NCBI GenBank assembly: GCA_024277815.1
Contig: JAJRUM010000050.1
Location: 1 to 64,000, forward strand
DNA: 64,000 nucleotides
DNA from: Gammaproteobacteria bacterium
GTDB taxonomy: Bacteria; Pseudomonadota; Gammaproteobacteria; Xanthomonadales; SZUA-36
Direction: 5' to 3'
Both the position numbers and the translations under genes were made by a program. The number at the start of each line of letters is the position of its first letter. Position 1 is the stretch's first letter. Positions 1 to 64,000 of this stretch are shown piece after piece. The notes beneath the pieces were generated by a model. That model did not search any database and was not told the DNA's origin. It saw only the letters and a list, made by a program, of their open reading frames with translations.

Positions 1-247
1 TGTTGTCTACCTGAAAACCAGCACCGGAAATCAACTCAAGCGCCTGAGCCAGGACAAGAGCCGGCCACTGCTGCAGGCAAAAGACCGCAGGCAGCGATTA
101 CGGGAACTCGCCAGCGTCCGTAACCCACTTTACGACAGTACCGCCGACCTGGTTTTTAGCACCGGCAGCCAAAGCGTACTCAACACTGCGAAGGCACTTT
201 TTTCAGCCATCCAACAACAGGTAAACCCACTCAATGCAGACAGTTAA
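1..247 (+). CDS. aroK: Shikimate kinase, C-terminal part (5' end outside window)
   Basis: Shikimate kinase phosphorylates shikimate with ATP in the chorismate pathway, in the cytoplasm. Only the last 81 residues lie in the window, read in the frame starting at base 2 and ending at TAA 245-247. They contain the SQDKSRPLL segment, which matches the RDKxRPLL lid region of AroK, and RNPLYDSTADLVF, which matches the conserved RNPLYxExAD region. The stop overlaps the aroB start by 14 bases, which supports one transcript with translational coupling. The N-terminal P-loop is outside the window, so completeness cannot be judged. Confidence 0.9.
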   Translation, partial: VVYLKTSTGNQLKRLSQDKSRPLLQAKDRRQRLRELASVRNPLYDSTADLVFSTGSQSVLNTAKALFSAIQQQVNPLNADS

Positions 248-1316
248 AGTTGAACTGGCCGAGCGTAGTTACAACGTCAACATCGGTTCCGGCCTACTTG
301 GAAAAAGTGGTGCAGCATTCGGTATTCAGAATGAAAGCTCCAACTTGATAATCAGCAACGAAACCGTCGCCCCACTGTACCTGCAAGCGCTCAAGGACTC
401 AGTTGATGACAGTAACGTTCATGCATTGATTTTGCCGGATGGTGAGCGCTTCAAGACGCTTGAATACTGGTCACAAATCATGGACAAACTGGTCGATATC
501 CGAGCCTCCCGGGATACGACCCTGATAACCCTCGGCGGCGGAGTGATTGGTGACATGGGTGGTTTTGCCGCAGCCAGCTACATGCGTGGCATAAGATTTA
601 TCCAGGTACCCACAAGCCTGTTGGCACAGGTAGACGCCTCGGTCGGTGGCAAGACGGGCTTCAATCATCCGCAAGGTAAAAACCTGATAGGTGCATTTCA
701 TCAGCCTGCATCTGTGCTGGTTGATATTAAGACACTGGCGACACTGCCTGAGCGCGAATTCTCAGCGGGCATGGCAGAGGTCATCAAGATCGCCGCCATT
801 CGGGATGCGGATTTTCTGCACTGGCTTGAGAGCAATAGTGCAAACATCAACGCCAGGAATGCAGAAACACTGATCAGCATGATCCAGCGAAGCATTGCTA
901 ATAAGGCCGATGTTGTCAGTGCAGACGAACGGGAGGCGGGTGTCCGGGCGTTGCTGAACTTCGGGCATAGCTTTGCCCACGCGCTGGAAACAATGACTGA
1001 CTACAAAACGTACCTGCACGGGGAAGCCGTTGCAATTGGCATGATGGTGGCAACCAGGCTCAGTGAACAGAAGGGTTTATGTGCCACAGGACTAAGTGAT
1101 CGCCTTGGCGCCTTGCTACAATCATTTGGCTTACCTCTCAACATGCCGGATAATGCTCAGCCTGGAGAAATCCTGGAACTCATGAAGCTGGATAAAAAAG
1201 TTTTGGCCGGTTCACACCGGTTAATTCTGCTTGAGGCCGCTGGCATGGGATTGATCGATAGCAACTCGGATGATAAGCAGATAGCGGTCGCAATAAGCGC
1301 CTGCAAACAACCATAG
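234..1316 (+). CDS. aroB: 3-dehydroquinate synthase
   Basis: AroB converts DAHP to 3-dehydroquinate, step two of the shikimate pathway, using NAD+ and a divalent metal in the cytoplasm. The protein has 360 residues, close to the 362 of E. coli AroB. The glycine-rich NAD-binding motif GGGVIGDMGGF is at 101-111, followed by QVPTSLLAQVDASVGGKTG. The metal-binding region carries GMAEVIK (Glu), FGHSFAHALE (His) and YLHGEAVAIGM (His). The gene begins inside the aroK 3' end, and hemE follows 15 bases after its stop. The aroK-aroB pair is widely conserved; hemE directly downstream is also common in gammaproteobacteria. Confidence 0.97.
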   Translation: MQTVKVELAERSYNVNIGSGLLGKSGAAFGIQNESSNLIISNETVAPLYLQALKDSVDDSNVHALILPDGERFKTLEYWSQIMDKLVDIRASRDTTLITLGGGVIGDMGGFAAASYMRGIRFIQVPTSLLAQVDASVGGKTGFNHPQGKNLIGAFHQPASVLVDIKTLATLPEREFSAGMAEVIKIAAIRDADFLHWLESNSANINARNAETLISMIQRSIANKADVVSADEREAGVRALLNFGHSFAHALETMTDYKTYLHGEAVAIGMMVATRLSEQKGLCATGLSDRLGALLQSFGLPLNMPDNAQPGEILELMKLDKKVLAGSHRLILLEAAGMGLIDSNSDDKQIAVAISACKQP

Positions 1317-1331
1317 TCTAACGGGGCAATA

Positions 1332-2402
1332 ATGAATACGACCTTAAAAAACGACACTTACATCAAGGCGTTGCTCAGGCAGCCCATTGACCGGACACCC
1401 ATCTGGGTAATGCGCCAGGCTGGCCGGTATTTACCCGAGTATCGACAGATACGATCCGAGGCCGGCAGCTTCATGAACCTGTGCACGAACCCGGAACTGG
1501 CCTGTGAGGTTACCTTGCAACCACTACGCAGGTTCTCACTCGACGCAGCCATCCTGTTTTCAGATATTCTGACCATACCGGACGCAATGGGCCTTGGTCT
1601 GCATTTTGTCGAGGGCGAGGGCCCCAAGTTCCAGTCAGTGGTCAGGTCTGCTGCGGATGTCGAACAACTGAAGCACCCGGACCCGTCGTCGTCACTGGCT
1701 TACGTGATGGATGCCGTTGCGCTGATCCGCAAACAGCTGAACGGCGATGTCCCTTTGATAGGGTTTAGTGGTAGTCCCTGGACGCTCGCTACTTACATGG
1801 TTGAAGGGGGATCCAGCAAGACCTTCGCGAAAATCAAGAATATGATTTATAGCGAGCCACAAACCGCTCACCTGCTGCTGGACAAACTGGCAGATGCGGT
1901 AATTGAGTACCTCAATGCGCAAATTGAAAGTGGCGCTCAGGCTGTGCAAATATTTGATACCTGGGGCGGGGCGTTAGCACCCGACATGTTCCGTGAGTTC
2001 TCTTTACGTTACCTAGAAAAGATTGTTGCCGGACTGCATCGCTCCTATGCCGGTGCAACTATCCCCGTAGTCCTGTTCTGCAAAGGCTGCAACGCCCATC
2101 TTGAAGCTATTGCAGACACGGGTTGCGACGGTCTGGGTGTGGATTGGACCATCACACTTGCTGAGGCAAGAACCAGGGTGGGAGACCGCGTAGCCCTCCA
2201 GGGCAACCTTGATCCAGCTATTATGCTGACCAACCCTGCCGTTATTGAACAACAGGTAAGAGTGACGCTGGCCAGTTATGGCAAAGGCACAGGGCATGTT
2301 TTTAATCTCGGCCATGGAATCACACCGGAAGTCGACCCCGCACACATGACTGTGCTGGCCGACAGCGTGCGCCAATACAGCGCCCCATGGCATACCGACT
2401 GA
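1332..2402 (+). CDS. hemE: Uroporphyrinogen decarboxylase
   Basis: HemE removes four carboxyl groups from uroporphyrinogen III to give coproporphyrinogen III in haem synthesis. It needs no cofactor and is cytoplasmic. At 356 residues it is full length (E. coli 354). The N-terminal signature [16 protein letters not shown] (about residues 23-38) contains the conserved substrate-binding arginines. [13 protein letters not shown] is the second family signature, and DTWGGALAP and [12 protein letters not shown] are also typical. The start ATG at 1332 lies 15 bases after aroB, so it is probably cotranscribed. No intrinsic terminator is visible directly after the stop. Confidence 0.97.
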
Positions 2403-2602
2403 CCCTGGTTGAGCTTCGCAGAGGGTCCTTCAGCAGGCAATTGCCTGTCGGTGAGTACACCACGTAACCACCACTGCTGAATGCTGCCTGGTGAAGCGCA
2501 AACGCGGCGTAAGCAGCATTAAAGACCATCAGCGTCGTGTGTTGCCACCATCGCTGGTTCCGTCTGCCCAGAGCGCATTTAGTTGGCCAGCGAATCGCCT
2601 GG
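2401..2602. other. Noncoding region rich in inverted repeats
   Basis: Between hemE and the convergent oxygenase gene I find no convincing gene but four inverted repeats. GACCCT 2401-2406 pairs with AGGGTC 2422-2427. CAGGCAATTGCCTG 2434-2447 is a perfect 14-base palindrome. AATGCTGC 2480-2487 pairs with GCAGCATT 2513-2520. CCAGCG pairs with CGCCTGG within 2587-2602. None is followed by a T tract on the plus strand. Frames open through it on the minus strand but show no family features. It may be a structured 3' UTR, an RNA or a decayed element. Confidence 0.35.
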
Positions 2603-2642
2603 CGGTGCCGTGCTACACGTGTTTGCATACGACTGAATATGC

Positions 2643-3314
2643 TCAGGAATACGTTCTCTGGTAAGTATTTGGGCTTTCCGGGGCTGTCAGCCAGCAGTTG
2701 AATGCGACTATGACGCGGGGCCTGGCTCCGAAATATGGAAATATTTCGTGCATAAGGTACGACGGAAAGACCCACAGCTTGCCCGACTCGTGCTGAATCT
2801 CCATGCTGGAAAAGTTAAACGGACTTTGCAGGTTCTCACAGCCCGGATCCATATACATATTTGCATTCGAGCGCGGATCATACATACGCACTTTCCCTTC
2901 TCGCGGATCGTCTCTGGGCTCGCCCGGATCCACACAGAAAATACCCGACCAACTTGCATTGGGATGGTTGTGCATGGACTGAAAACCACCTTCGCGGGTG
3001 ATGTGATACCAGGCATGGTAGTTGAACCGCAGCGCGCTCATCTGCCTGGCATCATAACGATTTAACTCTGCCACAACCCTGGCCAGTGAGCGATGGATAA
3101 ACTCAACCATTGGCTGTATTTCTGGATCCTTCCAGTAGAACAGGTCAAAGCGGCTTTCAAACAGCGGTCCCACCTGTGTGTCACGACTGATATCGTCACG
3201 ATACTGTTCGGTTTCACGCGCCAGGAAAAAGGACCGTAAGCGTGGACACAGGGAAGCAGCATCCGGGTGGTCGAATTCGAGTAAGGGGACAGAAAAAAGT
3301 TGATGTGTTTTCAT
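2643..3314 (-). CDS. Putative 2OG-Fe(II) oxygenase (TIGR02466-like)
   Basis: This 223-residue protein resembles the TIGR02466/PF13759 family of putative 2-oxoglutarate and iron-dependent oxygenases, whose substrates are mostly unknown. The core shows HNHPNASWSGIFCVD (about 115-129), with the first iron-ligand region. MHEIFPYFGARPRVIVAFN (about 188-206) follows, with the distal histidine and an arginine suited to the 2-oxoglutarate carboxylate. I start at ATG 3314 (MKTHQLFSVP), because the hydrophobic first strand follows directly. A GTG at 3356 would add 14 polar residues. It is convergent with hemE, and the terminator at 3382-3410 separates it from the TonB receptor upstream. No substrate can be inferred from neighbours. 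Confidence 0.75.
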   Translation of the reverse strand: MKTHQLFSVPLLEFDHPDAASLCPRLRSFFLARETEQYRDDISRDTQVGPLFESRFDLFYWKDPEIQPMVEFIHRSLARVVAELNRYDARQMSALRFNYHAWYHITREGGFQSMHNHPNASWSGIFCVDPGEPRDDPREGKVRMYDPRSNANMYMDPGCENLQSPFNFSSMEIQHESGKLWVFPSYLMHEIFPYFGARPRVIVAFNCWLTAPESPNTYQRTYS

Positions 3315-3381
3315 TTGATGTTTATGTGCAGTCAAGCGCTGCTCCTCAGCAACCACTCCTGCGCTGCTTTACCTTCTGAAC

Positions 3382-3410
3382 AAAAAAAACGGCCCGCATT
3401 GCTGCGGGCC
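3382..3410 (-). terminator. Rho-independent terminator after the TonB receptor
   Basis: On the minus strand GGCCCGCA, a 4-base loop and TGCGGGCC (3391-3410) form a perfect 8-bp GC-rich stem. A run of eight T follows at 3389-3382. It lies about 40 bases after the receptor stop and upstream of the oxygenase gene. Confidence 0.92.
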
Positions 3411-3447
3411 GCCTTGTCTAACGCATAAACTTCAGGTGATCTTACGA

Positions 3448-6183
3448 TCAGAAGTTTTGCTTGTAACGCAGGTAGGTAATACGACCCTGGGCATCATACA
3501 AAGAGAAGTCCATTGGCTGCCAGCCGTATACGAAACCATTGAATGGAGGATCTGTGTCAAAGACATTTCTCGCACCAACCGCAATTTCTGCGTTCCATGG
3601 CAGGTTATACGCGACCTGCAGGTCGTGTACGGTATTGGCCTTGTTAAAGACCGTCTTACCGTCGTTTTCAATCTCATCAGCCTTACCATTGGCACCAATG
3701 TAGTTGGTCAACCAACCCACCTGGAAGTTACCCATGGACCAGTTGATACTCAGAGTCGCACGCTGTTCAGGAACACCGTGAGAATCAAGAATGTCAACAA
3801 AACCGTCACCCGGTACTGCTTCCTGCTCATACGTCAGAACCTGCGTATACTGCAAGTTGAAGCTGAACAGACCAGCATTGTCGGTATTCAGGTTGTAGTC
3901 GGCTACGAAGTCAACACCATCGGTCTTGATACCAGACAAGTTCAACTGTGTCAGCTGTACAAAGTTGACCGTTCCATCAGGATTACGGTTAACCGTGTTG
4001 CTACCGCCGTCACGCTCGAGATTGAACATACGCTGCAGAGACAGAGTTGAAATCTGGTCTTGGAACTGAATGTTGTAATAGCTCAGTTCAAAGCTCAGGT
4101 CATCGGTAGCGTTCCAGACCGCACCCAGTGTCCAGGAATCAGATGTCTCAGCATCCAGATCCGGGTTACCACCAAAGAACGAGCGATACTGCGCTGCGTT
4201 ACAGGGTGATACACCATTGGCGCAACCAACGTGGTCGATGGCTGACGGGAAAGACTCTGACTGGTTGCCGTACAGTTCCTGCATATCAGGAGCACGGAAA
4301 CCTGTACCGTAGCTGCCTCGCAGCAACAAGCTATCCAGCGGACGCCATGCGAGGGAGCCCTTAGGATTGGTGGTGCCACCAAAGTCTGAGTAATCATCAT
4401 AACGAACGGCCAGATTAAGTTCCAAAGAGCTCAACAGAGGTATATTCGTTTCAGCATAGATGGAAGTAATATCACGGCCAACGTTATCAATGTTGTCACC
4501 ACCAGATGTACCGGCAATGATCAGACGATTGGATTCCGGATCATTCAACTGGCTCCAGGTCAGATCAAAAATCTGGAAACCAACGACGATCGGTACCGGT
4601 CCGTTGTTCATCTGGAACAGATCCCAGCTAACAGAACCATCATACTGAATGGTTGAAGAATCAGCTACGAAAGTACCGGTGTGGTTGAATGCCCGCAGAA
4701 CGTTCTGGGTATTTTCTAACCACTCCTGATGCGGCAGACCCTGGACGTTGAAGTAATCCAATGAACCATCATCGATAGCATTCTGGATTTCAAGCTTGTT
4801 GGCCAGGTTACGGGTCTCGGCATTGGTAATGTTACGGATGTACTCAAAACCAATATCCCAGTCCATTCCACCCCAGAGATCAGCGGTGCCTTCAAAGCCG
4901 GCAAACAATGATGATTGAGTGAATTTCTGGAAACCTTCGCGGTTGCCGTTAGGCACGGTACGCATCAGCAGCAGAACTGCACCAACGTCATCAGGTGTAA
5001 TACCGTCAATACCAGCATTGGCCAGCGCCAGGATCGGGTTATTCGGGTTGTCCGCACCATAAATCGGGAACGGAGCAGTTACCGGAGCACCAGCGAAACG
5101 GGACTCTGACTCATTGATAGAGAATATTCCACGAGTGACGAACTGGATTGTCGGTGTTACGTCAAAACGGCCATTGATGTAGCCACTGTTGCGCTCAACC
5201 CGGGGAATGTAGATCGTGTCAGCAGCGAAGTTATAACCGCAACGTGTACGATCAGAACCGAAACCACCATCGTTATCAGAACCCGCTACGAAACCGCTGA
5301 AGCTCCAACGATAGGAATTCGGGAACAACTCGGAGTCACCAACGTTATTCGGGCAACGCGGATCAGGATAGTTTGCACCCGCCAGATTACCACTGAGAAT
5401 AAATGCAGTACCCGGGAAACCAAAGCTTGAGATGGTGTCAACACCAGGCTCAACCGCATTGGCGAACTGAGGTACGTCACGATCGAAAACCATATCGCGT
5501 CTGAAGTGCTCAATGGAGAAAGTGATATTGCCCCGGTCACTGCTCATACCGCCAGCAACTGAATAACGCTCGGCATCACCACCTTCTACTTCAGGACTTT
5601 CGACCTGAACAGTGAAGATCGCTCCATCCATATCCTTGCGGGAAATGATGTTGATAACACCAGCGATTGCATCAGAACCATAAATAGCAGATGCGCCATC
5701 ACGGAGGATTTCGATGCGTTCGATCATGTCAATCGGAAGAACGTTCAGGTTAACAGCACCCGTACCGCCACCGCCCGGGAAGGCTGCCAGACGACGACCA
5801 TCCATCAGGATCAGTGTACGTTGTGAGCCAAGGCCACGAAGGCTGACGAATGATGCACCAGAGAAGCCATTGCCGAAGCCGGACTGGTCTCTGAAGGAAC
5901 CGAAGCTGTTAAACGTTGATGAACGCAGCAGTTCGGCGACGGTTGAATCACCTGAAAAGTCGATGTCTTCACGTGAAATTACAGTCACAGGTGTAGCACC
6001 CTCAATATCCACGCGTTTAATGCGTGAACCGGTTACCTGCACTCGATCCAGCTCGACACCATCTTCGTCGTCGGCTTCATCTTGTGCAAAGGCAACACCT
6101 GAAGCCAGAGCCATACTTAGTACGGCGCTGGCGCCCAGAGTGTTCTGGATCGCCCGTGACAATGGATTACGGTTGTATTTCAT
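3448..6183 (-). CDS. TonB-dependent outer-membrane receptor
   Basis: A 911-residue TonB-dependent receptor for energised uptake across the outer membrane; the ligand is not deducible. A signal peptide ends near ASGVAFA-QDEAD, followed by an acidic linker and a TonB-box-like RVQVTGSRI. The plug domain shows FVSLRGLGSQRTLILMDGRR and RIEILRDGASAIYGSDAIAG, and the beta-barrel ends in the terminal Phe of YKQNF. The large loops contain paired cysteines. I start at ATG 6183 with GGGAG about 10 bases upstream; a TTG two codons earlier is possible. The gene stands alone with its own promoter and terminator. The SRIKR-type plug belongs to a group expanded in marine gammaproteobacteria, some members of which import peptides or oligosaccharides. 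Confidence 0.92.
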   Translation of the reverse strand: MKYNRNPLSRAIQNTLGASAVLSMALASGVAFAQDEADDEDGVELDRVQVTGSRIKRVDIEGATPVTVISREDIDFSGDSTVAELLRSSTFNSFGSFRDQSGFGNGFSGASFVSLRGLGSQRTLILMDGRRLAAFPGGGGTGAVNLNVLPIDMIERIEILRDGASAIYGSDAIAGVINIISRKDMDGAIFTVQVESPEVEGGDAERYSVAGGMSSDRGNITFSIEHFRRDMVFDRDVPQFANAVEPGVDTISSFGFPGTAFILSGNLAGANYPDPRCPNNVGDSELFPNSYRWSFSGFVAGSDNDGGFGSDRTRCGYNFAADTIYIPRVERNSGYINGRFDVTPTIQFVTRGIFSINESESRFAGAPVTAPFPIYGADNPNNPILALANAGIDGITPDDVGAVLLLMRTVPNGNREGFQKFTQSSLFAGFEGTADLWGGMDWDIGFEYIRNITNAETRNLANKLEIQNAIDDGSLDYFNVQGLPHQEWLENTQNVLRAFNHTGTFVADSSTIQYDGSVSWDLFQMNNGPVPIVVGFQIFDLTWSQLNDPESNRLIIAGTSGGDNIDNVGRDITSIYAETNIPLLSSLELNLAVRYDDYSDFGGTTNPKGSLAWRPLDSLLLRGSYGTGFRAPDMQELYGNQSESFPSAIDHVGCANGVSPCNAAQYRSFFGGNPDLDAETSDSWTLGAVWNATDDLSFELSYYNIQFQDQISTLSLQRMFNLERDGGSNTVNRNPDGTVNFVQLTQLNLSGIKTDGVDFVADYNLNTDNAGLFSFNLQYTQVLTYEQEAVPGDGFVDILDSHGVPEQRATLSINWSMGNFQVGWLTNYIGANGKADEIENDGKTVFNKANTVHDLQVAYNLPWNAEIAVGARNVFDTDPPFNGFVYGWQPMDFSLYDAQGRITYLRYKQNF

Positions 6184-6264
6184 CTTCAAAATTCTCCCAA
6201 TTGGTTTGGAATTTAGTTTCGATCGAAGTTATCCCTGATCGGGTGCTTCAAGCATGCACAGCAC

Positions 6265-6325
6265 CACGCCAGGGTTTGTACCCCAACTTGGCGTGCATAA
6301 TATCACTGCTTGGTCTGAATGGAAA
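6265..6325 (-). promoter_or_regulatory. Promoter and dyad upstream of the TonB receptor
   Basis: Reading the minus strand, TTTCCA (6325-6320) and TATTAT (6302-6297) are separated by 17 bases and form a reasonable sigma-70 promoter. Just downstream, across the expected start of transcription, CACGCCA (6295-6289) pairs with TGGCGTG (6271-6265), with GGG/CCC inside. This may be an operator or a 5' stem-loop. No Fur box is seen. Confidence 0.45.
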
Positions 6326-6471
6326 GAGTTTGTTAACGATGTGTTAAATCTGTATTAACCCTATATATCATGCGCCTTACAAGCCATTTTAGCGGGCCGA
6401 TCCCGGAAAAACGCCAGCCGCCTTTCACTGTTGCACGATTAACCTGCGACAGATGCCGCAGACACAGACAA

Positions 6472-7350
6472 TCAATCCCCTTCTAATTTGATGTTACCAC
6501 TGAAACTTTCCACCCGGATTTCAGCTTCCCCGTTTCCGGCCACATACTTCAAGTGGTTGCCCGGACCATGTTTGGCGCGCACGACAGAACCAAAATCAGT
6601 GCTTATCCGGCCACTGAAACTCTGCGCCCTGAACAGACCAGGCTGTGTGGCGGGCAGGCTGACCGTCACATCACCGCTCATGCTCTCAGCACTGAGCTTG
6701 CCGCTACGGGACAAACTGGCTGAAATTCGAATATCACCTGATACAGTTTCCAGCTTGCCACTATCCAACGTGTTGACACTGAGCGCCATATCTCCCGACA
6801 CCGTGGTTGCCTCAATATCTCCTGAAACCCCGGCCAGCACAATATCACCGTATACAGACTCAACAGAAATGCGCGGGGTCTGGCCTTTAAAACTTACGTC
6901 ACCGCTGACAGACTCAAGTGATACCCAGGCGCTGGCCGCATCAACCTTCACATCACCGCTGACAGATGTGGCCGTCAATTTGCCATTGTTCAGCCCGGAG
7001 ATTTCTATATCAGCACTGATTGCATCCACATCGACTTCAGCACCTGCAGGCACTCTGAGTTTCAACTCGGTAGCATCGATGTTCCGCTCATTTCGATTAA
7101 CAACCGAAATCTGCAGCCCGGAACCCGTTTCGCCCACCTCAAGTTCGCTGACACTGTCACCCAACTTGCCCGTCAGGCTCACCTCATCACGGTCCCATCC
7201 CATAATTTCGATCTCGCCAGCAGCGTTCTCAACGGAGACTCTGACAGCAGAATCCACCAACCAACTCCGGTCCAGCGGCTCTCCGGCCCACAGTGTCAAC
7301 GGCAGCAAACTGCTCAGCAAAAATAGCAATTTCATCTTTCCAGCTCTCAT
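6472..7350 (-). CDS. DUF4097-type beta-repeat protein, exported
   Basis: A 292-residue protein with a signal peptide (MKLLFLLSSLLPLTLWAG) and a body of short repeated beta strands, as in the DUF4097 (putative adhesin) family. At least nine units of the form SVSGDV, TVSGDI or SFSGRI follow one another about every 18-23 residues, which suggests a right-handed beta-solenoid. The repeats are visible in DNA: TCACCGCTGACAGA occurs at 6899-6912 and 6953-6966, exactly 18 codons apart. Its ATG overlaps the stop of the anti-sigma-like gene by four bases, so it belongs to the sigma-factor operon. Function is unknown; an exported, possibly envelope-associated role is inferred from the signal peptide. Confidence 0.8.
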   Translation of the reverse strand: MRAGKMKLLFLLSSLLPLTLWAGEPLDRSWLVDSAVRVSVENAAGEIEIMGWDRDEVSLTGKLGDSVSELEVGETGSGLQISVVNRNERNIDATELKLRVPAGAEVDVDAISADIEISGLNNGKLTATSVSGDVKVDAASAWVSLESVSGDVSFKGQTPRISVESVYGDIVLAGVSGDIEATTVSGDMALSVNTLDSGKLETVSGDIRISASLSRSGKLSAESMSGDVTVSLPATQPGLFRAQSFSGRISTDFGSVVRAKHGPGNHLKYVAGNGEAEIRVESFSGNIKLEGD

Positions 7351-7883
7351 GTCCTTCTCCAGTTGTTTTGCTCCAACAACACCATGTGCTTGACAAACCT
7401 TAGTTGCTGCGCCCTGAGATCAAGCAGCTTTTCATTTAAAAAGATATCTGCAGGATATTCACGCAATGCCGCCAGCAAAGCAGCCTCAACTTTCTGCAGG
7501 TCATCCCAGCTGTTGCGTACCGGTTGGGGATCATCACCTGCCAGTTGCATGCCGGAGTAGTCTGTCGGCACCAGCTCAGCGAAGGCTGCCTGATATTCAC
7601 GCTCGCTGGCCTCCAGCGTTCCGGCCAGCGAATACTCCAATATCGACATTCTGGCTTGTGGGGGTTCATCAACACCACGGCCAATAATAATGCCTGTAGC
7701 CAATGCCAAAAAAACCGTGGCAGCGATTGCGGGGGCATGCCAAAACGATTTCGTGGCGGGTAACTCATTATGCGCTTTCCCCGCATCGAGCTGCTCACTT
7801 ATACCAGGCCAAAGATCACGCTGCGGCTCGATTCGCCGTGGCAGCAAACCCAGGGCCTGATCAATATCAGTTTCATTCATCAT
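7347..7883 (-). CDS. Putative anti-sigma factor, single transmembrane segment
   Basis: This 178-residue protein has an N-terminal cytoplasmic part of about 48 residues, one hydrophobic segment near 50-68 (APAIAATVFLALATGIIIG) and a predicted periplasmic, helical C-terminal part. I see no zinc HxxxCxxC motif, so it is not a classical ZAS-domain anti-sigma. Its position directly after an ECF sigma gene (60 bases) and its topology make a regulatory, sigma-binding membrane role likely. I start at ATG 7883, which has AAGGA eight bases upstream; an ATG at 7907 is less well placed. The stop overlaps the DUF4097 gene start (ATGA). Confidence 0.65.
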   Translation of the reverse strand: MMNETDIDQALGLLPRRIEPQRDLWPGISEQLDAGKAHNELPATKSFWHAPAIAATVFLALATGIIIGRGVDEPPQARMSILEYSLAGTLEASEREYQAAFAELVPTDYSGMQLAGDDPQPVRNSWDDLQKVEAALLAALREYPADIFLNEKLLDLRAQQLRFVKHMVLLEQNNWRRT

Positions 7884-7943
7884 ATACGTGTTCCTTTTGC
7901 TGTCCATCAGCCACGCTGAGACCTGTCACTTCCCGCCCGGTCT

Positions 7944-8531
7944 TCATGGCGTGCCGTCCAAAGCCTGTCGTACCAGTTTTCGCGCCCGATGCAATTGTGC
8001 TTTCGAAGAACCCACCGCCATACCTGTCATCTCCGCTATTTCTGCATGCCGGTAACCTTCAATGGCATACAGGACCAATACCGTTCTTGCCCGCTCAGGC
8101 AACCCTGCGATCGCAGCCTCAAGATCCTTGCGCAAGCCCGCTGTCACGTCTGACACACCCACAACCGTACGTTCCACGCCTTCACTCAGAGCCTGTTCCC
8201 GCTGCAATCGTTTAACGCGGATACGCTTGTCACTCAATATCACGTTTACCGTCAGACGGTGCAGCCAGGTTCCAAACTTGCTGTCACTCCGAAACAGGTG
8301 AAGCTTGTTCCAGGCCCGCAGGAAAGCGTCCTGCAACATGTCTTCCGCCAAGGCCTTGTCACCACCGCACATACGCCAGCAAAGCGCATATATCCTGTCG
8401 CAATGGCTGCGGTAAAGCTGCTCAAATGCCAGGCGGTCCCCAGCCTGAGCTCTCTTTACCCGATCCACTTCAGTGACAGATAGTTCCGACCTATCGTGCC
8501 GCCACGATCTCACCGCTTGCATTCCTCCCAT
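7944..8531 (-). CDS. ECF-type RNA polymerase sigma factor
   Basis: A 195-residue sigma-70 family protein of the extracytoplasmic-function type, which redirects RNA polymerase to a small regulon. Region 2 is seen in AFEQLYRSHCDRIYALCWRM and EDMLQDAFLRAWNKL with GTWLHRLTVNVILSDKR. Region 4 (helix-turn-helix) is GYRHAEIAEMTGMAVGSSKAQ followed by LHRARKLVRQAL. Sigma regions 1 and 3 are absent, as expected. It is the first gene of a three-gene operon with the putative anti-sigma and the DUF4097 protein. A second ATG or a GTG shortly after 8531 could be the real start, because GGAGG lies within the first codons. Confidence 0.9.
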   Translation of the reverse strand: MGGMQAVRSWRHDRSELSVTEVDRVKRAQAGDRLAFEQLYRSHCDRIYALCWRMCGGDKALAEDMLQDAFLRAWNKLHLFRSDSKFGTWLHRLTVNVILSDKRIRVKRLQREQALSEGVERTVVGVSDVTAGLRKDLEAAIAGLPERARTVLVLYAIEGYRHAEIAEMTGMAVGSSKAQLHRARKLVRQALDGTP

Positions 8532-8677
8532 AAACGTTTAGATGGAACCGGGGAAAAATGGTTTAAAAGCATCGTTCCCCGTCATACCCCGTGCTGGCTC
8601 CACATTTCCCAACGCCATCACAACCCTTGATAGCAGACCACAATCGACCAATACTATTAAACCGTTGGCTATTTGTG

Positions 8678-8707
8678 TTGTCAGTGTTAGTACCTACGTA
8701 CTATACA
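8678..8707 (+). promoter_or_regulatory. Sigma-70 promoter with palindrome in the spacer
   Basis: TTGTCA (8678-8683), an 18-base spacer and TATACA (8702-8707) form a good promoter about 36 bases before the DUF3313 gene. The palindrome TAGTAC-CTAC-GTACTA (8688-8703) fills the spacer and touches the -10, which would suit a repressor site. Confidence 0.6.
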
Positions 8708-8742
8708 TAAGCAAGTCTGTGCAGACTGCGGGAGTTTAAATA

Positions 8743-9438
8743 ATGAATACACGCAAAATTTCAGTTGTTGTTGCTGGCCTCGCGCTGGCCATTCTCGTTT
8801 CATCACCAGTCTGGGCAAAAAAAAGCCTGCCTGCTGTCAATGATGAGGGCATGGAACTGATAAAGGATACGAGAACGACAACCATATATGCGGATCCAGG
8901 CGCCGATCTTGGTATCTACAAGCGTATCTGGCTTGAGGATGCCAGCGTTGCATTCAAGAAGAACTGGCAACGCGACCAGAACCGCAATACCCGCAGTCCT
9001 TCAGCGAGGGTAAAAGATAGCGATATGGAGCGTATCAGGAAAGATGTTGCAGATTTATTCAGGGAAACATTCACCGCGGAACTGATTGACGGTGGTTATG
9101 AACTGGCCGATCAGGCGGGTGAGGATGTGCTGATTGTTAAACCAGCCATTGTCGATCTGGATGTTACCGCGCCGGATTTACAGACAGTGGGTCGTACTTA
9201 CAGTTATTCCGAGTCAGCGGGAGAGATGACTTTGAACCTTGAGTTGTATGACTCAATGACCAACGACAAGATCGTCACCGCAAGGGATCGCAAACAGGAC
9301 TATCGCCGCGGCTACCTTGAGTGGCGCACCAGTGTTAACAATCGTGCAACTGCCAAGCGCCTGATGGATTCCTGGGCCCGGGCATTCAGGGAGGCTCTGG
9401 ATGACGCGCGAAAGAACGTTACCTCAGCTGACTCATAA
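8743..9438 (+). CDS. DUF3313 family exported protein
   Basis: A 231-residue protein with a clear signal peptide (cleavage near SSPVWA-KKSL) and a body resembling DUF3313. That family of proteobacterial periplasmic or lipid-anchored proteins has no established function. Here there is no lipobox cysteine, so the protein should be soluble periplasmic or loosely membrane-bound. The region YKRIWLEDASVAF, a basic stretch with DMERIRKDVADLF, and the C-terminal WARAFREALDDA are typical of the family. The gene has its own promoter at 8678-8707. The next gene starts within its last 38 bases behind a strong AGGGAGG, so the two are translationally coupled. Confidence 0.8.
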   Translation: MNTRKISVVVAGLALAILVSSPVWAKKSLPAVNDEGMELIKDTRTTTIYADPGADLGIYKRIWLEDASVAFKKNWQRDQNRNTRSPSARVKDSDMERIRKDVADLFRETFTAELIDGGYELADQAGEDVLIVKPAIVDLDVTAPDLQTVGRTYSYSESAGEMTLNLELYDSMTNDKIVTARDRKQDYRRGYLEWRTSVNNRATAKRLMDSWARAFREALDDARKNVTSADS

Positions 9439-10336
9439 ACGGTGGCCGGGCCGGATTTTCTCCGGCCCGGCCCATTTCACACGCCAGGCATCGCCTTGCG
9501 TGATGTTATTCCTCGCAGCGCTGCTTGCACCTGCGCACGCATACGCCGCAGAACATGATTTCGAACCCGTTCACTGGGCCTACTCATCAGTTTTCGGGAC
9601 TGGCTGGTATCAGATTCAGGACAATCGTTCGGTGTTTGTCATGAGGATACCACCGCGCCAGACCTTGAGAAGGTCATCATTCAGTGCAGCAGAAGGACGG
9701 CGACTGGGTATCGAAATCAAGTATCCATTGACACTGGGTCTGCATAACATTGATGACCTTGGCGGCATCATCGACGCAGACAATTTTGGCACCGTCAGTT
9801 TCGTCCCTGGTGTGGTGGTAGAAATTCCGGTGAATCAGCGTTGGTACCTAAGGTCTTTTGCCAACGCTGGCTGGGGCAAGGAACTGGAAACCAATGAGTC
9901 CGCATGGATCTATTATGCGGGTATGAAAAGCCGCTACACATTTCCGGCAGAAAAATATACCTGGTCACTGCTGAACAGCCTTTACTATGCAGGTTTTTCA
10001 CCTGACCGGGGCAGGTCTGATTTCCTTGCGGTGGGCCAGCTTGGTGTTGAGCTCAAGCAACCACTCAGCAATGCAACGCTTACAGGCCAGCCTATTGACC
10101 TCCACTGGAGCTTCATGTATTCATTTCTCGGTCGCGAGTTACATTTCAATCTGCCTGATGGAAATTTCGACCCTGTCGCAGACCAGTTTGAGGCCGGCAT
10201 AGCAGTGAGCTTGAGAAACGGCCCCTATAAACTCTGGTTCTTCAAGGTCCACCGCCTTGGCCTCGGCTATCAATTCAGCTCAAGTGGACGCTTTCAGGCC
10301 ATCACACTCAGCATGCGCTCCTGGTTCAAAAGGTAA
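9401..10336 (+). CDS. Hypothetical protein, probable outer-membrane beta-barrel
   Basis: I do not recognise a family with confidence. The 311-residue product has a hydrophobic, signal-like segment (MLFLAALLAPAHAYA) at about 35-49. A long series of amphipathic strands rich in Tyr, Trp, Phe and Gly follows (for example RWYLRSFANAGWGK, LHWSFMYSFLGREL, HRLGLGYQFSSSGRF), as in small outer-membrane barrels. ATG 9401 is chosen because AGGGAGG lies six bases upstream. Starting at GTG 9500 or ATG 9503 would give a very short signal peptide without positive charges. The start lies inside the DUF3313 gene, and the hairpin at 9444-9472 is within the N-terminal codons. The pair probably acts in the envelope. 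Confidence 0.6.
   Translation: MTRERTLPQLTHKRWPGRIFSGPAHFTRQASPCVMLFLAALLAPAHAYAAEHDFEPVHWAYSSVFGTGWYQIQDNRSVFVMRIPPRQTLRRSSFSAAEGRRLGIEIKYPLTLGLHNIDDLGGIIDADNFGTVSFVPGVVVEIPVNQRWYLRSFANAGWGKELETNESAWIYYAGMKSRYTFPAEKYTWSLLNSLYYAGFSPDRGRSDFLAVGQLGVELKQPLSNATLTGQPIDLHWSFMYSFLGRELHFNLPDGNFDPVADQFEAGIAVSLRNGPYKLWFFKVHRLGLGYQFSSSGRFQAITLSMRSWFKR
9444..9472 (+). other. Strong GC hairpin at the DUF3313 / barrel-gene junction
   Basis: GGCCGGGCCGG (9444-9454), a 7-base loop and CCGGCCCGGCC (9462-9472) form a perfect 11-bp stem five bases after the DUF3313 stop. No T tract follows (CATTTCAC), so a canonical terminator is unlikely. Because it lies inside the next coding sequence, it could attenuate expression or stabilise mRNA. 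Confidence 0.6.
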
Positions 10337-10409
10337 TCAAACTGTCTGACCGGGTTCCTCGATTCGCCCCCCTTGCTCAGTCAATTTTTTCCTTCATACG
10401 CACAGCTGA

Positions 10410-12416
10410 CTACCCGGTAGCGTAGCCATAGCGCTTGATATGCCGCTCAAGCAATGGAAGATGAGGCGTCAGGTGTTCCCGGTATCTTGTCCAGCGGCCC
10501 GCAGCCCGCTGATAAATAGGCTCGGCAACTTGTTGGTAACTGGCGGTACGCACCCGCTCCCGGGTTTGTAGCCGGGCACGTTGACTCAGTTTGATTGCCT
10601 CGCTGTCAATCTCCAGGAACCTGCAGACCCGATCAAGTACTGTTTCAGTATCCGCAACCAGCTCCTCATAACGGACATACTCAACCTGCAATGAAAGCAG
10701 CGACTCTGCCTGTTGCCACAGGCTCATCACCCTGTCGTACATTTGCGCGCAGTGCTGCAGGCTATCGAAGTGTACCGACGCTTCACTAACAGCATAATTC
10801 TGCATAAAGTTACTCAGTACCACGTCGCAGGGGTGGCGCAGCATGAACAGTATCCGAGCGCGTGGGAACAGGCGTGATATCAGGCCAGCATGCATCATCC
10901 GTAACGGCATTTTATCCACCGTCAATTGTGGTTGGTCAGAACCCAGGTATTGCGCCAATGCAGACCGGTACCGCTTGCGCAAATCAGCCAGCACGCCGTC
11001 TGTGACGAACTCCAGCGCTGATGGATACCCCCCCTGTAACTTTTCCAGTTCAGCGATGGCAAATTCCAGGGTTGCAGATTCTTCGACCGAAGATACTGCC
11101 GGGTTAGTCGCCAGCATGGTGTCAATCAAGGTTGTTCCTGAGCGGTTGAAGCCGACCAGAAAGCACAGGTCGCTACCCAGATCATCGTCTGGATCAGAAG
11201 CTTGCGGGGTAGCACCTGACGCACCATTTTTTTGCCAGTCCTGAAGGCTATTGCAACGACGCCAGAATGCCTCACGATCAATCCCCCGACCACGCACACT
11301 TTGGTCAGCAAGCTGTTTGGCCGCAGTGAAAGCCTGTACTGCCGCATCAGCTTCCATGCTCCTGTCCAGCGCATGGCCCAGTTCAAAGTAGTACTGTTGT
11401 GCGACCCTGCCAGGCAGTTGTTGTGGATCAATGCGGCGCAGACGCCGGGCGGCACTGCCTGCCTTCCCCTGTTGCCGCTCGAGCTTGGCGGCCTCAATGT
11501 GCAGCCCCGGGTGGCCCGGGTCTACGGCAAGACCCTTGCGTACTGCATTCCCGGCCTGTTCGAGCTGATTGCCCTGTTCATAAACACTGGCCAGTTCAAC
11601 CCAGGCCTCAACGTCAGCGGGGTCCAGTTTCAATGCTGTTTCCAGTGAGCTGATCGCTGCTGCCGGCTTGTCCATCTCATTCAGCAGTATGCCCAGATAG
11701 CAATGCGCCGTTGCATGCTGCGGGTCAATCTCAATGGCCTGCACAAAGTTCTTCTGCGCGACCAGTATCTGGCCGGCCAACTGCAAACACAGCCCCGCTC
11801 CGACCAGCGCCTCAACATCTGCCGAATCGTGTGCAAGCAAGGACTCAAAAAGCGCCAGTGCCTCATTTACTTTGTCGAGGTGGAACAGGGTGACAGCAAG
11901 ATTGTGGGTGGCCGATCGATAACCCGGTGCCAACTTGACCGCTTTTTGATAGGCATCCACTGCAGCGATCATTTCACCACTGGCGCGCAGCGCGTGCCCC
12001 AGGTTGTGCCAGGCCTCGGGGTAATTGGCTTCAAGTTCTACAGCGCGGCGGAAGGCTGCCAGGGCCTGAGGCGTACTGCCCAGGTTGTGCAGCGCTCTGC
12101 CGGCATGGTTGTGAGCGGTAGCAAGGTTCGGCTGCAAGGTAAGCGCAGCCTGGCATTCATGCATGGCCTTACGCAAGTCCCCTTGCAGAAATGCAATGAT
12201 GGAATGACTAACCCGGGATTCAGGGCCGGTACCATCAGCAAGCATACGGAGAATTGGTTCTGCATCTGCAGTCCGGCCCTCACCAAGCAACAACTCACGC
12301 AACCGAACCGCACACGCCACCTGGTCGAGATGCTCTGATAGCAGTTCCAGCGCTGCCTCGCTCCGGCCCGCAACAAGCAGGGACTGTGCACGGGCGAGGG
12401 GGCTGGTCTCGTCCAT
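10410..12416 (-). CDS. TPR-repeat sulfotransferase family protein
   Basis: A 668-residue two-part protein. Residues 1 to about 390 are tandem tetratricopeptide repeats (for example AHNHAGRALHNLGSTPQALA and AWHNLGHALRASGEMIAAVD). From about 410 there is a sulfotransferase domain: FLVGFNRSGTTLIDTML is the 5'-phosphosulfate loop for PAPS, and RHPCDVVLSNFMQNY matches the 3'-phosphate-binding region. Proteins of this design are common in proteobacteria and are thought to sulfate proteins or glycans, but few substrates are known. No signal peptide is evident. The gene starts four bases after the pckG stop, so the two are very probably cotranscribed, an unexpected partnership. Confidence 0.88.
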   Translation of the reverse strand: MDETSPLARAQSLLVAGRSEAALELLSEHLDQVACAVRLRELLLGEGRTADAEPILRMLADGTGPESRVSHSIIAFLQGDLRKAMHECQAALTLQPNLATAHNHAGRALHNLGSTPQALAAFRRAVELEANYPEAWHNLGHALRASGEMIAAVDAYQKAVKLAPGYRSATHNLAVTLFHLDKVNEALALFESLLAHDSADVEALVGAGLCLQLAGQILVAQKNFVQAIEIDPQHATAHCYLGILLNEMDKPAAAISSLETALKLDPADVEAWVELASVYEQGNQLEQAGNAVRKGLAVDPGHPGLHIEAAKLERQQGKAGSAARRLRRIDPQQLPGRVAQQYYFELGHALDRSMEADAAVQAFTAAKQLADQSVRGRGIDREAFWRRCNSLQDWQKNGASGATPQASDPDDDLGSDLCFLVGFNRSGTTLIDTMLATNPAVSSVEESATLEFAIAELEKLQGGYPSALEFVTDGVLADLRKRYRSALAQYLGSDQPQLTVDKMPLRMMHAGLISRLFPRARILFMLRHPCDVVLSNFMQNYAVSEASVHFDSLQHCAQMYDRVMSLWQQAESLLSLQVEYVRYEELVADTETVLDRVCRFLEIDSEAIKLSQRARLQTRERVRTASYQQVAEPIYQRAAGRWTRYREHLTPHLPLLERHIKRYGYATG

Positions 12417-12420
12417 ATAC

Positions 12421-14169
12421 TCAGTCAGATGTTGTCAGCGCCGCAGCGACTTTATCCAGTTCCGCTATCATTTGGGCAGGCAGGCGATCACCGTACTGTT
12501 CAAGGTATTCCCTTATCTGCGCGACCTCAACAGACCAGGCCCCGGCATCAACATCAAGCAAGGCTTCAAGCGCCGCGTTGTCGATCCCAAGGTTGTTGAT
12601 ATTGATGTCGGATGGACTCGGTATGCCACCTATGGCGGTCTCGTTGATACCAGCCTCACCTTTGCAGCGCTTGATGATCCACTCCAGCACACGCATATTG
12701 TCACCGAAACCCGGCCACATGAAATTACCATCCTGGTCTTTTCTGAACCAGTTAACGTGATAGATTGGCGGCAGATTGCTGGCGCGTTCAGTAAAAGTCA
12801 GCCAGTGGCCCCAGTAATCAGCAAAGTTATAGCCACAAAATGGCTTCATGGCCATCGGGTCACGGCGCACAACGCCGACCGCACCGGTGGCGGCTGCCGT
12901 TGTTTCTGATGCCATGCTGGCACCCAGCAAAACGCCATGCTGCCAGGATTTGCTCTCCATGACCAACGGCACCAACCGCTCTCTGCGGCCACCGAAAATA
13001 ATGGCGGAAATCGGCACACCCCGTGGCGCCTCAGCCTGCTCCGAGTACGATGGGCACTGCTTCATTGGCACAGTAAAACGGGAATTAGGCTGCGCGGCCG
13101 GCCCCACCTCCGGGTCATACGGGTTGCCCCGCCAGTCAGTGACGGGTACAGAATCATCTTTACCCTCCCACCACGGCTGGTTATCCGCCGTAACACCCAC
13201 ATTGGTGAAGATGGCATTGCTGTTGAGCATCGCCAACGCATTCGGATTGGTGCCGGCCCCTGTGCCAGGTGCTACGCCGAAGAACCCGGCTTCCGGATTG
13301 ATAGCCCACAGGCGTCCATCCTCTCCCGGTTGCATCCAGCAAATGTCGTCTCCAACGGTCCAGACTTTCCAGCCAGCGTACTCTGCCGGCGGAATCAACA
13401 TCGCCAGATTGGTCTTGCCGCAAGCCGATGGGAATGCCGCAGCCACGTAGTGTATTTCCCCTTGTGGGTTCTCAATCCCGACGATTAACATGTGTTCAGC
13501 CAGCCAGCCCTCAGTACGGGCCTGGGAACTGGCGATTCTCAACGCATGGCACTTTTTACCCAACAGTGCGTTGCCGCCGTACCCTGACCCATAGCTCTGG
13601 ATCATCAGATCCTCAGGGAAATGCATGATAAAACGGCGTTCAGGATCCAGTTCACCAATAGAATGCAGTCCCTTAACGAAAGTACCCTCGCGCTCTATGC
13701 GCGCCAGTGCAGCGCTACCCATGCGGGTCATCATGCGCATATTGGCAACCACGTACGGGCTGTCTGTAATTTCAACGCCACACCGCGACAAAGGCGAATC
13801 AATCGGGCCCATGCAATAAGGAATGACATACAGGGTCCGACCCTGCATGCAACCACTGTACAGATCACGCATTTTGGCCTTGGCTTCAGCAGGCTCCATC
13901 CAGTGGTTGTTGGGGCCGGCATCATCACGGTTTGGTGTACATATAAATGTAACGTGCTCAACCCGGGCAACATCATCGGGGTCCGAGCGGTGCAAATAAC
14001 AATCCGGGTGTGTCTCCGGATTCAGGGAAATAAACTCACCGGTCTGCAGCATGCCTTCAACCAGTTGCTGGTTCTCCTCAGCACTGCCAGTACACCAATG
14101 AATATTGTCCGGATGGGTCAGCTCGGATACCTCATCAACCCATTGTTTCAAAATCTGATTAGTGGTCAC
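12421..14169 (-). CDS. pckG: Phosphoenolpyruvate carboxykinase (GTP)
   Basis: PckG interconverts oxaloacetate + GTP and PEP + CO2 + GDP, the entry to gluconeogenesis, in the cytoplasm. The GTP-class signature FPSACGKTN (about 246-254), with the reactive cysteine inside the P-loop, separates it from the ATP-type PckA. Other family motifs are SYGSGYGGNALLGKKCHALR and the ETTAAATG and MKPFCGYNFADYW regions. At 582 residues it is slightly shorter than animal PEPCK. I start at GTG 14169 (TTNQIL follows), which has GAGG seven bases upstream; a TTG at 14181 is the alternative. The TPR-sulfotransferase follows after four bases. With fadE next door, growth on fatty acids or acetate would need this enzyme. 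Confidence 0.95.
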   Translation of the reverse strand: MTTNQILKQWVDEVSELTHPDNIHWCTGSAEENQQLVEGMLQTGEFISLNPETHPDCYLHRSDPDDVARVEHVTFICTPNRDDAGPNNHWMEPAEAKAKMRDLYSGCMQGRTLYVIPYCMGPIDSPLSRCGVEITDSPYVVANMRMMTRMGSAALARIEREGTFVKGLHSIGELDPERRFIMHFPEDLMIQSYGSGYGGNALLGKKCHALRIASSQARTEGWLAEHMLIVGIENPQGEIHYVAAAFPSACGKTNLAMLIPPAEYAGWKVWTVGDDICWMQPGEDGRLWAINPEAGFFGVAPGTGAGTNPNALAMLNSNAIFTNVGVTADNQPWWEGKDDSVPVTDWRGNPYDPEVGPAAQPNSRFTVPMKQCPSYSEQAEAPRGVPISAIIFGGRRERLVPLVMESKSWQHGVLLGASMASETTAAATGAVGVVRRDPMAMKPFCGYNFADYWGHWLTFTERASNLPPIYHVNWFRKDQDGNFMWPGFGDNMRVLEWIIKRCKGEAGINETAIGGIPSPSDININNLGIDNAALEALLDVDAGAWSVEVAQIREYLEQYGDRLPAQMIAELDKVAAALTTSD

Positions 14170-14298
14170 GTTACACCTCAAGAAAAATCAGTACGAAGAT
14201 AACTACGTACGTGTGTTGGAAGGCAGGCAGAATAATTGCTCGCCAGCTGGTTTTCAATGCACCCGACAGGGTTTCCTTTGGATCGTCAAATGCTAGTT

Positions 14299-14892
14299 TC
14301 AGTGTCCGGGGATCAAAGTGGCAATGACGTGAGTCATATACGCTTCAAATTCTCCAGAGCTCAATATGGGTGCCTGGTGCTGCTTCTGCAACTGCAGGAA
14401 GCCAAGGTAGGCAGAATAAGTCAGGCGCGCACGATGTGATGCCTCACTGGCATCAAAACCAATCTCCCTGAAAGCGTCATTAATGTGCTGCATGCGGCGC
14501 TCTGCCACCCTTTCCAGCAATGGCTCCACTTGCGGGTGATCGGCTGCCGAACACAACGCACTGTAGACCTGATGGGTGAGTTTCTCGCGACCAGTGCGCC
14601 TGAAAAATGACCTCAGCCGACCACGTGGATCAGTGATGGCCCCTAAAGAGGCCTGCAAATTTGCCGCATCGTGCTTCTCCCAACGCAGCAATGACTGCTC
14701 GAGCAACGAATCACGGTTGGGGAAATGCCAGTAGAAACTGCCTTTGGTGACACCCATGCGACGGGCCAGGGCTTCTACAGCGACGGCACGGATACCTTTT
14801 TCAGCTATCATTTCAAGTGCTTGCTGCTCCCAATCACCTGCGCTGAGTGTTGACCGGTCTTTCTTTTTCGTTGCTGCCTGAGCCACAAACAT
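14299..14892 (-). CDS. TetR family transcriptional regulator
   Basis: A 197-residue TetR-type repressor. The N-terminal helix-turn-helix is ALEMIAEKGIRAVAVEALAR followed by RMGVTKGSFYWHFPNRDSLL, which matches the family closely. The C-terminal helical part should bind a ligand and dimerise. I start at ATG 14892 (MFVAQAATKKK), because upstream ATGs would run the gene into the fadE promoter. It is divergent from fadE. The palindrome at 15004-15021 covers the fadE -10, so this protein is probably the local repressor of beta-oxidation, perhaps released by acyl-CoA. That role is inferred from position only. Confidence 0.9.
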   Translation of the reverse strand: MFVAQAATKKKDRSTLSAGDWEQQALEMIAEKGIRAVAVEALARRMGVTKGSFYWHFPNRDSLLEQSLLRWEKHDAANLQASLGAITDPRGRLRSFFRRTGREKLTHQVYSALCSAADHPQVEPLLERVAERRMQHINDAFREIGFDASEASHRARLTYSAYLGFLQLQKQHQAPILSSGEFEAYMTHVIATLIPGH

Positions 14893-14981
14893 TACCTGGA
14901 AAGCTGTAAATTTTGAATATGCAAGCATAACCGAACAGCAAGCCACAACATAGCCTCTTGAGCAGGTATTCGCACCCCGGG

Positions 14982-15010
14982 TTGACTCCACCCCGAGTCT
15001 TTACCATACT
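14982..15010 (+). promoter_or_regulatory. fadE promoter
   Basis: TTGACT (14982-14987), a 17-base spacer and CATACT (15005-15010) form a good sigma-70 promoter pointing to fadE. The start of transcription would be near 15017, about 70 bases before the ATG. Confidence 0.65.
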
Positions 15011-15021
15011 CTACCGTATGG
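15004..15021. promoter_or_regulatory. Putative TetR operator over the fadE -10
   Basis: CCATAC (15004-15009), six bases, then GTATGG (15016-15021) form a perfect inverted repeat in the TetR-fadE intergenic region. It overlaps the -10 element and the expected transcription start, a standard geometry for repression. The length (18 bases) fits TetR dimers. Confidence 0.6.
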
Positions 15022-15087
15022 AACGATTTTTTTGTCTCACTGTCTTATCTGAACAGGGCGTGTCTGAATTTTTGGAGGGTTAGTACG

Positions 15088-17556
15088 ATGTTCTGGATTC
15101 TGATCTCAAGCTTGCTGGTCATTTCACTTACAGCTGCATACCGCAGCGTACGATTATTGCCATGGACGATTGCCATGGCCGTAACCCTGGCTGGATTTGC
15201 AATATTCGCAGCTGTCTCAACCCTGGGGATCATAATCCTGTCGGTGCTGCTGGCAGCTGTTGCCATACCATTGAATTACAAACCCCTGCGTCGACGCTGG
15301 CTGAGCGAACCTTTTCTCACCCTGTATCGAAAAATGCTGCCCACGCTGTCAGATACAGAGAAGGTCGCCCTTGAGGCAGGTACGGTTGGCTGGGAAGGCG
15401 AGCTATTTGCCGGCAACCCGAACTGGGACACACTACTGGAACAACAGTGGCCGGATTTGACCGAAGACGAACAAGCCTTCGTGGACGGGCCACTGGAAAC
15501 CTTGTGTGAGATGCTCAAGCCTTGGGAAAATGCCCACGAACTGGCGGGCCTGCCACCGGAAGTCTGGGACTTTCTCAAGCAGCACAAATTCCTCGGCATG
15601 ATCATCCCGGTTGAATACGGCGGACTTGGTTTCTCTGCCATTGCTCATCGAGCCGTGCTGCAAAAAATTTCATCAGTCTGCCCGATTGCGGGCACGACTG
15701 TAGCCGTGCCAAACTCGCTGGGCCCTGCTGAACTGTTGGTTCACTACGGAACCCAGGAGCAGAAAGACTACTACCTTCCACGCCTCGCAAACGGTAAAGA
15801 AATTCCCTGCTTCGGCTTGACCGGGCCGACAGCCGGCTCAGACGCAACCTCCATCCCGGATACCGGAATTGTCTGCAAAGGCAAGTATAAGGGTAAAGAA
15901 GTCGTTGGTATCCGCCTGAATTTTGACAAGCGATATATCACCCTGGCCCCGGTGGCGACCATTATCGGCCTGGCATTCAGGATGTTTGACCCCGATGGAC
16001 TGCTCGGAGACCAGCAGGACCTCGGCATCAGCCTGGCACTGGTGCCACGCGAAACTCCGGGCATGGAGATCGGCAAAAGCCACCTCCCACTTTATGTGCC
16101 CTTCAGTAACGGGCCAGTCCGTGGCAAGGATGTGTTCGTACCTCTGGATGCATTGGTTGGTGGCGTGGAAAGAGCCGGTGAGGGCTGGCGTATGCTGATT
16201 GAACTGCTTTCCGTTGGCCGTGCCATCACGCTGCCCTCATCCTCCACCGGCGGAACCAAACTGTGTGCCCTCTCAACAGGTGCATATGCCCGTATCCGTA
16301 AACAATTCAACCTTCCCATCGGGCGCTTCGAAGGGGTTGAAGAAGCACTGGCACGCCTGGCTGGGCATACCTATGCGGTTTCCGCTTTGTCACGAATGAC
16401 CGCATCGGCGGTAGACAGGGGTGAAAAACCCGCAGTACCCTCAGCAATCGCCAAATACCATGCGACTGAAATGACGCGCAAAGTTATTTCTGATGCCATG
16501 GATGTTCATGGCGGCAAGGGAATTATCATGGGGCCACGCAACTACCTGGGCCGCAGCTGGCAGGGTATACCTGTCTGGATTACCGTCGAAGGTGCAAATA
16601 TCCTGACCCGCAGCATGATGATTTTTGGCCAGGGTGCCATACGTTGTCACCCATATGTTCTGCAGGAAATGGCTGCTGCCCGTCTGGACGACAAATCACG
16701 CAGCCTGAAAGAGTTCGATCGCCTGCTGTTCGGCCATATCGGCTACAGTATTGGCAATGCCGTGCGTAGCATGCTGCTGGGCCTGAGCCTGGCCCGCTTT
16801 GCTGCAGTTCCATCCGACCGCAAAACCGCCAAGTACTATCGAAAGCTTACGCGCTACTCAGCCGCGCTCGCCTTTGCTTCAGATGTCGCCATGCTCACAC
16901 TCGGCGGCAAGCTGAAGTACAAAGAGCACATATCGGGCCGCCTTGGCGACGTTCTCAGCCAGCTGTATATTTGCTCAGCCATGCTGAAGCGCTTTGAAAT
17001 GCAGGGGCGGCCTGCTGCTGACCAGCCAATACTGGCCTGGGCGTTCCATGACGCCATCTACAAAATACAGACCGCATTGGCCAGCGTTGTAGATAATTTC
17101 CCGAGCCCTGCAATTCGTGTACTGCTGGCAGTGATGATTTTCCCACTCGGCCGGCTCGAAAAACAACCCGGAGACCGCCTTGGACACAAGGTAGCCCAGC
17201 TGTTGTTGTCTCCTTCTGAAACCCGCGAACGCCTGACCTCGGGCGTGTTTGTTTCCGCAAGCACAGAAAACCCGATTGGTTTGCTGGAAGCCGCGTTACC
17301 GAGAGTCATCGTCATGGAACCTGTGGAAAGACGCCTTCTGAAAGCACAGAGTGCCGGTGAACTTGATCCTGACAACCAGCAGAATCAACTGGAAGAAGCA
17401 GTTTCCAAGGCGCTCATTACCGACGTTGAAGCGAAAGAACTGAAGGCTGTCAGGGCGATGGTCAGTGAAATCATCGCGGTAGATGAGTTTGAAGGCAGTG
17501 TATTGCGGATGGGTGTCAGCCAGGATACGGAGGCTTCCACCGAGCGGGCCGCCTGA
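15088..17556 (+). CDS. fadE: Acyl-CoA dehydrogenase, FadE type
   Basis: FadE catalyses the first, FAD-dependent step of fatty-acid beta-oxidation, acyl-CoA to trans-2-enoyl-CoA. The 822 residues match the long FadE class (E. coli 814) rather than the 380-residue soluble enzymes. The first 60 residues contain two hydrophobic segments, which suggest membrane association. The dehydrogenase core shows IPVEYGGLGFSAIAH, CFGLTGPTAGSDATSIPDTG (substrate and FAD binding) and DVHGGKGIIMGPRNYLGR. The C-terminal 250 residues are the DUF1974-type FadE extension. It is divergent from a TetR gene and has its own promoter with an overlapping operator. It is convergent with sufT. Confidence 0.95.
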   Translation: MFWILISSLLVISLTAAYRSVRLLPWTIAMAVTLAGFAIFAAVSTLGIIILSVLLAAVAIPLNYKPLRRRWLSEPFLTLYRKMLPTLSDTEKVALEAGTVGWEGELFAGNPNWDTLLEQQWPDLTEDEQAFVDGPLETLCEMLKPWENAHELAGLPPEVWDFLKQHKFLGMIIPVEYGGLGFSAIAHRAVLQKISSVCPIAGTTVAVPNSLGPAELLVHYGTQEQKDYYLPRLANGKEIPCFGLTGPTAGSDATSIPDTGIVCKGKYKGKEVVGIRLNFDKRYITLAPVATIIGLAFRMFDPDGLLGDQQDLGISLALVPRETPGMEIGKSHLPLYVPFSNGPVRGKDVFVPLDALVGGVERAGEGWRMLIELLSVGRAITLPSSSTGGTKLCALSTGAYARIRKQFNLPIGRFEGVEEALARLAGHTYAVSALSRMTASAVDRGEKPAVPSAIAKYHATEMTRKVISDAMDVHGGKGIIMGPRNYLGRSWQGIPVWITVEGANILTRSMMIFGQGAIRCHPYVLQEMAAARLDDKSRSLKEFDRLLFGHIGYSIGNAVRSMLLGLSLARFAAVPSDRKTAKYYRKLTRYSAALAFASDVAMLTLGGKLKYKEHISGRLGDVLSQLYICSAMLKRFEMQGRPAADQPILAWAFHDAIYKIQTALASVVDNFPSPAIRVLLAVMIFPLGRLEKQPGDRLGHKVAQLLLSPSETRERLTSGVFVSASTENPIGLLEAALPRVIVMEPVERRLLKAQSAGELDPDNQQNQLEEAVSKALITDVEAKELKAVRAMVSEIIAVDEFEGSVLRMGVSQDTEASTERAA

Positions 17557-17578
17557 TGCTGTTGAGGCCGGCAGGCAG

Positions 17579-18130
17579 CTAGAGCATGCCGGTCTCCAGT
17601 TTGGCTGCCTCAGTCATCATCTGATAGTTCCACAGCGGCTCGAAAGTCAGTTCAACATCCACTTTGTGGACGGTCGGTATGATCTGTATTTTGCTGCGCA
17701 CGTCCTCAACAATGATATCGCCCATTCCGCAGCCGGGCGCAGTCAGCGTCATGCTTACAAAGACATTACGCCGGCCCTGATCATCACGGCTTAGTTCACA
17801 GGCATAAACCAGCCCAAGATCAACAATATTGACCGGGATTTCCGGGTCATACACGGTCTTCATCTGTGACCAGACCAGCTTTTCTACGTCATCGTCACTG
17901 GCGTTGTCAGGTAATGCCGGCGGCATCACAGGCTCTTTCCCGATAGCATCAGCATCCACGCCGGCCACACGAAACAAATTGCCATCGATGAAAACGGTAA
18001 AGCTGCCGCCGAGAGACTGGGTAATATAACCAACGGTTCCGGCTGGCATGGTCAGCTCATCACCGGACGGAATCATGACAACGGCACAATCCCGTTCAAA
18101 CTGGCAGGGCTGGCTGGTATGACTGAACAT
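17579..18130 (-). CDS. sufT: SufT-like Fe-S maturation protein (MIP18/DUF59 domain)
   Basis: A 183-residue protein with an N-terminal SufT-specific segment (FERDCAVVMIPSGDELTMPAG and ITQSLGGSFTVFIDGNLFRV) followed by a MIP18/DUF59 domain (VYDPEIPVNIVDLGLVYACE). The conserved cysteine motif TLTAPGCGMGD is at about 127-137. SufT is an auxiliary factor for iron-sulfur protein maturation in the cytoplasm. Usually it sits in or near a suf operon. Here no suf genes are visible and it follows bfr by nine bases. The location beside bacterioferritin and its ferredoxin fits an iron-supply role. The symbol is assigned from domain structure. Confidence 0.82.
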   Translation of the reverse strand: MFSHTSQPCQFERDCAVVMIPSGDELTMPAGTVGYITQSLGGSFTVFIDGNLFRVAGVDADAIGKEPVMPPALPDNASDDDVEKLVWSQMKTVYDPEIPVNIVDLGLVYACELSRDDQGRRNVFVSMTLTAPGCGMGDIIVEDVRSKIQIIPTVHKVDVELTFEPLWNYQMMTEAAKLETGML

Positions 18131-18139
18131 GCCTGAAAA

Positions 18140-18607
18140 TCAGCCCATTTTTGCCTGCAGGTAGTTCTCAATACCCACCTGTTCAACTAATTCCAGCTGG
18201 GTTTCCAACCAGTCAACATGCTCTTCCTCAGAGGCGAGAATGGAATCAAAGACATCACGGCTGACAAAGTCCCTGCACTCCTCACACCAGGCAATTGCAT
18301 CCTGCAACAGGGGCAGCGCCTCCATTTCCAGGTCCAGGTCACATTGCAGCATCTCGTGTGGGTGCTGGCCAACCCGCAGCCTGCCGATATCCTGTAAGTT
18401 GGGCAGCCCTTCCAGAAAAAGAATTCTTTCAATCAACTGGTCGGCATGTTTCATCTCATCTACAGATTCTTCGTGCTCATGATCTGCTAACTCGGTCAGG
18501 CCCATGTCCTTATACATTCGCGAATGCAGGAAATACTGGTTGATGGCTGCCAGTTCGTTACGCAGAACACCGTTAAGAAACTCGATAACTTTTTGGTCGC
18601 CTTTCAT
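18140..18607 (-). CDS. bfr: Bacterioferritin
   Basis: Bacterioferritin stores iron as a 24-subunit haem-containing shell in the cytoplasm. The 155-residue protein (E. coli 158) begins at ATG 18607 with GGAG upstream, giving MKGDQKVIEFLN; in-frame codons further upstream are unlikely to be translated. Ferroxidase ligands Glu18, Glu51 and His54 are present, as is the haem ligand Met52 (DEMKHAD at 50-56). ASEEEHVDWLETQ supplies the C-terminal ferroxidase ligands. Because Met52 and the ferroxidase residues coexist, this is the catalytic FtnA/BfrB-like form. bfd lies upstream in the same direction and sufT directly downstream. Confidence 0.96.
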   Translation of the reverse strand: MKGDQKVIEFLNGVLRNELAAINQYFLHSRMYKDMGLTELADHEHEESVDEMKHADQLIERILFLEGLPNLQDIGRLRVGQHPHEMLQCDLDLEMEALPLLQDAIAWCEECRDFVSRDVFDSILASEEEHVDWLETQLELVEQVGIENYLQAKMG

Positions 18608-18760
18608 ATCACCCAACTCCTCAGAAAAAAATCCAGATAGCAAACAGTCAACACCCCACCCCGGCAAATTCAGCTAAGAGTGAGACAACAGAATGGTTTG
18701 AATTTTGGCAGGTGGTGAGCTAAATAGCCAGCCCGGACTGATGGGCCGTGACCGTTGGTG

Positions 18761-18970
18761 TCAAGCCGGTTGCATCGCAGGGTGCAGACCTCGTGCCTGT
18801 CGTTTTTCAGTCAGCGCCTGCTGCAGGACTTCTACCGCCATTTCCTTGCAGCATCCACAATTACTGGCACATCCGGTTGTCTTGACCAGTTGTCGCATAT
18901 TGCGTACGCCGCCATCAACCGCTGTGCGGATATCCGAGTCAGTTACTGCGTTGCAAATACAAATATACAT
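18761..18970 (-). CDS. bfd: Bacterioferritin-associated ferredoxin
   Basis: Bfd is a small [2Fe-2S] ferredoxin that donates electrons to bacterioferritin so that stored iron is released. Starting at ATG 18970 the protein has 69 residues and begins MYICICNAVTD. The cluster cysteines fall at 4, 6, 38 and 41, exactly as in E. coli Bfd (CIC then CGCC). An earlier start at 19027 would extend over the promoter and Fur box, so I reject it. The divergent promoter region 18998-19072 carries two Fur boxes; induction at low iron is therefore expected. bfr follows after 153 bases and may have its own promoter. Confidence 0.95.
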   Translation of the reverse strand: MYICICNAVTDSDIRTAVDGGVRNMRQLVKTTGCASNCGCCKEMAVEVLQQALTEKRQARGLHPAMQPA

Positions 18971-18997
18971 AGCATTGTTTACCTTGAGGTCATGTCC

Positions 18998-19027
18998 ATT
19001 GTAAATACTAATGAGAATGATTGTCAA
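18998..19027 (-). promoter_or_regulatory. bfd promoter
   Basis: On the minus strand TTGACA (19027-19022), 18 bases, then TACAAT (19003-18998) form a near-consensus sigma-70 promoter pointing to bfd. Its -35 lies within bases also used by the opposite promoter, and the Fur box 19012-19026 covers it. Confidence 0.75.
19012..19026. promoter_or_regulatory. Fur box 1 (shared)
   Basis: TGAGAATGATTGTCA matches the 7-1-7 Fur consensus TGATAATNATTATCA with two mismatches. It overlaps the -35 elements of both divergent promoters, so one bound Fur dimer could silence bfd and the receptor together. Confidence 0.8.
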
Positions 19028-19049
19028 TTAGATTTAAAGCTCTTATAAT
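19021..19049 (+). promoter_or_regulatory. Promoter of the siderophore receptor
   Basis: TTGTCA (19021-19026), exactly 17 bases, then TATAAT (19044-19049) form a nearly perfect sigma-70 promoter. Transcription should begin near 19056, within Fur box 2. Confidence 0.82.
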
Positions 19050-19057
19050 GCTCTGAA

Positions 19058-19072
19058 TGATAATAATTCTCA
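19058..19072. promoter_or_regulatory. Fur box 2
   Basis: TGATAATAATTCTCA matches the 7-1-7 Fur consensus with a single mismatch. It lies at the expected transcription start of the receptor gene, 46 bases from Fur box 1, a spacing that permits binding of two dimer units. Confidence 0.82.
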
Positions 19073-19103
19073 TTTGTATTTAGAGAAAAAGGACTTTATT
19101 ACA

Positions 19104-21365
19104 ATGCGCCGAAGGTTTTTGGTTTCGTTACTTACCGCAACATTGCCGCTGCAACTGCTCGCTGATTCTGATTCGGATCAAGCCATGGAAATCGCTTTTC
19201 TTAAGCTGGACCCAATAACAATTATAGGCAAAGTTGACACCGCCCGGGATGTCGCGGGTGGCGCCAGTCTTGTCAACCAGGCTGAATTGCGTGAACTGGA
19301 AACAACCAGTGTGACGGACGCGCTGCGGCGCGTACCCGGGGTTTCGATGCAATTTGAGGATGGCTACGGTCTACGGCCCAATATCAGCGTACGTGGCACG
19401 CCAGCAGAGCGTTCCAGCCGCATCACGTTGCTTGAGGACAATGTCCTGATTGCCCCTGCCCCGTATGCGGCACCTGCAGCCTACTACTTCCCAACCTTCG
19501 GGCGAATACACAATATGGAAGTTTTGAAAGGGCCTTCTGCCATCACCCAGGGGCCGTACACCATTGGTGGCGCGATCAATCTTGTCTCTACGCCTGTACC
19601 GGCGGAGCGCAGGGGGCTGTTGCAGCTGGAGGGTGGCCCTGACAATACCTGGCGCGGACATGCCTGGTATGGTGGTTCCAGTGACCGCACTGGCTGGTTG
19701 GTGGAAACCCACCAGTGGAAATCAGACGGCTACCAGCAAATTGACCGCAGCAACGCTTCAACAGGCCTGGAAAAGCAGGACTACCTGGCCAGGTTCAGCT
19801 TCTCAACTGATGCTGCCACTGCCGTCATCCAGCAACTGGACATCAAGGTTCAGTATTCAACAGAAGACTCGAACCAGACCTACCTTGGCCTCAGCGATAT
19901 AGATTTTAATGCAGACCCATTGCGCCGCTACGGCCTGACTAAACTGGATAACATGGATAACCAGCACCAGCAGATCACGCTGACCTGGCGTATTGAACCA
20001 AATGTGAATAACCAGATCGCCATAACTGCTTACAACAATACTTTTGAACGCGCCTGGTACAAGACCGAAGGCATGGACTACAACGGCAGTGACAGCGCCC
20101 AGTCGTTCAAAAAGACCAGTTGGTTCAACATCATTGATGCCATCAACCGGGGCGGGCAGGCAGGTGGTATCTCTGCTGACCAGTATCAGGCAGTGCTGGA
20201 TGGTGGAGATACCGCCGCCGGCGCCATCCAGATCAGGAACAATGCCCGAAAGTACTATGCAAGAGGCGTGCAGTTGGTCTGGAACCGCTCAGCTGGCACG
20301 GTGCGGACAGATCACCAACTGCAATTCGGACTGCGTTATCACGAAGACGAAGAAGACCGGTTGCAACGCAATGACAGCTTTCAACAGACAGGCGGCGCAT
20401 TGCTGCTGAGCGACCGTGGACTTGAGGGCAATGCCGGCAATCGCATCCAGTCTGCTAACGCACTGGCAGCCTATGTCTATGATCGAATCAATTGGGGCAG
20501 CTGGACTTTCACACCGGGACTGCGCTTCGAGTCAATTGAGCAAAACCGAATCGACTACGGCGCCAACCCTGATAACCTGTCCGGCCGCACTCCGGCAGAT
20601 ATCAAGCGACAGCGCAACAACAAAGACGATGTCTGGATCCCCGGCATGGGCGTCACCTGGGACATGAATGAAGAGCTCAAACTGATCGGCGGCGTGCACA
20701 AAGGTTTTAGCGCCCCCGGCAATAAGGACGGCATCAAGCCCGAAGAAAGTATCAACTATGAAGCGGGCATCCGCTACCTGAGCGGCACCCTGGAAATCGA
20801 GGCCATAGCTTTTTATAACGACTACAAGAACCTGCAGGGTATCTGTACTTCCTCATCAGGCAGCAATTGCGAAATTGGTGATGTTTTCAACGGCAACGCA
20901 GTCAGTGTCCCCGGGCTGGAGATGATCTTTCGCCAGCAGCTATCAGGACCCGCTGGCTTCACAATTCCCCTGATGCTGACCTACACCTGGATGCAGGCAC
21001 GCTTTGAAGGCGACATCGACAACTCAGAGTTTTTTGGTGACGTCAGAAAGGGAGACCCGGTGCCCTATGTCCCTGACCACCAGGCATTCGCTTCCGTGGG
21101 TCTGGAAAAAGGTGACTGGTCAGGCTACCTGGGCGTCAGCTATGTCGATGAAACCTGCACCCAGGCAAGTTGTGATGCGTTTGAAAAGACGGCTGCACGT
21201 ACATTATTTGATCTGGGGCTGCACTATCAACTGAACCCAAAGCTTGAGGTCTATGCCGTCATTGAAAACCTGACAGATAAAGAATATATAGCCGGCAGGC
21301 AACCCTACGGCGCACGCCCCGGCGCGCCCCGAACAGGCAAACTGGGCGTCAGGTGGGACTTCTAA
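19104..21365 (+). CDS. TonB-dependent receptor for ferric siderophore or ferric citrate
   Basis: A 753-residue outer-membrane receptor starting at ATG 19104, with AGGA about ten bases upstream. The signal peptide is MRRRFLVSLLTATLPLQLLA. The plug includes VPGVSMQFEDGYGLRPNISV with RGTPAERSSRITLLEDNVLI, a pattern of the FecA-like group, and HNMEVLKGPSAITQG. The barrel ends GVRWDF with the terminal Phe. The TonB box is probably near LDPITIIG. No FecA-type N-terminal signalling domain is present, so it should not act through a sigma factor. Two Fur boxes precede the gene, which makes an iron ligand very likely; FecA similarity alone does not prove citrate. Confidence 0.9.
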   Translation: MRRRFLVSLLTATLPLQLLADSDSDQAMEIAFLKLDPITIIGKVDTARDVAGGASLVNQAELRELETTSVTDALRRVPGVSMQFEDGYGLRPNISVRGTPAERSSRITLLEDNVLIAPAPYAAPAAYYFPTFGRIHNMEVLKGPSAITQGPYTIGGAINLVSTPVPAERRGLLQLEGGPDNTWRGHAWYGGSSDRTGWLVETHQWKSDGYQQIDRSNASTGLEKQDYLARFSFSTDAATAVIQQLDIKVQYSTEDSNQTYLGLSDIDFNADPLRRYGLTKLDNMDNQHQQITLTWRIEPNVNNQIAITAYNNTFERAWYKTEGMDYNGSDSAQSFKKTSWFNIIDAINRGGQAGGISADQYQAVLDGGDTAAGAIQIRNNARKYYARGVQLVWNRSAGTVRTDHQLQFGLRYHEDEEDRLQRNDSFQQTGGALLLSDRGLEGNAGNRIQSANALAAYVYDRINWGSWTFTPGLRFESIEQNRIDYGANPDNLSGRTPADIKRQRNNKDDVWIPGMGVTWDMNEELKLIGGVHKGFSAPGNKDGIKPEESINYEAGIRYLSGTLEIEAIAFYNDYKNLQGICTSSSGSNCEIGDVFNGNAVSVPGLEMIFRQQLSGPAGFTIPLMLTYTWMQARFEGDIDNSEFFGDVRKGDPVPYVPDHQAFASVGLEKGDWSGYLGVSYVDETCTQASCDAFEKTAARTLFDLGLHYQLNPKLEVYAVIENLTDKEYIAGRQPYGARPGAPRTGKLGVRWDF

Positions 21366-21397
21366 GCCAGACGCAAAGCACGTAGCAGCAAATCGGG

Positions 21398-22930
21398 TCA
21401 GTCAGATGGATCAACGGGTCCGAATTCAGCTACGCTGTTGGCGGTCAAATAGATAAACGTCACCCAGGCAGCCAGGTTCTGACGCAAACTTTCCGGCTTG
21501 ACCTTATCGAGCGTATCGTTGGCCGTGTGGTGCAGATCAAAATACCGGCTGGCATCCTGGCGCAGGTCAATCACCGGCATCCCCAGTTTCCGCATCTGCC
21601 CGACATCAGCGCCACCACCTGCCAGATTGGTTTCATCACGTTCTATTCCCAGCTTCCCGAGGTGCCTGGCAAGCTGCGCAATGGTTGGCTCGGCCTGCGG
21701 CAAAACCCGTGTTCTGAAGCTGTAAATACGGTCCGCACCGAGGTCTGACTCAGCACCGATCAGGTGGCTGTCCAGTTCCAGTTGATGTAATTTCGCATAG
21801 GCTTTGCCGCCATAGACACCCTGCTCTTCATTCGCGTACAAAACGACACGCACCCCATACCGGGGCCGCACCGGCAGATCTGCAATCATTTTGGCCGACG
21901 CCATGACCAGTGCAACGCCCGCGCCATCATCAATGGCACCGGTGCCGAGGTCCCAGGAGTCAAGATGGGCTCCAAGCAGCAAAAACTCAGTCAGGTCAGC
22001 ACTGCCGTCAAATTCTCCGATGACATTAAAAGACGTGGCTTCAGCGCTTGTACCCTCAGTAAACTCCTCAGTAGAGTTTTCAACATACTCATCAACCAAA
22101 AAGCCAACGTCCAGATTCATTCGGACCACAACCGGTTCTTCCCCAGCCAGCATAACCATCAGGTTATCAGCATCCGGGTTGGACACAGCAGCAGCTGGAA
22201 CGCGCTCCCCTGACTCCGTACCGGACATCATACCGGTGTGCGGCAAACGGTCATTGTCAGTACCCACCGAACGGATCAACAGGGCCAGCGCCCCCTTCTC
22301 GGCGGCTACAAACGGCCCCCGGCTTCGGTTAATGACGGTTTTTCTGTACCCCGTTCCTGCACGCGTTTTTGGCATGCGCGTGGAAAGGAAGACTATCTTA
22401 TTCTGCACATCTTCCATGCTCGCCGCCTCGAGAGCTGCGAGCGTATCAAACTGGACCAGCTCCGCCTCGAGGCGGCCATTGGTAGTCGGGCTGCCGCCAA
22501 GGGCCGTTATCGCCAAGGGCTGGCCCACAGGTTTTCTCAGCCTGACCTTGTTGTAATACCTTTTCTCCATCTCTGATGCATCATCGGCCAGAGGCTCGCG
22601 GGGAACGGAATAAAACACCTGTGCGCTTTCACTGGTCCTGACCCAGCGTGGGAATTTCACCGGTTCGGTCCAGACGCGATCAAAGCCAAGGTCACGCATC
22701 TTCTTGACCGCCCACCTGACCGCCAGCTTGTCAGCAGGTGTGCCAGCCATGCGCGGACCGACCTCTGATGTCAGTGAGGCCAGAATCTCCCAGGCCGCAT
22801 CACTGGCCAACGCACTCTGTTGCAATTGCTCAACAATAGCATCTGTTGTCTCATTGCGCGGTGCCGTGCCATGGCACGCCGCAACAACAGCTACCAGGCC
22901 TGAGGCCATAACCAGCGAAATACGTTTCAA
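21398..22930 (-). CDS. M28 family metallopeptidase, lipoprotein
   Basis: A 510-residue zinc peptidase of family M28 (aminopeptidase/carboxypeptidase Q type). A lipobox, VVAAC with Cys19, indicates lipid anchoring in the envelope. A protease-associated (PA) insert is followed by the catalytic region GAHLDSWDLGTGAIDDGAG (first zinc His and bridging Asp). Then come YANEEQGVYGG (catalytic Glu pair), ESDLGADR, and DLHHTANDTLDK with the last zinc His. The start is TTG 22930 with AAGGA eight bases upstream. It probably releases amino acids from peptides. It is convergent with the siderophore receptor and has no obvious functional partner here. Confidence 0.92.
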   Translation of the reverse strand: MKRISLVMASGLVAVVAACHGTAPRNETTDAIVEQLQQSALASDAAWEILASLTSEVGPRMAGTPADKLAVRWAVKKMRDLGFDRVWTEPVKFPRWVRTSESAQVFYSVPREPLADDASEMEKRYYNKVRLRKPVGQPLAITALGGSPTTNGRLEAELVQFDTLAALEAASMEDVQNKIVFLSTRMPKTRAGTGYRKTVINRSRGPFVAAEKGALALLIRSVGTDNDRLPHTGMMSGTESGERVPAAAVSNPDADNLMVMLAGEEPVVVRMNLDVGFLVDEYVENSTEEFTEGTSAEATSFNVIGEFDGSADLTEFLLLGAHLDSWDLGTGAIDDGAGVALVMASAKMIADLPVRPRYGVRVVLYANEEQGVYGGKAYAKLHQLELDSHLIGAESDLGADRIYSFRTRVLPQAEPTIAQLARHLGKLGIERDETNLAGGGADVGQMRKLGMPVIDLRQDASRYFDLHHTANDTLDKVKPESLRQNLAAWVTFIYLTANSVAEFGPVDPSD

Positions 22931-22979
22931 AGTAAAATCCTTATCAATAGGGAGGGTGCAACCTGCGTTGCCAGAGGAC

Positions 22980-23453
22980 CTACAGGGACACCAAAGGTTC
23001 CAGTAAGGTCAACGCCTGCCGGTAGACGCGGCGCTTAAAGCGCACAACATTGTCTACCGGATACCAGAAATTCACCCAGCGGAAATCCCGGAACTCCGGC
23101 TCACTGGTTGAATGAAAATCAAATTCAACATCATCATCACGCAACTTCAGTAAAAACCACACCTGCTTTTGGCCGATGCACAATGGCTTGCAATGCGCCC
23201 GCTGGTATCGCCTGGGAAGCTGGTAACGTAACCAGCCCGGTGTAGCGCCCAGCAGCTCAACCTGTTGCGACTGCAAACCTGTTTCTTCCATCAGTTCACG
23301 ATACATAGCCTCTTTGGGCGTTTCATCGGTGTTCATGCCGCCTTGTGGGAACTGCCAGCCGTCACTGTTATTTCGTTGCGCCCAGAAAACCTGGCCATCA
23401 CCGTTCATGATTACCATGCCAACATTAGGTCTGAATCCATCCGGGTCAATCAT
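22980..23453 (-). CDS. rppH: RNA pyrophosphohydrolase
   Basis: RppH removes pyrophosphate from the 5' end of mRNAs and so starts their decay by RNase E. The 157-residue protein begins [12 protein letters not shown], which is diagnostic of RppH. The Nudix box [13 protein letters not shown] followed by [10 protein letters not shown] (38-60) has all catalytic glutamates. The C-terminal [21 protein letters not shown] is also typical. The 176-residue E. coli protein is slightly longer at its C terminus. In many gammaproteobacteria rppH precedes ptsP; here it is a single gene facing a divergent ABC transporter. Confidence 0.96.
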
Positions 23454-23550
23454 ATTTATCGTGTATTTATACTCTGATGCTGATCGCTGTTTTGAACACG
23501 TCTCATACGTGCGATAATTTTAAGCTTGCCATGTTAATCAATCCTGCAAA

Positions 23551-24537
23551 ATGATTCCAACCAGAATGCGCCGATTATTGCTTTTTTTATTGCTGTTTCT
23601 GTCGTTCGGCAGCGTATTGCTGGCCAGCGCAACAGGATCGGTTCCAATGCCATGGGGCGAGTGGTTGGGTGCTATTGGCAATCCTGACAGCCAGTCGGGG
23701 GAGCTGATCTGGCAGCTACGACTGCCTCGTGCGCTGGCGGCCTGGGCGGTGGGTGCAATGCTGGCCATGTCCGGCTGCCTGATGCAGGTCCTGTTGCGCA
23801 ACCCTCTGGCGGACCCCTATGTGCTGGGTGTTTCCGGCGGTGCAGCCTGTGCAACACTGTTAGGCCTGGTGTTTGGAGTTGCTGTCGCCCTGCTACCCTG
23901 GCTGGCCTTGTTTGGTGCCCTGGTTTCAGTTCTTATCGTGTTCGGTCTGGCGCGCGGTACCGGACCATGGAGCGGCACCCGGCTTTTGTTGACCGGCGTG
24001 GTGACAGCTTCGGGCTGGGGCGCACTGATCAGCCTGATTCTCTCGTTGAGTCCGGATAACAGCCTGCGGGGCATGTTGTTCTGGTTGATGGGAGATCTCA
24101 GCTACGCTGTGCTGCCGCCATGGACCCTGTTGGTTCTTACCGGATGTTTTGTCCTCACGCTCGGTCTCGCACGCAGCCTGAATGTCCTCGCCATGGGAGA
24201 AACCACCGCACGTTTGCTGGGGGAGCCCACCGGGCACTTGCTTTGGGTGGTATACCTTTTGGCCTCAGTGCTGACTGCAACCGCGGTCTCCATTGCCGGC
24301 AGCGTTGGCTTTGTCGGCCTGATCGTACCGCACCTGATGCGCCTGCTGGTGGGTTCGGACCATCGTATCCTGATCCCCGCCGCAACACTGTTTGGTGGTT
24401 TATTTCTGGTGTTGTCCGATACGCTGGCACGTACTGTACTCAGCCCCCAGCAACTGCCAGTGGGTGTCATTACGGCTTTGCTTGGGGTACCACTGTTCCT
24501 GTTGCTGCTCAACCGTGCCCGGCTGAAAGGCGTATGA
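23551..24537 (+). CDS. FecCD/BtuC-type ABC transporter permease
   Basis: A 328-residue integral membrane protein with about nine hydrophobic segments. It resembles the FecCD family, which imports vitamin B12, haem or ferric siderophores. Family motifs are WQLRLPRALAAWAVGAMLAMS and GCLMQVLLRNPLADPYVLGV in the first half, and VGFVGLIVPHLMRLLVGSDH, the coupling region, near 250. The stop overlaps the start of the ATPase gene (ATGA), so the two are translationally coupled. No periplasmic binding protein is present in the window, and no cobalamin riboswitch or Fur box is visible upstream. B12 and siderophore therefore remain equally possible substrates. Confidence 0.9.
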   Translation: MIPTRMRRLLLFLLLFLSFGSVLLASATGSVPMPWGEWLGAIGNPDSQSGELIWQLRLPRALAAWAVGAMLAMSGCLMQVLLRNPLADPYVLGVSGGAACATLLGLVFGVAVALLPWLALFGALVSVLIVFGLARGTGPWSGTRLLLTGVVTASGWGALISLILSLSPDNSLRGMLFWLMGDLSYAVLPPWTLLVLTGCFVLTLGLARSLNVLAMGETTARLLGEPTGHLLWVVYLLASVLTATAVSIAGSVGFVGLIVPHLMRLLVGSDHRILIPAATLFGGLFLVLSDTLARTVLSPQQLPVGVITALLGVPLFLLLLNRARLKGV

Positions 24538-25304
24538 CTGCGCTGGTTTGCAAGTCTCTGGATATCAGCATTGCAGGTAATACCATTTGCAACAACCTTG
24601 ACCTGAAACTTGAACGCGGCCAGTTCTGGGGCTTGCTGGGGCCAAACGGCATTGGCAAAACCACGCTTCTCAAGTGCATGGCCGGCTTGATGCCGCCCGA
24701 TGCCGGTAACGTTTATCTCGCCAATCAGTCTATTGAAAAATTACCTCGCCGGGCAATTGCACGACTCCTGGGCATGCTGCAGCAACATACTGTTTACGTG
24801 TTTGATGCCAGCGTATTGGAAACCGCCCTGACCGGCCGGCACCCACACCTGGGACACTGGCAGCGAGAAGGCGCTGATGACAAGCGCAAGGCGCTGGAAG
24901 CTATCAAGGCTGTCGACCTTGAGGGTTTTGAAGCCCGCAGTGTCACCGGCCTTTCGGGTGGTGAAGCGAGACGTCTCGCATTCGCCTCACTACTGGTACA
25001 GGAGCCTGCAGTACTGCTGCTGGATGAACCCACCAACCATCTGGATATGAAGCATCAGGTTCGTATCATGAACCGGGTTGAGCAACAGATTAATCAGCAG
25101 CAACACTGCGCGCTGGCTGCGCTGCACGACGTCAATCTCGCCGCCCGCTACTGTAGCCATATCCTGATGTTGTTTGGCAATGGCTTGTGGCAGGCCGGGC
25201 CGGTGGCCGAACTGCTAAACCCGGCAACGCTGGAAAAGCTGTATCAGTGCCCCGTGGAATCCGTTCAGACTTCGACGGGAGAACGCTTTCTGGCCGGCGG
25301 GTAA
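24534..25304 (+). CDS. ABC transporter ATP-binding protein, FecE/BtuD type
   Basis: A 256-residue ATPase that powers the adjacent permease on the cytoplasmic face. Walker A is GPNGIGKTT (36-44), the signature is LSGGEARR (140-147) and Walker B is VLLLDEPTNHLD (160-171), with H-loop ALHDVNLAARYC. I start at ATG 24534, which overlaps the permease stop by four bases. The open frame continues 138 codons upstream but only as a shadow of the permease. The gene ends one base before the convergent stop of the membrane protein gene at 25306. Confidence 0.93.
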   Translation: MTALVCKSLDISIAGNTICNNLDLKLERGQFWGLLGPNGIGKTTLLKCMAGLMPPDAGNVYLANQSIEKLPRRAIARLLGMLQQHTVYVFDASVLETALTGRHPHLGHWQREGADDKRKALEAIKAVDLEGFEARSVTGLSGGEARRLAFASLLVQEPAVLLLDEPTNHLDMKHQVRIMNRVEQQINQQQHCALAALHDVNLAARYCSHILMLFGNGLWQAGPVAELLNPATLEKLYQCPVESVQTSTGERFLAGG

Positions 25305-25305
25305 C

Positions 25306-26133
25306 TCAGCGACTGGAATCAAAATTAAACGTCAGACCCGGACCGGACAACCTTATCAGGTGACGCAAGAACAACATCATCAACACTGACATGGCGAGCA
25401 TTTCAAGGAACTCTTCCAACGATTTAGAAAAATGGGCAACCCAGCGCATGCTTAAATCAAAGGTGCCGCCAAACCAGGCTGCCAGGTTGAGTGGGTGGTT
25501 GAATTCCAGCCCTTCAAAAAAATCCAGCCCAACAGCCAGCCCCATCAGGGCCGCTGCCGAAAACAATAACAACCGCTCGCCACCGGTGTTGAATTCCCGC
25601 CACAGGAAGAACAGCATAAACAACCCTGCCGCCACCAACGCAGGCAAGGCTACCAACTGCCATTCATAGCTGGGAAACAGTTCCTGAATTTTTCCGAACA
25701 GCCCACCCGAATATCCGTAATTATCTGATTCATAAACTTTCTCCGCCAGGGTTCCAAGACGTTCGTGGATCATGGCACCGTCGTCAGCAGACAGATAGGT
25801 AAAGAAGCCCGCCAGGAAACCCCAGCCAGCGACCCGTCCACGAGTCACTCCCCGGCTGCGCTGGAGCAAGAATATGACCCACAAAATCAGGCCGGTGATA
25901 AAAGTCTGTATGACCATGAACCAGGTCGCCAGGCCATCTTCACGGGTGATATTAAAGAGCCGCCGAATGGTTCCGTACTTGCTCCATTCGGCATAGTTTA
26001 CAAAGGCGTCGAGAAAAACAAACAGCAGTTCTGCCAGCAGGCAAAAAATAAAAATACGTGTCGGCAGGCTTTGTCCGCTGATGGGTATGCTGCCACCGGG
26101 CAAACGGCCGGCCCCATTGTTGCTCGAATTCAT
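25306..26133 (-). CDS. Multi-pass membrane protein of unknown function
   Basis: I do not recognise a named family. The 275-residue protein has about six hydrophobic segments (for example FIFCLLAELLFVFLDAFVNY, FMVIQTFITGLILWVIFLL, LVALPALVAAGLFMLFFLW). A conserved-looking loop, FFTYLSADDGAMIHERLG, contains acidic residues and a histidine that could bind metal. ATG 26133 has GGAG six bases upstream and is preferred over a TTG at 26166. It is the last gene of the minus-strand run that starts with the RND pump, 63 bases after the carrier-like gene. Cotranscription and an envelope-transport context are inferred. Confidence 0.7.
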   Translation of the reverse strand: MNSSNNGAGRLPGGSIPISGQSLPTRIFIFCLLAELLFVFLDAFVNYAEWSKYGTIRRLFNITREDGLATWFMVIQTFITGLILWVIFLLQRSRGVTRGRVAGWGFLAGFFTYLSADDGAMIHERLGTLAEKVYESDNYGYSGGLFGKIQELFPSYEWQLVALPALVAAGLFMLFFLWREFNTGGERLLLFSAAALMGLAVGLDFFEGLEFNHPLNLAAWFGGTFDLSMRWVAHFSKSLEEFLEMLAMSVLMMLFLRHLIRLSGPGLTFNFDSSR

Positions 26134-26196
26134 GTCTGGCTCCGCATCAACATCAATATAGCACAAGGACTAAAGGTGCTCTGGCTGTGCTGTAGC

Positions 26197-26811
26197 TCAT
26201 GCAATGGTACTGTCCAGTTGCCCCCTCAAACGCACATAGGCCCTGCCGAGATGCCAGGCGGCAAACGCCCACATAGCGAGTATCGGGATGTAGGCACAGG
26301 CAATCTGACCGATAGAGAGACCTGCAGTCATCATCCCTTTGAACAGCCAACTGGCAGTAACGTCACTGCCACGGTAAACCACAGTATCAATAAAGTTCTT
26401 GCTTTTGTACTTGGTCTCGCGGTCAACCACCGTAAACAACATCTCTTTGACGGGTCCCAAAAGGCCATAGTTCAGTGCCCGCTGGGCGACCTGAACCGCC
26501 GCAAACAACACCAACCCCAAAGAACTGCCCAGCAGGGTAAAACCTGCCGCCAGTAAAACCGGTGGTAAAACTGCTGTACGGGGCATGCCAAGATACACGA
26601 CAAGCCGGGCAGTAATCAGAAACTGGAACAGAAAGGCCAGCACCTGCACAACCAGATCTACATAGCTGAAAAACTGTGTGCGCTCATCAAACCCGATGAT
26701 GCTCTGGTCAACCAGCACCGCCAGGCCGTTGAATAAGAAGGTTGAGGTCAAATTGTGCGACAACATCACCAGGCAAATCAGCAACAGGTACTTTGACCTT
26801 AATACATGCAC
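26197..26811 (-). CDS. Carrier-like membrane protein, C-terminal half
   Basis: The 204-residue frame encodes about six membrane segments and ends GQLDSTIA. It continues the frame of the N-terminal half (26863-27453) exactly. Only the TAA at 26865-26863 interrupts, and the codons between stop and ATG 26811 read on as NAPAKIIGGSIWEGAVHVLR, as expected for the linker of a 12-segment carrier. Together the halves make about 418 residues, similar to MFS or ATP/ADP-antiporter-like carriers. GGGAGG lies nine bases before ATG 26811, so separate translation of this half is possible. It may be a nonsense pseudogene, a split protein or readthrough. Confidence 0.7.
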   Translation of the reverse strand: MHVLRSKYLLLICLVMLSHNLTSTFLFNGLAVLVDQSIIGFDERTQFFSYVDLVVQVLAFLFQFLITARLVVYLGMPRTAVLPPVLLAAGFTLLGSSLGLVLFAAVQVAQRALNYGLLGPVKEMLFTVVDRETKYKSKNFIDTVVYRGSDVTASWLFKGMMTAGLSIGQIACAYIPILAMWAFAAWHLGRAYVRLRGQLDSTIA

Positions 26812-26862
26812 AGCACCCTCCCAAATACTGCCACCAATAATTTTGGCAGGTGCATTGCTGCG

Positions 26863-27453
26863 TTACTGCCGTTCAAAACGGCCCATGATAATCGCGAAGG
26901 CCGTCGCCCCGAACAGAAACAGTATCGCCACAATCATGATGCCGCCCGGACCAATATCAGCGACCCATTTAGCCGTCAGGACGGGGCCGGCAATAGCGCC
27001 AAGGCTGCCACCCGCCATAATGCTGCCGAAAAGTCGCTGCGCCTGGCCCGGACGAAATATATCCGCCATAAAGCTCCAGAAAATTGACACCACAAACAGG
27101 TTGAAAACGCTGAGCCAGACATAAAAACTGTATTGAATCCAGTCACCAGGCTCATCGCCGTTGAAAGCAAAAGCAAAGGCGAAAAAAAACAGGTTGGAAA
27201 TAAAGAACAGATAGATACCCGGAATAAAACGGCCACGCCTGAATTTTGAAACCAGCCAGCCAAACAGGGGCACGATCAACAGCATCGAAATAAAAGTTGC
27301 GGTATACAGCCAGTGCAAGGATTCAGAGTGGTTGGCTGCCACCGCGCCACGAATTGGCCGCAGCATGAAGTAGCCGGCCAGCAGGAAAAAGAAATAGCTG
27401 AAAGCCAGCAGGAAACGTGGCCACTCACCGCGATGGATATTGATAAGATTCAA
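26863..27453 (-). CDS. Carrier-like membrane protein, N-terminal half ending at an in-frame TAA
   Basis: A 196-residue product with about six hydrophobic segments (FLLAFSYFFFLLAGYFMLRP, FISMLLIVPLFGWLVSKFRR, IYLFFISNLFFFAFAFAF) and the motif GSIMAGGSLGAIAGPVLT. It resembles the first half of MFS or nucleotide-antiporter-like carriers. It ends at TAA 26865-26863 after GRFERQ, but the same frame stays open beyond it to 26197. The start is TTG 27453, only six bases after the adaptor stop and in the same frame, with a weak ribosome site. A single C-to-T change (CAA to TAA) would explain the stop. Confidence 0.7.
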   Translation of the reverse strand: MNLINIHRGEWPRFLLAFSYFFFLLAGYFMLRPIRGAVAANHSESLHWLYTATFISMLLIVPLFGWLVSKFRRGRFIPGIYLFFISNLFFFAFAFAFNGDEPGDWIQYSFYVWLSVFNLFVVSIFWSFMADIFRPGQAQRLFGSIMAGGSLGAIAGPVLTAKWVADIGPGGIMIVAILFLFGATAFAIIMGRFERQ

Positions 27454-27459
27454 GTACTG

Positions 27460-28506
27460 CTAGCCCTGCATGATGGTCACAGTCCGGCCTGTCCGCAAGC
27501 GCTCATTACCACGAATTACGACGGTATCCCCCGCATCTATGTCACCGTTTACTTCTATTTTCTGCCCTGCACCGATTCCGACCGTGACCATCACCTGTCT
27601 TGCCATCCGGTTCTCATCGAGAACAAAAACAGAAATGCCTTCCGGCCTCAATACCAATGCATCGCGGGGAACCACCAGTGCCTGCCTGGTTTCAGAAGTC
27701 GGCACCAAAACACGCAAGGTCTGGCCGACCGGAAAAAGATTGCCCTCAATATCAAGCCGCAACTCAAACTGGTGTGTGTTTTCAGAACCAACTGCCACAA
27801 CGGTTCTGACCGTACCACTCGCAACGACAGCACCTGCCCTGATTTCCAGTACCTGACCAGGCTGCACAAAGGAGTAATATTTCAATGGTGCCCTGGCGAT
27901 TACTTCCAGGCGGTGCTGGTTGACCATGCGCACAACATTCTTGCCAACATCCACACGCTCACCCGGCATCGTCAACCGCTCAACCACGATTCCATCGAAC
28001 GGTGCCCGGATGCGGGTACGCGCCAACTGGTCTTCAATCTGCTTTAAACGTGACTCTGCCACCCGCAAATCACCCCGCGAAACATCCCGGTTGGAGCGTG
28101 TTTCCTCAAGTTTGGTTGCCGCAGCCAAATTCGATTCGGCCAGTTTCACATAACGCTGCTCTTCGCTTTCCAGGTAACCCAGTCTGGCCCGGGCACGCTC
28201 CACTTCAGCAACAAGCTCGTCCCTTCTTAGCCTGATAACCGTGTCCTCCACCCGGGCAATGATATCGCCTCTGGCTGCCACAGTGCCGACATCCGCCACC
28301 TCCAGCAATCGACCAGTCACTTCTGCGGACAGCCGGGCTTCATCACGGCTGACCACTGTTCCAGGCACAACGGTCATCGGCGCCAGCATCTGCATTTCTG
28401 CGGTGGCAACCCGTACAATCGCCGCTTGCATATCGCCCTGGGCAAAAACCATACCCGGCAACGCCAGCGCAACACACAGCCAATATGAACTTTGTAGTTT
28501 TGTCAT
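27460..28506 (-). CDS. RND efflux periplasmic adaptor subunit (HlyD/MFP family)
   Basis: A 348-residue membrane-fusion protein that links the inner-membrane RND pump to an outer-membrane channel. The signal peptide ends near GMVFA. The lipoyl-like half-motifs, SAEVTGRLLEVADVGTVAARG and TRIRAPFDGIVVERLTMPGE, flank a short coiled coil (residues about 90-145, rich in Glu, Leu and Arg). The C-terminal membrane-proximal domain includes VVPRDALVLRPEGISVFVLD. It has no lipobox. The gene starts 26 bases after the pump stop, so they share a transcript; no TolC-like channel is encoded nearby. Confidence 0.92.
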   Translation of the reverse strand: MTKLQSSYWLCVALALPGMVFAQGDMQAAIVRVATAEMQMLAPMTVVPGTVVSRDEARLSAEVTGRLLEVADVGTVAARGDIIARVEDTVIRLRRDELVAEVERARARLGYLESEEQRYVKLAESNLAAATKLEETRSNRDVSRGDLRVAESRLKQIEDQLARTRIRAPFDGIVVERLTMPGERVDVGKNVVRMVNQHRLEVIARAPLKYYSFVQPGQVLEIRAGAVVASGTVRTVVAVGSENTHQFELRLDIEGNLFPVGQTLRVLVPTSETRQALVVPRDALVLRPEGISVFVLDENRMARQVMVTVGIGAGQKIEVNGDIDAGDTVVIRGNERLRTGRTVTIMQG

Positions 28507-28532
28507 TTAGGTTAAGTCCCTGCTCGCGGATT

Positions 28533-31500
28533 TCAGCTCATCTCTGAGGCTGGTTGGGTTGCAGTAAACGCGTCTTCGTTAGCACGCAACAAACTGGGCA
28601 GAAGTATTAAGGTGAACAGCGTGCTGACCAACATCCCACCAACAATAACTGTCGCCATGCCTCTGTACAACTCGGTCCCGGCACCCGGCATCAACATCAG
28701 AGGCAGCATGCCGAAAATGCTGGTAACGGTACTCATCAATATCGGGCGCAGGCGCAGGCGCACTGCACTTTCAACCGCAGCCCTTCTGGTCATGCCTTCC
28801 CGCTCTGCGTCACGTGCGCGATACACCAGCAAAATAGCGTTGTTAACCACAAGACCCAGCAGAATAACAAAACCTATCATTGTCAGTAAATCCATTTGCT
28901 GGCCGCCGGATGAACGTAATACCAAATCCATCATGCGCAGCGAGATGACGCCACCAACCGTTGCCATCGGTATGGTAAGAATGACCAGCAATGAATCCCT
29001 GAAGGACCGGAACAGTGCGGAAATCAACAAATACAAAATTACGATCGCCAGTGAGAAACTGCCGGCCATGCTTTTCAAAGCCTGATCCAGTGCTTCGGCA
29101 GTTCCACGCATCTGGATTGATCCATCGGGCGGCAGCTGTTGCATTATCTTCGGCACCACCTGTGCATCGAGCACATCAAGTGCATCTTCCAGCGCCATTG
29201 ACGGCGGCGGAGTCACCTGCAGAGTCAGTGTACGCTTACGGTCTACACGCCGGATCTGGGATGGCCCGGCGGTGCGGGTAACCGTCACCAACTCGCCGAT
29301 GGTCTGTATCTCACCGCTGGCCGTTGCCACGGGCAGCGCAGCCAGCTCCTCTGGCGAGTACCACTGCTCGGCACGCATAATGACGTTATATCGCCGGTTG
29401 CCGTCAAAATACTCGCCCATGAATGCCCCGTCGCCCATCGCGCGGATAATGGTGGCCATGCGCGCCCGATTCCAGCCAACCTCTGCAATTCGCCGGTCAT
29501 CCGGTATCAGCCGTATTTCCGGCTCAGCCTGCTCCAGGCCGGGCAAGGGGCGGATATTGGCGCCAGGCAGCGCTTGCTGAATGGCAGCAAAACCAACCTG
29601 CCCACCCCGGATCAGGGACTCAAACGAGTCAGCCTGTAAGTCAACATTGATCTGCCGCCCCCCCCTTGAACCACCAAAAATTGCACGGCGGCCAGCAAAC
29701 GCAATGGTATCCGGGAACCCCTGCAGGATTTCTGAGTTGAATATATCGATAAATTCATCCACATCTGCCGGGTTCATGGCACTGCCACCAATGAAGGTGC
29801 CAAATGACCGCGAACTGCCCAGAAAATAACCCGCCAGTTGCATGGGGTTCTCACCATTGAGGTATGGTGCCAGCCGCTGATCAATGACATCCAGAACCTC
29901 CCGTTTACCGGTTTCCACACCCATGCCAGGGGGCGCCACGATAAAGCCAAAGATAAAGTTGCGTTTTCCTTCGGGTAAATAGTCTGCTGAAGGCTTCAGC
30001 AACAGCACCAGGATCAATGGCAGAATTGTCAGCCCCGCCACCCATAAACGGCGGCGAACTGGCGTTTCGGTCCAGCGCATGATGTGGTCTGTGGTCCACC
30101 GCCACCAATGGCGATGGACGTCCTCAATCGCACTGCCCCTGACCCAATTGGAAGCGGCCGATGGCAGCACAGTAACCGCCACCAGTAACGACGCAGTGAC
30201 AGCCGCTGAAATTGTCACCGCCAAATCACTGAACAACTGTCCAGCCTCATCCTGCAGAAAAACCACCGGCATAAAGATAGCCACGGTGGTTGCTGTCGAT
30301 GCGAGCAAGGCGCCCCATACCTGTTGGGTTCCACGCTCGGAAGCCTCATCACCATCACGACCGGCCTCACGTTGCCTGAAGATATTTTCCAGCACAACAA
30401 TGGCCGCATCGAGAACCATACCCGTCGCAAAAGCAAGGCCGGCCATGGAAATAATGTTCAGGGTCCGGCCAGTGATACTCAGCACTATGAACGCCGAAAA
30501 CAGGCACAGCGGGATGGAGAGCGCCACGATCAATGTAGCCCGGAACTTGCGCAGGAACCACCACAACACCACCACTGCCAGCAACATACCCAGCAACAGG
30601 TTATTCCGCACCATGGTGATTGATGCTTTGACGTAAACTGACTCATCGTAGTTCTGCGTAATAGTGAGTCCGGCCCGATCGAGCTCATTCGCTGCGAGGT
30701 CAGCAATCGTTGCCTTGATGGCAGTCATCACTTCGAGCACGTTGACACCGGATTCGGGTGTCACATTGACACCAATGGACGGCTTGCCATTCATATGCAG
30801 TACGGTTGAGGCGTCCACCATGGTCATGTGTATCCTGGCAATGTCCTTCAGGCGTATGGCTTCACCATCACGCCACTGAAGGACCAGGTCACCCAGCGAT
30901 TCGACTTCGTATTTACCGCTGAAACGTATCGTATATTGTCGCCGGCCGACTTCGGTGCTGCCCGCAGATATGTTCGCGTTTGAGCCCAGTTCGCGGGAGA
31001 TAGAGGTCAGATCCAGACCGATACTCGCTGCCTTGAAGGGGTCAAAAGTGATTCTGACTTCATTGTTACGACCGCCGAAGGCACCGGTCCCTGAAACACC
31101 CGGCACCCGTTCCAGACGCGTGATAACCGTATCTTCAAGAAAATCCTGATAAGTCTCGATCGGTCGCTCGTTGCCCGGCTTAACCGATACAGCAAACCAT
31201 GCAATGACCTTCTCAAAGCGACTGCCACCTACCCTGATCACCGGCTCATTGGCATCCACCGGATACCTCGGCACCTGGTTCAACCGGTTCATTACTTCAA
31301 TCAGCGCACGGCTCATATCCGTGCCAATGGCAAATTCCATCTGGATGGTGCCGCGGCCAAAACTGGATGAAGACGAAATCCTGAGCAGGCCCGGCACACT
31401 CCGCAGTACATTTTCCTGTGGTTCAAGGATCTCTGATTCAACTTCGCTGGGGGCCGCAGCCCGCCAGGAGGTACTGACAGATATTTCCGGGCGCTCAATT

Positions 31501-31616
31501 TCCGGTGTCATCTGGATCGGCAGGCGCATCAGGCTGAGGGTGCCAAAAATCACCACCAGTATGCCTGCGACAATTACCGCAACGGGGTTACCAAGGGATG
31601 TTCGGGTTAAGGTCAT
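28533..31616 (-). CDS. RND efflux transporter permease subunit
   Basis: A 1027-residue inner-membrane pump of the HAE-type RND superfamily, which exports drugs or other amphiphiles using the proton gradient. It begins MTLTRTSLGNPVAVIVAGIL (first membrane helix); an upstream ATG at 31754 would add an implausible 46 residues. Motif RLPIQMTPEIERPEISVST is family-typical. In membrane helix 4 GMVLDAAIVVLENIF keeps one Asp of the usual pair and has Ala at the second. Helix 10 has VVNNAILLV where AcrB has its lysine. The proton relay is therefore of the single-Asp type. It heads the operon with the adaptor and carrier. Confidence 0.93.
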   Translation of the reverse strand: MTLTRTSLGNPVAVIVAGILVVIFGTLSLMRLPIQMTPEIERPEISVSTSWRAAAPSEVESEILEPQENVLRSVPGLLRISSSSSFGRGTIQMEFAIGTDMSRALIEVMNRLNQVPRYPVDANEPVIRVGGSRFEKVIAWFAVSVKPGNERPIETYQDFLEDTVITRLERVPGVSGTGAFGGRNNEVRITFDPFKAASIGLDLTSISRELGSNANISAGSTEVGRRQYTIRFSGKYEVESLGDLVLQWRDGEAIRLKDIARIHMTMVDASTVLHMNGKPSIGVNVTPESGVNVLEVMTAIKATIADLAANELDRAGLTITQNYDESVYVKASITMVRNNLLLGMLLAVVVLWWFLRKFRATLIVALSIPLCLFSAFIVLSITGRTLNIISMAGLAFATGMVLDAAIVVLENIFRQREAGRDGDEASERGTQQVWGALLASTATTVAIFMPVVFLQDEAGQLFSDLAVTISAAVTASLLVAVTVLPSAASNWVRGSAIEDVHRHWWRWTTDHIMRWTETPVRRRLWVAGLTILPLILVLLLKPSADYLPEGKRNFIFGFIVAPPGMGVETGKREVLDVIDQRLAPYLNGENPMQLAGYFLGSSRSFGTFIGGSAMNPADVDEFIDIFNSEILQGFPDTIAFAGRRAIFGGSRGGRQINVDLQADSFESLIRGGQVGFAAIQQALPGANIRPLPGLEQAEPEIRLIPDDRRIAEVGWNRARMATIIRAMGDGAFMGEYFDGNRRYNVIMRAEQWYSPEELAALPVATASGEIQTIGELVTVTRTAGPSQIRRVDRKRTLTLQVTPPPSMALEDALDVLDAQVVPKIMQQLPPDGSIQMRGTAEALDQALKSMAGSFSLAIVILYLLISALFRSFRDSLLVILTIPMATVGGVISLRMMDLVLRSSGGQQMDLLTMIGFVILLGLVVNNAILLVYRARDAEREGMTRRAAVESAVRLRLRPILMSTVTSIFGMLPLMLMPGAGTELYRGMATVIVGGMLVSTLFTLILLPSLLRANEDAFTATQPASEMS

Positions 31617-31781
31617 TTCTATAGCACCAGTCCATCTTCGGGGAACTATACCCGATTTGCAGCCTTCGCAGGCATGGAAATTGACCAGTTGAAACTGATT
31701 TGGGTCAAGATGCAGAAGAGTTTTCCAGACACAGGTTTCTGAACTTTCCGCCATTGAGTATGATGGTCTGTCAGAAAGACA

Positions 31782-33368
31782 ATGAGATTTGAAATGGATT
31801 ACGACTACATCGTTGTTGGTGCCGGCTCTGCTGGCTGTGTAATGGCAAATCGCCTAAGCGAGAACCTCTCCATTCGGGTGTTGCTGGTTGAGGCAGGAGG
31901 GAGCGACAACAACCCTTTTATCCACATGCCAGCTGGATTGTGGCAGTTGCGGAACAACCGCAAAATTAACTGGGATTACATGACTGAGCCCCAGGCCGGG
32001 TTGAACCAGCGCAGACTGTACTGGCCGCGCGGCAAGGTGCTGGGCGGCTCAAGCTCAATTAACGCGATGATTTATCACCGGGGCCAGCCCGCTGATTACG
32101 ATCAATGGCAGGCCCTGGGCAATCCTGGTTGGGATTTCGACGGCGTTCTTCCCTGGTTTTTGAAGGCGGAAGACCAGCAGCGTGGCAAATCCAGATTCCA
32201 CGCAACCGGCGGTCCTCTATCTGTACAGGATCTCCGGTATGTCAACCCACTGACCCGGGTGTTTGTCGAGGCGGGTGTGCAAATGGGCTACCCGCACAAT
32301 GACGACTTCAATGGCGAACAGCAACATGGCTTTGGTGTCTACCAGGCGACCCAACGCAACGGCCAGCGCTGCAGCACTGCTGTGGCCTATCTCAAACCAG
32401 CCCTCAAACGGCCTAACCTGAATGTGCTGACGCATGCGTTAACCACCCGGCTATTGGTAGAGCAAAACATCGCCACGGGCATTGAGGTTTCCCAGCGAGG
32501 CAAGAGCCACCAGTTTCGCGCTGGACAGATCATACTTTGCGGCGGTGCGATCAACTCACCGCAGTTACTGATGCTGTCAGGGATTGGCCCGGCAGACCAC
32601 CTGCAACAACATGACATTCCGGTGGTTCACGAACTGCCCGGCGTAGGCAAAAACCTGCAGGATCACCTGGATATTTGTACCTTGATTTCAACCTCCAGCC
32701 ACGCCAGCTATGACAAGCTCAACCACGCGCTGGCAGGCCTCAGATACCTGTTTGGGAAAAAGGGCCCAGCCACTTCATGCCTCGCCGAAGGCGGCGGTTT
32801 CGTCACCAGCCGGTTGGCAACTGATTCACGACCCGATATCCAGTTTCATTTTCTGCCTGCATTACTGGACGATCATGGTCGCAACCAGTTGCCCGGGCGC
32901 GGCATGACCATACATGCCTGCCAGCTACGCCCTGAAAGCCGTGGAGAAATTTTGCTGAAATCCGCGAACCCGGGCAAGCCACCGGCCATCCAACCCAACT
33001 ACCTGCAAACCGATCATGACCTTAAGATGATGCTGGAAGGTGGCCGTTTAGCCAGGGAAATCTTTGGTCAGGAAGTGTTCAATTCACTCCGTAGCGGTTT
33101 TATTTTTCCAGAAGACTCTGTACAAACTGAAGCACAGAAGGTGGACTTTATCCGCCGCAAAGCTGAAACGGTCTATCACCCGGTTGGCACCTGTAAAATG
33201 GGAAATGACTCAATGGCCGTGGTCGATTCTGACCTCAGGGTTCATGGTGTTGCAAACCTGCGCGTAGCAGATGCGTCAATCATGCCAAACCTGGTATCGG
33301 GAAATACCAACGCGCCCGTCATCATGATTGCAGAAAAGTGTGCTGCAGCAGTACTCGGTGAAGGCTAG
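31782..33368 (+). CDS. GMC family FAD oxidoreductase (choline dehydrogenase-like)
   Basis: A 528-residue flavoprotein of the glucose-methanol-choline family, which oxidises alcohols. The ADP-binding motif DYIVVGAGSAGCVMANRLSE is near the N terminus. GMC signature 1 is RGKVLGGSSSINAMIYHRG (about 85-103) and signature 2 is GGAINSPQLLMLSGIGPAD. The C-terminal active-site segment VYHPVGTCKMG carries the catalytic His, and GNTNAPVIMIAEK closes the FAD site. The start could be ATG 31782 or ATG 31794. Overall it resembles BetA or AlkJ, but no betaine or alkane genes are nearby, so I give no symbol. It is divergent from the RND operon. Confidence 0.92.
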   Translation: MRFEMDYDYIVVGAGSAGCVMANRLSENLSIRVLLVEAGGSDNNPFIHMPAGLWQLRNNRKINWDYMTEPQAGLNQRRLYWPRGKVLGGSSSINAMIYHRGQPADYDQWQALGNPGWDFDGVLPWFLKAEDQQRGKSRFHATGGPLSVQDLRYVNPLTRVFVEAGVQMGYPHNDDFNGEQQHGFGVYQATQRNGQRCSTAVAYLKPALKRPNLNVLTHALTTRLLVEQNIATGIEVSQRGKSHQFRAGQIILCGGAINSPQLLMLSGIGPADHLQQHDIPVVHELPGVGKNLQDHLDICTLISTSSHASYDKLNHALAGLRYLFGKKGPATSCLAEGGGFVTSRLATDSRPDIQFHFLPALLDDHGRNQLPGRGMTIHACQLRPESRGEILLKSANPGKPPAIQPNYLQTDHDLKMMLEGGRLAREIFGQEVFNSLRSGFIFPEDSVQTEAQKVDFIRRKAETVYHPVGTCKMGNDSMAVVDSDLRVHGVANLRVADASIMPNLVSGNTNAPVIMIAEKCAAAVLGEG

Positions 33369-33375
33369 CTGAGTT

Positions 33376-35292
33376 TCAGGTTTCACCGCCGCTGATAATC
33401 GGCAACGGCACGTGGATCAATGTACAGATAACGCGTAGCAACTCCATTTCCTCAACGACGACGCGGTTATCTGCCATCACAGCAGCAATCAAAGCCTTGA
33501 CCAGTTCCTCCTTGTACCGCGGCTTTAGCTGGTCAAGAATTGCCAGCGCGCTGTCCAGCGTTTCGCCCCAATCCAGCAAACGAGGCATGCCAATCGAGCT
33601 ATCAATGCCCAGCGCCTTCCGGCCGGCATTGAAAGCAATTTCGGCATTTGTCGCATTTTCATTCCCATGCTGGGCCAGCACGGCAACCACGTCCAGCGCC
33701 TTTTCCAGCACTTGCTGAAGAGATTTTTTCCCCGCCATCCTCACCTTGCGTGGGTTCATGGACTCCCAGACATGCTGGGCAATGATTTTTGCCAGCATGT
33801 ACTCGAAAACGTCAATGTGCCCATCAGCCTCGTTCAGGTCGTTGATGGTGGCAAGCACGTCACGAACATAGTCAGGCGGGCGGCGTTTGAGCTCGGGAAA
33901 AGCGATTCCAATCAAGGGTAAGCGCTGCTCGCGCGCCATCTCGGGCGTAGCGTCCAGCAAACCACGTACCCGGGACTCACTTTCACTACCCATGCGCTTG
34001 GCGATCGCCAGCAACTGCTGTTCACGGAGCTCTGTACCCTTGTCCATCAGGCAGTAGAAAAGCACTTCAGTCGCCCACTCTCCAGAATGAGCCGCCCGGC
34101 TGATCTGCTCAGGAATAGATGCCGCTAATGCCGTTGCCATCAGTATTCTGGAGAAATCCGGGTTGCCGATCTGATCAACAATGTTGCCGGCGTCAAACAT
34201 GCCGCCACCCTGCTTTTCGGTTTTTTGCTTTTCCTTTGCCGCCTGACTGGCCTGGCTTTCCTGTTCGCGCTGTATCTGCCGCGCCAGACTGCCCAGATCA
34301 TCAGCCGTGAAAGTCGGGTCGATGCGCGCGATGCGCTCGTTCAGAGGAGGGTGGGTGGAAAACATTTTCGTCCGCTCACCATCACCGAAAAGCATATGGC
34401 TCACTTCTTCAGCCTCAACATTCAGATAAGAAGCATCACTGTAAACCGCAATTTTCTTCAAAGCACCGGCAATACCGTCCGGGTCACGAGTGAACTGCAC
34501 CGCCGAGGCGTCCGCTAGGTATTCACGTTGCCTGGATACTGCAGATTTGATCCAGCGGCCAAAAAACAGTCCGATATAACCCACCAACGTAACCGCCACA
34601 GCCACCAGTACGATGGCACCGCCATTGTTGTTCTTTGAGCGGCCGATAAAGTAAGAACCGTGCAACATCCGCCGGCCAATCAGGGACAGGACCAGAATTC
34701 CAAACAAGGCCCCCATCAGGCGAATGTTCAAGCGCATGTCACCATTGAAAATATGACTGAACTCGTGTGCGATTACGCCTTGCAACTCGCTACGGCTAAG
34801 CTTCTCCAGTGCTCCCCGGGTAACGGCAACGGCTGCGTCTGCCGGCGAGAAACCGGCCGCGAATGCGTTGATTCCCGACTCCTGGTCGAGCACGTAGACC
34901 TCTGGCACCGGAATACCTGACGCCAATGCAATCTCTTCAACGACGTTATACAAACGACGCCGCAACGGATCACGCGCATCGGCCTCGACCAGGGTACCGC
35001 CCAGGTCACTGGCCACTTTCCCTCCACCTGAACTCAGTGCCATGGTTTTGAACAGGCTGGCAACCAGTATCACGCCTGCTGTCACCATGGCGCCGCCAAG
35101 CAGCGCCGGCGCATTACTTTCCAGCGTTTGTAAACTGAACAGTGTTTGCTGTTGCTGTGGATCCAGTGCGCCAAAGGCAAGCAGCAGGGCAATATCAATC
35201 ACCACGACAATGATAATCACGGCGAGAATAAATAATAAAATCAGCCAACGACTCTGCCGCCGTGCCTGCTCCTGATATTCAAAAAAGTTCAT
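33376..35292 (-). CDS. M48 family membrane metallopeptidase with long C-terminal extension
   Basis: A 638-residue HtpX-like zinc protease, more than twice the length of E. coli HtpX (293). Two membrane segments (about 17-42 and 63-82) precede the catalytic domain with HEFSH at 176-180 and a third zinc-ligand region EYLADASAVQFTRDP. Two further hydrophobic segments lie between them. Residues after about 330 form a soluble helical extension with acidic repeats, EADGHIDVFEYMLAKII and MADNRVVVEEMELLRVICTL, that resemble TerB/DjlA-type helices. It probably degrades damaged membrane proteins. lemA lies just upstream, a recurring partnership. Confidence 0.9.
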   Translation of the reverse strand: MNFFEYQEQARRQSRWLILLFILAVIIIVVVIDIALLLAFGALDPQQQQTLFSLQTLESNAPALLGGAMVTAGVILVASLFKTMALSSGGGKVASDLGGTLVEADARDPLRRRLYNVVEEIALASGIPVPEVYVLDQESGINAFAAGFSPADAAVAVTRGALEKLSRSELQGVIAHEFSHIFNGDMRLNIRLMGALFGILVLSLIGRRMLHGSYFIGRSKNNNGGAIVLVAVAVTLVGYIGLFFGRWIKSAVSRQREYLADASAVQFTRDPDGIAGALKKIAVYSDASYLNVEAEEVSHMLFGDGERTKMFSTHPPLNERIARIDPTFTADDLGSLARQIQREQESQASQAAKEKQKTEKQGGGMFDAGNIVDQIGNPDFSRILMATALAASIPEQISRAAHSGEWATEVLFYCLMDKGTELREQQLLAIAKRMGSESESRVRGLLDATPEMAREQRLPLIGIAFPELKRRPPDYVRDVLATINDLNEADGHIDVFEYMLAKIIAQHVWESMNPRKVRMAGKKSLQQVLEKALDVVAVLAQHGNENATNAEIAFNAGRKALGIDSSIGMPRLLDWGETLDSALAILDQLKPRYKEELVKALIAAVMADNRVVVEEMELLRVICTLIHVPLPIISGGET

Positions 35293-35352
35293 TGTGACTG
35301 AGTACGGCCCAGCGACTGCTCACTCAGAGCAGCCGCGGTTTTGGTTAACAAC

Positions 35353-35937
35353 TTAAAATGAAACCTGCGGTGTTTCGCGCTTGGTCTCGTCTTCAATTTC
35401 CAGCAACTCCGCAGTCTGGAAACTGAACCAGCCTGCAAAAAGATTGTTCGGAAACGACTCACACATCGTGTTGTACTGCATAACCGAGTCGTTATACGCC
35501 TGGCGCGCAAATGCCACCTTGTTCTCAGTGGTCGTCAGCTCCTCGGACAGTTGCATCATATTCTGGTTGGCCTTGAGGTCGGGATACGACTCAGACAAGG
35601 CGAACAAGCGACCCAGCGCACCGGACAGGCCCTGTTCTGCCTGCGCCAGTTGCTTCATCGCTGCCGGATCTGAAGGATCCTTTGCGGCGGTCTTAAGGCC
35701 TGCCACTGCAGTATTGCGTGCGGTGATAACAGCCTCCAGCGTTTCACGCTCATGCTTCATATAGCCTTTGGCCGTTTCTACCAGGTTAGGTATCAGGTCG
35801 TGACGGCGCGTGAGCTGTACATCAATTTGCGCGAAAGCATTCTTGAAACGATTCCTGCCTGCAACCAGGCGATTGTAAATCGAAATCGCAAAAAAGACTG
35901 CGGCTACGATCAAACCAAGAAAAATCCAACCCATCAT
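35353..35937 (-). CDS. lemA: LemA family protein
   Basis: A 194-residue protein with one N-terminal membrane segment (WIFLGLIVAAVFFAISIYNRL) and a long helical domain. The domain carries the LemA hallmarks FAQIDVQLTRRHDLIPNLVE and ENKVAFARQAYNDSVMQYN, ending with FPNNLFAGWF. It is expected to be anchored in the inner membrane with the helices outside or inside depending on the species; the function is not settled. It is followed after 60 bases by the M48 peptidase on the same strand. AGGGAG lies three bases upstream of the first of two adjacent ATGs, so 35934 could be the start. Confidence 0.93.
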   Translation of the reverse strand: MMGWIFLGLIVAAVFFAISIYNRLVAGRNRFKNAFAQIDVQLTRRHDLIPNLVETAKGYMKHERETLEAVITARNTAVAGLKTAAKDPSDPAAMKQLAQAEQGLSGALGRLFALSESYPDLKANQNMMQLSEELTTTENKVAFARQAYNDSVMQYNTMCESFPNNLFAGWFSFQTAELLEIEDETKRETPQVSF

Positions 35938-36039
35938 AAGCTCCCTGTATTAAATAGACTCATGGTTAAATACTAGCAAAACCCACTCCAATACGAGTGT
36001 GCCTCAAGTCACCCAGCCCAAAAGTCATCCTGCCCAAAA

Positions 36040-37716
36040 CTACCTGTTGAGTTTCGCCCACGAGTCACGTAACGACACGGTACGGTTCAGGACCGGCTGT
36101 GCGGAACTGCTGCTGTAGGGGTCAACACAAAAATAGCCAACGCGTTCAAACTGAAAGAACTCACCCGGCTGAGCATCATTAACCGCTGGCTCAACCACTG
36201 CGTCCATTATAATTTTTAACGATTCCGGGTTCAGAAACTCCAGATAATCCCTCTGCTTATCTGCCAGCGGGTTGGCCGTATTGAACAGGCGGTCATATAA
36301 ACGTATTTCCGCCCTGACCCCATGCGCAACAGAAACCCAGTGGATGGTCCCCTTAACCTTGCGTGAAGCACCGGGAAGCCCGCTGCGGCTGTCCGGGTCA
36401 TACTCACAATGAATCTCGGCAACCTTGCCCTCAGAATCCTTTATCACGTCATTGCATTGGATAATAAAAGCGTTACGTAAACGCACTTCACCACCCGGAC
36501 GCAGGCGGAAGAATTTGCGTGGCGGGTCTTCCATGAAATCCCCCCGTTCAATCCAGATTTCACGCCCCAGCGGCACAGACCGACTGCCCATTTCCGGTTT
36601 TTGCGGGTGGGATGCCGCTTCCAGTATCTCGCTTTCACCTTCAGGGTAGTTGGTCAGCACTACCTTGACAGGGTCGAGCACAGCCATCAGGCGGGGGGCA
36701 TTCTCATTCATATCATTGCGAATGGCATTTTCCAGAACACCCATCGGGATGATGCTTTCCGCCTTGGACACGCCAGCTTCTTTCCAGAATGTACGTATCG
36801 ATCTCGCCGTGTAACCCCGGCGGCGTAAGCCGGCAATGGTCGGCATTCGCGGGTCGTCCCAGCCATTGACATACTCCTCTTCAACCAACTGTCTGAGTTT
36901 ACGCTTGCTCATGACAGTGAAATCCAGGTTACCGCGGGCAAACTCAATCTGCTGTGGGTGGCATTGGGCAGGAATATTTTCCAGGAACCAGTCATAAAGT
37001 GGTCTGTGGTCTTCAAATTCCAGCGTGCAGAGCGAGTGTGTGATGCCCTCAATGGCGTCAGAGATACCATGCGCCCAGTCATACATGGGATAAATATTCC
37101 ACTGCCCCCCGGTGCGGTGGTGTGACACTTTGCGAATGCGGTAAATTGCCGGATCACGCAAATTCATATTGGGGGAGGCCATATCAATCCGGGCCCGTAA
37201 AACATGTTTGCCATCGGCAAATTCACCATTTTTCATGCGCTCGAATAAATCGAGGTTTTCTTCAACGGTGCGGTCACGAAAAGGACTGTTGGTGCCCGCT
37301 TCCTTCAGAGTACCTCGACTGGAGCGCATCGCCTCAGCATCCTGGCTGTCAACATAGGCCTTGCCATTGCTGATCAGGTGAACCGCATATTCATACAATT
37401 GCTGGAAATAGTCTGATGCATGGCGCAATTCATTCCACTCAAACCCCAACCAGCGAACATCGTGCATGATGGCCCGGGCGAAATCTTCACTTTCCTTCAG
37501 CGGGTTGGTGTCGTCAAAACGTAAATTTGTAGCACCCCCGAACTCAGCGGCAATGCCGAAATTCAGACAAATGGACTTGGCGTGACCGATGTGCAGGTGG
37601 CCATTGGGCTCAGGTGGGAAACGGGTAACAATTTTGTCATGTTTTCCGGATTCAATATCCCGCTTGACGATATTGCGGATAAAATTGCTTACATTTGGAG
37701 TCTGATCGTTATTCAC
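36040..37716 (-). CDS. glnS: Glutaminyl-tRNA synthetase
   Basis: GlnRS attaches glutamine to tRNA-Gln in the cytoplasm. From GTG 37716 the product has 558 residues (E. coli 554). It carries the class I HIGH motif in FPPEPNGHLHIGHAKS (33-48) and the KMSKS-type motif VMSKRKLRQLV near 268. The frame extends upstream to 37983, but that part would overlap the cytidylyltransferase gene and has no family similarity. AAAGG lies eight bases before the GTG. The C-terminal beta-barrel anticodon domain ends FCVDPYSSSSAQPVLNRTV. It is probably the last gene of the surface-sugar transcript or has its own promoter in the 85-base gap. Confidence 0.97.
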   Translation of the reverse strand: MNNDQTPNVSNFIRNIVKRDIESGKHDKIVTRFPPEPNGHLHIGHAKSICLNFGIAAEFGGATNLRFDDTNPLKESEDFARAIMHDVRWLGFEWNELRHASDYFQQLYEYAVHLISNGKAYVDSQDAEAMRSSRGTLKEAGTNSPFRDRTVEENLDLFERMKNGEFADGKHVLRARIDMASPNMNLRDPAIYRIRKVSHHRTGGQWNIYPMYDWAHGISDAIEGITHSLCTLEFEDHRPLYDWFLENIPAQCHPQQIEFARGNLDFTVMSKRKLRQLVEEEYVNGWDDPRMPTIAGLRRRGYTARSIRTFWKEAGVSKAESIIPMGVLENAIRNDMNENAPRLMAVLDPVKVVLTNYPEGESEILEAASHPQKPEMGSRSVPLGREIWIERGDFMEDPPRKFFRLRPGGEVRLRNAFIIQCNDVIKDSEGKVAEIHCEYDPDSRSGLPGASRKVKGTIHWVSVAHGVRAEIRLYDRLFNTANPLADKQRDYLEFLNPESLKIIMDAVVEPAVNDAQPGEFFQFERVGYFCVDPYSSSSAQPVLNRTVSLRDSWAKLNR

Positions 37717-37801
37717 TGGCTGAACCTTTAATTTATTCTTCAGTTGGCGCTGCTGACAAACAAGGATTCTAGCGCATAACGACTGCAGTTCACTACGTTT
37801 A

Positions 37802-38959
37802 TCAATCCACCGCGGAAGATTGACGCTTCGCCTCCAGCAGCAGATCGCAAACCTCACGCACCGCCCCGGCGCCGCCACCAGGAACTGCAACATAATCAAC
37901 AGTGGCCCTGACCTCCGGGACAGCATCCTGCGGACAACACGACAACCCCACCACGGCCATACAGGCCAGGTCATTGAGGTCATCGCCGATGAAGGCGATA
38001 TCGTCCAGGGGCATCTGCCAATCTGCAGCTAATTCACGCAAGCGCGCCAGCTTATCGGTGACACCCGGATAATAGTCACGAATCTGTAGTTTCCGCATCC
38101 TCGCGTGGACTGACTCACTCTGCTCCTGGGTCATTACACACACGCGCAGACCTGCCTTTTCAAGGCGTTTTAAGCCATGGGCATCACGGGTATTGAATTT
38201 CTTCAGTGCCTCACCTTGTGCACCATAGTACATACCTGCATCCGTCAAAGTACCATCTACATCAACCACCAAGCCGCGGATTCGCGCAGATCTGGCCATA
38301 TAATCGCGCCTTCGCAACAGGCTCTCCACCACAGCCCAGTCACCCGGTTCATCGATCTCGGTCGCAGCATCTTGGTTCATTACGTGGATGCTGACTTCAC
38401 CGCCGAGGCGACAATGGGTCGCATCAAGTATTTCCCGCCGGGTGAAGTAAAATGCACCGTTCTCCATCAGGCTGCCATCAAACTCCTGCCGCCTCGGACG
38501 GGCAGTGGGTTCGTAGTTCAGCGGTAGTCCGCTGGATGTCCAGAAAAATCGTTGGGTTTTGGTAGCGGTCAGCAGAGAGTCAGCACAATCGGCCATAAAT
38601 TGGTTTTTAGCTGCCCGGAAATCTCCTGCCTGGGTGAGCGGTGAGGTTGCCTGAATCAGGCACAGCACGTCAAAATCCACCTGCGCTGAAAATTCCAGCA
38701 GTGCTGCTTCTGTGGATGCCTCATCTGTGCAGGTCTCCGGCGACCTGTCAACCAGGTTGACGGTATCAGTAAACAACGACTTTGCAAGCGCGCGGATTGG
38801 TTCTGCGTCAGTACCCACATAAATCTCGTCAAAACAGCCCGAAGCAACGGCCTGCCCAAGCGACCAGGCGAACAGGGGCTTGCCCGCCAGCAAGCGGATA
38901 TTCTTGCCCGGAATGGACTTGGAGCCACCCCGCAAAGGCATGTAAGCAACCCAGCGCAT
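37802..38959 (-). CDS. Acylneuraminate cytidylyltransferase fused to HAD phosphatase
   Basis: A 385-residue two-domain enzyme. Residues 1-220 form a NeuA-like transferase that makes CMP-activated nonulosonic acid; RGGSKSIPGKNIRLLAGKPL (10-29) is the CTP-binding signature. Residues about 225-385 form a KdsC-type HAD phosphatase with all catalytic positions: DVDGT (233-237), Thr277, Lys303 and GDDLND (325-330). The phosphatase therefore looks active, unlike the inactive HAD domain of animal CMAS. The design suggests the synthase product is a 9- or 8-phosphate that is dephosphorylated and then CMP-activated. The ATG overlaps the NeuB-like stop by one base. Confidence 0.9.
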   Translation of the reverse strand: MRWVAYMPLRGGSKSIPGKNIRLLAGKPLFAWSLGQAVASGCFDEIYVGTDAEPIRALAKSLFTDTVNLVDRSPETCTDEASTEAALLEFSAQVDFDVLCLIQATSPLTQAGDFRAAKNQFMADCADSLLTATKTQRFFWTSSGLPLNYEPTARPRRQEFDGSLMENGAFYFTRREILDATHCRLGGEVSIHVMNQDAATEIDEPGDWAVVESLLRRRDYMARSARIRGLVVDVDGTLTDAGMYYGAQGEALKKFNTRDAHGLKRLEKAGLRVCVMTQEQSESVHARMRKLQIRDYYPGVTDKLARLRELAADWQMPLDDIAFIGDDLNDLACMAVVGLSCCPQDAVPEVRATVDYVAVPGGGAGAVREVCDLLLEAKRQSSAVD

Positions 38960-39846
38960 CAGACTGCCTGTTCACCATACATGCGCTTCAGTTTGCGGCG
39001 CTGCTCAACCTCAATCTCAAGAATCGGCTGGCGCTTGCGGGTCAGTGCCTGACTGACCGCACCGAGGTCACGCACCAGGCGCCGCAGTCCATCCGGTTCC
39101 AGTGACGCAGAATGGTCGGTACCCTTCCAGGTCCGGTCCAGTGTGTAATGTCGCTCTATCCAGCTTGCACCCAGCGTGTACGCTGCTATGTCTGCCGCGA
39201 TACCGAGGTGGTGACCGGAAAACCCAAGCGAGGCGATTTCAGCACCAAAGCGTTGCGCGATATCCTCAATGTCCAACAGGCAGACCTGGTCAAAAGGTAC
39301 CGGGTAACCAGAAGTACATGCATACAACACGACACGATCCACTGCATTTTCCTCACGCATGAACTGGATAATACTTGCCTGCTCTTCTGGGGTCGTCATG
39401 CCCAGAGAAATATGGATACCGCCCGCATATTCCCGGGCCAGCCAACGTAACATCGCAAAATCCAGGTTGCAGGCCGATGGAACCTTGATGTAATCCGGTT
39501 CAAGGCTGGCGATTTCCTGAGCAGATGTCAGTTCCCATGCAGAACATGCATAGCCAACACCGAATTCTTCGCACCATTGCTTTAATTGCCGATGCTGCTG
39601 CAGATCGAACTCCAGAAATTCACGATGCTCCCCGTAACTCTCACCGTAGGCATTAACGGGGTTAGGGTGAGGCCTGGCATACTCCTCTGCGCTCAGCAGT
39701 TCACGGTTTGAGCGCTTCTGAAACTTGGCATAATCACACTTTGCAAAGGTTGCCGCTATACCTATCATTTCGTGGGCCACCGCCATGTCGCCTTTGTGGT
39801 TGCAACCGATCTCGGCAACTATTTTCGGAGTTGTTGGATTCGTCAT
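38959..39846 (-). CDS. N-acetylneuraminate synthase family protein (NeuB-like, no SAF domain)
   Basis: NeuB-type enzymes condense PEP with a mannose or hexose derivative to form nonulosonic acids. The 295-residue protein has the TIM-barrel signature IVAEIGCNHKGD (9-20), a KFQKR segment and the substrate region YIKVPSACNLDF, HISLGMTT and SGHHLGIA. It ends just after the barrel; the C-terminal SAF (antifreeze-like) domain found in NeuB of about 346 residues is missing. The frame ends naturally in a coupled TGATG, so this is not an obvious truncation. The exact sugar (Neu5Ac, KDN, legionaminate or similar) cannot be told from sequence. It follows the surface-carbohydrate gene by one base. Confidence 0.9.
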   Translation of the reverse strand: MTNPTTPKIVAEIGCNHKGDMAVAHEMIGIAATFAKCDYAKFQKRSNRELLSAEEYARPHPNPVNAYGESYGEHREFLEFDLQQHRQLKQWCEEFGVGYACSAWELTSAQEIASLEPDYIKVPSACNLDFAMLRWLAREYAGGIHISLGMTTPEEQASIIQFMREENAVDRVVLYACTSGYPVPFDQVCLLDIEDIAQRFGAEIASLGFSGHHLGIAADIAAYTLGASWIERHYTLDRTWKGTDHSASLEPDGLRRLVRDLGAVSQALTRKRQPILEIEVEQRRKLKRMYGEQAV

Positions 39847-39847
39847 A

Positions 39848-41263
39848 TCAGGCCTTTATGTGGAAAATGTGCTCGGAATACTGTTCGACCCGAATGCTGT
39901 CGAAACGTTGCAGAATTCGCCCCATCCGCTGCGTCCTGTCAACCACCTCCTGCACGCTGATGCGGGGAAAACGATGGTCATGGTAGGCCGCCCGGTTGAG
40001 GCCGGGACGTTGCATGTTCAGGCGAGTCAACATGGCTTTGATCCAGCTCAGGGCACGGGCCTGAGCATGGCTTACCGCTGATGTCACTGCCAATGACCGT
40101 CCTTCCCCGTAGTGCGTATCCAGCACGTCGAGTATCCGCTCGCATGCCAACGCGCCCTTCCGAGCCTGCAAATGGGTACCCATCAGCTCCTCACGTTGCG
40201 AATCATGTGCCGGCAAGGGCTTGCCCGCCAGAATGTCACGTAATGCGGAAATCAACGCATCGAGGTCAAAGCACTGCTGGCTCAGATGATTTGGAGTACC
40301 TTGAAAATCATAATCATAGACTTCATTGAGGGTCTCCAGATAGGCTATCGCCGGTACATCCATAGCATAGGCTTCAACGGCTGTGGTACAGCCGTTATGC
40401 ACCAGGGCCTTGCTGGCCAACAACCAGGGCAGGACATTCCCTTCCTGCACAACGATCACGTTCGCATGTTTTGCGGCCAGGTCAGCATAGCGTTTCAGGT
40501 TCTCGCTGGGATGAGGCCGAACAATAATTTTCATACCGGGAAATGCCTGCTCCAATGCCGGGATCATGGTCAGAAAATCGGCCAGGATTGCCTCCTTGTG
40601 GGCAGCCAGGCCAGTAGCAAACTCCAATGGCATCCCCTTACCCGCCTGCCCCATGCGAGGGGGCTTATGCAGATCATCTGAAGGCTCAAACAAGCCGATA
40701 GTCGGCAGGTAGGGATTTACATCGGTAAAGTTTGTGTTGATAAGGATAAAGTCACCGTACTGCGAGCGAATGCTATCCACCTTATCTGAAAAATAAGGCC
40801 TCAATTCAGGCCTCAGCATGTCGCCGCGCGGATTCCCTGTGACATGTATTTGCAGGTCATCCGGCAGTTCAGGATACTGTTGCATCAGAACTTCATTGTC
40901 CCTTCCCCAGGCAAACAGCCGACTCACATGGCGCATCGTCTGCGGCGACAGGCGCAGCGAATAAAACACTTCGGGCGGCGGGTGAACCAGCGCTTCTTCT
41001 TCCCACGCGATGATTTCATGGCCCAGTTTACGTATCAGGCTGAACATCAGGCTGCTCATGCTGCGCATACTTTTTGCCACGTAGAGACCCTGTGGCATTC
41101 CACCCACTTCAAAATGTACGAACGCCCGCGAGCCGATAATGACAGGGTAACCGCGTTCGGCCGCACAGCAGGATAACAACAGCTTTGCGTCCAGTTCACG
41201 AACCTGGCTTTCAACCGGGATGATGAGGGTGGGCAAAACACCCTTTGCTGCCGATTTTCCCAT
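39848..41263 (-). CDS. Surface carbohydrate biosynthesis protein (TIGR04396-like)
   Basis: A 471-residue cytoplasmic protein resembling the TIGR04396 group, often found with nonulosonic-acid genes. The fold appears to be GT-B. The C-terminal Rossmann half has IIVRPHPSENLKRY and ALVHNGCTTAVEAYAMDVPA (about 290-310), which match nucleotide-sugar or CDP-binding segments of capsule-type glycosyltransferases. It is probably a glycosyltransferase that uses the CMP-sugar made by the two downstream genes. AGAGG lies nine bases before ATG 41263. It is the first gene of the three-gene cassette, with one-base spacing to the NeuB-like gene. Confidence 0.78.
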   Translation of the reverse strand: MGKSAAKGVLPTLIIPVESQVRELDAKLLLSCCAAERGYPVIIGSRAFVHFEVGGMPQGLYVAKSMRSMSSLMFSLIRKLGHEIIAWEEEALVHPPPEVFYSLRLSPQTMRHVSRLFAWGRDNEVLMQQYPELPDDLQIHVTGNPRGDMLRPELRPYFSDKVDSIRSQYGDFILINTNFTDVNPYLPTIGLFEPSDDLHKPPRMGQAGKGMPLEFATGLAAHKEAILADFLTMIPALEQAFPGMKIIVRPHPSENLKRYADLAAKHANVIVVQEGNVLPWLLASKALVHNGCTTAVEAYAMDVPAIAYLETLNEVYDYDFQGTPNHLSQQCFDLDALISALRDILAGKPLPAHDSQREELMGTHLQARKGALACERILDVLDTHYGEGRSLAVTSAVSHAQARALSWIKAMLTRLNMQRPGLNRAAYHDHRFPRISVQEVVDRTQRMGRILQRFDSIRVEQYSEHIFHIKA

Positions 41264-41307
41264 TGATGCGACCTCTTTAAGCCCTTTGATTTAACCGCCA
41301 AAAACGG

Positions 41308-42363
41308 TTAAACGTCTTCGACTCCCAGCAATTTATTCCAGTGTGCTTCAAATATCTCAAACACTGACTCATCAACCGAAATTGCAGCAATTTCATGGTT
41401 CAGCCAGTACGACGGTAATGTCCAGTTGAAACTACCGAAGACCGTGCGCCTGATGGATTCATTTTCGACCAGCATAAACTTCAGATGCATTGGCACATTA
41501 ATACTTTTGCCAATTCGCCTGAAAGCGATACCAGCCGCGGACAGCCGTTTCTCCGTCTTGTGTGGTACCCGGCTCCGCGTATGCTCCGTGAGGACCTCAA
41601 CTCTGGCACCACGCTTCGCCAGCATGACCATACAACTGACCGAACCCGGGCTGCGAATATGCGAGGCGGCTATTCTGATCCTGCTCCCGGCACCAAACCC
41701 GGCCAACAACTGCTCAATAGGATGCCCACCAAGCCGTGGCCAGAAATGCACTACCGTGTGGCCGAAATCAAGTGACCTGGGCTGCTTGCTGGTGAACCTG
41801 TAAAGCAGGGAGGACCCGTTCAGGTTCAGTGAACGAACGTGTTCCGCCAAAGCAGATGCCATTTGCGGATCTTTTGCGGCAACCAGTGCGTTATAGGCAA
41901 CATTGTGATCGCCAATCTTTTCCAGAATACCGGGAGTGTCTTCCGGCGAATCGTTAGACGGGTTAAAAGAACCAATGAACGCAACGGGCTGCGGGTGGGA
42001 GAAACAGTAAACCTTTTCATGCACCTGGGGTTTCCAGGCAAGGCCCGGGGGCGACAGCAAGCCCGGCAGGGAGATCGTGCGCAACCCGGAACCCAGACCG
42101 TCTTCACCAGACAACATTTCGATGACCTGCCGGTTAGCTGCGGCTATCCGGGGCTTCCGCTCCAGCGTCAGGGTTACACGCACACCCCGGCGTGACGCGG
42201 CGATCAAGCCTCGTGCCAGCGGGCGGTCACGAAAATAATAAGTAACCCAATCGATACTCCCGCCCGGCGGCACAGCCGCGATCCGTTCCGCCAGAAGGTC
42301 ACGCAATGCCCCTTTACGTTTGTCAGGACCACCAAAGTGGATCTCGAAATTGGAGTTTTTCAT
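41308..42363 (-). CDS. Phospholipase D-like domain protein
   Basis: A 351-residue protein with two HKD-type half-sites, as in the PLD superfamily. The first is VHEKVYCF with His115 and Lys117, followed by GSFNPSN. The second, around residue 293, is MHLKFMLV, followed by GSFNWT. Each site keeps the H-x-K pair and a distal Asn. The canonical Asp of HxKxxxxD is not obvious, as in cardiolipin-synthase-like or nuclease-like relatives with variations. There is no signal peptide. It could be a phosphodiesterase acting on phospholipid or DNA. It lies between the mnmG terminator and the surface-sugar operon, 44 bases from the latter. Confidence 0.82.
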   Translation of the reverse strand: MKNSNFEIHFGGPDKRKGALRDLLAERIAAVPPGGSIDWVTYYFRDRPLARGLIAASRRGVRVTLTLERKPRIAAANRQVIEMLSGEDGLGSGLRTISLPGLLSPPGLAWKPQVHEKVYCFSHPQPVAFIGSFNPSNDSPEDTPGILEKIGDHNVAYNALVAAKDPQMASALAEHVRSLNLNGSSLLYRFTSKQPRSLDFGHTVVHFWPRLGGHPIEQLLAGFGAGSRIRIAASHIRSPGSVSCMVMLAKRGARVEVLTEHTRSRVPHKTEKRLSAAGIAFRRIGKSINVPMHLKFMLVENESIRRTVFGSFNWTLPSYWLNHEIAAISVDESVFEIFEAHWNKLLGVEDV

Positions 42364-42413
42364 GCTGATTACATTCTACTCGCTGCGTATCGATTTGGCA
42401 GGATAGATGCGAC

Positions 42414-42443
42414 AAAAAAAACCCCGGCAAAACTGCCGGGGTT
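42414..42443 (-). terminator. Rho-independent terminator after mnmG
   Basis: On the minus strand AACCCCGGC and GCCGGGGTT (42443-42420) form a 9-bp stem with a six-base loop, followed by seven T (42420-42414). It lies about 120 bases downstream of the mnmG stop. Confidence 0.9.
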
Positions 42444-42563
42444 AGAATTGGTGCATCGCTAAAGGCATAGAAGTGTGGGGACTGCCTGTCATGAGACGCG
42501 ATACACCAGGCACAGTCAACTTACAGGCTTAGAGTACTCCCGGCGGGTTAAAAAGATGTAAAT

Positions 42564-44492
42564 CTATCGTTGCTTATTTGTAATAGTACGATTTTTTTCA
42601 CTTGCCACTTCATTCCCACGGCTTTCATAACGTTTCAAAAACACCAGTAATAAAGATATAGCAGCAGGTGTCATGCCGGGAATACGTGCTGCCTGGCCGA
42701 TATTTTCAGGCAAAGTATGCTGCAATTTTTCACGTAATTCTGCTGACAAGCCCGGCACCTGAAAATAGTCAAACCGTTCTGGCACAAGTACATGCTCATT
42801 GCGGCGATTCTTGACTACCTCCTCCATCTGGCGCGTCACATACCCTGCATAGCGGGCCTGCACATCCACCTGCTCCGCCACTTTTAAGTCGCTAACCCCG
42901 GGGCCAAGACCCGCGACTTTCACCAACTCCGGGTACGTGATTTCAGGTCGCTTGAGCAAATCCAGTGCCTTTGCCTCCTTGCTTAACACCACCCCCAGGG
43001 TTTCTTTAAGGGACTGACCAATGGCATTCTCAGGCGTAACCCAGATAGCACCCAGCCTTTTCTGCTCAGCCTCAATTTCAGCTTTTTTCCTGGAAAATAC
43101 CTGCCAATGTTCGCGGCTGACAAGCCCCAGTCCATGCCCGGATTCAGTGAGCCTCAAATCAGCATTATCTTCACGCAATTGCAATCGGTACTCCGCTCTG
43201 CTGGTAAACATCCGGTAGGGTTCCCGGGTACCCTGCGTAACCAGGTCATCGATTAACACGCCGATATAAGCCTCGTCCCGGCGCGGTGTCCATGCCGCTT
43301 TGCCACTGACGCTGCGCGCAGCATTCAGCCCGGCGACCAAACCCTGAGCTGCGGCTTCTTCATAGCCGGTCGTGCCATTGATCTGGCCGGCAAAGAACAA
43401 TCCGGCCACAGGCTTGGTTTCGAGGCTGTGCTTCAATCCTCGCGGATCGAAAAAATCGTACTCAATTGCATAACCTGGACGGGTGATATGTGCCTGCTCG
43501 AAGCCGGCAATACTACGCACAAATTGTACCTGAATGTCATACGGCAGACTTGTGGATATACCATTCGGATAAAGCTCCCGCGTACGAAGCCCTTCCGGCT
43601 CGATAAAAATCTGATGGCTGTCACGCTCAGAAAAACGCACTATTTTGTCTTCAATGGATGGGCAGTAACGCGGGCCTACCCCGTCGATTGCGCCGGAATA
43701 CATGGGCGACCGGTGCAGCGCTGCCCGGATCAGGTCGTGGGTCTTTTCTGAAGTGTGGGTTATCCAGCAGCTGACCTGCTCCGGGTGGTCCTCATGGGTC
43801 CCAAGAAACGAAAACACGGGCCGTGGTTCATCGCCTGGCTGTTCCTGTAAATGGGTAAAATCAACGCTCTTGCCATCGATACGTGGCGGTGTCCCGGTCT
43901 TCAGGCGGCCCACGTTGAAGGGTAATTCCCGCAAGCGCTTTGCCAGTGATACAGATGGGGGGTCACCAGCGCGACCACCCGCACTTTGTACTTCACCCAT
44001 GTGGATTTTTCCACCCAGAAAAGTACCGGTTGTCAATACAATGGCCGGCGCATGAAATACCTGACCCATGCTGGTACGGCAACCGGTGATACGGTCATTT
44101 TCCAGCAGCAGGTCATCAACCGCCTGCTGAAAGATACTCAGGCCTGGCTGATTTTCTACCTCGGCTCTGATAAAGCTGCGATACAGGTTGCGGTCGCACT
44201 GAGCGCGTGTCGCACGCACAGCTGGCCCCTTACTCAGGTTCAGGGTGCGCAACTGGATGGCTGCAGCATCTGCGGCTCTCGCCATGACACCACCCAGGGC
44301 ATCAATTTCTTTGACCAGATGACCTTTGCCAATGCCCCCGATTGCCGGGTTGCAACTCATCTGGCCAATGGTTTCGATGCTGTGGGTCAACAGCAGGGTA
44401 GATGCACCGCAACGTGCTGCGGCCAGTGCTGCCTCTGTGCCGGCATGGCCGCCGCCGATAACAATGACGTCAAATTGTGTTCGCGGGTTCAA
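42564..44492 (-). CDS. mnmG: tRNA uridine-5-carboxymethylaminomethyl modification enzyme
   Basis: MnmG (GidA), with MnmE, installs the 5-carboxymethylaminomethyl group on wobble uridine 34 of several tRNAs, using FAD and NADH in the cytoplasm. The 642 residues compare with 629 in E. coli. The FAD-binding motif [20 protein letters not shown] follows the start, and [34 protein letters not shown] and [17 protein letters not shown] are family blocks. The start is TTG 44492, because no ATG is available in frame. The 120 bases between its stop and the terminator hold no gene. mnmG is often next to rsmG and parA; here it is not. Confidence 0.97.
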
Positions 44493-44531
44493 GTTGATAC
44501 TTCGGTTGGTAAGCCGGGCATTGTAATGTAT

Positions 44532-46886
44532 TTACTGCTGTTTGACCGATGCAGAAATCTCTTCAACCAGCTGCAGCGCTTTCTGATAGTAAAAATAATC
44601 TGTGTCGGCGTCCTGCCAAATGGCCAATGCATAGTTGGCAGAGGCCAGCGCCAGGCGGGGCATATTCCGGGCCAGTTGCAACTGTGCCTTTGATAGCCAC
44701 AGCAAAGGCTCGGACGGATCAAGATGGAACCCTTTGGTCAGTGATTGCTCAGCCGCATCAAATTGTCCGCTCTTGATCTGGCCAATAGCCGCAGCAGCAT
44801 AGGTCTGCGGTATTACCACCCCCAATTCGCCAGCCAGAATCGAGTGCTTCATCAGGTCCAGAGACTCCAGATAGTATTCGGCCATGGCCTCATATTCCCC
44901 CTGCTCCCTACTAAGCCAGCCGCGGGTCATAGAAACCTGAAACTCCAGCATCTGCAGTTTGAACAGGTCAATAACTTCAATGACACGCTCAATGGCTTCG
45001 TTAGCCCCTGGCAAGTCTCCTTTCCGAGCCAGAATCATTGCCTCGCTAAAACCAAGGAACTGGTCCATTGGTGCCTGCAACATTCCTTTTGCAACGACCA
45101 GTGACTGTTCAGCAGCAGCGGTATCACCAAGCAGCAGGTAATAGGTGACCAACGGTGTGTATACGCTCAATGTTACGTTGAGCGGTGACTGGGACTGCAG
45201 TAAGTACTCCTCCAGATCGTAAGTTTGGCGAATGGCTTCGCGAATTCTTCCCAGACGTGACTCCAGCAACGTAGCATGTTGCCTCACATAGCCTTTTTCC
45301 TGCGACGTCTGCGCCAGACTCTCTGCTTCCGACAGCAAGTCCCGGGAAATCTGCATGTCCCCCTTACGTGCAGCCAGCATAGCTAACCTCAAAGTGGGCC
45401 GCACCGGGGAATTCTCAAGTATCTGCGCCTGCTTATACTGCTCCTCCGCTTCATCAAGGTCACCACTATCGCGCAGCAAGTCACCCAATAAAATATTGGC
45501 CTCAATATCTTCAGGCTTGTGCTCCTGATATTGCCGCGCGTAGTCTACTGCACCATCCATGTTGCCCATAGCCCGCTCGAGTGCGGACAAACTGAGGTAG
45601 AGGCCAACGTTCAAATTGTCTTTTTCCAGCGCTGCGAGATACTCGGTTTTTGCCTCTTCAAACTCACCGGTAATCATCAGCATGGTTGCAAGACTGCTAT
45701 GCACGGTTGCATCATCACGTATTTTCACCTGCAGCCGTAAAAACGACATGAGTTTTTCATGCTCACCAGCGAGCCGATAACCCATGGCTCTAAGCTGTAG
45801 CCGGTCTCGTGCAGGAAGGCGATAATCCAGCTTTTGTGCTTCAGCGAGCGCCACTTGTGCCGCTGGCAGGCTGCCGGCCTCTATCAGGTTAACGGCCTTG
45901 AGGAACCAGCCAAGAACGAAATTGGGATCGATACGGGTCGCCTCATCAAACCAGTTGTTCGACTGCTCAAAATCATTGTCGAAAAGACGGACATTCAAGC
46001 CTTTGATGTACGCCTTCAGCGCGTCTTCCGATTCGCCATACGTTTCCACTAACGGCAAATCTTCTGCGATGCGGCTGCCGGCTTCTGGCACATCAAGTGC
46101 CTGCCGAACATCTTTGGAAAGGCTGTCAATTGCTGCGTATAAGTCCCAGCCACGACTGGAAAGCTCAGAAATCTGTTCCAGTGTCTGGCTGTCCCATATC
46201 GTGGCCGTCACTATGTATTCATCGGCCACCCTGTCCAATGAACCGTCGATAAAATATTGCCGATTTGATTCGTTGGCTATTTCCCTCATCAAAGAGCGGG
46301 GTAAGTTCAAACCATCACTGAACCCCGCCCGCTTCATGCGCGAATAAAAACCGTTGCTGAAATTACTCCACGGTGAAGTTGCCAGCACAAAAGGGTCTTG
46401 CTGCAAATCCTGCACCAGCAGCTCGGTGATGCCATATTGGAGCCAGTCCATATCTGGATCACCGGATTTGTTCTTCCAGAAAAATACCGCCATTCGACGA
46501 CGGAATGTCTCGCTGGGAATGTAGTGGGTCTCCTGCTGACCGAATTCGTTACTGACAGTTACCTGCGTTGCCGCGAGATTCAGGTCCTTGTCACCAAACA
46601 CGGTAATCAACAACCCAAGTGTTGCAATCAGGTTGATCGGAACGCCAACTTTCTCTGCCCGAGTGGACTTATCCTTACCGGGCTTGCCGTGCGTCCACGC
46701 AATCAGCATAGCGGCAGGAATTAACGAAAAAAGCCCCCAGAAAACAATATCGGTCAGATAGGGGGAGAGCAGATAGCGTTCAACCAGGCGGTCCAGAATT
46801 TCAATCAACACCCAGCTGCTGGCCACATACACACCCACTGCGGGTAACACCCGGCGCTCAGCTAACTCCGAAATAAAATCTGCCAT
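44532..46886 (-). CDS. Membrane-anchored TPR protein with TolB-N-like module
   Basis: A 784-residue protein that begins MADFISELAERRVLPAVGVY, a start seen in a family of adenylate-cyclase- or kinase-related membrane TPR proteins. Three hydrophobic segments occupy about residues 14-32, 44-62 and 84-100. A FlgO/TolB-N-like module follows, MAVFFWKNKSGDPDMDWLQYGITE, around 135-260. The rest, to the C terminus, is at least ten tetratricopeptide repeats (for example AEEQYKQAQILENSPVRP and AEQSLTKGFHLDPSEPLL). No cyclase or kinase domain is present. It probably assembles proteins at the membrane. I start at ATG 46886; an earlier ATG at 46982 is less likely. It is separate from mnmG by 39 bases. Confidence 0.78.
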   Translation of the reverse strand: MADFISELAERRVLPAVGVYVASSWVLIEILDRLVERYLLSPYLTDIVFWGLFSLIPAAMLIAWTHGKPGKDKSTRAEKVGVPINLIATLGLLITVFGDKDLNLAATQVTVSNEFGQQETHYIPSETFRRRMAVFFWKNKSGDPDMDWLQYGITELLVQDLQQDPFVLATSPWSNFSNGFYSRMKRAGFSDGLNLPRSLMREIANESNRQYFIDGSLDRVADEYIVTATIWDSQTLEQISELSSRGWDLYAAIDSLSKDVRQALDVPEAGSRIAEDLPLVETYGESEDALKAYIKGLNVRLFDNDFEQSNNWFDEATRIDPNFVLGWFLKAVNLIEAGSLPAAQVALAEAQKLDYRLPARDRLQLRAMGYRLAGEHEKLMSFLRLQVKIRDDATVHSSLATMLMITGEFEEAKTEYLAALEKDNLNVGLYLSLSALERAMGNMDGAVDYARQYQEHKPEDIEANILLGDLLRDSGDLDEAEEQYKQAQILENSPVRPTLRLAMLAARKGDMQISRDLLSEAESLAQTSQEKGYVRQHATLLESRLGRIREAIRQTYDLEEYLLQSQSPLNVTLSVYTPLVTYYLLLGDTAAAEQSLVVAKGMLQAPMDQFLGFSEAMILARKGDLPGANEAIERVIEVIDLFKLQMLEFQVSMTRGWLSREQGEYEAMAEYYLESLDLMKHSILAGELGVVIPQTYAAAAIGQIKSGQFDAAEQSLTKGFHLDPSEPLLWLSKAQLQLARNMPRLALASANYALAIWQDADTDYFYYQKALQLVEEISASVKQQ

Positions 46887-47004
46887 CTTGCAAATTACCC
46901 ACCCTACAAAGATGGGAAACTCTAGCACATTGGTGCGTAAACTCGACTGCCAATCGTCATGAAGGCACTTGTTCTTTGGCAACTACGGCCAGCAAAGCCC
47001 GCAG

Positions 47005-48159
47005 CTATCTGTGCTGACCAGAACCTCCGGAAGAGCGGACAGAATGCCGGGGCGTTGTACTCCTGGAACCAGACCCGCCAGGGCCGGAACTCCTACGGCC
47101 GGAGCCACCTGAAAAACCCTGTGAGCGTTTGCCATAGGTAGCAGGCGTGTGGGTTCCTGAACGAACCGGCGGTTGTGAACTGGCAACTGGAGTAGCCCCT
47201 GAAACCACCGGCCTTGCATACACAGGCGCAGCATGTGACTTGCCTTGCTTGGCAGCGCTGCGGCCACGAACCTCACCACTACCACCGCCCATTCTGGTGC
47301 GATAGTTGCTCTGGGCAGATGTGGAAATTGCGGCAACTCCTGTAGCCTGTCTGCGGTTATGAACCGGGCCGGTTTGCGAGTGACCCGGTTTGCTATCGGA
47401 GCGATAGCGCATATCTCCACCGCTAAACCGTGTCCGGTAATCCGGAGTAGCAATACGGGCGGGAGAGAAAGTCAAGGCAGTTGTCTCAAGCGGGTCTCTG
47501 CTAACTGGCTCTACGCGGCTTCTGCCAGCCTTGGCTGTCTCACGGTTCCGAATCACCATGCCCTGATCGCTGGCGTACCCGGAAGGTGCAGTAGACACAT
47601 AACGCCTTACCGGCGCCGCAACAGAGCCACCCACGCGGTGGCTGCTTCTTCCAACCTGTCCCGTATCGTGGCTTTCATCTTCGTCACCGCGGTCTCTATG
47701 GCCTGCACGGCCATCTCCGGCATAACGGTCATGATTCCCACTGCGATATGCGCCGTGTGAACCACCACAGCCGTAGTATGACTGGCAATGGTCGGTATAG
47801 GCGTAACGTCCGGGATAATACGGATACGGAACATACCAGGGCACGTAGTGGCTGTAATAGGGTGAAGGCCACGGTGAGTAGCCCCAGGAAGCCCCGATCG
47901 CCCACCCCCCATAGCCGTAGTGCCCATAGCCATAACCAAGCCGGGGGCCATAGCCAAGGTAGAAATAGTCCATGGACCACCACGGGTAGTAGGCGCTGGT
48001 GGCATAGCTGTAAGAGTTAACGTAAGCATTGTTGCTGTAGGCTGGATCATCTTGCGCGTAATAAACACCATCAACCATGGCAGTCTCAGGGTAGTAATAG
48101 CTTACACACCCCGTAACCAGAGGCAGTGAAACAAGCAACAATAACAATGTCTTATTCAT
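47005..48159 (-). CDS. Tyr/Gly-rich lipoprotein with basic Ser/Gly/Arg tail
   Basis: No family assignment. The 384-residue product has a clear lipobox (LPLVTGC, Cys18), so it is lipid-anchored. Residues 20-130 are very rich in Tyr, Gly, Trp and Pro (YGYGHYGYGG, YVPYPYYPGRY). Residues 130-384 are basic and rich in Ser, Gly, Arg, Thr and Pro. Two related units start at DYRTRFSGGDMRYR and NYRTRMGGGSGEVR, and a weaker third at IRNRETAKAGRSRVEP. The tail ends in Gly-Ser-Arg runs. Such composition suggests a disordered, sticky envelope or adhesive protein. It is divergent from the small gene at 48312. Confidence 0.7.
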   Translation of the reverse strand: MNKTLLLLLVSLPLVTGCVSYYYPETAMVDGVYYAQDDPAYSNNAYVNSYSYATSAYYPWWSMDYFYLGYGPRLGYGYGHYGYGGWAIGASWGYSPWPSPYYSHYVPWYVPYPYYPGRYAYTDHCQSYYGCGGSHGAYRSGNHDRYAGDGRAGHRDRGDEDESHDTGQVGRSSHRVGGSVAAPVRRYVSTAPSGYASDQGMVIRNRETAKAGRSRVEPVSRDPLETTALTFSPARIATPDYRTRFSGGDMRYRSDSKPGHSQTGPVHNRRQATGVAAISTSAQSNYRTRMGGGSGEVRGRSAAKQGKSHAAPVYARPVVSGATPVASSQPPVRSGTHTPATYGKRSQGFSGGSGRRSSGPGGSGSRSTTPRHSVRSSGGSGQHR

Positions 48160-48311
48160 GGTATCCCTGTCATCGGGAGCAATGACTCAGCGGTGATCTG
48201 GCAACTATCATAGCAACCATCAGGTGAATGTTTACTGAACAGATAGAAAGCAATCCTCAACAAAGCCGGTCAATGGTCGTTTACAATACTTTGAATGACA
48301 GGAGATGATAC

Positions 48312-48521
48312 ATGAGCAGGGATATTTATGAACTGCAGGGGTTTGCTATAGCACTGGACAAGGTGGCACTGGTCAGCCGTGTTTTTGAAGCTGACAACGA
48401 TGAAGGTTACCAGTTCAATATCACTTTTGCTGGCGATTTGCGGCTACCCGTGAAGCTCCCAACCCGCAACGAAGCTGATCTGGAACGCCAGCTATTCCTC
48501 CGCGCGCTCAAGGCGTCGTGA
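48312..48521 (+). CDS. Small hypothetical protein (69 residues)
   Basis: A short cytoplasmic-looking protein with no recognised family. It has a good ribosome site (AGGAG, eight bases before ATG 48312). Composition is balanced (LYS and ASP mixed, ends in FLRALKAS), and its codon positions look coding. It has no signal peptide or cysteine. It is convergent with the lipoprotein gene at 48508, overlapping by 14 bases. Expression is therefore plausible but unproven. Confidence 0.55.
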   Translation: MSRDIYELQGFAIALDKVALVSRVFEADNDEGYQFNITFAGDLRLPVKLPTRNEADLERQLFLRALKAS

Positions 48522-48918
48522 GCTGACGCTGTACAATTACGGCACCGGCAAAGTCAGGTGTACTGATAATTACTCTGACCATCGCCGGCCTGTCGAAATC
48601 GATATCATCCGGTATCGGTATGACAAATTTACCGGTTGAGTGGATCTGACCGGCCTGGCTCCAGGTTATTTCGACAGGATTTCCATGGTAGTCGGTTTCC
48701 GGAAAAGTTGTTGCACAACTGGATTCGGGTGATATATTTCCACAGGAAATGAAGGTGCCGGTTACCGGCACCAGCAGGCGGACGGCCGAAACCCACATTA
48801 ACGTCTGGTTCTCGATGACCAGGCCCTCTATCTTCAGGCCTGTCGCCGGCTTTTCAGCTTGTGAAGCGCAAGCCTGGAGAAATATGGCACAAGCCCACAA
48901 CCGTATAAATTTCCGCAC
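48508..48918 (-). CDS. Hypothetical lipoprotein (136 residues)
   Basis: A small exported protein with a lipobox (FLQAC, Cys17) starting at GTG 48918. The mature part has alternating beta strands (TGLKIEGLVIENQTLMWVSA, GKFVIPIPDDIDFDRPAMVR) and two further cysteines (Cys59 and Cys68 by my count) that could form a disulfide. No named family is recognised. It starts three bases after the stop of the bestrophin-like gene, so both are probably coupled. Its 3' end overlaps the convergent small gene. Confidence 0.65.
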   Translation of the reverse strand: MRKFIRLWACAIFLQACASQAEKPATGLKIEGLVIENQTLMWVSAVRLLVPVTGTFISCGNISPESSCATTFPETDYHGNPVEITWSQAGQIHSTGKFVIPIPDDIDFDRPAMVRVIISTPDFAGAVIVQRQLTTP

Positions 48919-48921
48919 CCG

Positions 48922-49761
48922 TCAGTCGCCCGGATAGTACTCAAGGCGCAAATCATCGTCCATGAATTCGTACAAATCGACCAGCAGCTGTTTGTTCACT
49001 TCAAAAAAGCTCATCACCGGGCGATCAAGGTCAGTGATCAATACAATGACCGCTGAAAAAGCCAACGTCAGCGTCACCGTAGCCACAGGGCTGCGCCTTT
49101 CGGTGAGACCGGCCTGATAGCCCATGATGATCATGGACAGCGCTGCCATAAGGTAAAGCGTTATCCAGATAGTGAACGGAATGCGGTTCATGACCGCCGA
49201 ATGCAGCCGTGTGTAGTGAATGTCGATCAAAGCAAGCACTGAAGTCAGAAATGGAGAGCCGCGACTGACATCGGCCAATCGATCTGTGTCATGCTCGCCT
49301 GCATCAACCGCCAGTAGCCAAAGCGCGTGCTGAATTTGTTCTGACACTTTCAGCAAGTTGGCAATTTCCTCCTCGGCCGCACCGTCATGTGACTTGCCGA
49401 TACCAGCCCGCAATTTTATATAGCCCTTCAAAAGCTCTTTTGCCTCAGACCGCTGAGGTTCCGATATCAGATCAGCCTGCAAAAACGCATTCCTGGCGAT
49501 ACGTGCTTCTTCGGCGAGGCTTTGTACACGGGCCTCAAAATGGGACTGGGCAGTACTGAATGTAAACGCCAGCATAAATGCCAGCAAACCCAGGCCAGCC
49601 CCCATGATCGCCCTGACTTGTGATGTCTGGGCCTTTTTGGCCTTACCCCGGACGTTTCTACCCAATCTGAAACCAACTTCAATAAAAAGAACCATGACCA
49701 GAACGGTTCCAGCAAGCAGTATCCAGATGGGTATCGAGTCAAAGAAGTGAGCAGTCAGCAT
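48922..49761 (-). CDS. Bestrophin-like / DUF4239 membrane protein
   Basis: A 279-residue integral membrane protein with two N-terminal (about 10-31 and 50-68) and two C-terminal (about 195-215 and 228-245) hydrophobic segments. Between them lies a long helical central loop containing ARIARNAFLQADLISEP. This layout and the phrase LGLLAFMLAFTFSTAQSHFE fit DUF4239, annotated as bestrophin-like. Ion transport is not shown for this family. It is cotranscribed with the downstream small lipoprotein (three-base gap) and lies 21 bases after pepN, so these genes may form one transcript. Confidence 0.75.
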   Translation of the reverse strand: MLTAHFFDSIPIWILLAGTVLVMVLFIEVGFRLGRNVRGKAKKAQTSQVRAIMGAGLGLLAFMLAFTFSTAQSHFEARVQSLAEEARIARNAFLQADLISEPQRSEAKELLKGYIKLRAGIGKSHDGAAEEEIANLLKVSEQIQHALWLLAVDAGEHDTDRLADVSRGSPFLTSVLALIDIHYTRLHSAVMNRIPFTIWITLYLMAALSMIIMGYQAGLTERRSPVATVTLTLAFSAVIVLITDLDRPVMSFFEVNKQLLVDLYEFMDDDLRLEYYPGD

Positions 49762-49782
49762 GCTTTCATTACCTCGGTTTGT

Positions 49783-52422
49783 TTATCGCAACGCGTTCTT
49801 CACAATCTCCGTAACGTCACCTGACAATGCAGCCAATTCTGAGATACGCTGCAGTTCAGCTTTCATCAAGGTTTGCCGACCTTCATCATAGCGTTTCCGG
49901 CGGTTGAATGCCGCGGCCATTCTGGCCGCCATCTGAGGGTTAATAGAATCCAGCTCAATTACGCGGTCAGCATGGAAACTGTACCCTGAACCATCGGCTG
50001 CGTGAAACCCGGTGGGGTTGAGCGCGGAGAAAACGCCGATCAGGGCCCGCACTTTGTTCGGATTTTTGATGCTGAACGCCGGGTGCAGCATAAGCTCGCG
50101 CACCTTGTTCACCGTTTGCCTGCCGGGCTTGATAGCCTGCATGATGAACCACTTGTCCATCACCAGGGTGTCGCCCCCCCATTTTTCCTCAAATTCCTGC
50201 AGCGCGCCGGTGGCCTGGGGTGAATCGATAAAGATCAGGCCACGAATCGCCGCCAGGGTATCCGTCATATTATCACTGGATGCAAGCTGAGCGGTTGCCA
50301 GTGCTTCGCCGCCACTTGTCTCAAGCAGATAAGACAAGCAGGTGTTCTTGAGGCTGCGGCGTGCCATGGCAGGACTCGATTTCTGGTAAACAGCGCCATC
50401 ATTCAACTCGGTGTACCGTGCTGAAAAATAACTTTCCAGTTCTGTAGCCAGCGCTCTGCGAACAAACTGCCGGGCTGCGTGTATACCATCAACATCAACC
50501 ACCTTCATATGCTCTGCAAGGCAATCTTCATCGGGCAATGTTATGGCCTCAGCCAGTAAAGCCAGGTCGTCCTGACGATCCGAAAGCACCCCCCTGAATG
50601 CTTTCACCAGGCCGGCATCGAGCTGTAGTTCCAGGCCCTCAGCATGCCGTCGGCATTGTTCAAGTATGGCATTTTCAGCCATGCGCTGTGCGGCATCCCA
50701 ACGCACAAAAGCATCGGTATCATGCTCAATCAATATAGCCAACTGGTTGGGGGAGTAGTCATAGGACACCTTGACCGGTGCGGAAAAATCCCTGAACAGG
50801 GACGGCACTGGAGCCTCGGGGATATTCACAAAGGTGAACGCTTGCCGGGCATCTTCAACCATCAGCAAGCGGGTAGTTTCAGAGCTGCTTTCCTCCCCTT
50901 CCATTTGCAGCGGCAACGCATCCCCCTGTGCGGTTAATAAAGCCAGCGCAAACGGCAATACCAGAGGCTGTTTTTCTTGCTGGTCATGGGTCGGAGGTGT
51001 GCTTTGCTCCAGTATCAACTTATAGGTACGAGCGCTGGCATCATAGTAATCTGACACTGAAACCACGGGCGTCCCCGACTGGCTATACCAGCGGGAAAAA
51101 CGCTCCAGGCTGACATTGTTGGCATCCTCCATGGCCGCCAGAAAGTCATCACAACTGACGGCCTGGCCATCATGTCGATCAAAATACAGCTTCATACCTT
51201 TCTGAAAACCCGCTTCCCCCAGCAAGGTGTGATACATGCGAATTATAGTGGCCCCTTTCTGGTAGACCGTTGCCGTATAAAAATTATTGATCTCAACATA
51301 TTGCTCCGGACGAATGGGATGTGCCATCGGTCCATCATCTTCCGGGAACTGGCGAAGACGCAGATCGCGAACGACCTGGATACGCTTAAGTGCACGGGAC
51401 TGCATATCTGCTGAAAACTCTTCGTCCCTGAATACTGTCAGCCCCTCTTTCAGGGTTAGCTGAAACCAGTCCTGGCAGGTAACACGATTGCCGGTCCAGT
51501 TGTGAAAATACTCATGCCCGATGACGCCTTCAATACCCCGATAGTCCACATCTGTGGCCGTATCGGGCCGCGCGAGCACATATTTGGTATTGAATATATT
51601 GAGCGATTTATTCTCCATTGCGCCCATATTGAAGTCATTGGTCGCCACAATGTGATAAACATCGAGGTCATACTCCAGATCAAACCGGTTTTCGTCCCAA
51701 CGCATGGCATTGATCAGCGACTCCATTGCGTGTCCGCATCGATCAACATTCTCCGCCTCAACATAAATCTTCAAAGCAACTTCACGACCGCTGCGCGTAA
51801 TGAACTGCTCTTCAACCAACGCCAGATCACCAGCGACCAGCGCAAAAAGGTAGGCAGGTTTCGGAAACGGATCCTGCCAGCAAACCCAATGGCGTCCGGC
51901 TGGCAAATCCCCCCTGCCAGCCTCATTGCCATTGGAAAGCAATACCGGGAATTCAGCTTTGTCGGCTTCAAGCGTCACTTTGTAGGTAGTCATGACATCC
52001 GGGCGATCAGGGAACCAGGTGATTTTTCTGAACCCCTCCGCTTCACACTGGGTCAACAAAAACTCTCCGGATTGATACAGCCCTTCAAGGGCCGTATTGG
52101 CTGCCGGGTGGATCAAAACGGTGGATTTCAGTATGCAATGAGCCGGGGCATCAGGAATCGTCAATTCTTCCCCAACAAGCGAGTAGTCCCCAGGAGCCAG
52201 TATCTGATCATTGATACTGAGAGAAACCAGTTGCAGGTTGCTGCCGTTGAGCGTGATACTCTGCGGACCCACGCTCCCCTCCTTTCTCTGCAGTTCCATT
52301 TGTGCACTGACAGTAGTGGTCTCCGCCCCGATGGCAAAATGCAATTCCAGCTGGTCGATGTGCCATGGGTAAGCAGTATAATTTTTACGGTATTCAAGCT
52401 CGCCAGATACGCTTTGACTCAT
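49783..52422 (-). CDS. pepN: Aminopeptidase N
   Basis: PepN is a zinc M1 aminopeptidase that removes N-terminal residues from peptides in the cytoplasm. The 879 residues compare with 870 in E. coli. GAMENKSLNIFN is the exopeptidase motif, and HEYFHNWTGNRVTCQDW, with the downstream Glu in LKEGLTVFRDEEF, is the zinc site. I start at ATG 52422 (MSQSVSGELEYRKNY), with AAGGA seven bases upstream; 40 further upstream codons are open but unlike PepN. The bestrophin-like gene follows after 21 bases. tag is divergent. Confidence 0.97.
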   Translation of the reverse strand: MSQSVSGELEYRKNYTAYPWHIDQLELHFAIGAETTTVSAQMELQRKEGSVGPQSITLNGSNLQLVSLSINDQILAPGDYSLVGEELTIPDAPAHCILKSTVLIHPAANTALEGLYQSGEFLLTQCEAEGFRKITWFPDRPDVMTTYKVTLEADKAEFPVLLSNGNEAGRGDLPAGRHWVCWQDPFPKPAYLFALVAGDLALVEEQFITRSGREVALKIYVEAENVDRCGHAMESLINAMRWDENRFDLEYDLDVYHIVATNDFNMGAMENKSLNIFNTKYVLARPDTATDVDYRGIEGVIGHEYFHNWTGNRVTCQDWFQLTLKEGLTVFRDEEFSADMQSRALKRIQVVRDLRLRQFPEDDGPMAHPIRPEQYVEINNFYTATVYQKGATIIRMYHTLLGEAGFQKGMKLYFDRHDGQAVSCDDFLAAMEDANNVSLERFSRWYSQSGTPVVSVSDYYDASARTYKLILEQSTPPTHDQQEKQPLVLPFALALLTAQGDALPLQMEGEESSSETTRLLMVEDARQAFTFVNIPEAPVPSLFRDFSAPVKVSYDYSPNQLAILIEHDTDAFVRWDAAQRMAENAILEQCRRHAEGLELQLDAGLVKAFRGVLSDRQDDLALLAEAITLPDEDCLAEHMKVVDVDGIHAARQFVRRALATELESYFSARYTELNDGAVYQKSSPAMARRSLKNTCLSYLLETSGGEALATAQLASSDNMTDTLAAIRGLIFIDSPQATGALQEFEEKWGGDTLVMDKWFIMQAIKPGRQTVNKVRELMLHPAFSIKNPNKVRALIGVFSALNPTGFHAADGSGYSFHADRVIELDSINPQMAARMAAAFNRRKRYDEGRQTLMKAELQRISELAALSGDVTEIVKNALR

Positions 52423-52570
52423 GTACAAATTCCTTGAAATATCACTGGTGAATTCAGCAAATTGGCCGGTATTATACGCTGATGAAAGACAAAGCTGCGG
52501 AACTAATAAAAAAATGGGCAGATTTGCCTGTTTCGAGCCCACCTGACACTGACAGGATCACACCGTCACC

Positions 52571-53164
52571 ATGACTGGACCCAGTAGCGAAAATCACAGG
52601 CAAAGGTGTGCCTGGCCGGGCGAGCATCCGCTGAACATTGATTACCACGACCACGAATGGGGCGTGCCCGAACATGACGAACAACGCCTTTTTGAGATGT
52701 TGACTCTGGAGGGAGCCCAAGCAGGTTTGAGTTGGCTGACAATTTTGAACAAGCGGGAAGGCTACCGCCGCCTGTTCGCCAATTTCGACCCACAAAAGGT
52801 CGCAGTGTACGACAGCAATAAAGTAGCTGAACTCATGTCAGATGCCAGCATTGTCAGGCATCGGGGCAAAATAGAGTCAACTGTCAGCAATGCACGCTGC
52901 ATTGTCAGTTTATGGGACGAAGGCAAAACACTGGCTGAAACCTTATGGGATACAGTAGACAATGTGCCAGTGGTCAACCACTGGTCTCAGTTGCAGGACC
53001 TGCCAGCCAGCACCAGCCAGTCACTGTTACTGAGTAAACGCCTGAAGCAAATTGGTTTCTGCTTTGTCGGTGAGACCACTTGCTACGCATTGATGCAGGC
53101 AGCGGGCCTTGTCAACGACCATGTTGTCAGCTGCTTCCGACACCAGCAATGCCAGCACATGTGA
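52571..53164 (+). CDS. tag: DNA-3-methyladenine glycosylase I
   Basis: Tag excises 3-methyladenine from alkylated DNA, the first step of base-excision repair. The 197-residue protein (E. coli 187) begins its fold with RCAWPGEHPLNIDYHDHEWG, including the zinc cysteine and the first conserved His. FEMLTLEGAQAGLSWLTILN and KREGYRRLFANFDPQKVA follow. CFVGETTCYALMQAAGLVNDH and the C-terminal CFRH supply the remaining zinc ligands. The gene is divergent from pepN, and the sixA-like gene follows 58 bases downstream on the same strand. Confidence 0.97.
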   Translation: MTGPSSENHRQRCAWPGEHPLNIDYHDHEWGVPEHDEQRLFEMLTLEGAQAGLSWLTILNKREGYRRLFANFDPQKVAVYDSNKVAELMSDASIVRHRGKIESTVSNARCIVSLWDEGKTLAETLWDTVDNVPVVNHWSQLQDLPASTSQSLLLSKRLKQIGFCFVGETTCYALMQAAGLVNDHVVSCFRHQQCQHM

Positions 53165-53222
53165 TTGAATCACCAGGCTGCAAGTTAAGTGGCAACACCC
53201 CGTAACGAAACAGGGAAAGTTT

Positions 53223-53741
53223 ATGAGACAGCTATATTTACTGCGTCACGCCAAAGCAGAGCCCTGGAATCCGCTGGGCAATGATTTTTCGCGAAACCTC
53301 AGTGGAAGGGGCGAACGCGATGCGAAAGCGGTTGCCGACTGGGCGCTGGAAACACTGCAACCACCCGATACGGTACTGTGTTCACCAGCGAAGCGCACCC
53401 GGAATACGCTGGCTCCCTTCTTGTCTCAGTGGCCGCAGTTACTGTCAGTAAGCGACTATGTCGATTCACTGTACGGTGCGTCCCTGAATATGTTATTTAC
53501 GCTATTGGATGATGCCTTCAGTTACAGTGAGCGATTGTTGATGGTCGGGCACAATCCGGGGTTTGAAAGGTTACTGATAAGCGTATTGCGTCCAAAGCAG
53601 GCTTCAGCCATTCACAAAATGGCCACCGGAACGCTGGCTGTTATTGAGTTTCCTGATGCGTTCGACAGAGATGCGCATGATGGCGAGTTGTTACACAATG
53701 TGCGCCGCAAGAACCTTGGATCCACCATCCCCTGGGAATGA
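53223..53741 (+). CDS. sixA: Phosphohistidine phosphatase, SixA family
   Basis: A 172-residue histidine-phosphatase superfamily protein beginning MRQLYLLRHAKAEPW, the RHG-type active-site motif with its catalytic His9. DTVLCSPAKRTRNTLAPF and LLMVGHNPGFERLL supply further phosphate-binding residues. SixA removes phosphate from histidine phosphotransfer domains (ArcB) or PTS proteins in E. coli; the substrate here is unproven. E. coli SixA is 161 residues. GGGAAAG precedes ATG by four bases. It is convergent with the DUF938 gene. Confidence 0.9.
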   Translation: MRQLYLLRHAKAEPWNPLGNDFSRNLSGRGERDAKAVADWALETLQPPDTVLCSPAKRTRNTLAPFLSQWPQLLSVSDYVDSLYGASLNMLFTLLDDAFSYSERLLMVGHNPGFERLLISVLRPKQASAIHKMATGTLAVIEFPDAFDRDAHDGELLHNVRRKNLGSTIPWE

Positions 53742-53764
53742 AAAACCCCGCAACACACGCATTG

Positions 53765-54367
53765 CTAATCGTGATTTTTTGTAAATACCAGCATAAAGTT
53801 ATTGGCAGGCATGGCGAGTTTTTTAGTCCGGGACATCCGATTTCTGCCGGCAAGGGCGTCAATATCAGCCATATCACGCAAGCCCATTGAAGGATCTTGA
53901 CCACGCAAGCTGGCATCGAACCGCGCATTGCCCGGAGAGGTAAAGTTGTTGTTGATGTTGAAAGGACCATAGAGACAAAACAGCCCACCGCTCACCAGGC
54001 AGTCTGCAACCCCGGAAAACATAGCCTGCACCGCTTCCCACGACATAATGTGTGCCGTATTTGCCGAAAAAACGGCCGTATAGGCGCGCTCCGGCCACGG
54101 GTCCTGTAACACATCAAGCTGCATCGGTTTTAGAATGCGTTCGCTACCTTCAGCCGCCAACCGCGCTTCAAGGCCTGCCAGGGCCTGATGCCGGTCTGTG
54201 GGCTGCCAAACAACGCCTGGCAGGTGACGGCTAAAGTGCACTGCGTGCTGACCGGTGCCGGAACCAATTTCCAACACCGTTCCCAGCGCGGGGAGGCACA
54301 CCTTCAACTGGTCCAGAATCGGCTGCCGGTTACGCTCCGTTGCGCTTGAATATGGCAGCGCATTCAC
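53765..54367 (-). CDS. DUF938 SAM-dependent methyltransferase-like protein
   Basis: A 200-residue class I methyltransferase-like protein of the DUF938 family. The SAM site VLEIGSGTGQHAVHFSRHL (about 32-50) is clear, followed by QPTDRH and QLDVLQDPWP. FSANTAHIMSWEAVQAMF and GLFCLYGPFNINNNFTSPGN are DUF938 hallmarks. The biological substrate is not known. It overlaps the hutF stop by four bases (ATGA), so it is translated from the hut transcript, although a role in histidine degradation is not known. Confidence 0.9.
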   Translation of the reverse strand: MNALPYSSATERNRQPILDQLKVCLPALGTVLEIGSGTGQHAVHFSRHLPGVVWQPTDRHQALAGLEARLAAEGSERILKPMQLDVLQDPWPERAYTAVFSANTAHIMSWEAVQAMFSGVADCLVSGGLFCLYGPFNINNNFTSPGNARFDASLRGQDPSMGLRDMADIDALAGRNRMSRTKKLAMPANNFMLVFTKNHD

Positions 54368-55728
54368 AGGCTTCGCAGCTCTGACAACGCCCTGGCATAA
54401 CCCGGTCCTACCAGGCCTTCACGACAATGTATTCCCTGCCTGACTACACAGCGACCCGCCACCCACACAGACTTGATCATTGATGAATCGCCGGCAAAAA
54501 CCCAGCTGTCCATCTGCGCAGCAGGCGGTAAACCTGCAAGCAGGTCATGTCCATCATCCAACTCCAGGAGATCAGCACGGAAACCTACTTCCAGTTGGCC
54601 CACAGGCTGACCAATCGCAACGCCGCCGCCCTTTGCTGCTCTGTGGTACAGAAACTGGCCACACGGCATTGCTGGCTCAGCCAGCACATTGCGCTTCCCG
54701 CTGGCCAGACGTTCGTTATACTCCAGCACCCGTAACTCCCCGGCAACCGAGATTCTGATGTTACTGTCAGATCCAATAGCAATATGCCCTCCGGTTGCAA
54801 GCCAACTGTCAGTCCTGAATACCCCATCACCCAGGTCTGCTTCTGTGGTGGGGCATAAGCCTGCCGCTGCTTCACTGGCTGCTGCCCGCTCCGCTTCAGC
54901 ATCCGACATGTGGGTCGCATGAATCAGGCACCAATGCCCGTCCACTGGAAAATGCTCCAACAGCCACTCCACCGGGCGGGCTCCAAGGAAGTCCAGGCTA
55001 CTTGCTATTTCAGCCGGCTGTTCCGCAATATGAATATGCACCGGGCAGTGCTTGTGTGGCCACGCTTGCAGTACTTCCTGCAGCGTGCTGCCAGGCACCG
55101 CTCGCAATGAATGTGGAGCCACTCCCAGCGCCAGTTGCGGATTGCCGGAGACCAACCGGTAGCACGCCTCCAGCAACCGGAGGTACTGGTCAGCCGGGTT
55201 CACAAAACGCCGTTGCTGATCACTTACGCCAGTCTCACCAAATCCGGCAGCGCAATACAGGACAGGCAGCAAAGTCAGGGCAATACAACTGTCCGACGCT
55301 GCATTGATAATCCGCTCACTCATTTCTGCAAGGTTCATATAGGCAGCACCACCTGCCTGGTGGTGGATATAGTGAAACTCCGCGCAGCTGGTATAGCCAG
55401 CCTTGAGCATTTCAACATACACACCAGCAGCAATAGCCCCCAACTGCTGCGGAGAGACCTGATTCGCGCAACGGTACATGGCTTCACGCCAACTCCAGAA
55501 ACTATCCCTTTCAGTGCCACCGGGACCGGTACGACCCGCTATTGCCCGCTGGAACGCATGGCTGTGCACATTTGGCATACCTGGCACCACCACACCCCGG
55601 AGACTGGCAGTTGCGTCCCGCTCAGTACCAGCCTGGATCGCGGTAATCAGACCGCCACTATCGAGATGCAGCACCATGTCATGCCGCCATTGCGTACCCC
55701 GGAGCAGGGTTTTACAGTGTATACGCAT
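54364..55728 (-). CDS. hutF: Formimidoylglutamate deiminase
   Basis: HutF converts N-formimidoyl-glutamate to N-formylglutamate and ammonia in the five-step histidine degradation route. The 454 residues match the amidohydrolase family, with the metal motif HSH in GMPNVHSHAFQRAIAG (51-66, His55 and His57). ETGVSDQQRRFVNP, the HIHIAEQPAEI segment with a metal His, and ATGGHIAIGSDSNIRIS with the catalytic Asp follow. HutG is encoded one base upstream, and DUF938 overlaps at the 3' end. The other hut genes (hutH, hutU, hutI) are outside the window. Confidence 0.94.
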   Translation of the reverse strand: MRIHCKTLLRGTQWRHDMVLHLDSGGLITAIQAGTERDATASLRGVVVPGMPNVHSHAFQRAIAGRTGPGGTERDSFWSWREAMYRCANQVSPQQLGAIAAGVYVEMLKAGYTSCAEFHYIHHQAGGAAYMNLAEMSERIINAASDSCIALTLLPVLYCAAGFGETGVSDQQRRFVNPADQYLRLLEACYRLVSGNPQLALGVAPHSLRAVPGSTLQEVLQAWPHKHCPVHIHIAEQPAEIASSLDFLGARPVEWLLEHFPVDGHWCLIHATHMSDAEAERAAASEAAAGLCPTTEADLGDGVFRTDSWLATGGHIAIGSDSNIRISVAGELRVLEYNERLASGKRNVLAEPAMPCGQFLYHRAAKGGGVAIGQPVGQLEVGFRADLLELDDGHDLLAGLPPAAQMDSWVFAGDSSMIKSVWVAGRCVVRQGIHCREGLVGPGYARALSELRSL

Positions 55729-55729
55729 A

Positions 55730-56524
55730 TCAGACAGCCTCTGGTGACCAGTTAATCAAAGTATCAACCAACCCCCGCAACACGACTTGCAACTGTGTCG
55801 ACCGGCTTGCAGCATAAGCAGGTGGGTGCCCGGACATGTAGGTGGATTGCGATATCTCCAGTTGCAGGGCATGAATGCCCATCTGCGGGCAACCATAGTG
55901 TCGGGTGATATACCCGCCCTGAAACCGCCCATCGAGTACCAGAGAATAGTCCGGGTTAGCAGCAAGTGCCGCCATACAACCAGAAACCAGACCGGGGTCA
56001 GCGCTGCTGCCCTTGTTACTACCCAGGTTCAGGTCCGGTAACGTACCATCGAATAACTTCGGTGCCTGGCTGACAATAGAGTGGGCGTCAAGCAGCACCA
56101 CATAGCCAAACTTCTGCTGTATGGCCTGAAGTTCAATATTGAGCTGTTGGTGATAGGGCTGCCAGTACTGCTGCAACCGCATGACCATTTCTGCCTCATC
56201 TGGCTGCATCCCGGGCCGGTAGACTGCCTCGCCAGCAAAAGTCTGTACCGGTAACAAACCAGTTCCCGAACGGGCGTAGAGGGCCGCATCATCAGAGGGG
56301 CGATTCAGGTCAATCACATAACGTGAGTAGTTGGCCACCAGTAAGCCCACCCCTATATCCGCGACCCACTTGTACAGGCGCTCCACAAACCAGTCAGTAT
56401 CCGGCAAACTGCGGGCACAGGAAGTCAATCGGGGGCTGATCTTATCTGGAATCAGGACGCCCGCATGAGGAATACTGACCAGTAGAGGCGTATTGCCACG
56501 CTGAATTGAAAAAACCGGTTTCAT
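55730..56524 (-). CDS. hutG: N-formylglutamate deformylase
   Basis: HutG hydrolyses N-formylglutamate to glutamate and formate, directly after HutF. The 264-residue protein begins MKPVFSIQRGNTPLLVSIPHAG, with the conserved SIPHAG, and SRYVIDLNRPSDDAALYA matches the active-site region. VVLLDAHSIVSQ supplies a metal His. I start at ATG 56524, because the open frame upstream would run through the pilQ terminator. hutF follows with a one-base gap. There is little room for a promoter; initiation must lie in the 17-base gap after the terminator or use the pil transcript that escapes it. Confidence 0.92.
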   Translation of the reverse strand: MKPVFSIQRGNTPLLVSIPHAGVLIPDKISPRLTSCARSLPDTDWFVERLYKWVADIGVGLLVANYSRYVIDLNRPSDDAALYARSGTGLLPVQTFAGEAVYRPGMQPDEAEMVMRLQQYWQPYHQQLNIELQAIQQKFGYVVLLDAHSIVSQAPKLFDGTLPDLNLGSNKGSSADPGLVSGCMAALAANPDYSLVLDGRFQGGYITRHYGCPQMGIHALQLEISQSTYMSGHPPAYAASRSTQLQVVLRGLVDTLINWSPEAV

Positions 56525-56541
56525 TGCCTGTATATAGTAAA

Positions 56542-56570
56542 CAAAAAAAAGCCCGGGCACTGCCCGGGCT
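56542..56570 (-). terminator. Rho-independent terminator after pilQ
   Basis: AGCCCGGGC and GCCCGGGCT form a perfect 9-bp stem with a three-base loop (56570-56550 on the minus strand), followed by nine T (56550-56542). It ends the pilMNOPQ transcript 24 bases after the pilQ stop. Confidence 0.93.
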
Positions 56571-56593
56571 GATTCTAATTAGTCTAAAACCGG

Positions 56594-58693
56594 TCAATTC
56601 ACTACCGGGCGATCTTCCACGATAGTAGGCGTAACAAACACCAGCAGTTCACGCTTTTTCGTCTCATTGGCCCGGCGCCTGAACAGGCCGCCGATACCTG
56701 GAATACTGCTGAGATATGGAACCCGGTCCTCGTTACGAGTACGTGAATCCTGGAAGATACCGCCCAGCACAACCGTTTCACCATTGCGTACCAGGACCGA
56801 AGTGCTCAGTTCACGTGTATCAATTGACGGTACTGACCCGCCGCGACCGGTCTGGAAAATCTCACCCACAGAATCCTGTTTGATTTCAAGCTCAAGTTGC
56901 ACACGATTGTCCGGTGTAATCAGGGGCGTCACGCGCAACTCCAGGACCGCCTCTTTAAATTGAACTGCAGTTGCACCGGATGAGGCAGCCTGTTCATAAG
57001 GGATTTCCACACCCTGTTGAATAAATGCTTCACTCTGGTTGGCTGTTACCACTCTCGGTGTCGAAATAATCTCACCCTCACCTTCAGCCTCAAGTGCGGA
57101 AAGCTCAAGATCCAGCAGTACATTGCCGGCCAGGAAGGACAAGCCAATCGTGCCAGCATTCGCCGCAGAGACGGGCAGGTTTACATTGTACCGGTCTGGA
57201 AACTCTGGAAGCCCGGTGGGGAAGGTGCCTGGATTAGCCAGATCTGCACCCGGTCCGTCGCCAGCAATGGCGCCGAAGTTACTGCCCGAATGCCATGCTG
57301 TCACACCAAAACGCACACCCAGTTCATGGGCAAATTCGCTGTTGGCGATAACGATACGGGACTCTATCTGCACCTGCTTCACAGGCCGGTCAAGGTCGAA
57401 GACCAGCTTTTGAATGGCCTCAATTCTGTCGGGCGTATCGGTTACCATCAAGGTGTTGGTACGCGTATCAATTGCAACCGAGCCGCGTTCAGAAAGCAAA
57501 CCGGCATCGCCCAACTCACCTGTAGAAGAATCAATAATTAATGATTGCAGATCTTCTGCGGTGGCATAACTGACACTGATCAACGCTGTCGCCAGCGGTT
57601 CCAGTTCCTTACGGTCCTGCATGGCTTTCAGCAGTTGCTGTTCACGCGCCGCAATGTCTGCAGTCGGAGCAATCCAGATCACATTGCCGTTCTGACGTTT
57701 GTCAAGGTTACGGGCATCCAGCACGATATCCAGCGCCTGATCCCAGGGCACATTGGTGAGCCTGAGGGTCAGGTTACCGCTGACGTTGTCTGCGACCACA
57801 ATGTTGAGTTCAGACACGTCAGCAATCAACTGCAATACTGAACGCACCGGAATATCCTGGAAGTTGAAGGTCACCCTGCTGCCCGAATATTCTTTTTCTT
57901 CGTAAAATTCAACCACGCCCACATCGGAAGCAACAGCCAGGCTGGCAAGCTTTGATACCTCAACTATCCAGTCGTTCCCTGATTGATAAGCCATGTGCTC
58001 ATACAGTCCGGCAACTTCCAGTTCCAACCTCACGCCACTGCCCATTTCACCAGCATCAATTATTTGCACGGGTGTCGCAAAGTCAACAACATCAAGACGG
58101 CGGTTCAGGTCAGCAGGCAGGCTGGCATCAAAAATATCGATTGATAAGCCACCCTCTCGAGAGCTGACTGATACGTTTGCTCCTTCCTTGTTCATGCTGA
58201 TAATGACCCGGCTCTGACCATCTTCGCCACGACGGAAATCTACGTTGCCAATCGTGTATTTTGCTGTACCTCTGGGGCTTGGTGCGGTGCCTGCAGGCTC
58301 GCCATTCCCCATAATTGTTAATATCACGTTGCCATTTTCGTACTGGTAGTCATAGCCGACCGAGTTGGAGAGATCCACCATCACCCGGGTTCTGCCACCA
58401 GCAGCCAATGTTGTGAAAGTTTGCACAGAACCAATACCGACAGACACCGGGCTATTATCAACCTGGCTGCTGGTATCCGCCAGATCAAGAATGATTCGTG
58501 CCGGGTTCTCCGTTGCAAACACGCTTACTTTTGGCTCATCACCATCAGTAGAGAGCGTTATTGTGACATAACCTCCGGCACCACCACTAAAGCGTGCCGC
58601 GGTTACCTCACTTGCCGCCAAAGCTGACAATGCCGGCAATACCAGCAATACCAAACCCAGGCCCAAACGAACTCCAGTCTTCTTACTATCCAT
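56594..58693 (-). CDS. pilQ: Type IV pilus secretin
   Basis: PilQ forms the outer-membrane ring through which type IV pili pass. From ATG 58693 the protein has 699 residues with a signal peptide (LGLVLLVLPALSALA). Two AMIN-type regions come first (AARFSGGAGGYVTITL; YTIGNVDFRRGEDGQSRVII). An STN-like segment VPVRS-type (FQDIPVRSVLQLIADVSEL) and secretin N-domains follow. The C-terminal secretin signature is in VPYLSSIPGIGGLFRRRANE. Upstream ATGs at 58753 and 58783 would lengthen the N terminus; 58753 has GAGGGT upstream. pilP precedes by 11 to 100 bases, and a terminator follows. Confidence 0.95.
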   Translation of the reverse strand: MDSKKTGVRLGLGLVLLVLPALSALAASEVTAARFSGGAGGYVTITLSTDGDEPKVSVFATENPARIILDLADTSSQVDNSPVSVGIGSVQTFTTLAAGGRTRVMVDLSNSVGYDYQYENGNVILTIMGNGEPAGTAPSPRGTAKYTIGNVDFRRGEDGQSRVIISMNKEGANVSVSSREGGLSIDIFDASLPADLNRRLDVVDFATPVQIIDAGEMGSGVRLELEVAGLYEHMAYQSGNDWIVEVSKLASLAVASDVGVVEFYEEKEYSGSRVTFNFQDIPVRSVLQLIADVSELNIVVADNVSGNLTLRLTNVPWDQALDIVLDARNLDKRQNGNVIWIAPTADIAAREQQLLKAMQDRKELEPLATALISVSYATAEDLQSLIIDSSTGELGDAGLLSERGSVAIDTRTNTLMVTDTPDRIEAIQKLVFDLDRPVKQVQIESRIVIANSEFAHELGVRFGVTAWHSGSNFGAIAGDGPGADLANPGTFPTGLPEFPDRYNVNLPVSAANAGTIGLSFLAGNVLLDLELSALEAEGEGEIISTPRVVTANQSEAFIQQGVEIPYEQAASSGATAVQFKEAVLELRVTPLITPDNRVQLELEIKQDSVGEIFQTGRGGSVPSIDTRELSTSVLVRNGETVVLGGIFQDSRTRNEDRVPYLSSIPGIGGLFRRRANETKKRELLVFVTPTIVEDRPVVN

Positions 58694-58794
58694 AAACTGT
58701 CCCCACCTGCCGGCCAGTATCCAATTCAATTTACTATCATTTTTGCTGTACATGACTGCACCCTCATAGTCGCACTTTTCCATGTGCGACCGGA

Positions 58795-59337
58795 CTATCC
58801 TTCACCTAAGGCGATGGAGGCTTCCCTGACAAGCCAGCCACCCGTGCCATCCGAAATCAATTCACTCAAACTCATTTTTGTGTCACTGACCGAGACAACC
58901 TGGCCATGATTCTTACCCATAAAATTACCTACCAGAACACGATGCACGATACCTTCAGGATCACGCACCAGAGCCCAGTTGAACTCTCCCTTCTCAAAGG
59001 TACCCACCATGGTCATGGTGTCCAACTCATAACGCTCAAGGTATTCCTTGGGCCGATCAAAATTTGGTCGCGGTCCGCTATGGCTGCTGGAGCGCTCATC
59101 GTCACTGCCCTGGTCCAGTGATGGGCGGAATGGATCCCGACCCACAGAACCGGCATACTTATAGGGTGTATAAGTCCAGACCGGTGGAATCGGCGGGATT
59201 GGTTCTCCCGGCCGCTGTTTCACCTGGGCAACATACTTGCTCAGATCTTCCATGCTTTCATTGCATGCGGTCAGTGCAAGTGTGATGACCAGTGCTGCTA
59301 TGACACTACGCAGTGCCTGTTCGCCTGATTGCTTCAT
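58795..59337 (-). CDS. pilP: Type IV pilus inner-membrane lipoprotein
   Basis: PilP is a lipid-anchored periplasmic protein that links the PilMNO platform to PilQ. The 180-residue product has a lipobox (LALTAC, Cys25), a disordered Pro-rich linker (RPGEPIPPIPPV) and the PilP beta-sandwich (ERYELDTMTMVGTFEKGEFN, VHRVLVGNFMGKNHGQV). It overlaps the pilO stop by four bases. pilQ follows on the same transcript. Confidence 0.96.
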   Translation of the reverse strand: MKQSGEQALRSVIAALVITLALTACNESMEDLSKYVAQVKQRPGEPIPPIPPVWTYTPYKYAGSVGRDPFRPSLDQGSDDERSSSHSGPRPNFDRPKEYLERYELDTMTMVGTFEKGEFNWALVRDPEGIVHRVLVGNFMGKNHGQVVSVSDTKMSLSELISDGTGGWLVREASIALGEG

Positions 59338-59978
59338 GGCGCTTGCTCCGCTGCCCGTTGGGCTACTTCTTCTTCATCTGCGTAGCGGTATGTCTTGACC
59401 TGCCCTTCCAGCACCAGACGTCCTTCGGAATCACCAAATCGACTCTGATTGGCTTTTGCGCGCGTCAGGGAAATGTCATGCATGGTCAATATAACGACCC
59501 GCGGCAATGCCGCAACACCACTGACAAACTCGCCAAACTGGTGGTAATCACCCAACATTCGAATTGAAATTGGACGCTCCGCATAGAAGTCATGAAACTC
59601 CTCTCCCTGCGGCTCAAACAACTGCACATCGATGCCTGCGGCCAATGCTGTCTGAGAAACATCCACCAGCAACTTGTCCATCTCGGTTTTGCTGGGCAAC
59701 TGGCGGAACATGGTCTCCAGCAATTCCTGCATATCTGCCAGTTGCTGCTCATAGGCTTCCAGATTAGCCGCTTTCTGCTGCTTGGCCTCAAAGTCAGCCA
59801 TCAGTTGCAATTCCTGTTTGCCCAGACGATCAAGCTGATCCCTTTTATCACTGATCAGAAGGAAATAGTCTGCAACCAGAATCAAAACCAGTGCTGCCGC
59901 CAAAACAGAATAGCGTACGGTCCGTGGTGCGCTGCCAAGGTCAGAAAAATCTGCACCTCTGAAGTCGTCAAGTATCAT
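59334..59978 (-). CDS. pilO: Type IV pilus assembly protein PilO
   Basis: A 214-residue bitopic inner-membrane protein that dimerises with PilN in the pilus alignment complex. One membrane segment (YSVLAAALVLILVADYFLLI, about 24-43) precedes a coiled coil (KQELQLMADFEAKQQKAANL) and a ferredoxin-like periplasmic domain (AAGIDVQLFEPQGEEFHDFY, ISIRMLGDYHQFGEFVSGV). Starts and stops overlap by four bases at both ends (pilN stop and pilP start), so translation is coupled. Confidence 0.96.
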   Translation of the reverse strand: MILDDFRGADFSDLGSAPRTVRYSVLAAALVLILVADYFLLISDKRDQLDRLGKQELQLMADFEAKQQKAANLEAYEQQLADMQELLETMFRQLPSKTEMDKLLVDVSQTALAAGIDVQLFEPQGEEFHDFYAERPISIRMLGDYHQFGEFVSGVAALPRVVILTMHDISLTRAKANQSRFGDSEGRLVLEGQVKTYRYADEEEVAQRAAEQAP

Positions 59979-60580
59979 TGTGCGCCCTCCAGACCTTCCA
60001 ATTCATCCAGATCTTTCTCTTCATCAGCAGACTGGGCCGGACTTAGTTGTACATTAATGCTGAACTGATAGGGCTCTGTTGCACTCGCCACATTGTTGGC
60101 GGACCTGACATAATCAAGCTCTGGGTTGAGAAACAATTCATTCTTATCCAGTTCCTTCAGGTAAGCAGATACCCTGGCATTCGACTGGCTTGTACCTGTC
60201 AGTGCCAAATTCATCCCCATCTGTCGAACGGATGCTAACGTCACGCCAACCGGAATCGACCTGGCCAGATTATCCAACAGCTTCACTGTCATTGAACGGC
60301 TGGCCTGTAACTGCTCAATAACCTGCTTGCGCGACAACAGACGTGAGCGCGTTTTTTCAAGTTCATCAATTCTGCCAATCCGCAGCTCAAGCTTGCGAAT
60401 TTCAGACTTGACCAGTTCATTCCTGAGCTGCTGATGCTTAACTTTCTGGTCAAAAAACAATCCCACCAGGAAAACCAGCGCTACACCCACAATGGCTGTC
60501 ATCAGCAAGGACATCATGAACTGCTTCTGCCGTTCCTGACGTAGTTCCTCCCTCCAGGGAAGCAGATTAATTCTGGCCAT
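59975..60580 (-). CDS. pilN: Type IV pilus assembly protein PilN
   Basis: A 201-residue inner-membrane partner of PilO and PilM. The N-terminal cytoplasmic tail begins MARINLLPWREELRQERQKQ, whose INLLPWR motif binds PilM. A membrane segment (MTAIVGVALVFLVGLFFDQK) and a coiled coil (RIDELEKTRSRLLSRKQVIE) follow. The C-terminal fimbrial-assembly domain carries IPVGVTLASVRQMGMNLALT. ATG 60580 overlaps the pilM stop by one base. Confidence 0.97.
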   Translation of the reverse strand: MARINLLPWREELRQERQKQFMMSLLMTAIVGVALVFLVGLFFDQKVKHQQLRNELVKSEIRKLELRIGRIDELEKTRSRLLSRKQVIEQLQASRSMTVKLLDNLARSIPVGVTLASVRQMGMNLALTGTSQSNARVSAYLKELDKNELFLNPELDYVRSANNVASATEPYQFSINVQLSPAQSADEEKDLDELEGLEGAQ

Positions 60581-61638
60581 CAGTCAAACCCTCTCAAAGC
60601 CAACCCGGTGGCTATCATCAGGTTGGTAGCATTTCGCTTCAAGGCACTAATTGCCACATTCTGCGCAATATCCATACCGGTAACCGGATCCGCAATGCGC
60701 GTGGTCATTCCAAGCTCCTGCTGCACCATGGGTGCCAAGCCCTTCAGGGATGCCACACCCCCTGACAGGTAAATTGTGCCGATATTTGAGTATTCATTGC
60801 TGGACGCAAAGAATTGCAACGCGCGACTGATCTGGTGAACAATATTCAATTGGAAAGGTTCTAAAACTTCTTCCTCAAAGTCTGCCGGTGCTTCTTCATT
60901 ACGTTCGAAGAAACTGGCTTGCTCACCTGTCATATCATAACGGCGCATGGTCTCTTCCAGCAATTGATGGCCACCAAAAGGATGGTCGCGGGTATATATG
61001 ACCCGACCGCCCTTGATCACTAACAGTGTCGTGGTGTCATAACCGATGTCGAAGAAACTGACCGCCTCGCTGCGATTGACGCCATCACGTTTACGTATCA
61101 GTTCAAACGCGTTGGCAATTGCGAAGGCTTCTACATCAACAACTTTCGCTTTCAAGCCAGCAGCGTCAATTGCATCCTGACGGCTCTCAACATTTTCGCT
61201 CTTACTCGCAGCCAGCAGAATATCCATTAAATCTGCGTTGCGCGGCGAAGGACCCAGAACCTCAAAGTCCAGACTTACTTCATTGAGCGGGTAAGGGACA
61301 TACTGGTTTGCCTCAATCTGCACCTGGCTCTCGATATCAGCCTCGACAAGATTTGCTGGCAAACTGATCGTCTTCGTGAATACTGCCGAACCGGATACCG
61401 CAATTGCACAAAACTTGGCACGCGTGCCCGAAGCCTTGACGGCTTTGGTAATGGCGTCTGATATGGCCTCAACGTTCTGTACGGCCTTATCAACCACAAC
61501 ACCCTCGGCGAGTGGTTCGATACCAAAGTGGTCAATTCGATACCCGGACCCATGACTGGACAGTTGTATCAAACGTACACTCGTCGAGCCTATGTCCAAG
61601 CCGATGACTGGATCTGTTCTTTTTCCAAACAGTTTCAA
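60580..61638 (-). CDS. pilM: Type IV pilus actin-like ATPase PilM
   Basis: PilM is a cytoplasmic actin-like protein that binds the PilN tail under the inner membrane. The 352-residue protein has the phosphate-1 motif VIGLDIGSTSVRLIQL (12-27) and SFFDIGYDTTTLLVIKGGRV as the phosphate-2 motif. SGGVASLKGLAPMVQQEL and the C-terminal MIATGLALRGFD follow. The start is TTG 61638 (LKLFGKRTDP), with AAGGA ten bases upstream; no in-frame ATG exists nearby. It is the first gene of pilMNOPQ and is divergent from mrcA, a widely conserved arrangement. Confidence 0.97.
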   Translation of the reverse strand: MKLFGKRTDPVIGLDIGSTSVRLIQLSSHGSGYRIDHFGIEPLAEGVVVDKAVQNVEAISDAITKAVKASGTRAKFCAIAVSGSAVFTKTISLPANLVEADIESQVQIEANQYVPYPLNEVSLDFEVLGPSPRNADLMDILLAASKSENVESRQDAIDAAGLKAKVVDVEAFAIANAFELIRKRDGVNRSEAVSFFDIGYDTTTLLVIKGGRVIYTRDHPFGGHQLLEETMRRYDMTGEQASFFERNEEAPADFEEEVLEPFQLNIVHQISRALQFFASSNEYSNIGTIYLSGGVASLKGLAPMVQQELGMTTRIADPVTGMDIAQNVAISALKRNATNLMIATGLALRGFD

Positions 61639-61965
61639 AATACCCCATTCCTTTTCTGTGCCAATGGTTTAGTGAAACTTCTTATAGCTGTTTTTAACTT
61701 CTAGAAGAGTTTTTAACAGAAAACCTTACAATACACAAATACCATTTCAGTATTAGCCTGTAGAAATAAAACGCGTGCAAAGGATTTTTGCTTTAGAAAA
61801 GCAGGGGGGAAACTCTCGGTAAGCTGTTTGGTCAACACTCGTCAATACCGGTAACTTCCCTGTCCGATGCGGTGTATCTTCTTCTGATCCGTCTTCCGCT
61901 ATCCGGCGAAGGATTAATCAACTAAAATTCTATTTAGGTGCGAGTAATCATAACAGGATAATGCC
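61639..61965. promoter_or_regulatory. Divergent pilM-mrcA intergenic region with 19-base-spaced repeats
   Basis: This 327-base gap must hold both promoters. GTTTTTAAC occurs at 61690-61698 and again at 61709-61717, a 19-base period (about two helical turns), with the palindrome TTCTAGAA between them (61699-61706). This suits a regulator binding on one DNA face near pilM. A hairpin TGCTTT-AAAGCA lies at about 61789-61803. I could not pick a convincing -35/-10 pair for either gene. Confidence 0.45.
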
Positions 61966-64000
61966 GTGAAAAAAGTGTTTCGTCTAGTTTTTCGCTTTCT
62001 GGCGGCCTCAATTGTGCTTGGCGTAGTGACCTTGACCATCACCTATCTTGCTGTTGTAAAAGACCTTCCCGACGTTGACACATTGCGGGACATACAGCTT
62101 CAGGTACCCCTTCGCATCTACACGCAGGATGCCGAATTGATCAGCGTTTTTGGTGAGAAACGACGAATTCCAGTTCGAATTAACGAAATGCCGGAGCACT
62201 TGAAGAATGCTTTTATAGCAGGTGAAGACGCACGTTTCCGACAACACCCGGGGGTTGACTATCAGGGTGTAACCCGCGCGGTCTGGACGCTGGTAACAAC
62301 TGGAGAGAAGTCGGTTGGCGGCAGTACAATTACCCAAATGCTGGCGAGAAATTTCTTCCTCACACTGGAAAAAACCTTCACCCGCAAGATCAAAGAAATA
62401 TTCCTGGCACTAAAAATCGAACGTGAGTTAAGCAAAGACGAAATCCTTGAGCTTTTCCTGAACAAAATTCTGCTCGGGCACCGGGCATACGGTGTGGGTG
62501 CTGCTGCAGATGTCTACTATGGTAAATCCGTTGACCAATTAACCCTCGCACAGTGCGCCATGCTTGCAGCGCTGCCGAAGGCCCCTTCGAGGATAAACCC
62601 CATCACATCGCCGACACGCGCCATGCTGCGCCGGGACTATGTGCTCGGTCGCATGCTGGAACTCGACTATATTAGCGAAGCCGAATACCAGCAGGCGAAA
62701 AGTGAACGCAACACGGCTTTTTACCACGGAGCCACAACCAAAGTTTCCGCACCCTACCTGGCCGAAATGGTGCGCAAGGATATGCTGAGACGCTTTGGGC
62801 AAGCCGCCTACACAGGCGGGTACGAAGTCTATACAACCATTACCTCCCGCCTACAGGTAGCCGCTAATCAGGCACTGACCAGCGGTCTGGAAGCGTATGA
62901 CCGAAGGCATGGCTATCGGGGTGCCGAAGCACACGTGAACCTCGAAGCCAGTGCCACCACCAGCGAGTGGGGAGAGATATTGCAACCTTACAAAACAGTC
63001 GCCGGCATGGTACCGGGGCTGGTGACCGAACTTGATGAAGACATTGCGCTGGTCTACCAGGCTGATGGTCAGACTATTGCCCTGTCTCTGGCCGATGTGC
63101 AGTGGGCGAGAAAATTTATTGCACGCGACCGGGTCGGTTTCAAGCCTGAAAAGGTTAGCGATGTACTCAGTCAGGGCGACATCATCCGTACGCGCATGAA
63201 CGACGAAGGCCGGCGGCAATTGGTTCAACTGCCTGAAGTTGAGGCTTTGCTGGTTTCGTTGCGTCCAGCAGACGGTAGCATCAAAGCCCTGGTCGGTGGC
63301 TATGAATATACCCGTAGCAAATTTAACCGGGTCATTCAAAGCCGGCGCCAGCCGGGCTCTGGTTTCAAACCATTTATCTATTCAGCCGCACTTGAGAAAG
63401 GCAAGACGACAGCCAGTATTGTCAACGACGCTCCGATCGTTTTCAGCGACGCTGAACTGGAAAGAGAGTGGAAGCCACAAAACTATAGTGAGCAGTTTTA
63501 TGGGCCTACACGATTGCGGGAAGCCATGGTCAATTCGCGCAACCTCGTATCCATCAGGCTTTTGCGTGACATCGGCATCACTTACGCCAGCAACTACATC
63601 AGCAAGTTTGGTTTCGACCCGGCCGAACTGCCAGGCAACCTGTCGATGGCACTGGGCAGCGCATCCCTCAAACCGATCAGTATCGCCAGGGGGTACGCTG
63701 TCTTCGCCAACGGCGGTTTTCTGGTCGACCCCTATTATATTGAGCGCATCGTGGACGCAAAGGGAACCGTGCTGGTGGCCACCAACCCCCGGACAGTCTG
63801 TGCTGAAATTAACTGTGAGGATATTCAGCAACCCACAGATGAGCACAAAGTGGCCCAACAGACAAAACCGAGCTTCAGGCCATTACAGCTTGCAGACAAA
63901 TCAGACCTGCAGGTGACAGAGCAGGAGACCACTGAAGTCCAGAGTGCCGTCGCCAGGATGCTGCCAGCACCACGGGCGATCAGTGAACAGAATGCCTTCC
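61966..64000 (+). CDS. mrcA: Penicillin-binding protein 1A (3' end outside window)
   Basis: PBP1A is a bifunctional glycosyltransferase-transpeptidase that makes peptidoglycan in the inner membrane with its domains in the periplasm. From GTG 61966 (AGGA seven bases upstream) 678 residues are in the window. The N-terminal membrane segment is FLAASIVLGVVTLTITYLAV. The glycosyltransferase centre is GEDARFRQHPG, with Glu87, then GGSTITQMLARN. A PBP1A-type OB region follows. The transpeptidase S-x-x-K motif is Ser465-GF-Lys468 (PGSGFKPF), and S-x-N is Ser524-R-Asn526. The KTG motif would fall beyond the window. It is divergent from pilM. Confidence 0.96.
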   Translation, partial: MKKVFRLVFRFLAASIVLGVVTLTITYLAVVKDLPDVDTLRDIQLQVPLRIYTQDAELISVFGEKRRIPVRINEMPEHLKNAFIAGEDARFRQHPGVDYQGVTRAVWTLVTTGEKSVGGSTITQMLARNFFLTLEKTFTRKIKEIFLALKIERELSKDEILELFLNKILLGHRAYGVGAAADVYYGKSVDQLTLAQCAMLAALPKAPSRINPITSPTRAMLRRDYVLGRMLELDYISEAEYQQAKSERNTAFYHGATTKVSAPYLAEMVRKDMLRRFGQAAYTGGYEVYTTITSRLQVAANQALTSGLEAYDRRHGYRGAEAHVNLEASATTSEWGEILQPYKTVAGMVPGLVTELDEDIALVYQADGQTIALSLADVQWARKFIARDRVGFKPEKVSDVLSQGDIIRTRMNDEGRRQLVQLPEVEALLVSLRPADGSIKALVGGYEYTRSKFNRVIQSRRQPGSGFKPFIYSAALEKGKTTASIVNDAPIVFSDAELEREWKPQNYSEQFYGPTRLREAMVNSRNLVSIRLLRDIGITYASNYISKFGFDPAELPGNLSMALGSASLKPISIARGYAVFANGGFLVDPYYIERIVDAKGTVLVATNPRTVCAEINCEDIQQPTDEHKVAQQTKPSFRPLQLADKSDLQVTEQETTEVQSAVARMLPAPRAISEQNAF

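Follow-up and report, generated by a model that had tools for sequence, protein, structure and literature searches.

A single in-frame stop codon in a predicted NTT-like carrier gene of an RND efflux operon in a gammaproteobacterial metagenome assembly

A predicted carrier gene in an RND efflux operon of a gammaproteobacterium is interrupted by one in-frame stop codon. The gene is whole in its relatives and carries no sign of decay on either side of the stop. The window, i.e. the complete stretch of 64,000 nucleotides that we analysed, is part of one contig in a 77-contig genome assembly of 93.8% completeness that was assembled from environmental DNA (a metagenome). On its minus strand, positions 27453 to 26197 form a single frame of 418 codons that ends in TGA and is open except for a TAA at 26865-26863, which takes the place of residue 197. 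Very probably this is a single nonsense codon in an otherwise normal carrier gene, brought about by a very recent substitution or else representing a strain variant or an assembly error. A lone mid-gene stop is ordinary, and as it stands the case has little significance; it does caution that a predicted gene can be cut in two by one base of a metagenome assembly.

The two halves of the gene share one frame, as the original prediction held, and the TAA is the sole stop between them (27453-26866 and 26811-26200, minus strand). The N-terminal half (26866..27453) starts at TTG and covers helices 1-6, and the C-terminal half (26197..26811) covers helices 7-12 from a possible GTG start at 26811 to the TGA. 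Neither a frameshift nor a second stop was found in the frame from 27453 to 26197. Reading through the TAA indeed gives the uninterrupted, twelve-segment carrier of about 418 residues that had been proposed, as the structural model of this product (pLDDT 85.1, pTM 0.87) is read as twelve membrane helices. After removal of duplicates, 33 distinct homologous sequences were available; none of them has an inner stop and all are single uninterrupted frames, to whose N halves the N half of the window's gene aligns in every case. Each of the 33 intact homologues aligns across the stop, which makes it certain that a genuine gene has been interrupted.

A search of the wider family pointed in the same direction. 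The C half was matched at 1e-50 or better in 36 of 39 genomes, and among the genomes that hold the carrier the frame of the window alone is short (221 residues), the other 35 being open over at least 414 residues. One of the three genomes that gave no match had a contig-edge fragment in a looser search. No paralogue matching the C half was found elsewhere in the window's genome. Another genome, G031, has, close to its intact gene, a second copy of the C half that is short and degraded and contains a TGA (G031:C67:27378-27548).

At the column of the stop the 33 homologues have sense codons, as the original prediction had expected of orthologues. Since these codons encode nine different residues, the column is an unconserved linker position. 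The stop had been placed at the midpoint between two six-helix halves. This stands insofar as the read-through model puts it at the end of helix 6, but the midpoint is not remarkable in itself, because 8 of the 81 codons of the gene that are one substitution away from a stop lie within residues 191-220, as do 3 of the 25 that are one transition away. Roughly a tenth of random nonsense mutations would thus hit the linker region, so that the location is not a strong argument for design.

One substitution at this linker position would very recently have created the TAA in the sampled population; alternatively, the TAA would be confined to the assembled consensus, where it would reflect a strain variant or an erroneous base. 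If the TAA is real, translation from the TTG at 27453 would yield a six-helix fragment of 196 residues, and the carrier is probably inactive. A study of two insect endosymbionts reports that few of their pseudogenes give detectable protein (PMC13345370).

We infer the recency of the event from the state of the two halves. The distant homologues L048 and L049 were excluded from the analyses of invariant columns and branch ratios, in which 32 sequences were used. The protein of the window departs from none of the 65 otherwise invariant columns of the N half and from none of the 72 of the C half. The ratio of changes at codon positions 1+2 to those at position 3 on the terminal branch was 0.045 for the N half (genus range 0.035-0.076) and 0.063 for the C half (genus range 0.030-0.087). 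Neither half therefore shows a sign of relaxed selection or of further lesions by these measures. A comparison within the genus alone (ten members) stands somewhat against a recent nonsense codon or an artefact, in that the C half of the window has the most private changes (6 of 146 versus 2-4 in the others); this hints weakly at relaxation, or at changes that followed a split. Moreover, the conservation would look identical were both halves still made and used, so that a very recent event, an artefact and the continued use of both halves are all compatible with the data. The case resembles ordinary bacterial nonsense alleles and young pseudogenes in that a single stop breaks a frame which relatives keep intact, but it differs from them in the lack of further decay and in being known here from an assembled consensus only.

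The recent nonsense decay that was among the options of the original prediction thus fits, as does the equivalent assembly or strain artefact, since relatives have sense codons and there is no second lesion. That the allele is genuine and the carrier a fresh pseudogene is an evenly balanced proposition. The intact relatives, the single lesion and the absence of decay argue for it, but most of the family conserves the operon, so that a loss of its third gene would normally be disfavoured by selection, and no paralogue matching the C half was found in the genome. It is a little less probable, yet to be taken seriously, that the stop stems from a wrong base or from strain variants collapsed during metagenome assembly and that the gene of the organism is whole. 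The genome is a 77-contig assembly short of full completeness, and a lone substitution with no other decay is what an error looks like. The stop is also an isolated event, being the only one of its kind in 123 orthologue pairs (see below). The same observation, together with the lack of deviations at invariant columns, speaks against an artefact as well, in that the assembly is not visibly error-prone.

The background of stops was sampled by comparing 709,744 bases of the window's genome with 1,121,971 bases of the relative G007, each a partial sample; C32:1-20000, a stretch inside the window, was counted once. Above the thresholds 130 orthologue pairs were obtained; 129 remained when only the best single match was kept, and for 123 of these no ORF with a better score overlapped. 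In the first pass, 13 of the 130 pairs had an inner stop and one had a frame change (L089 versus L065, 178 residues, 70% identity). Five of the 13 were rejected as antisense ORFs over a better-scoring gene and another five had the stop ahead of the apparent real start, and two more, by our judgement, are a divergent pair of genes extended at their 5' ends into one shared intergenic stretch. The carrier was the sole mid-gene stop left after inspection among the 123 sampled pairs. In the reverse direction, with the ORFs of the window's genome sought in G007, inner stops appeared in 22 of 147 cases, of which nine were inspected and none was counted. As far as sampled, the genome is neither pseudogene-rich nor visibly recoded, and a genome-wide excess of stops was rejected as an explanation.

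Readthrough of the TAA, which would give the full carrier and had been listed as an option, is highly improbable. That the frame continues past the TAA is the one point in its favour. Against it, no anticodon that reads TAA was present among the tRNAs found; more specifically, ARAGORN detected no tta, cta or tca anticodon in 34 loci or stretches from 35 tRNA matches (in an assembly that is 93.8% complete and may thus lack a tRNA gene), and a weak partial tRNA match at C75:48299-48369 gave no gene. The release factor genes prfA and prfB are both present. An alternative genetic code or a suppressor tRNA was rejected on these grounds. The same holds for a programmed element at the stop: Rfam gave no match within 25000-32000, and the local RNA fold is unremarkable (z -1.25; 25 of 200 shuffled sequences folded equally well). 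Finally, none of the 33 homologues has a stop at that column.

The remaining option was a split transporter. Here the ribosome would restart at the GTG at 26811 and the two six-helix halves would assemble, a reading that we consider unlikely. Several observations are in its favour. In the predicted structure helix 6 ends at the stop and the GTG corresponds to residue 215, just ahead of helix 7 (residues 221-251), which would leave both bundles whole. A Shine-Dalgarno-like GGGAGG (26817..26822, minus strand) precedes the GTG, the sister L032 has neither the GGGAGG nor the GTG, and both halves appear constrained. In the laboratory, split halves of LacY reportedly work together; a literature search on split LacY found no source. 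The break between six-helix halves is common to that system and the window's carrier, but the split in the latter is not conserved, and separate expression of its halves is hypothetical. In fact, relatives lend the option no support, as there is no divided homologue among the 33 and none among the 35 other family genomes that hold the gene, where it is whole. Even less probable is the more specific notion of a natural two-part MFS carrier at the moment of its origin, in which the substitution would end the first half after helix 6, the pre-existing GGGAGG-GTG in the conserved linker motif would start the second half and the bundles would assemble. If both halves proved to be made and active, the case would be a natural example of the step from a fused carrier to a two-subunit carrier, taken at once.

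The candidate restart site itself differs from its first description. An ATG had been reported at 26811, but the codon there is GTG and the ATG close by (26807) lies in another frame; likewise, the GGGAGG was said to lie nine bases before the start, but the spacing from 26822-26817 to the GTG is 5 bases. The motif falls within a stretch encoding W-E-G, which written as TGG-GAG-GGN yields GGGAGG. Because GGGAGG is present in 5 of the 33 intact homologues, and is joined by a start-like codon at the matching place in one of them, the apparent restart site is for the most part a by-product of the stretch that encodes a conserved W-E-G-A-V. Given this motif and the local codon usage, codon choice alone would yield GAG together with GTG with a probability of about 0.17. 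As the sister L032 has neither element, the combination may be new in the lineage of the window, which is not strong evidence. The distance from the TAA to the GTG also counts against a restart, as the gap amounts to 51 nt, whereas in a study on E. coli, translational coupling and reinitiation were nearly abolished at a gap of +38 nt (PMC10666635); the introduction of the same study refers, in addition, to reports to the contrary, in which reinitiation bridged longer gaps. A de novo start at GTG 26811 is possible.

Judged from the gene order in relatives, the carrier is the third gene of a conserved operon that runs from an RND pump via an adaptor to the carrier. On the minus strand of the window, the pump (permease; 28533..31754; PF00873 ACR_tran, 1.8e-184) and the periplasmic adaptor (27460..28506; TIGR01730 RND_mfp, 1.4e-51, above cut-off) are both intact. 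Among nine genomes of the same genus, seven have pump, adaptor and carrier in that order, in one a short contig carries adaptor and carrier, and in one (G009) the carrier occurs without the adaptor in the stretch seen. Outside the genus all three genes are present in 9 of the 12 loci examined. An NTT-like carrier directly behind the RND pump and adaptor was seen across much of the family (window 26200-31754, minus strand; L032-L038, L040-L043, L046 and L051).

The adaptor gene lies in the frame of the carrier, with two codons between its TAG and the TTG, exactly as had been noted. Because the members of the genus start the carrier 3 to 6 nt past the adaptor stop, with the TTG at +6 in five of nine, this close in-frame spacing is an ordinary arrangement of the genus and separate from the lesion. 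TTG starts at 3-6 nt after the adaptor stop were observed in most genus members (window 27450-27462, minus strand; upstream strings of L003, L004, L032, L033 and L035). G009 (L004/L060), the only genus member without the adaptor in the stretch seen, has ATG in the place of the TTG.

With respect to the identity of the carrier, the two halves behave differently in profile searches. The N half gave a weak match to MFS_1 (PF07690, 9.1e-07), below the curated cut-off, and no TLC match, whereas the C half scored above the cut-off for the TLC ATP/ADP transporters of Pfam (PF03219, 1.2e-07; 31.4 bits versus 21). For TIGR00769 the C half reached 22.6 bits, far under the cut-off of 387.2. Searched against the PDB, a profile of 32 sequences matched the two NTT carriers of solved structure (1.2e-11 and 1.8e-09) and nothing else. 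In a structure comparison of the read-through model the top three rows were NTT proteins (Z 37.8, 37.3 and 34.6), followed by LacY (29.6). More specifically, Arabidopsis NTT1 (9j3l) aligned over 411 residues with an rmsd of 2.8 and Z 37.8, and Chlamydia pneumoniae NTT1 (9j3n) gave Z 34.6. The carrier is thus, by its predicted fold, an NTT-like twelve-helix MFS protein for which the ATP/ADP translocator NTT is the nearest fold. The likeness is a predicted one at the level of the fold, with about 16% identity over the structural alignment, and unlike NTT the carrier is encoded alongside an RND pump and adaptor. A nucleotide-carrier-like protein encoded within an efflux operon is a puzzle in its own right. 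Beyond the carrier, a membrane protein of 286 residues (25306-26166, minus strand), for which no significant family match was obtained, has homologues in G003, G005 and G007 on contigs apart from that of the carrier.
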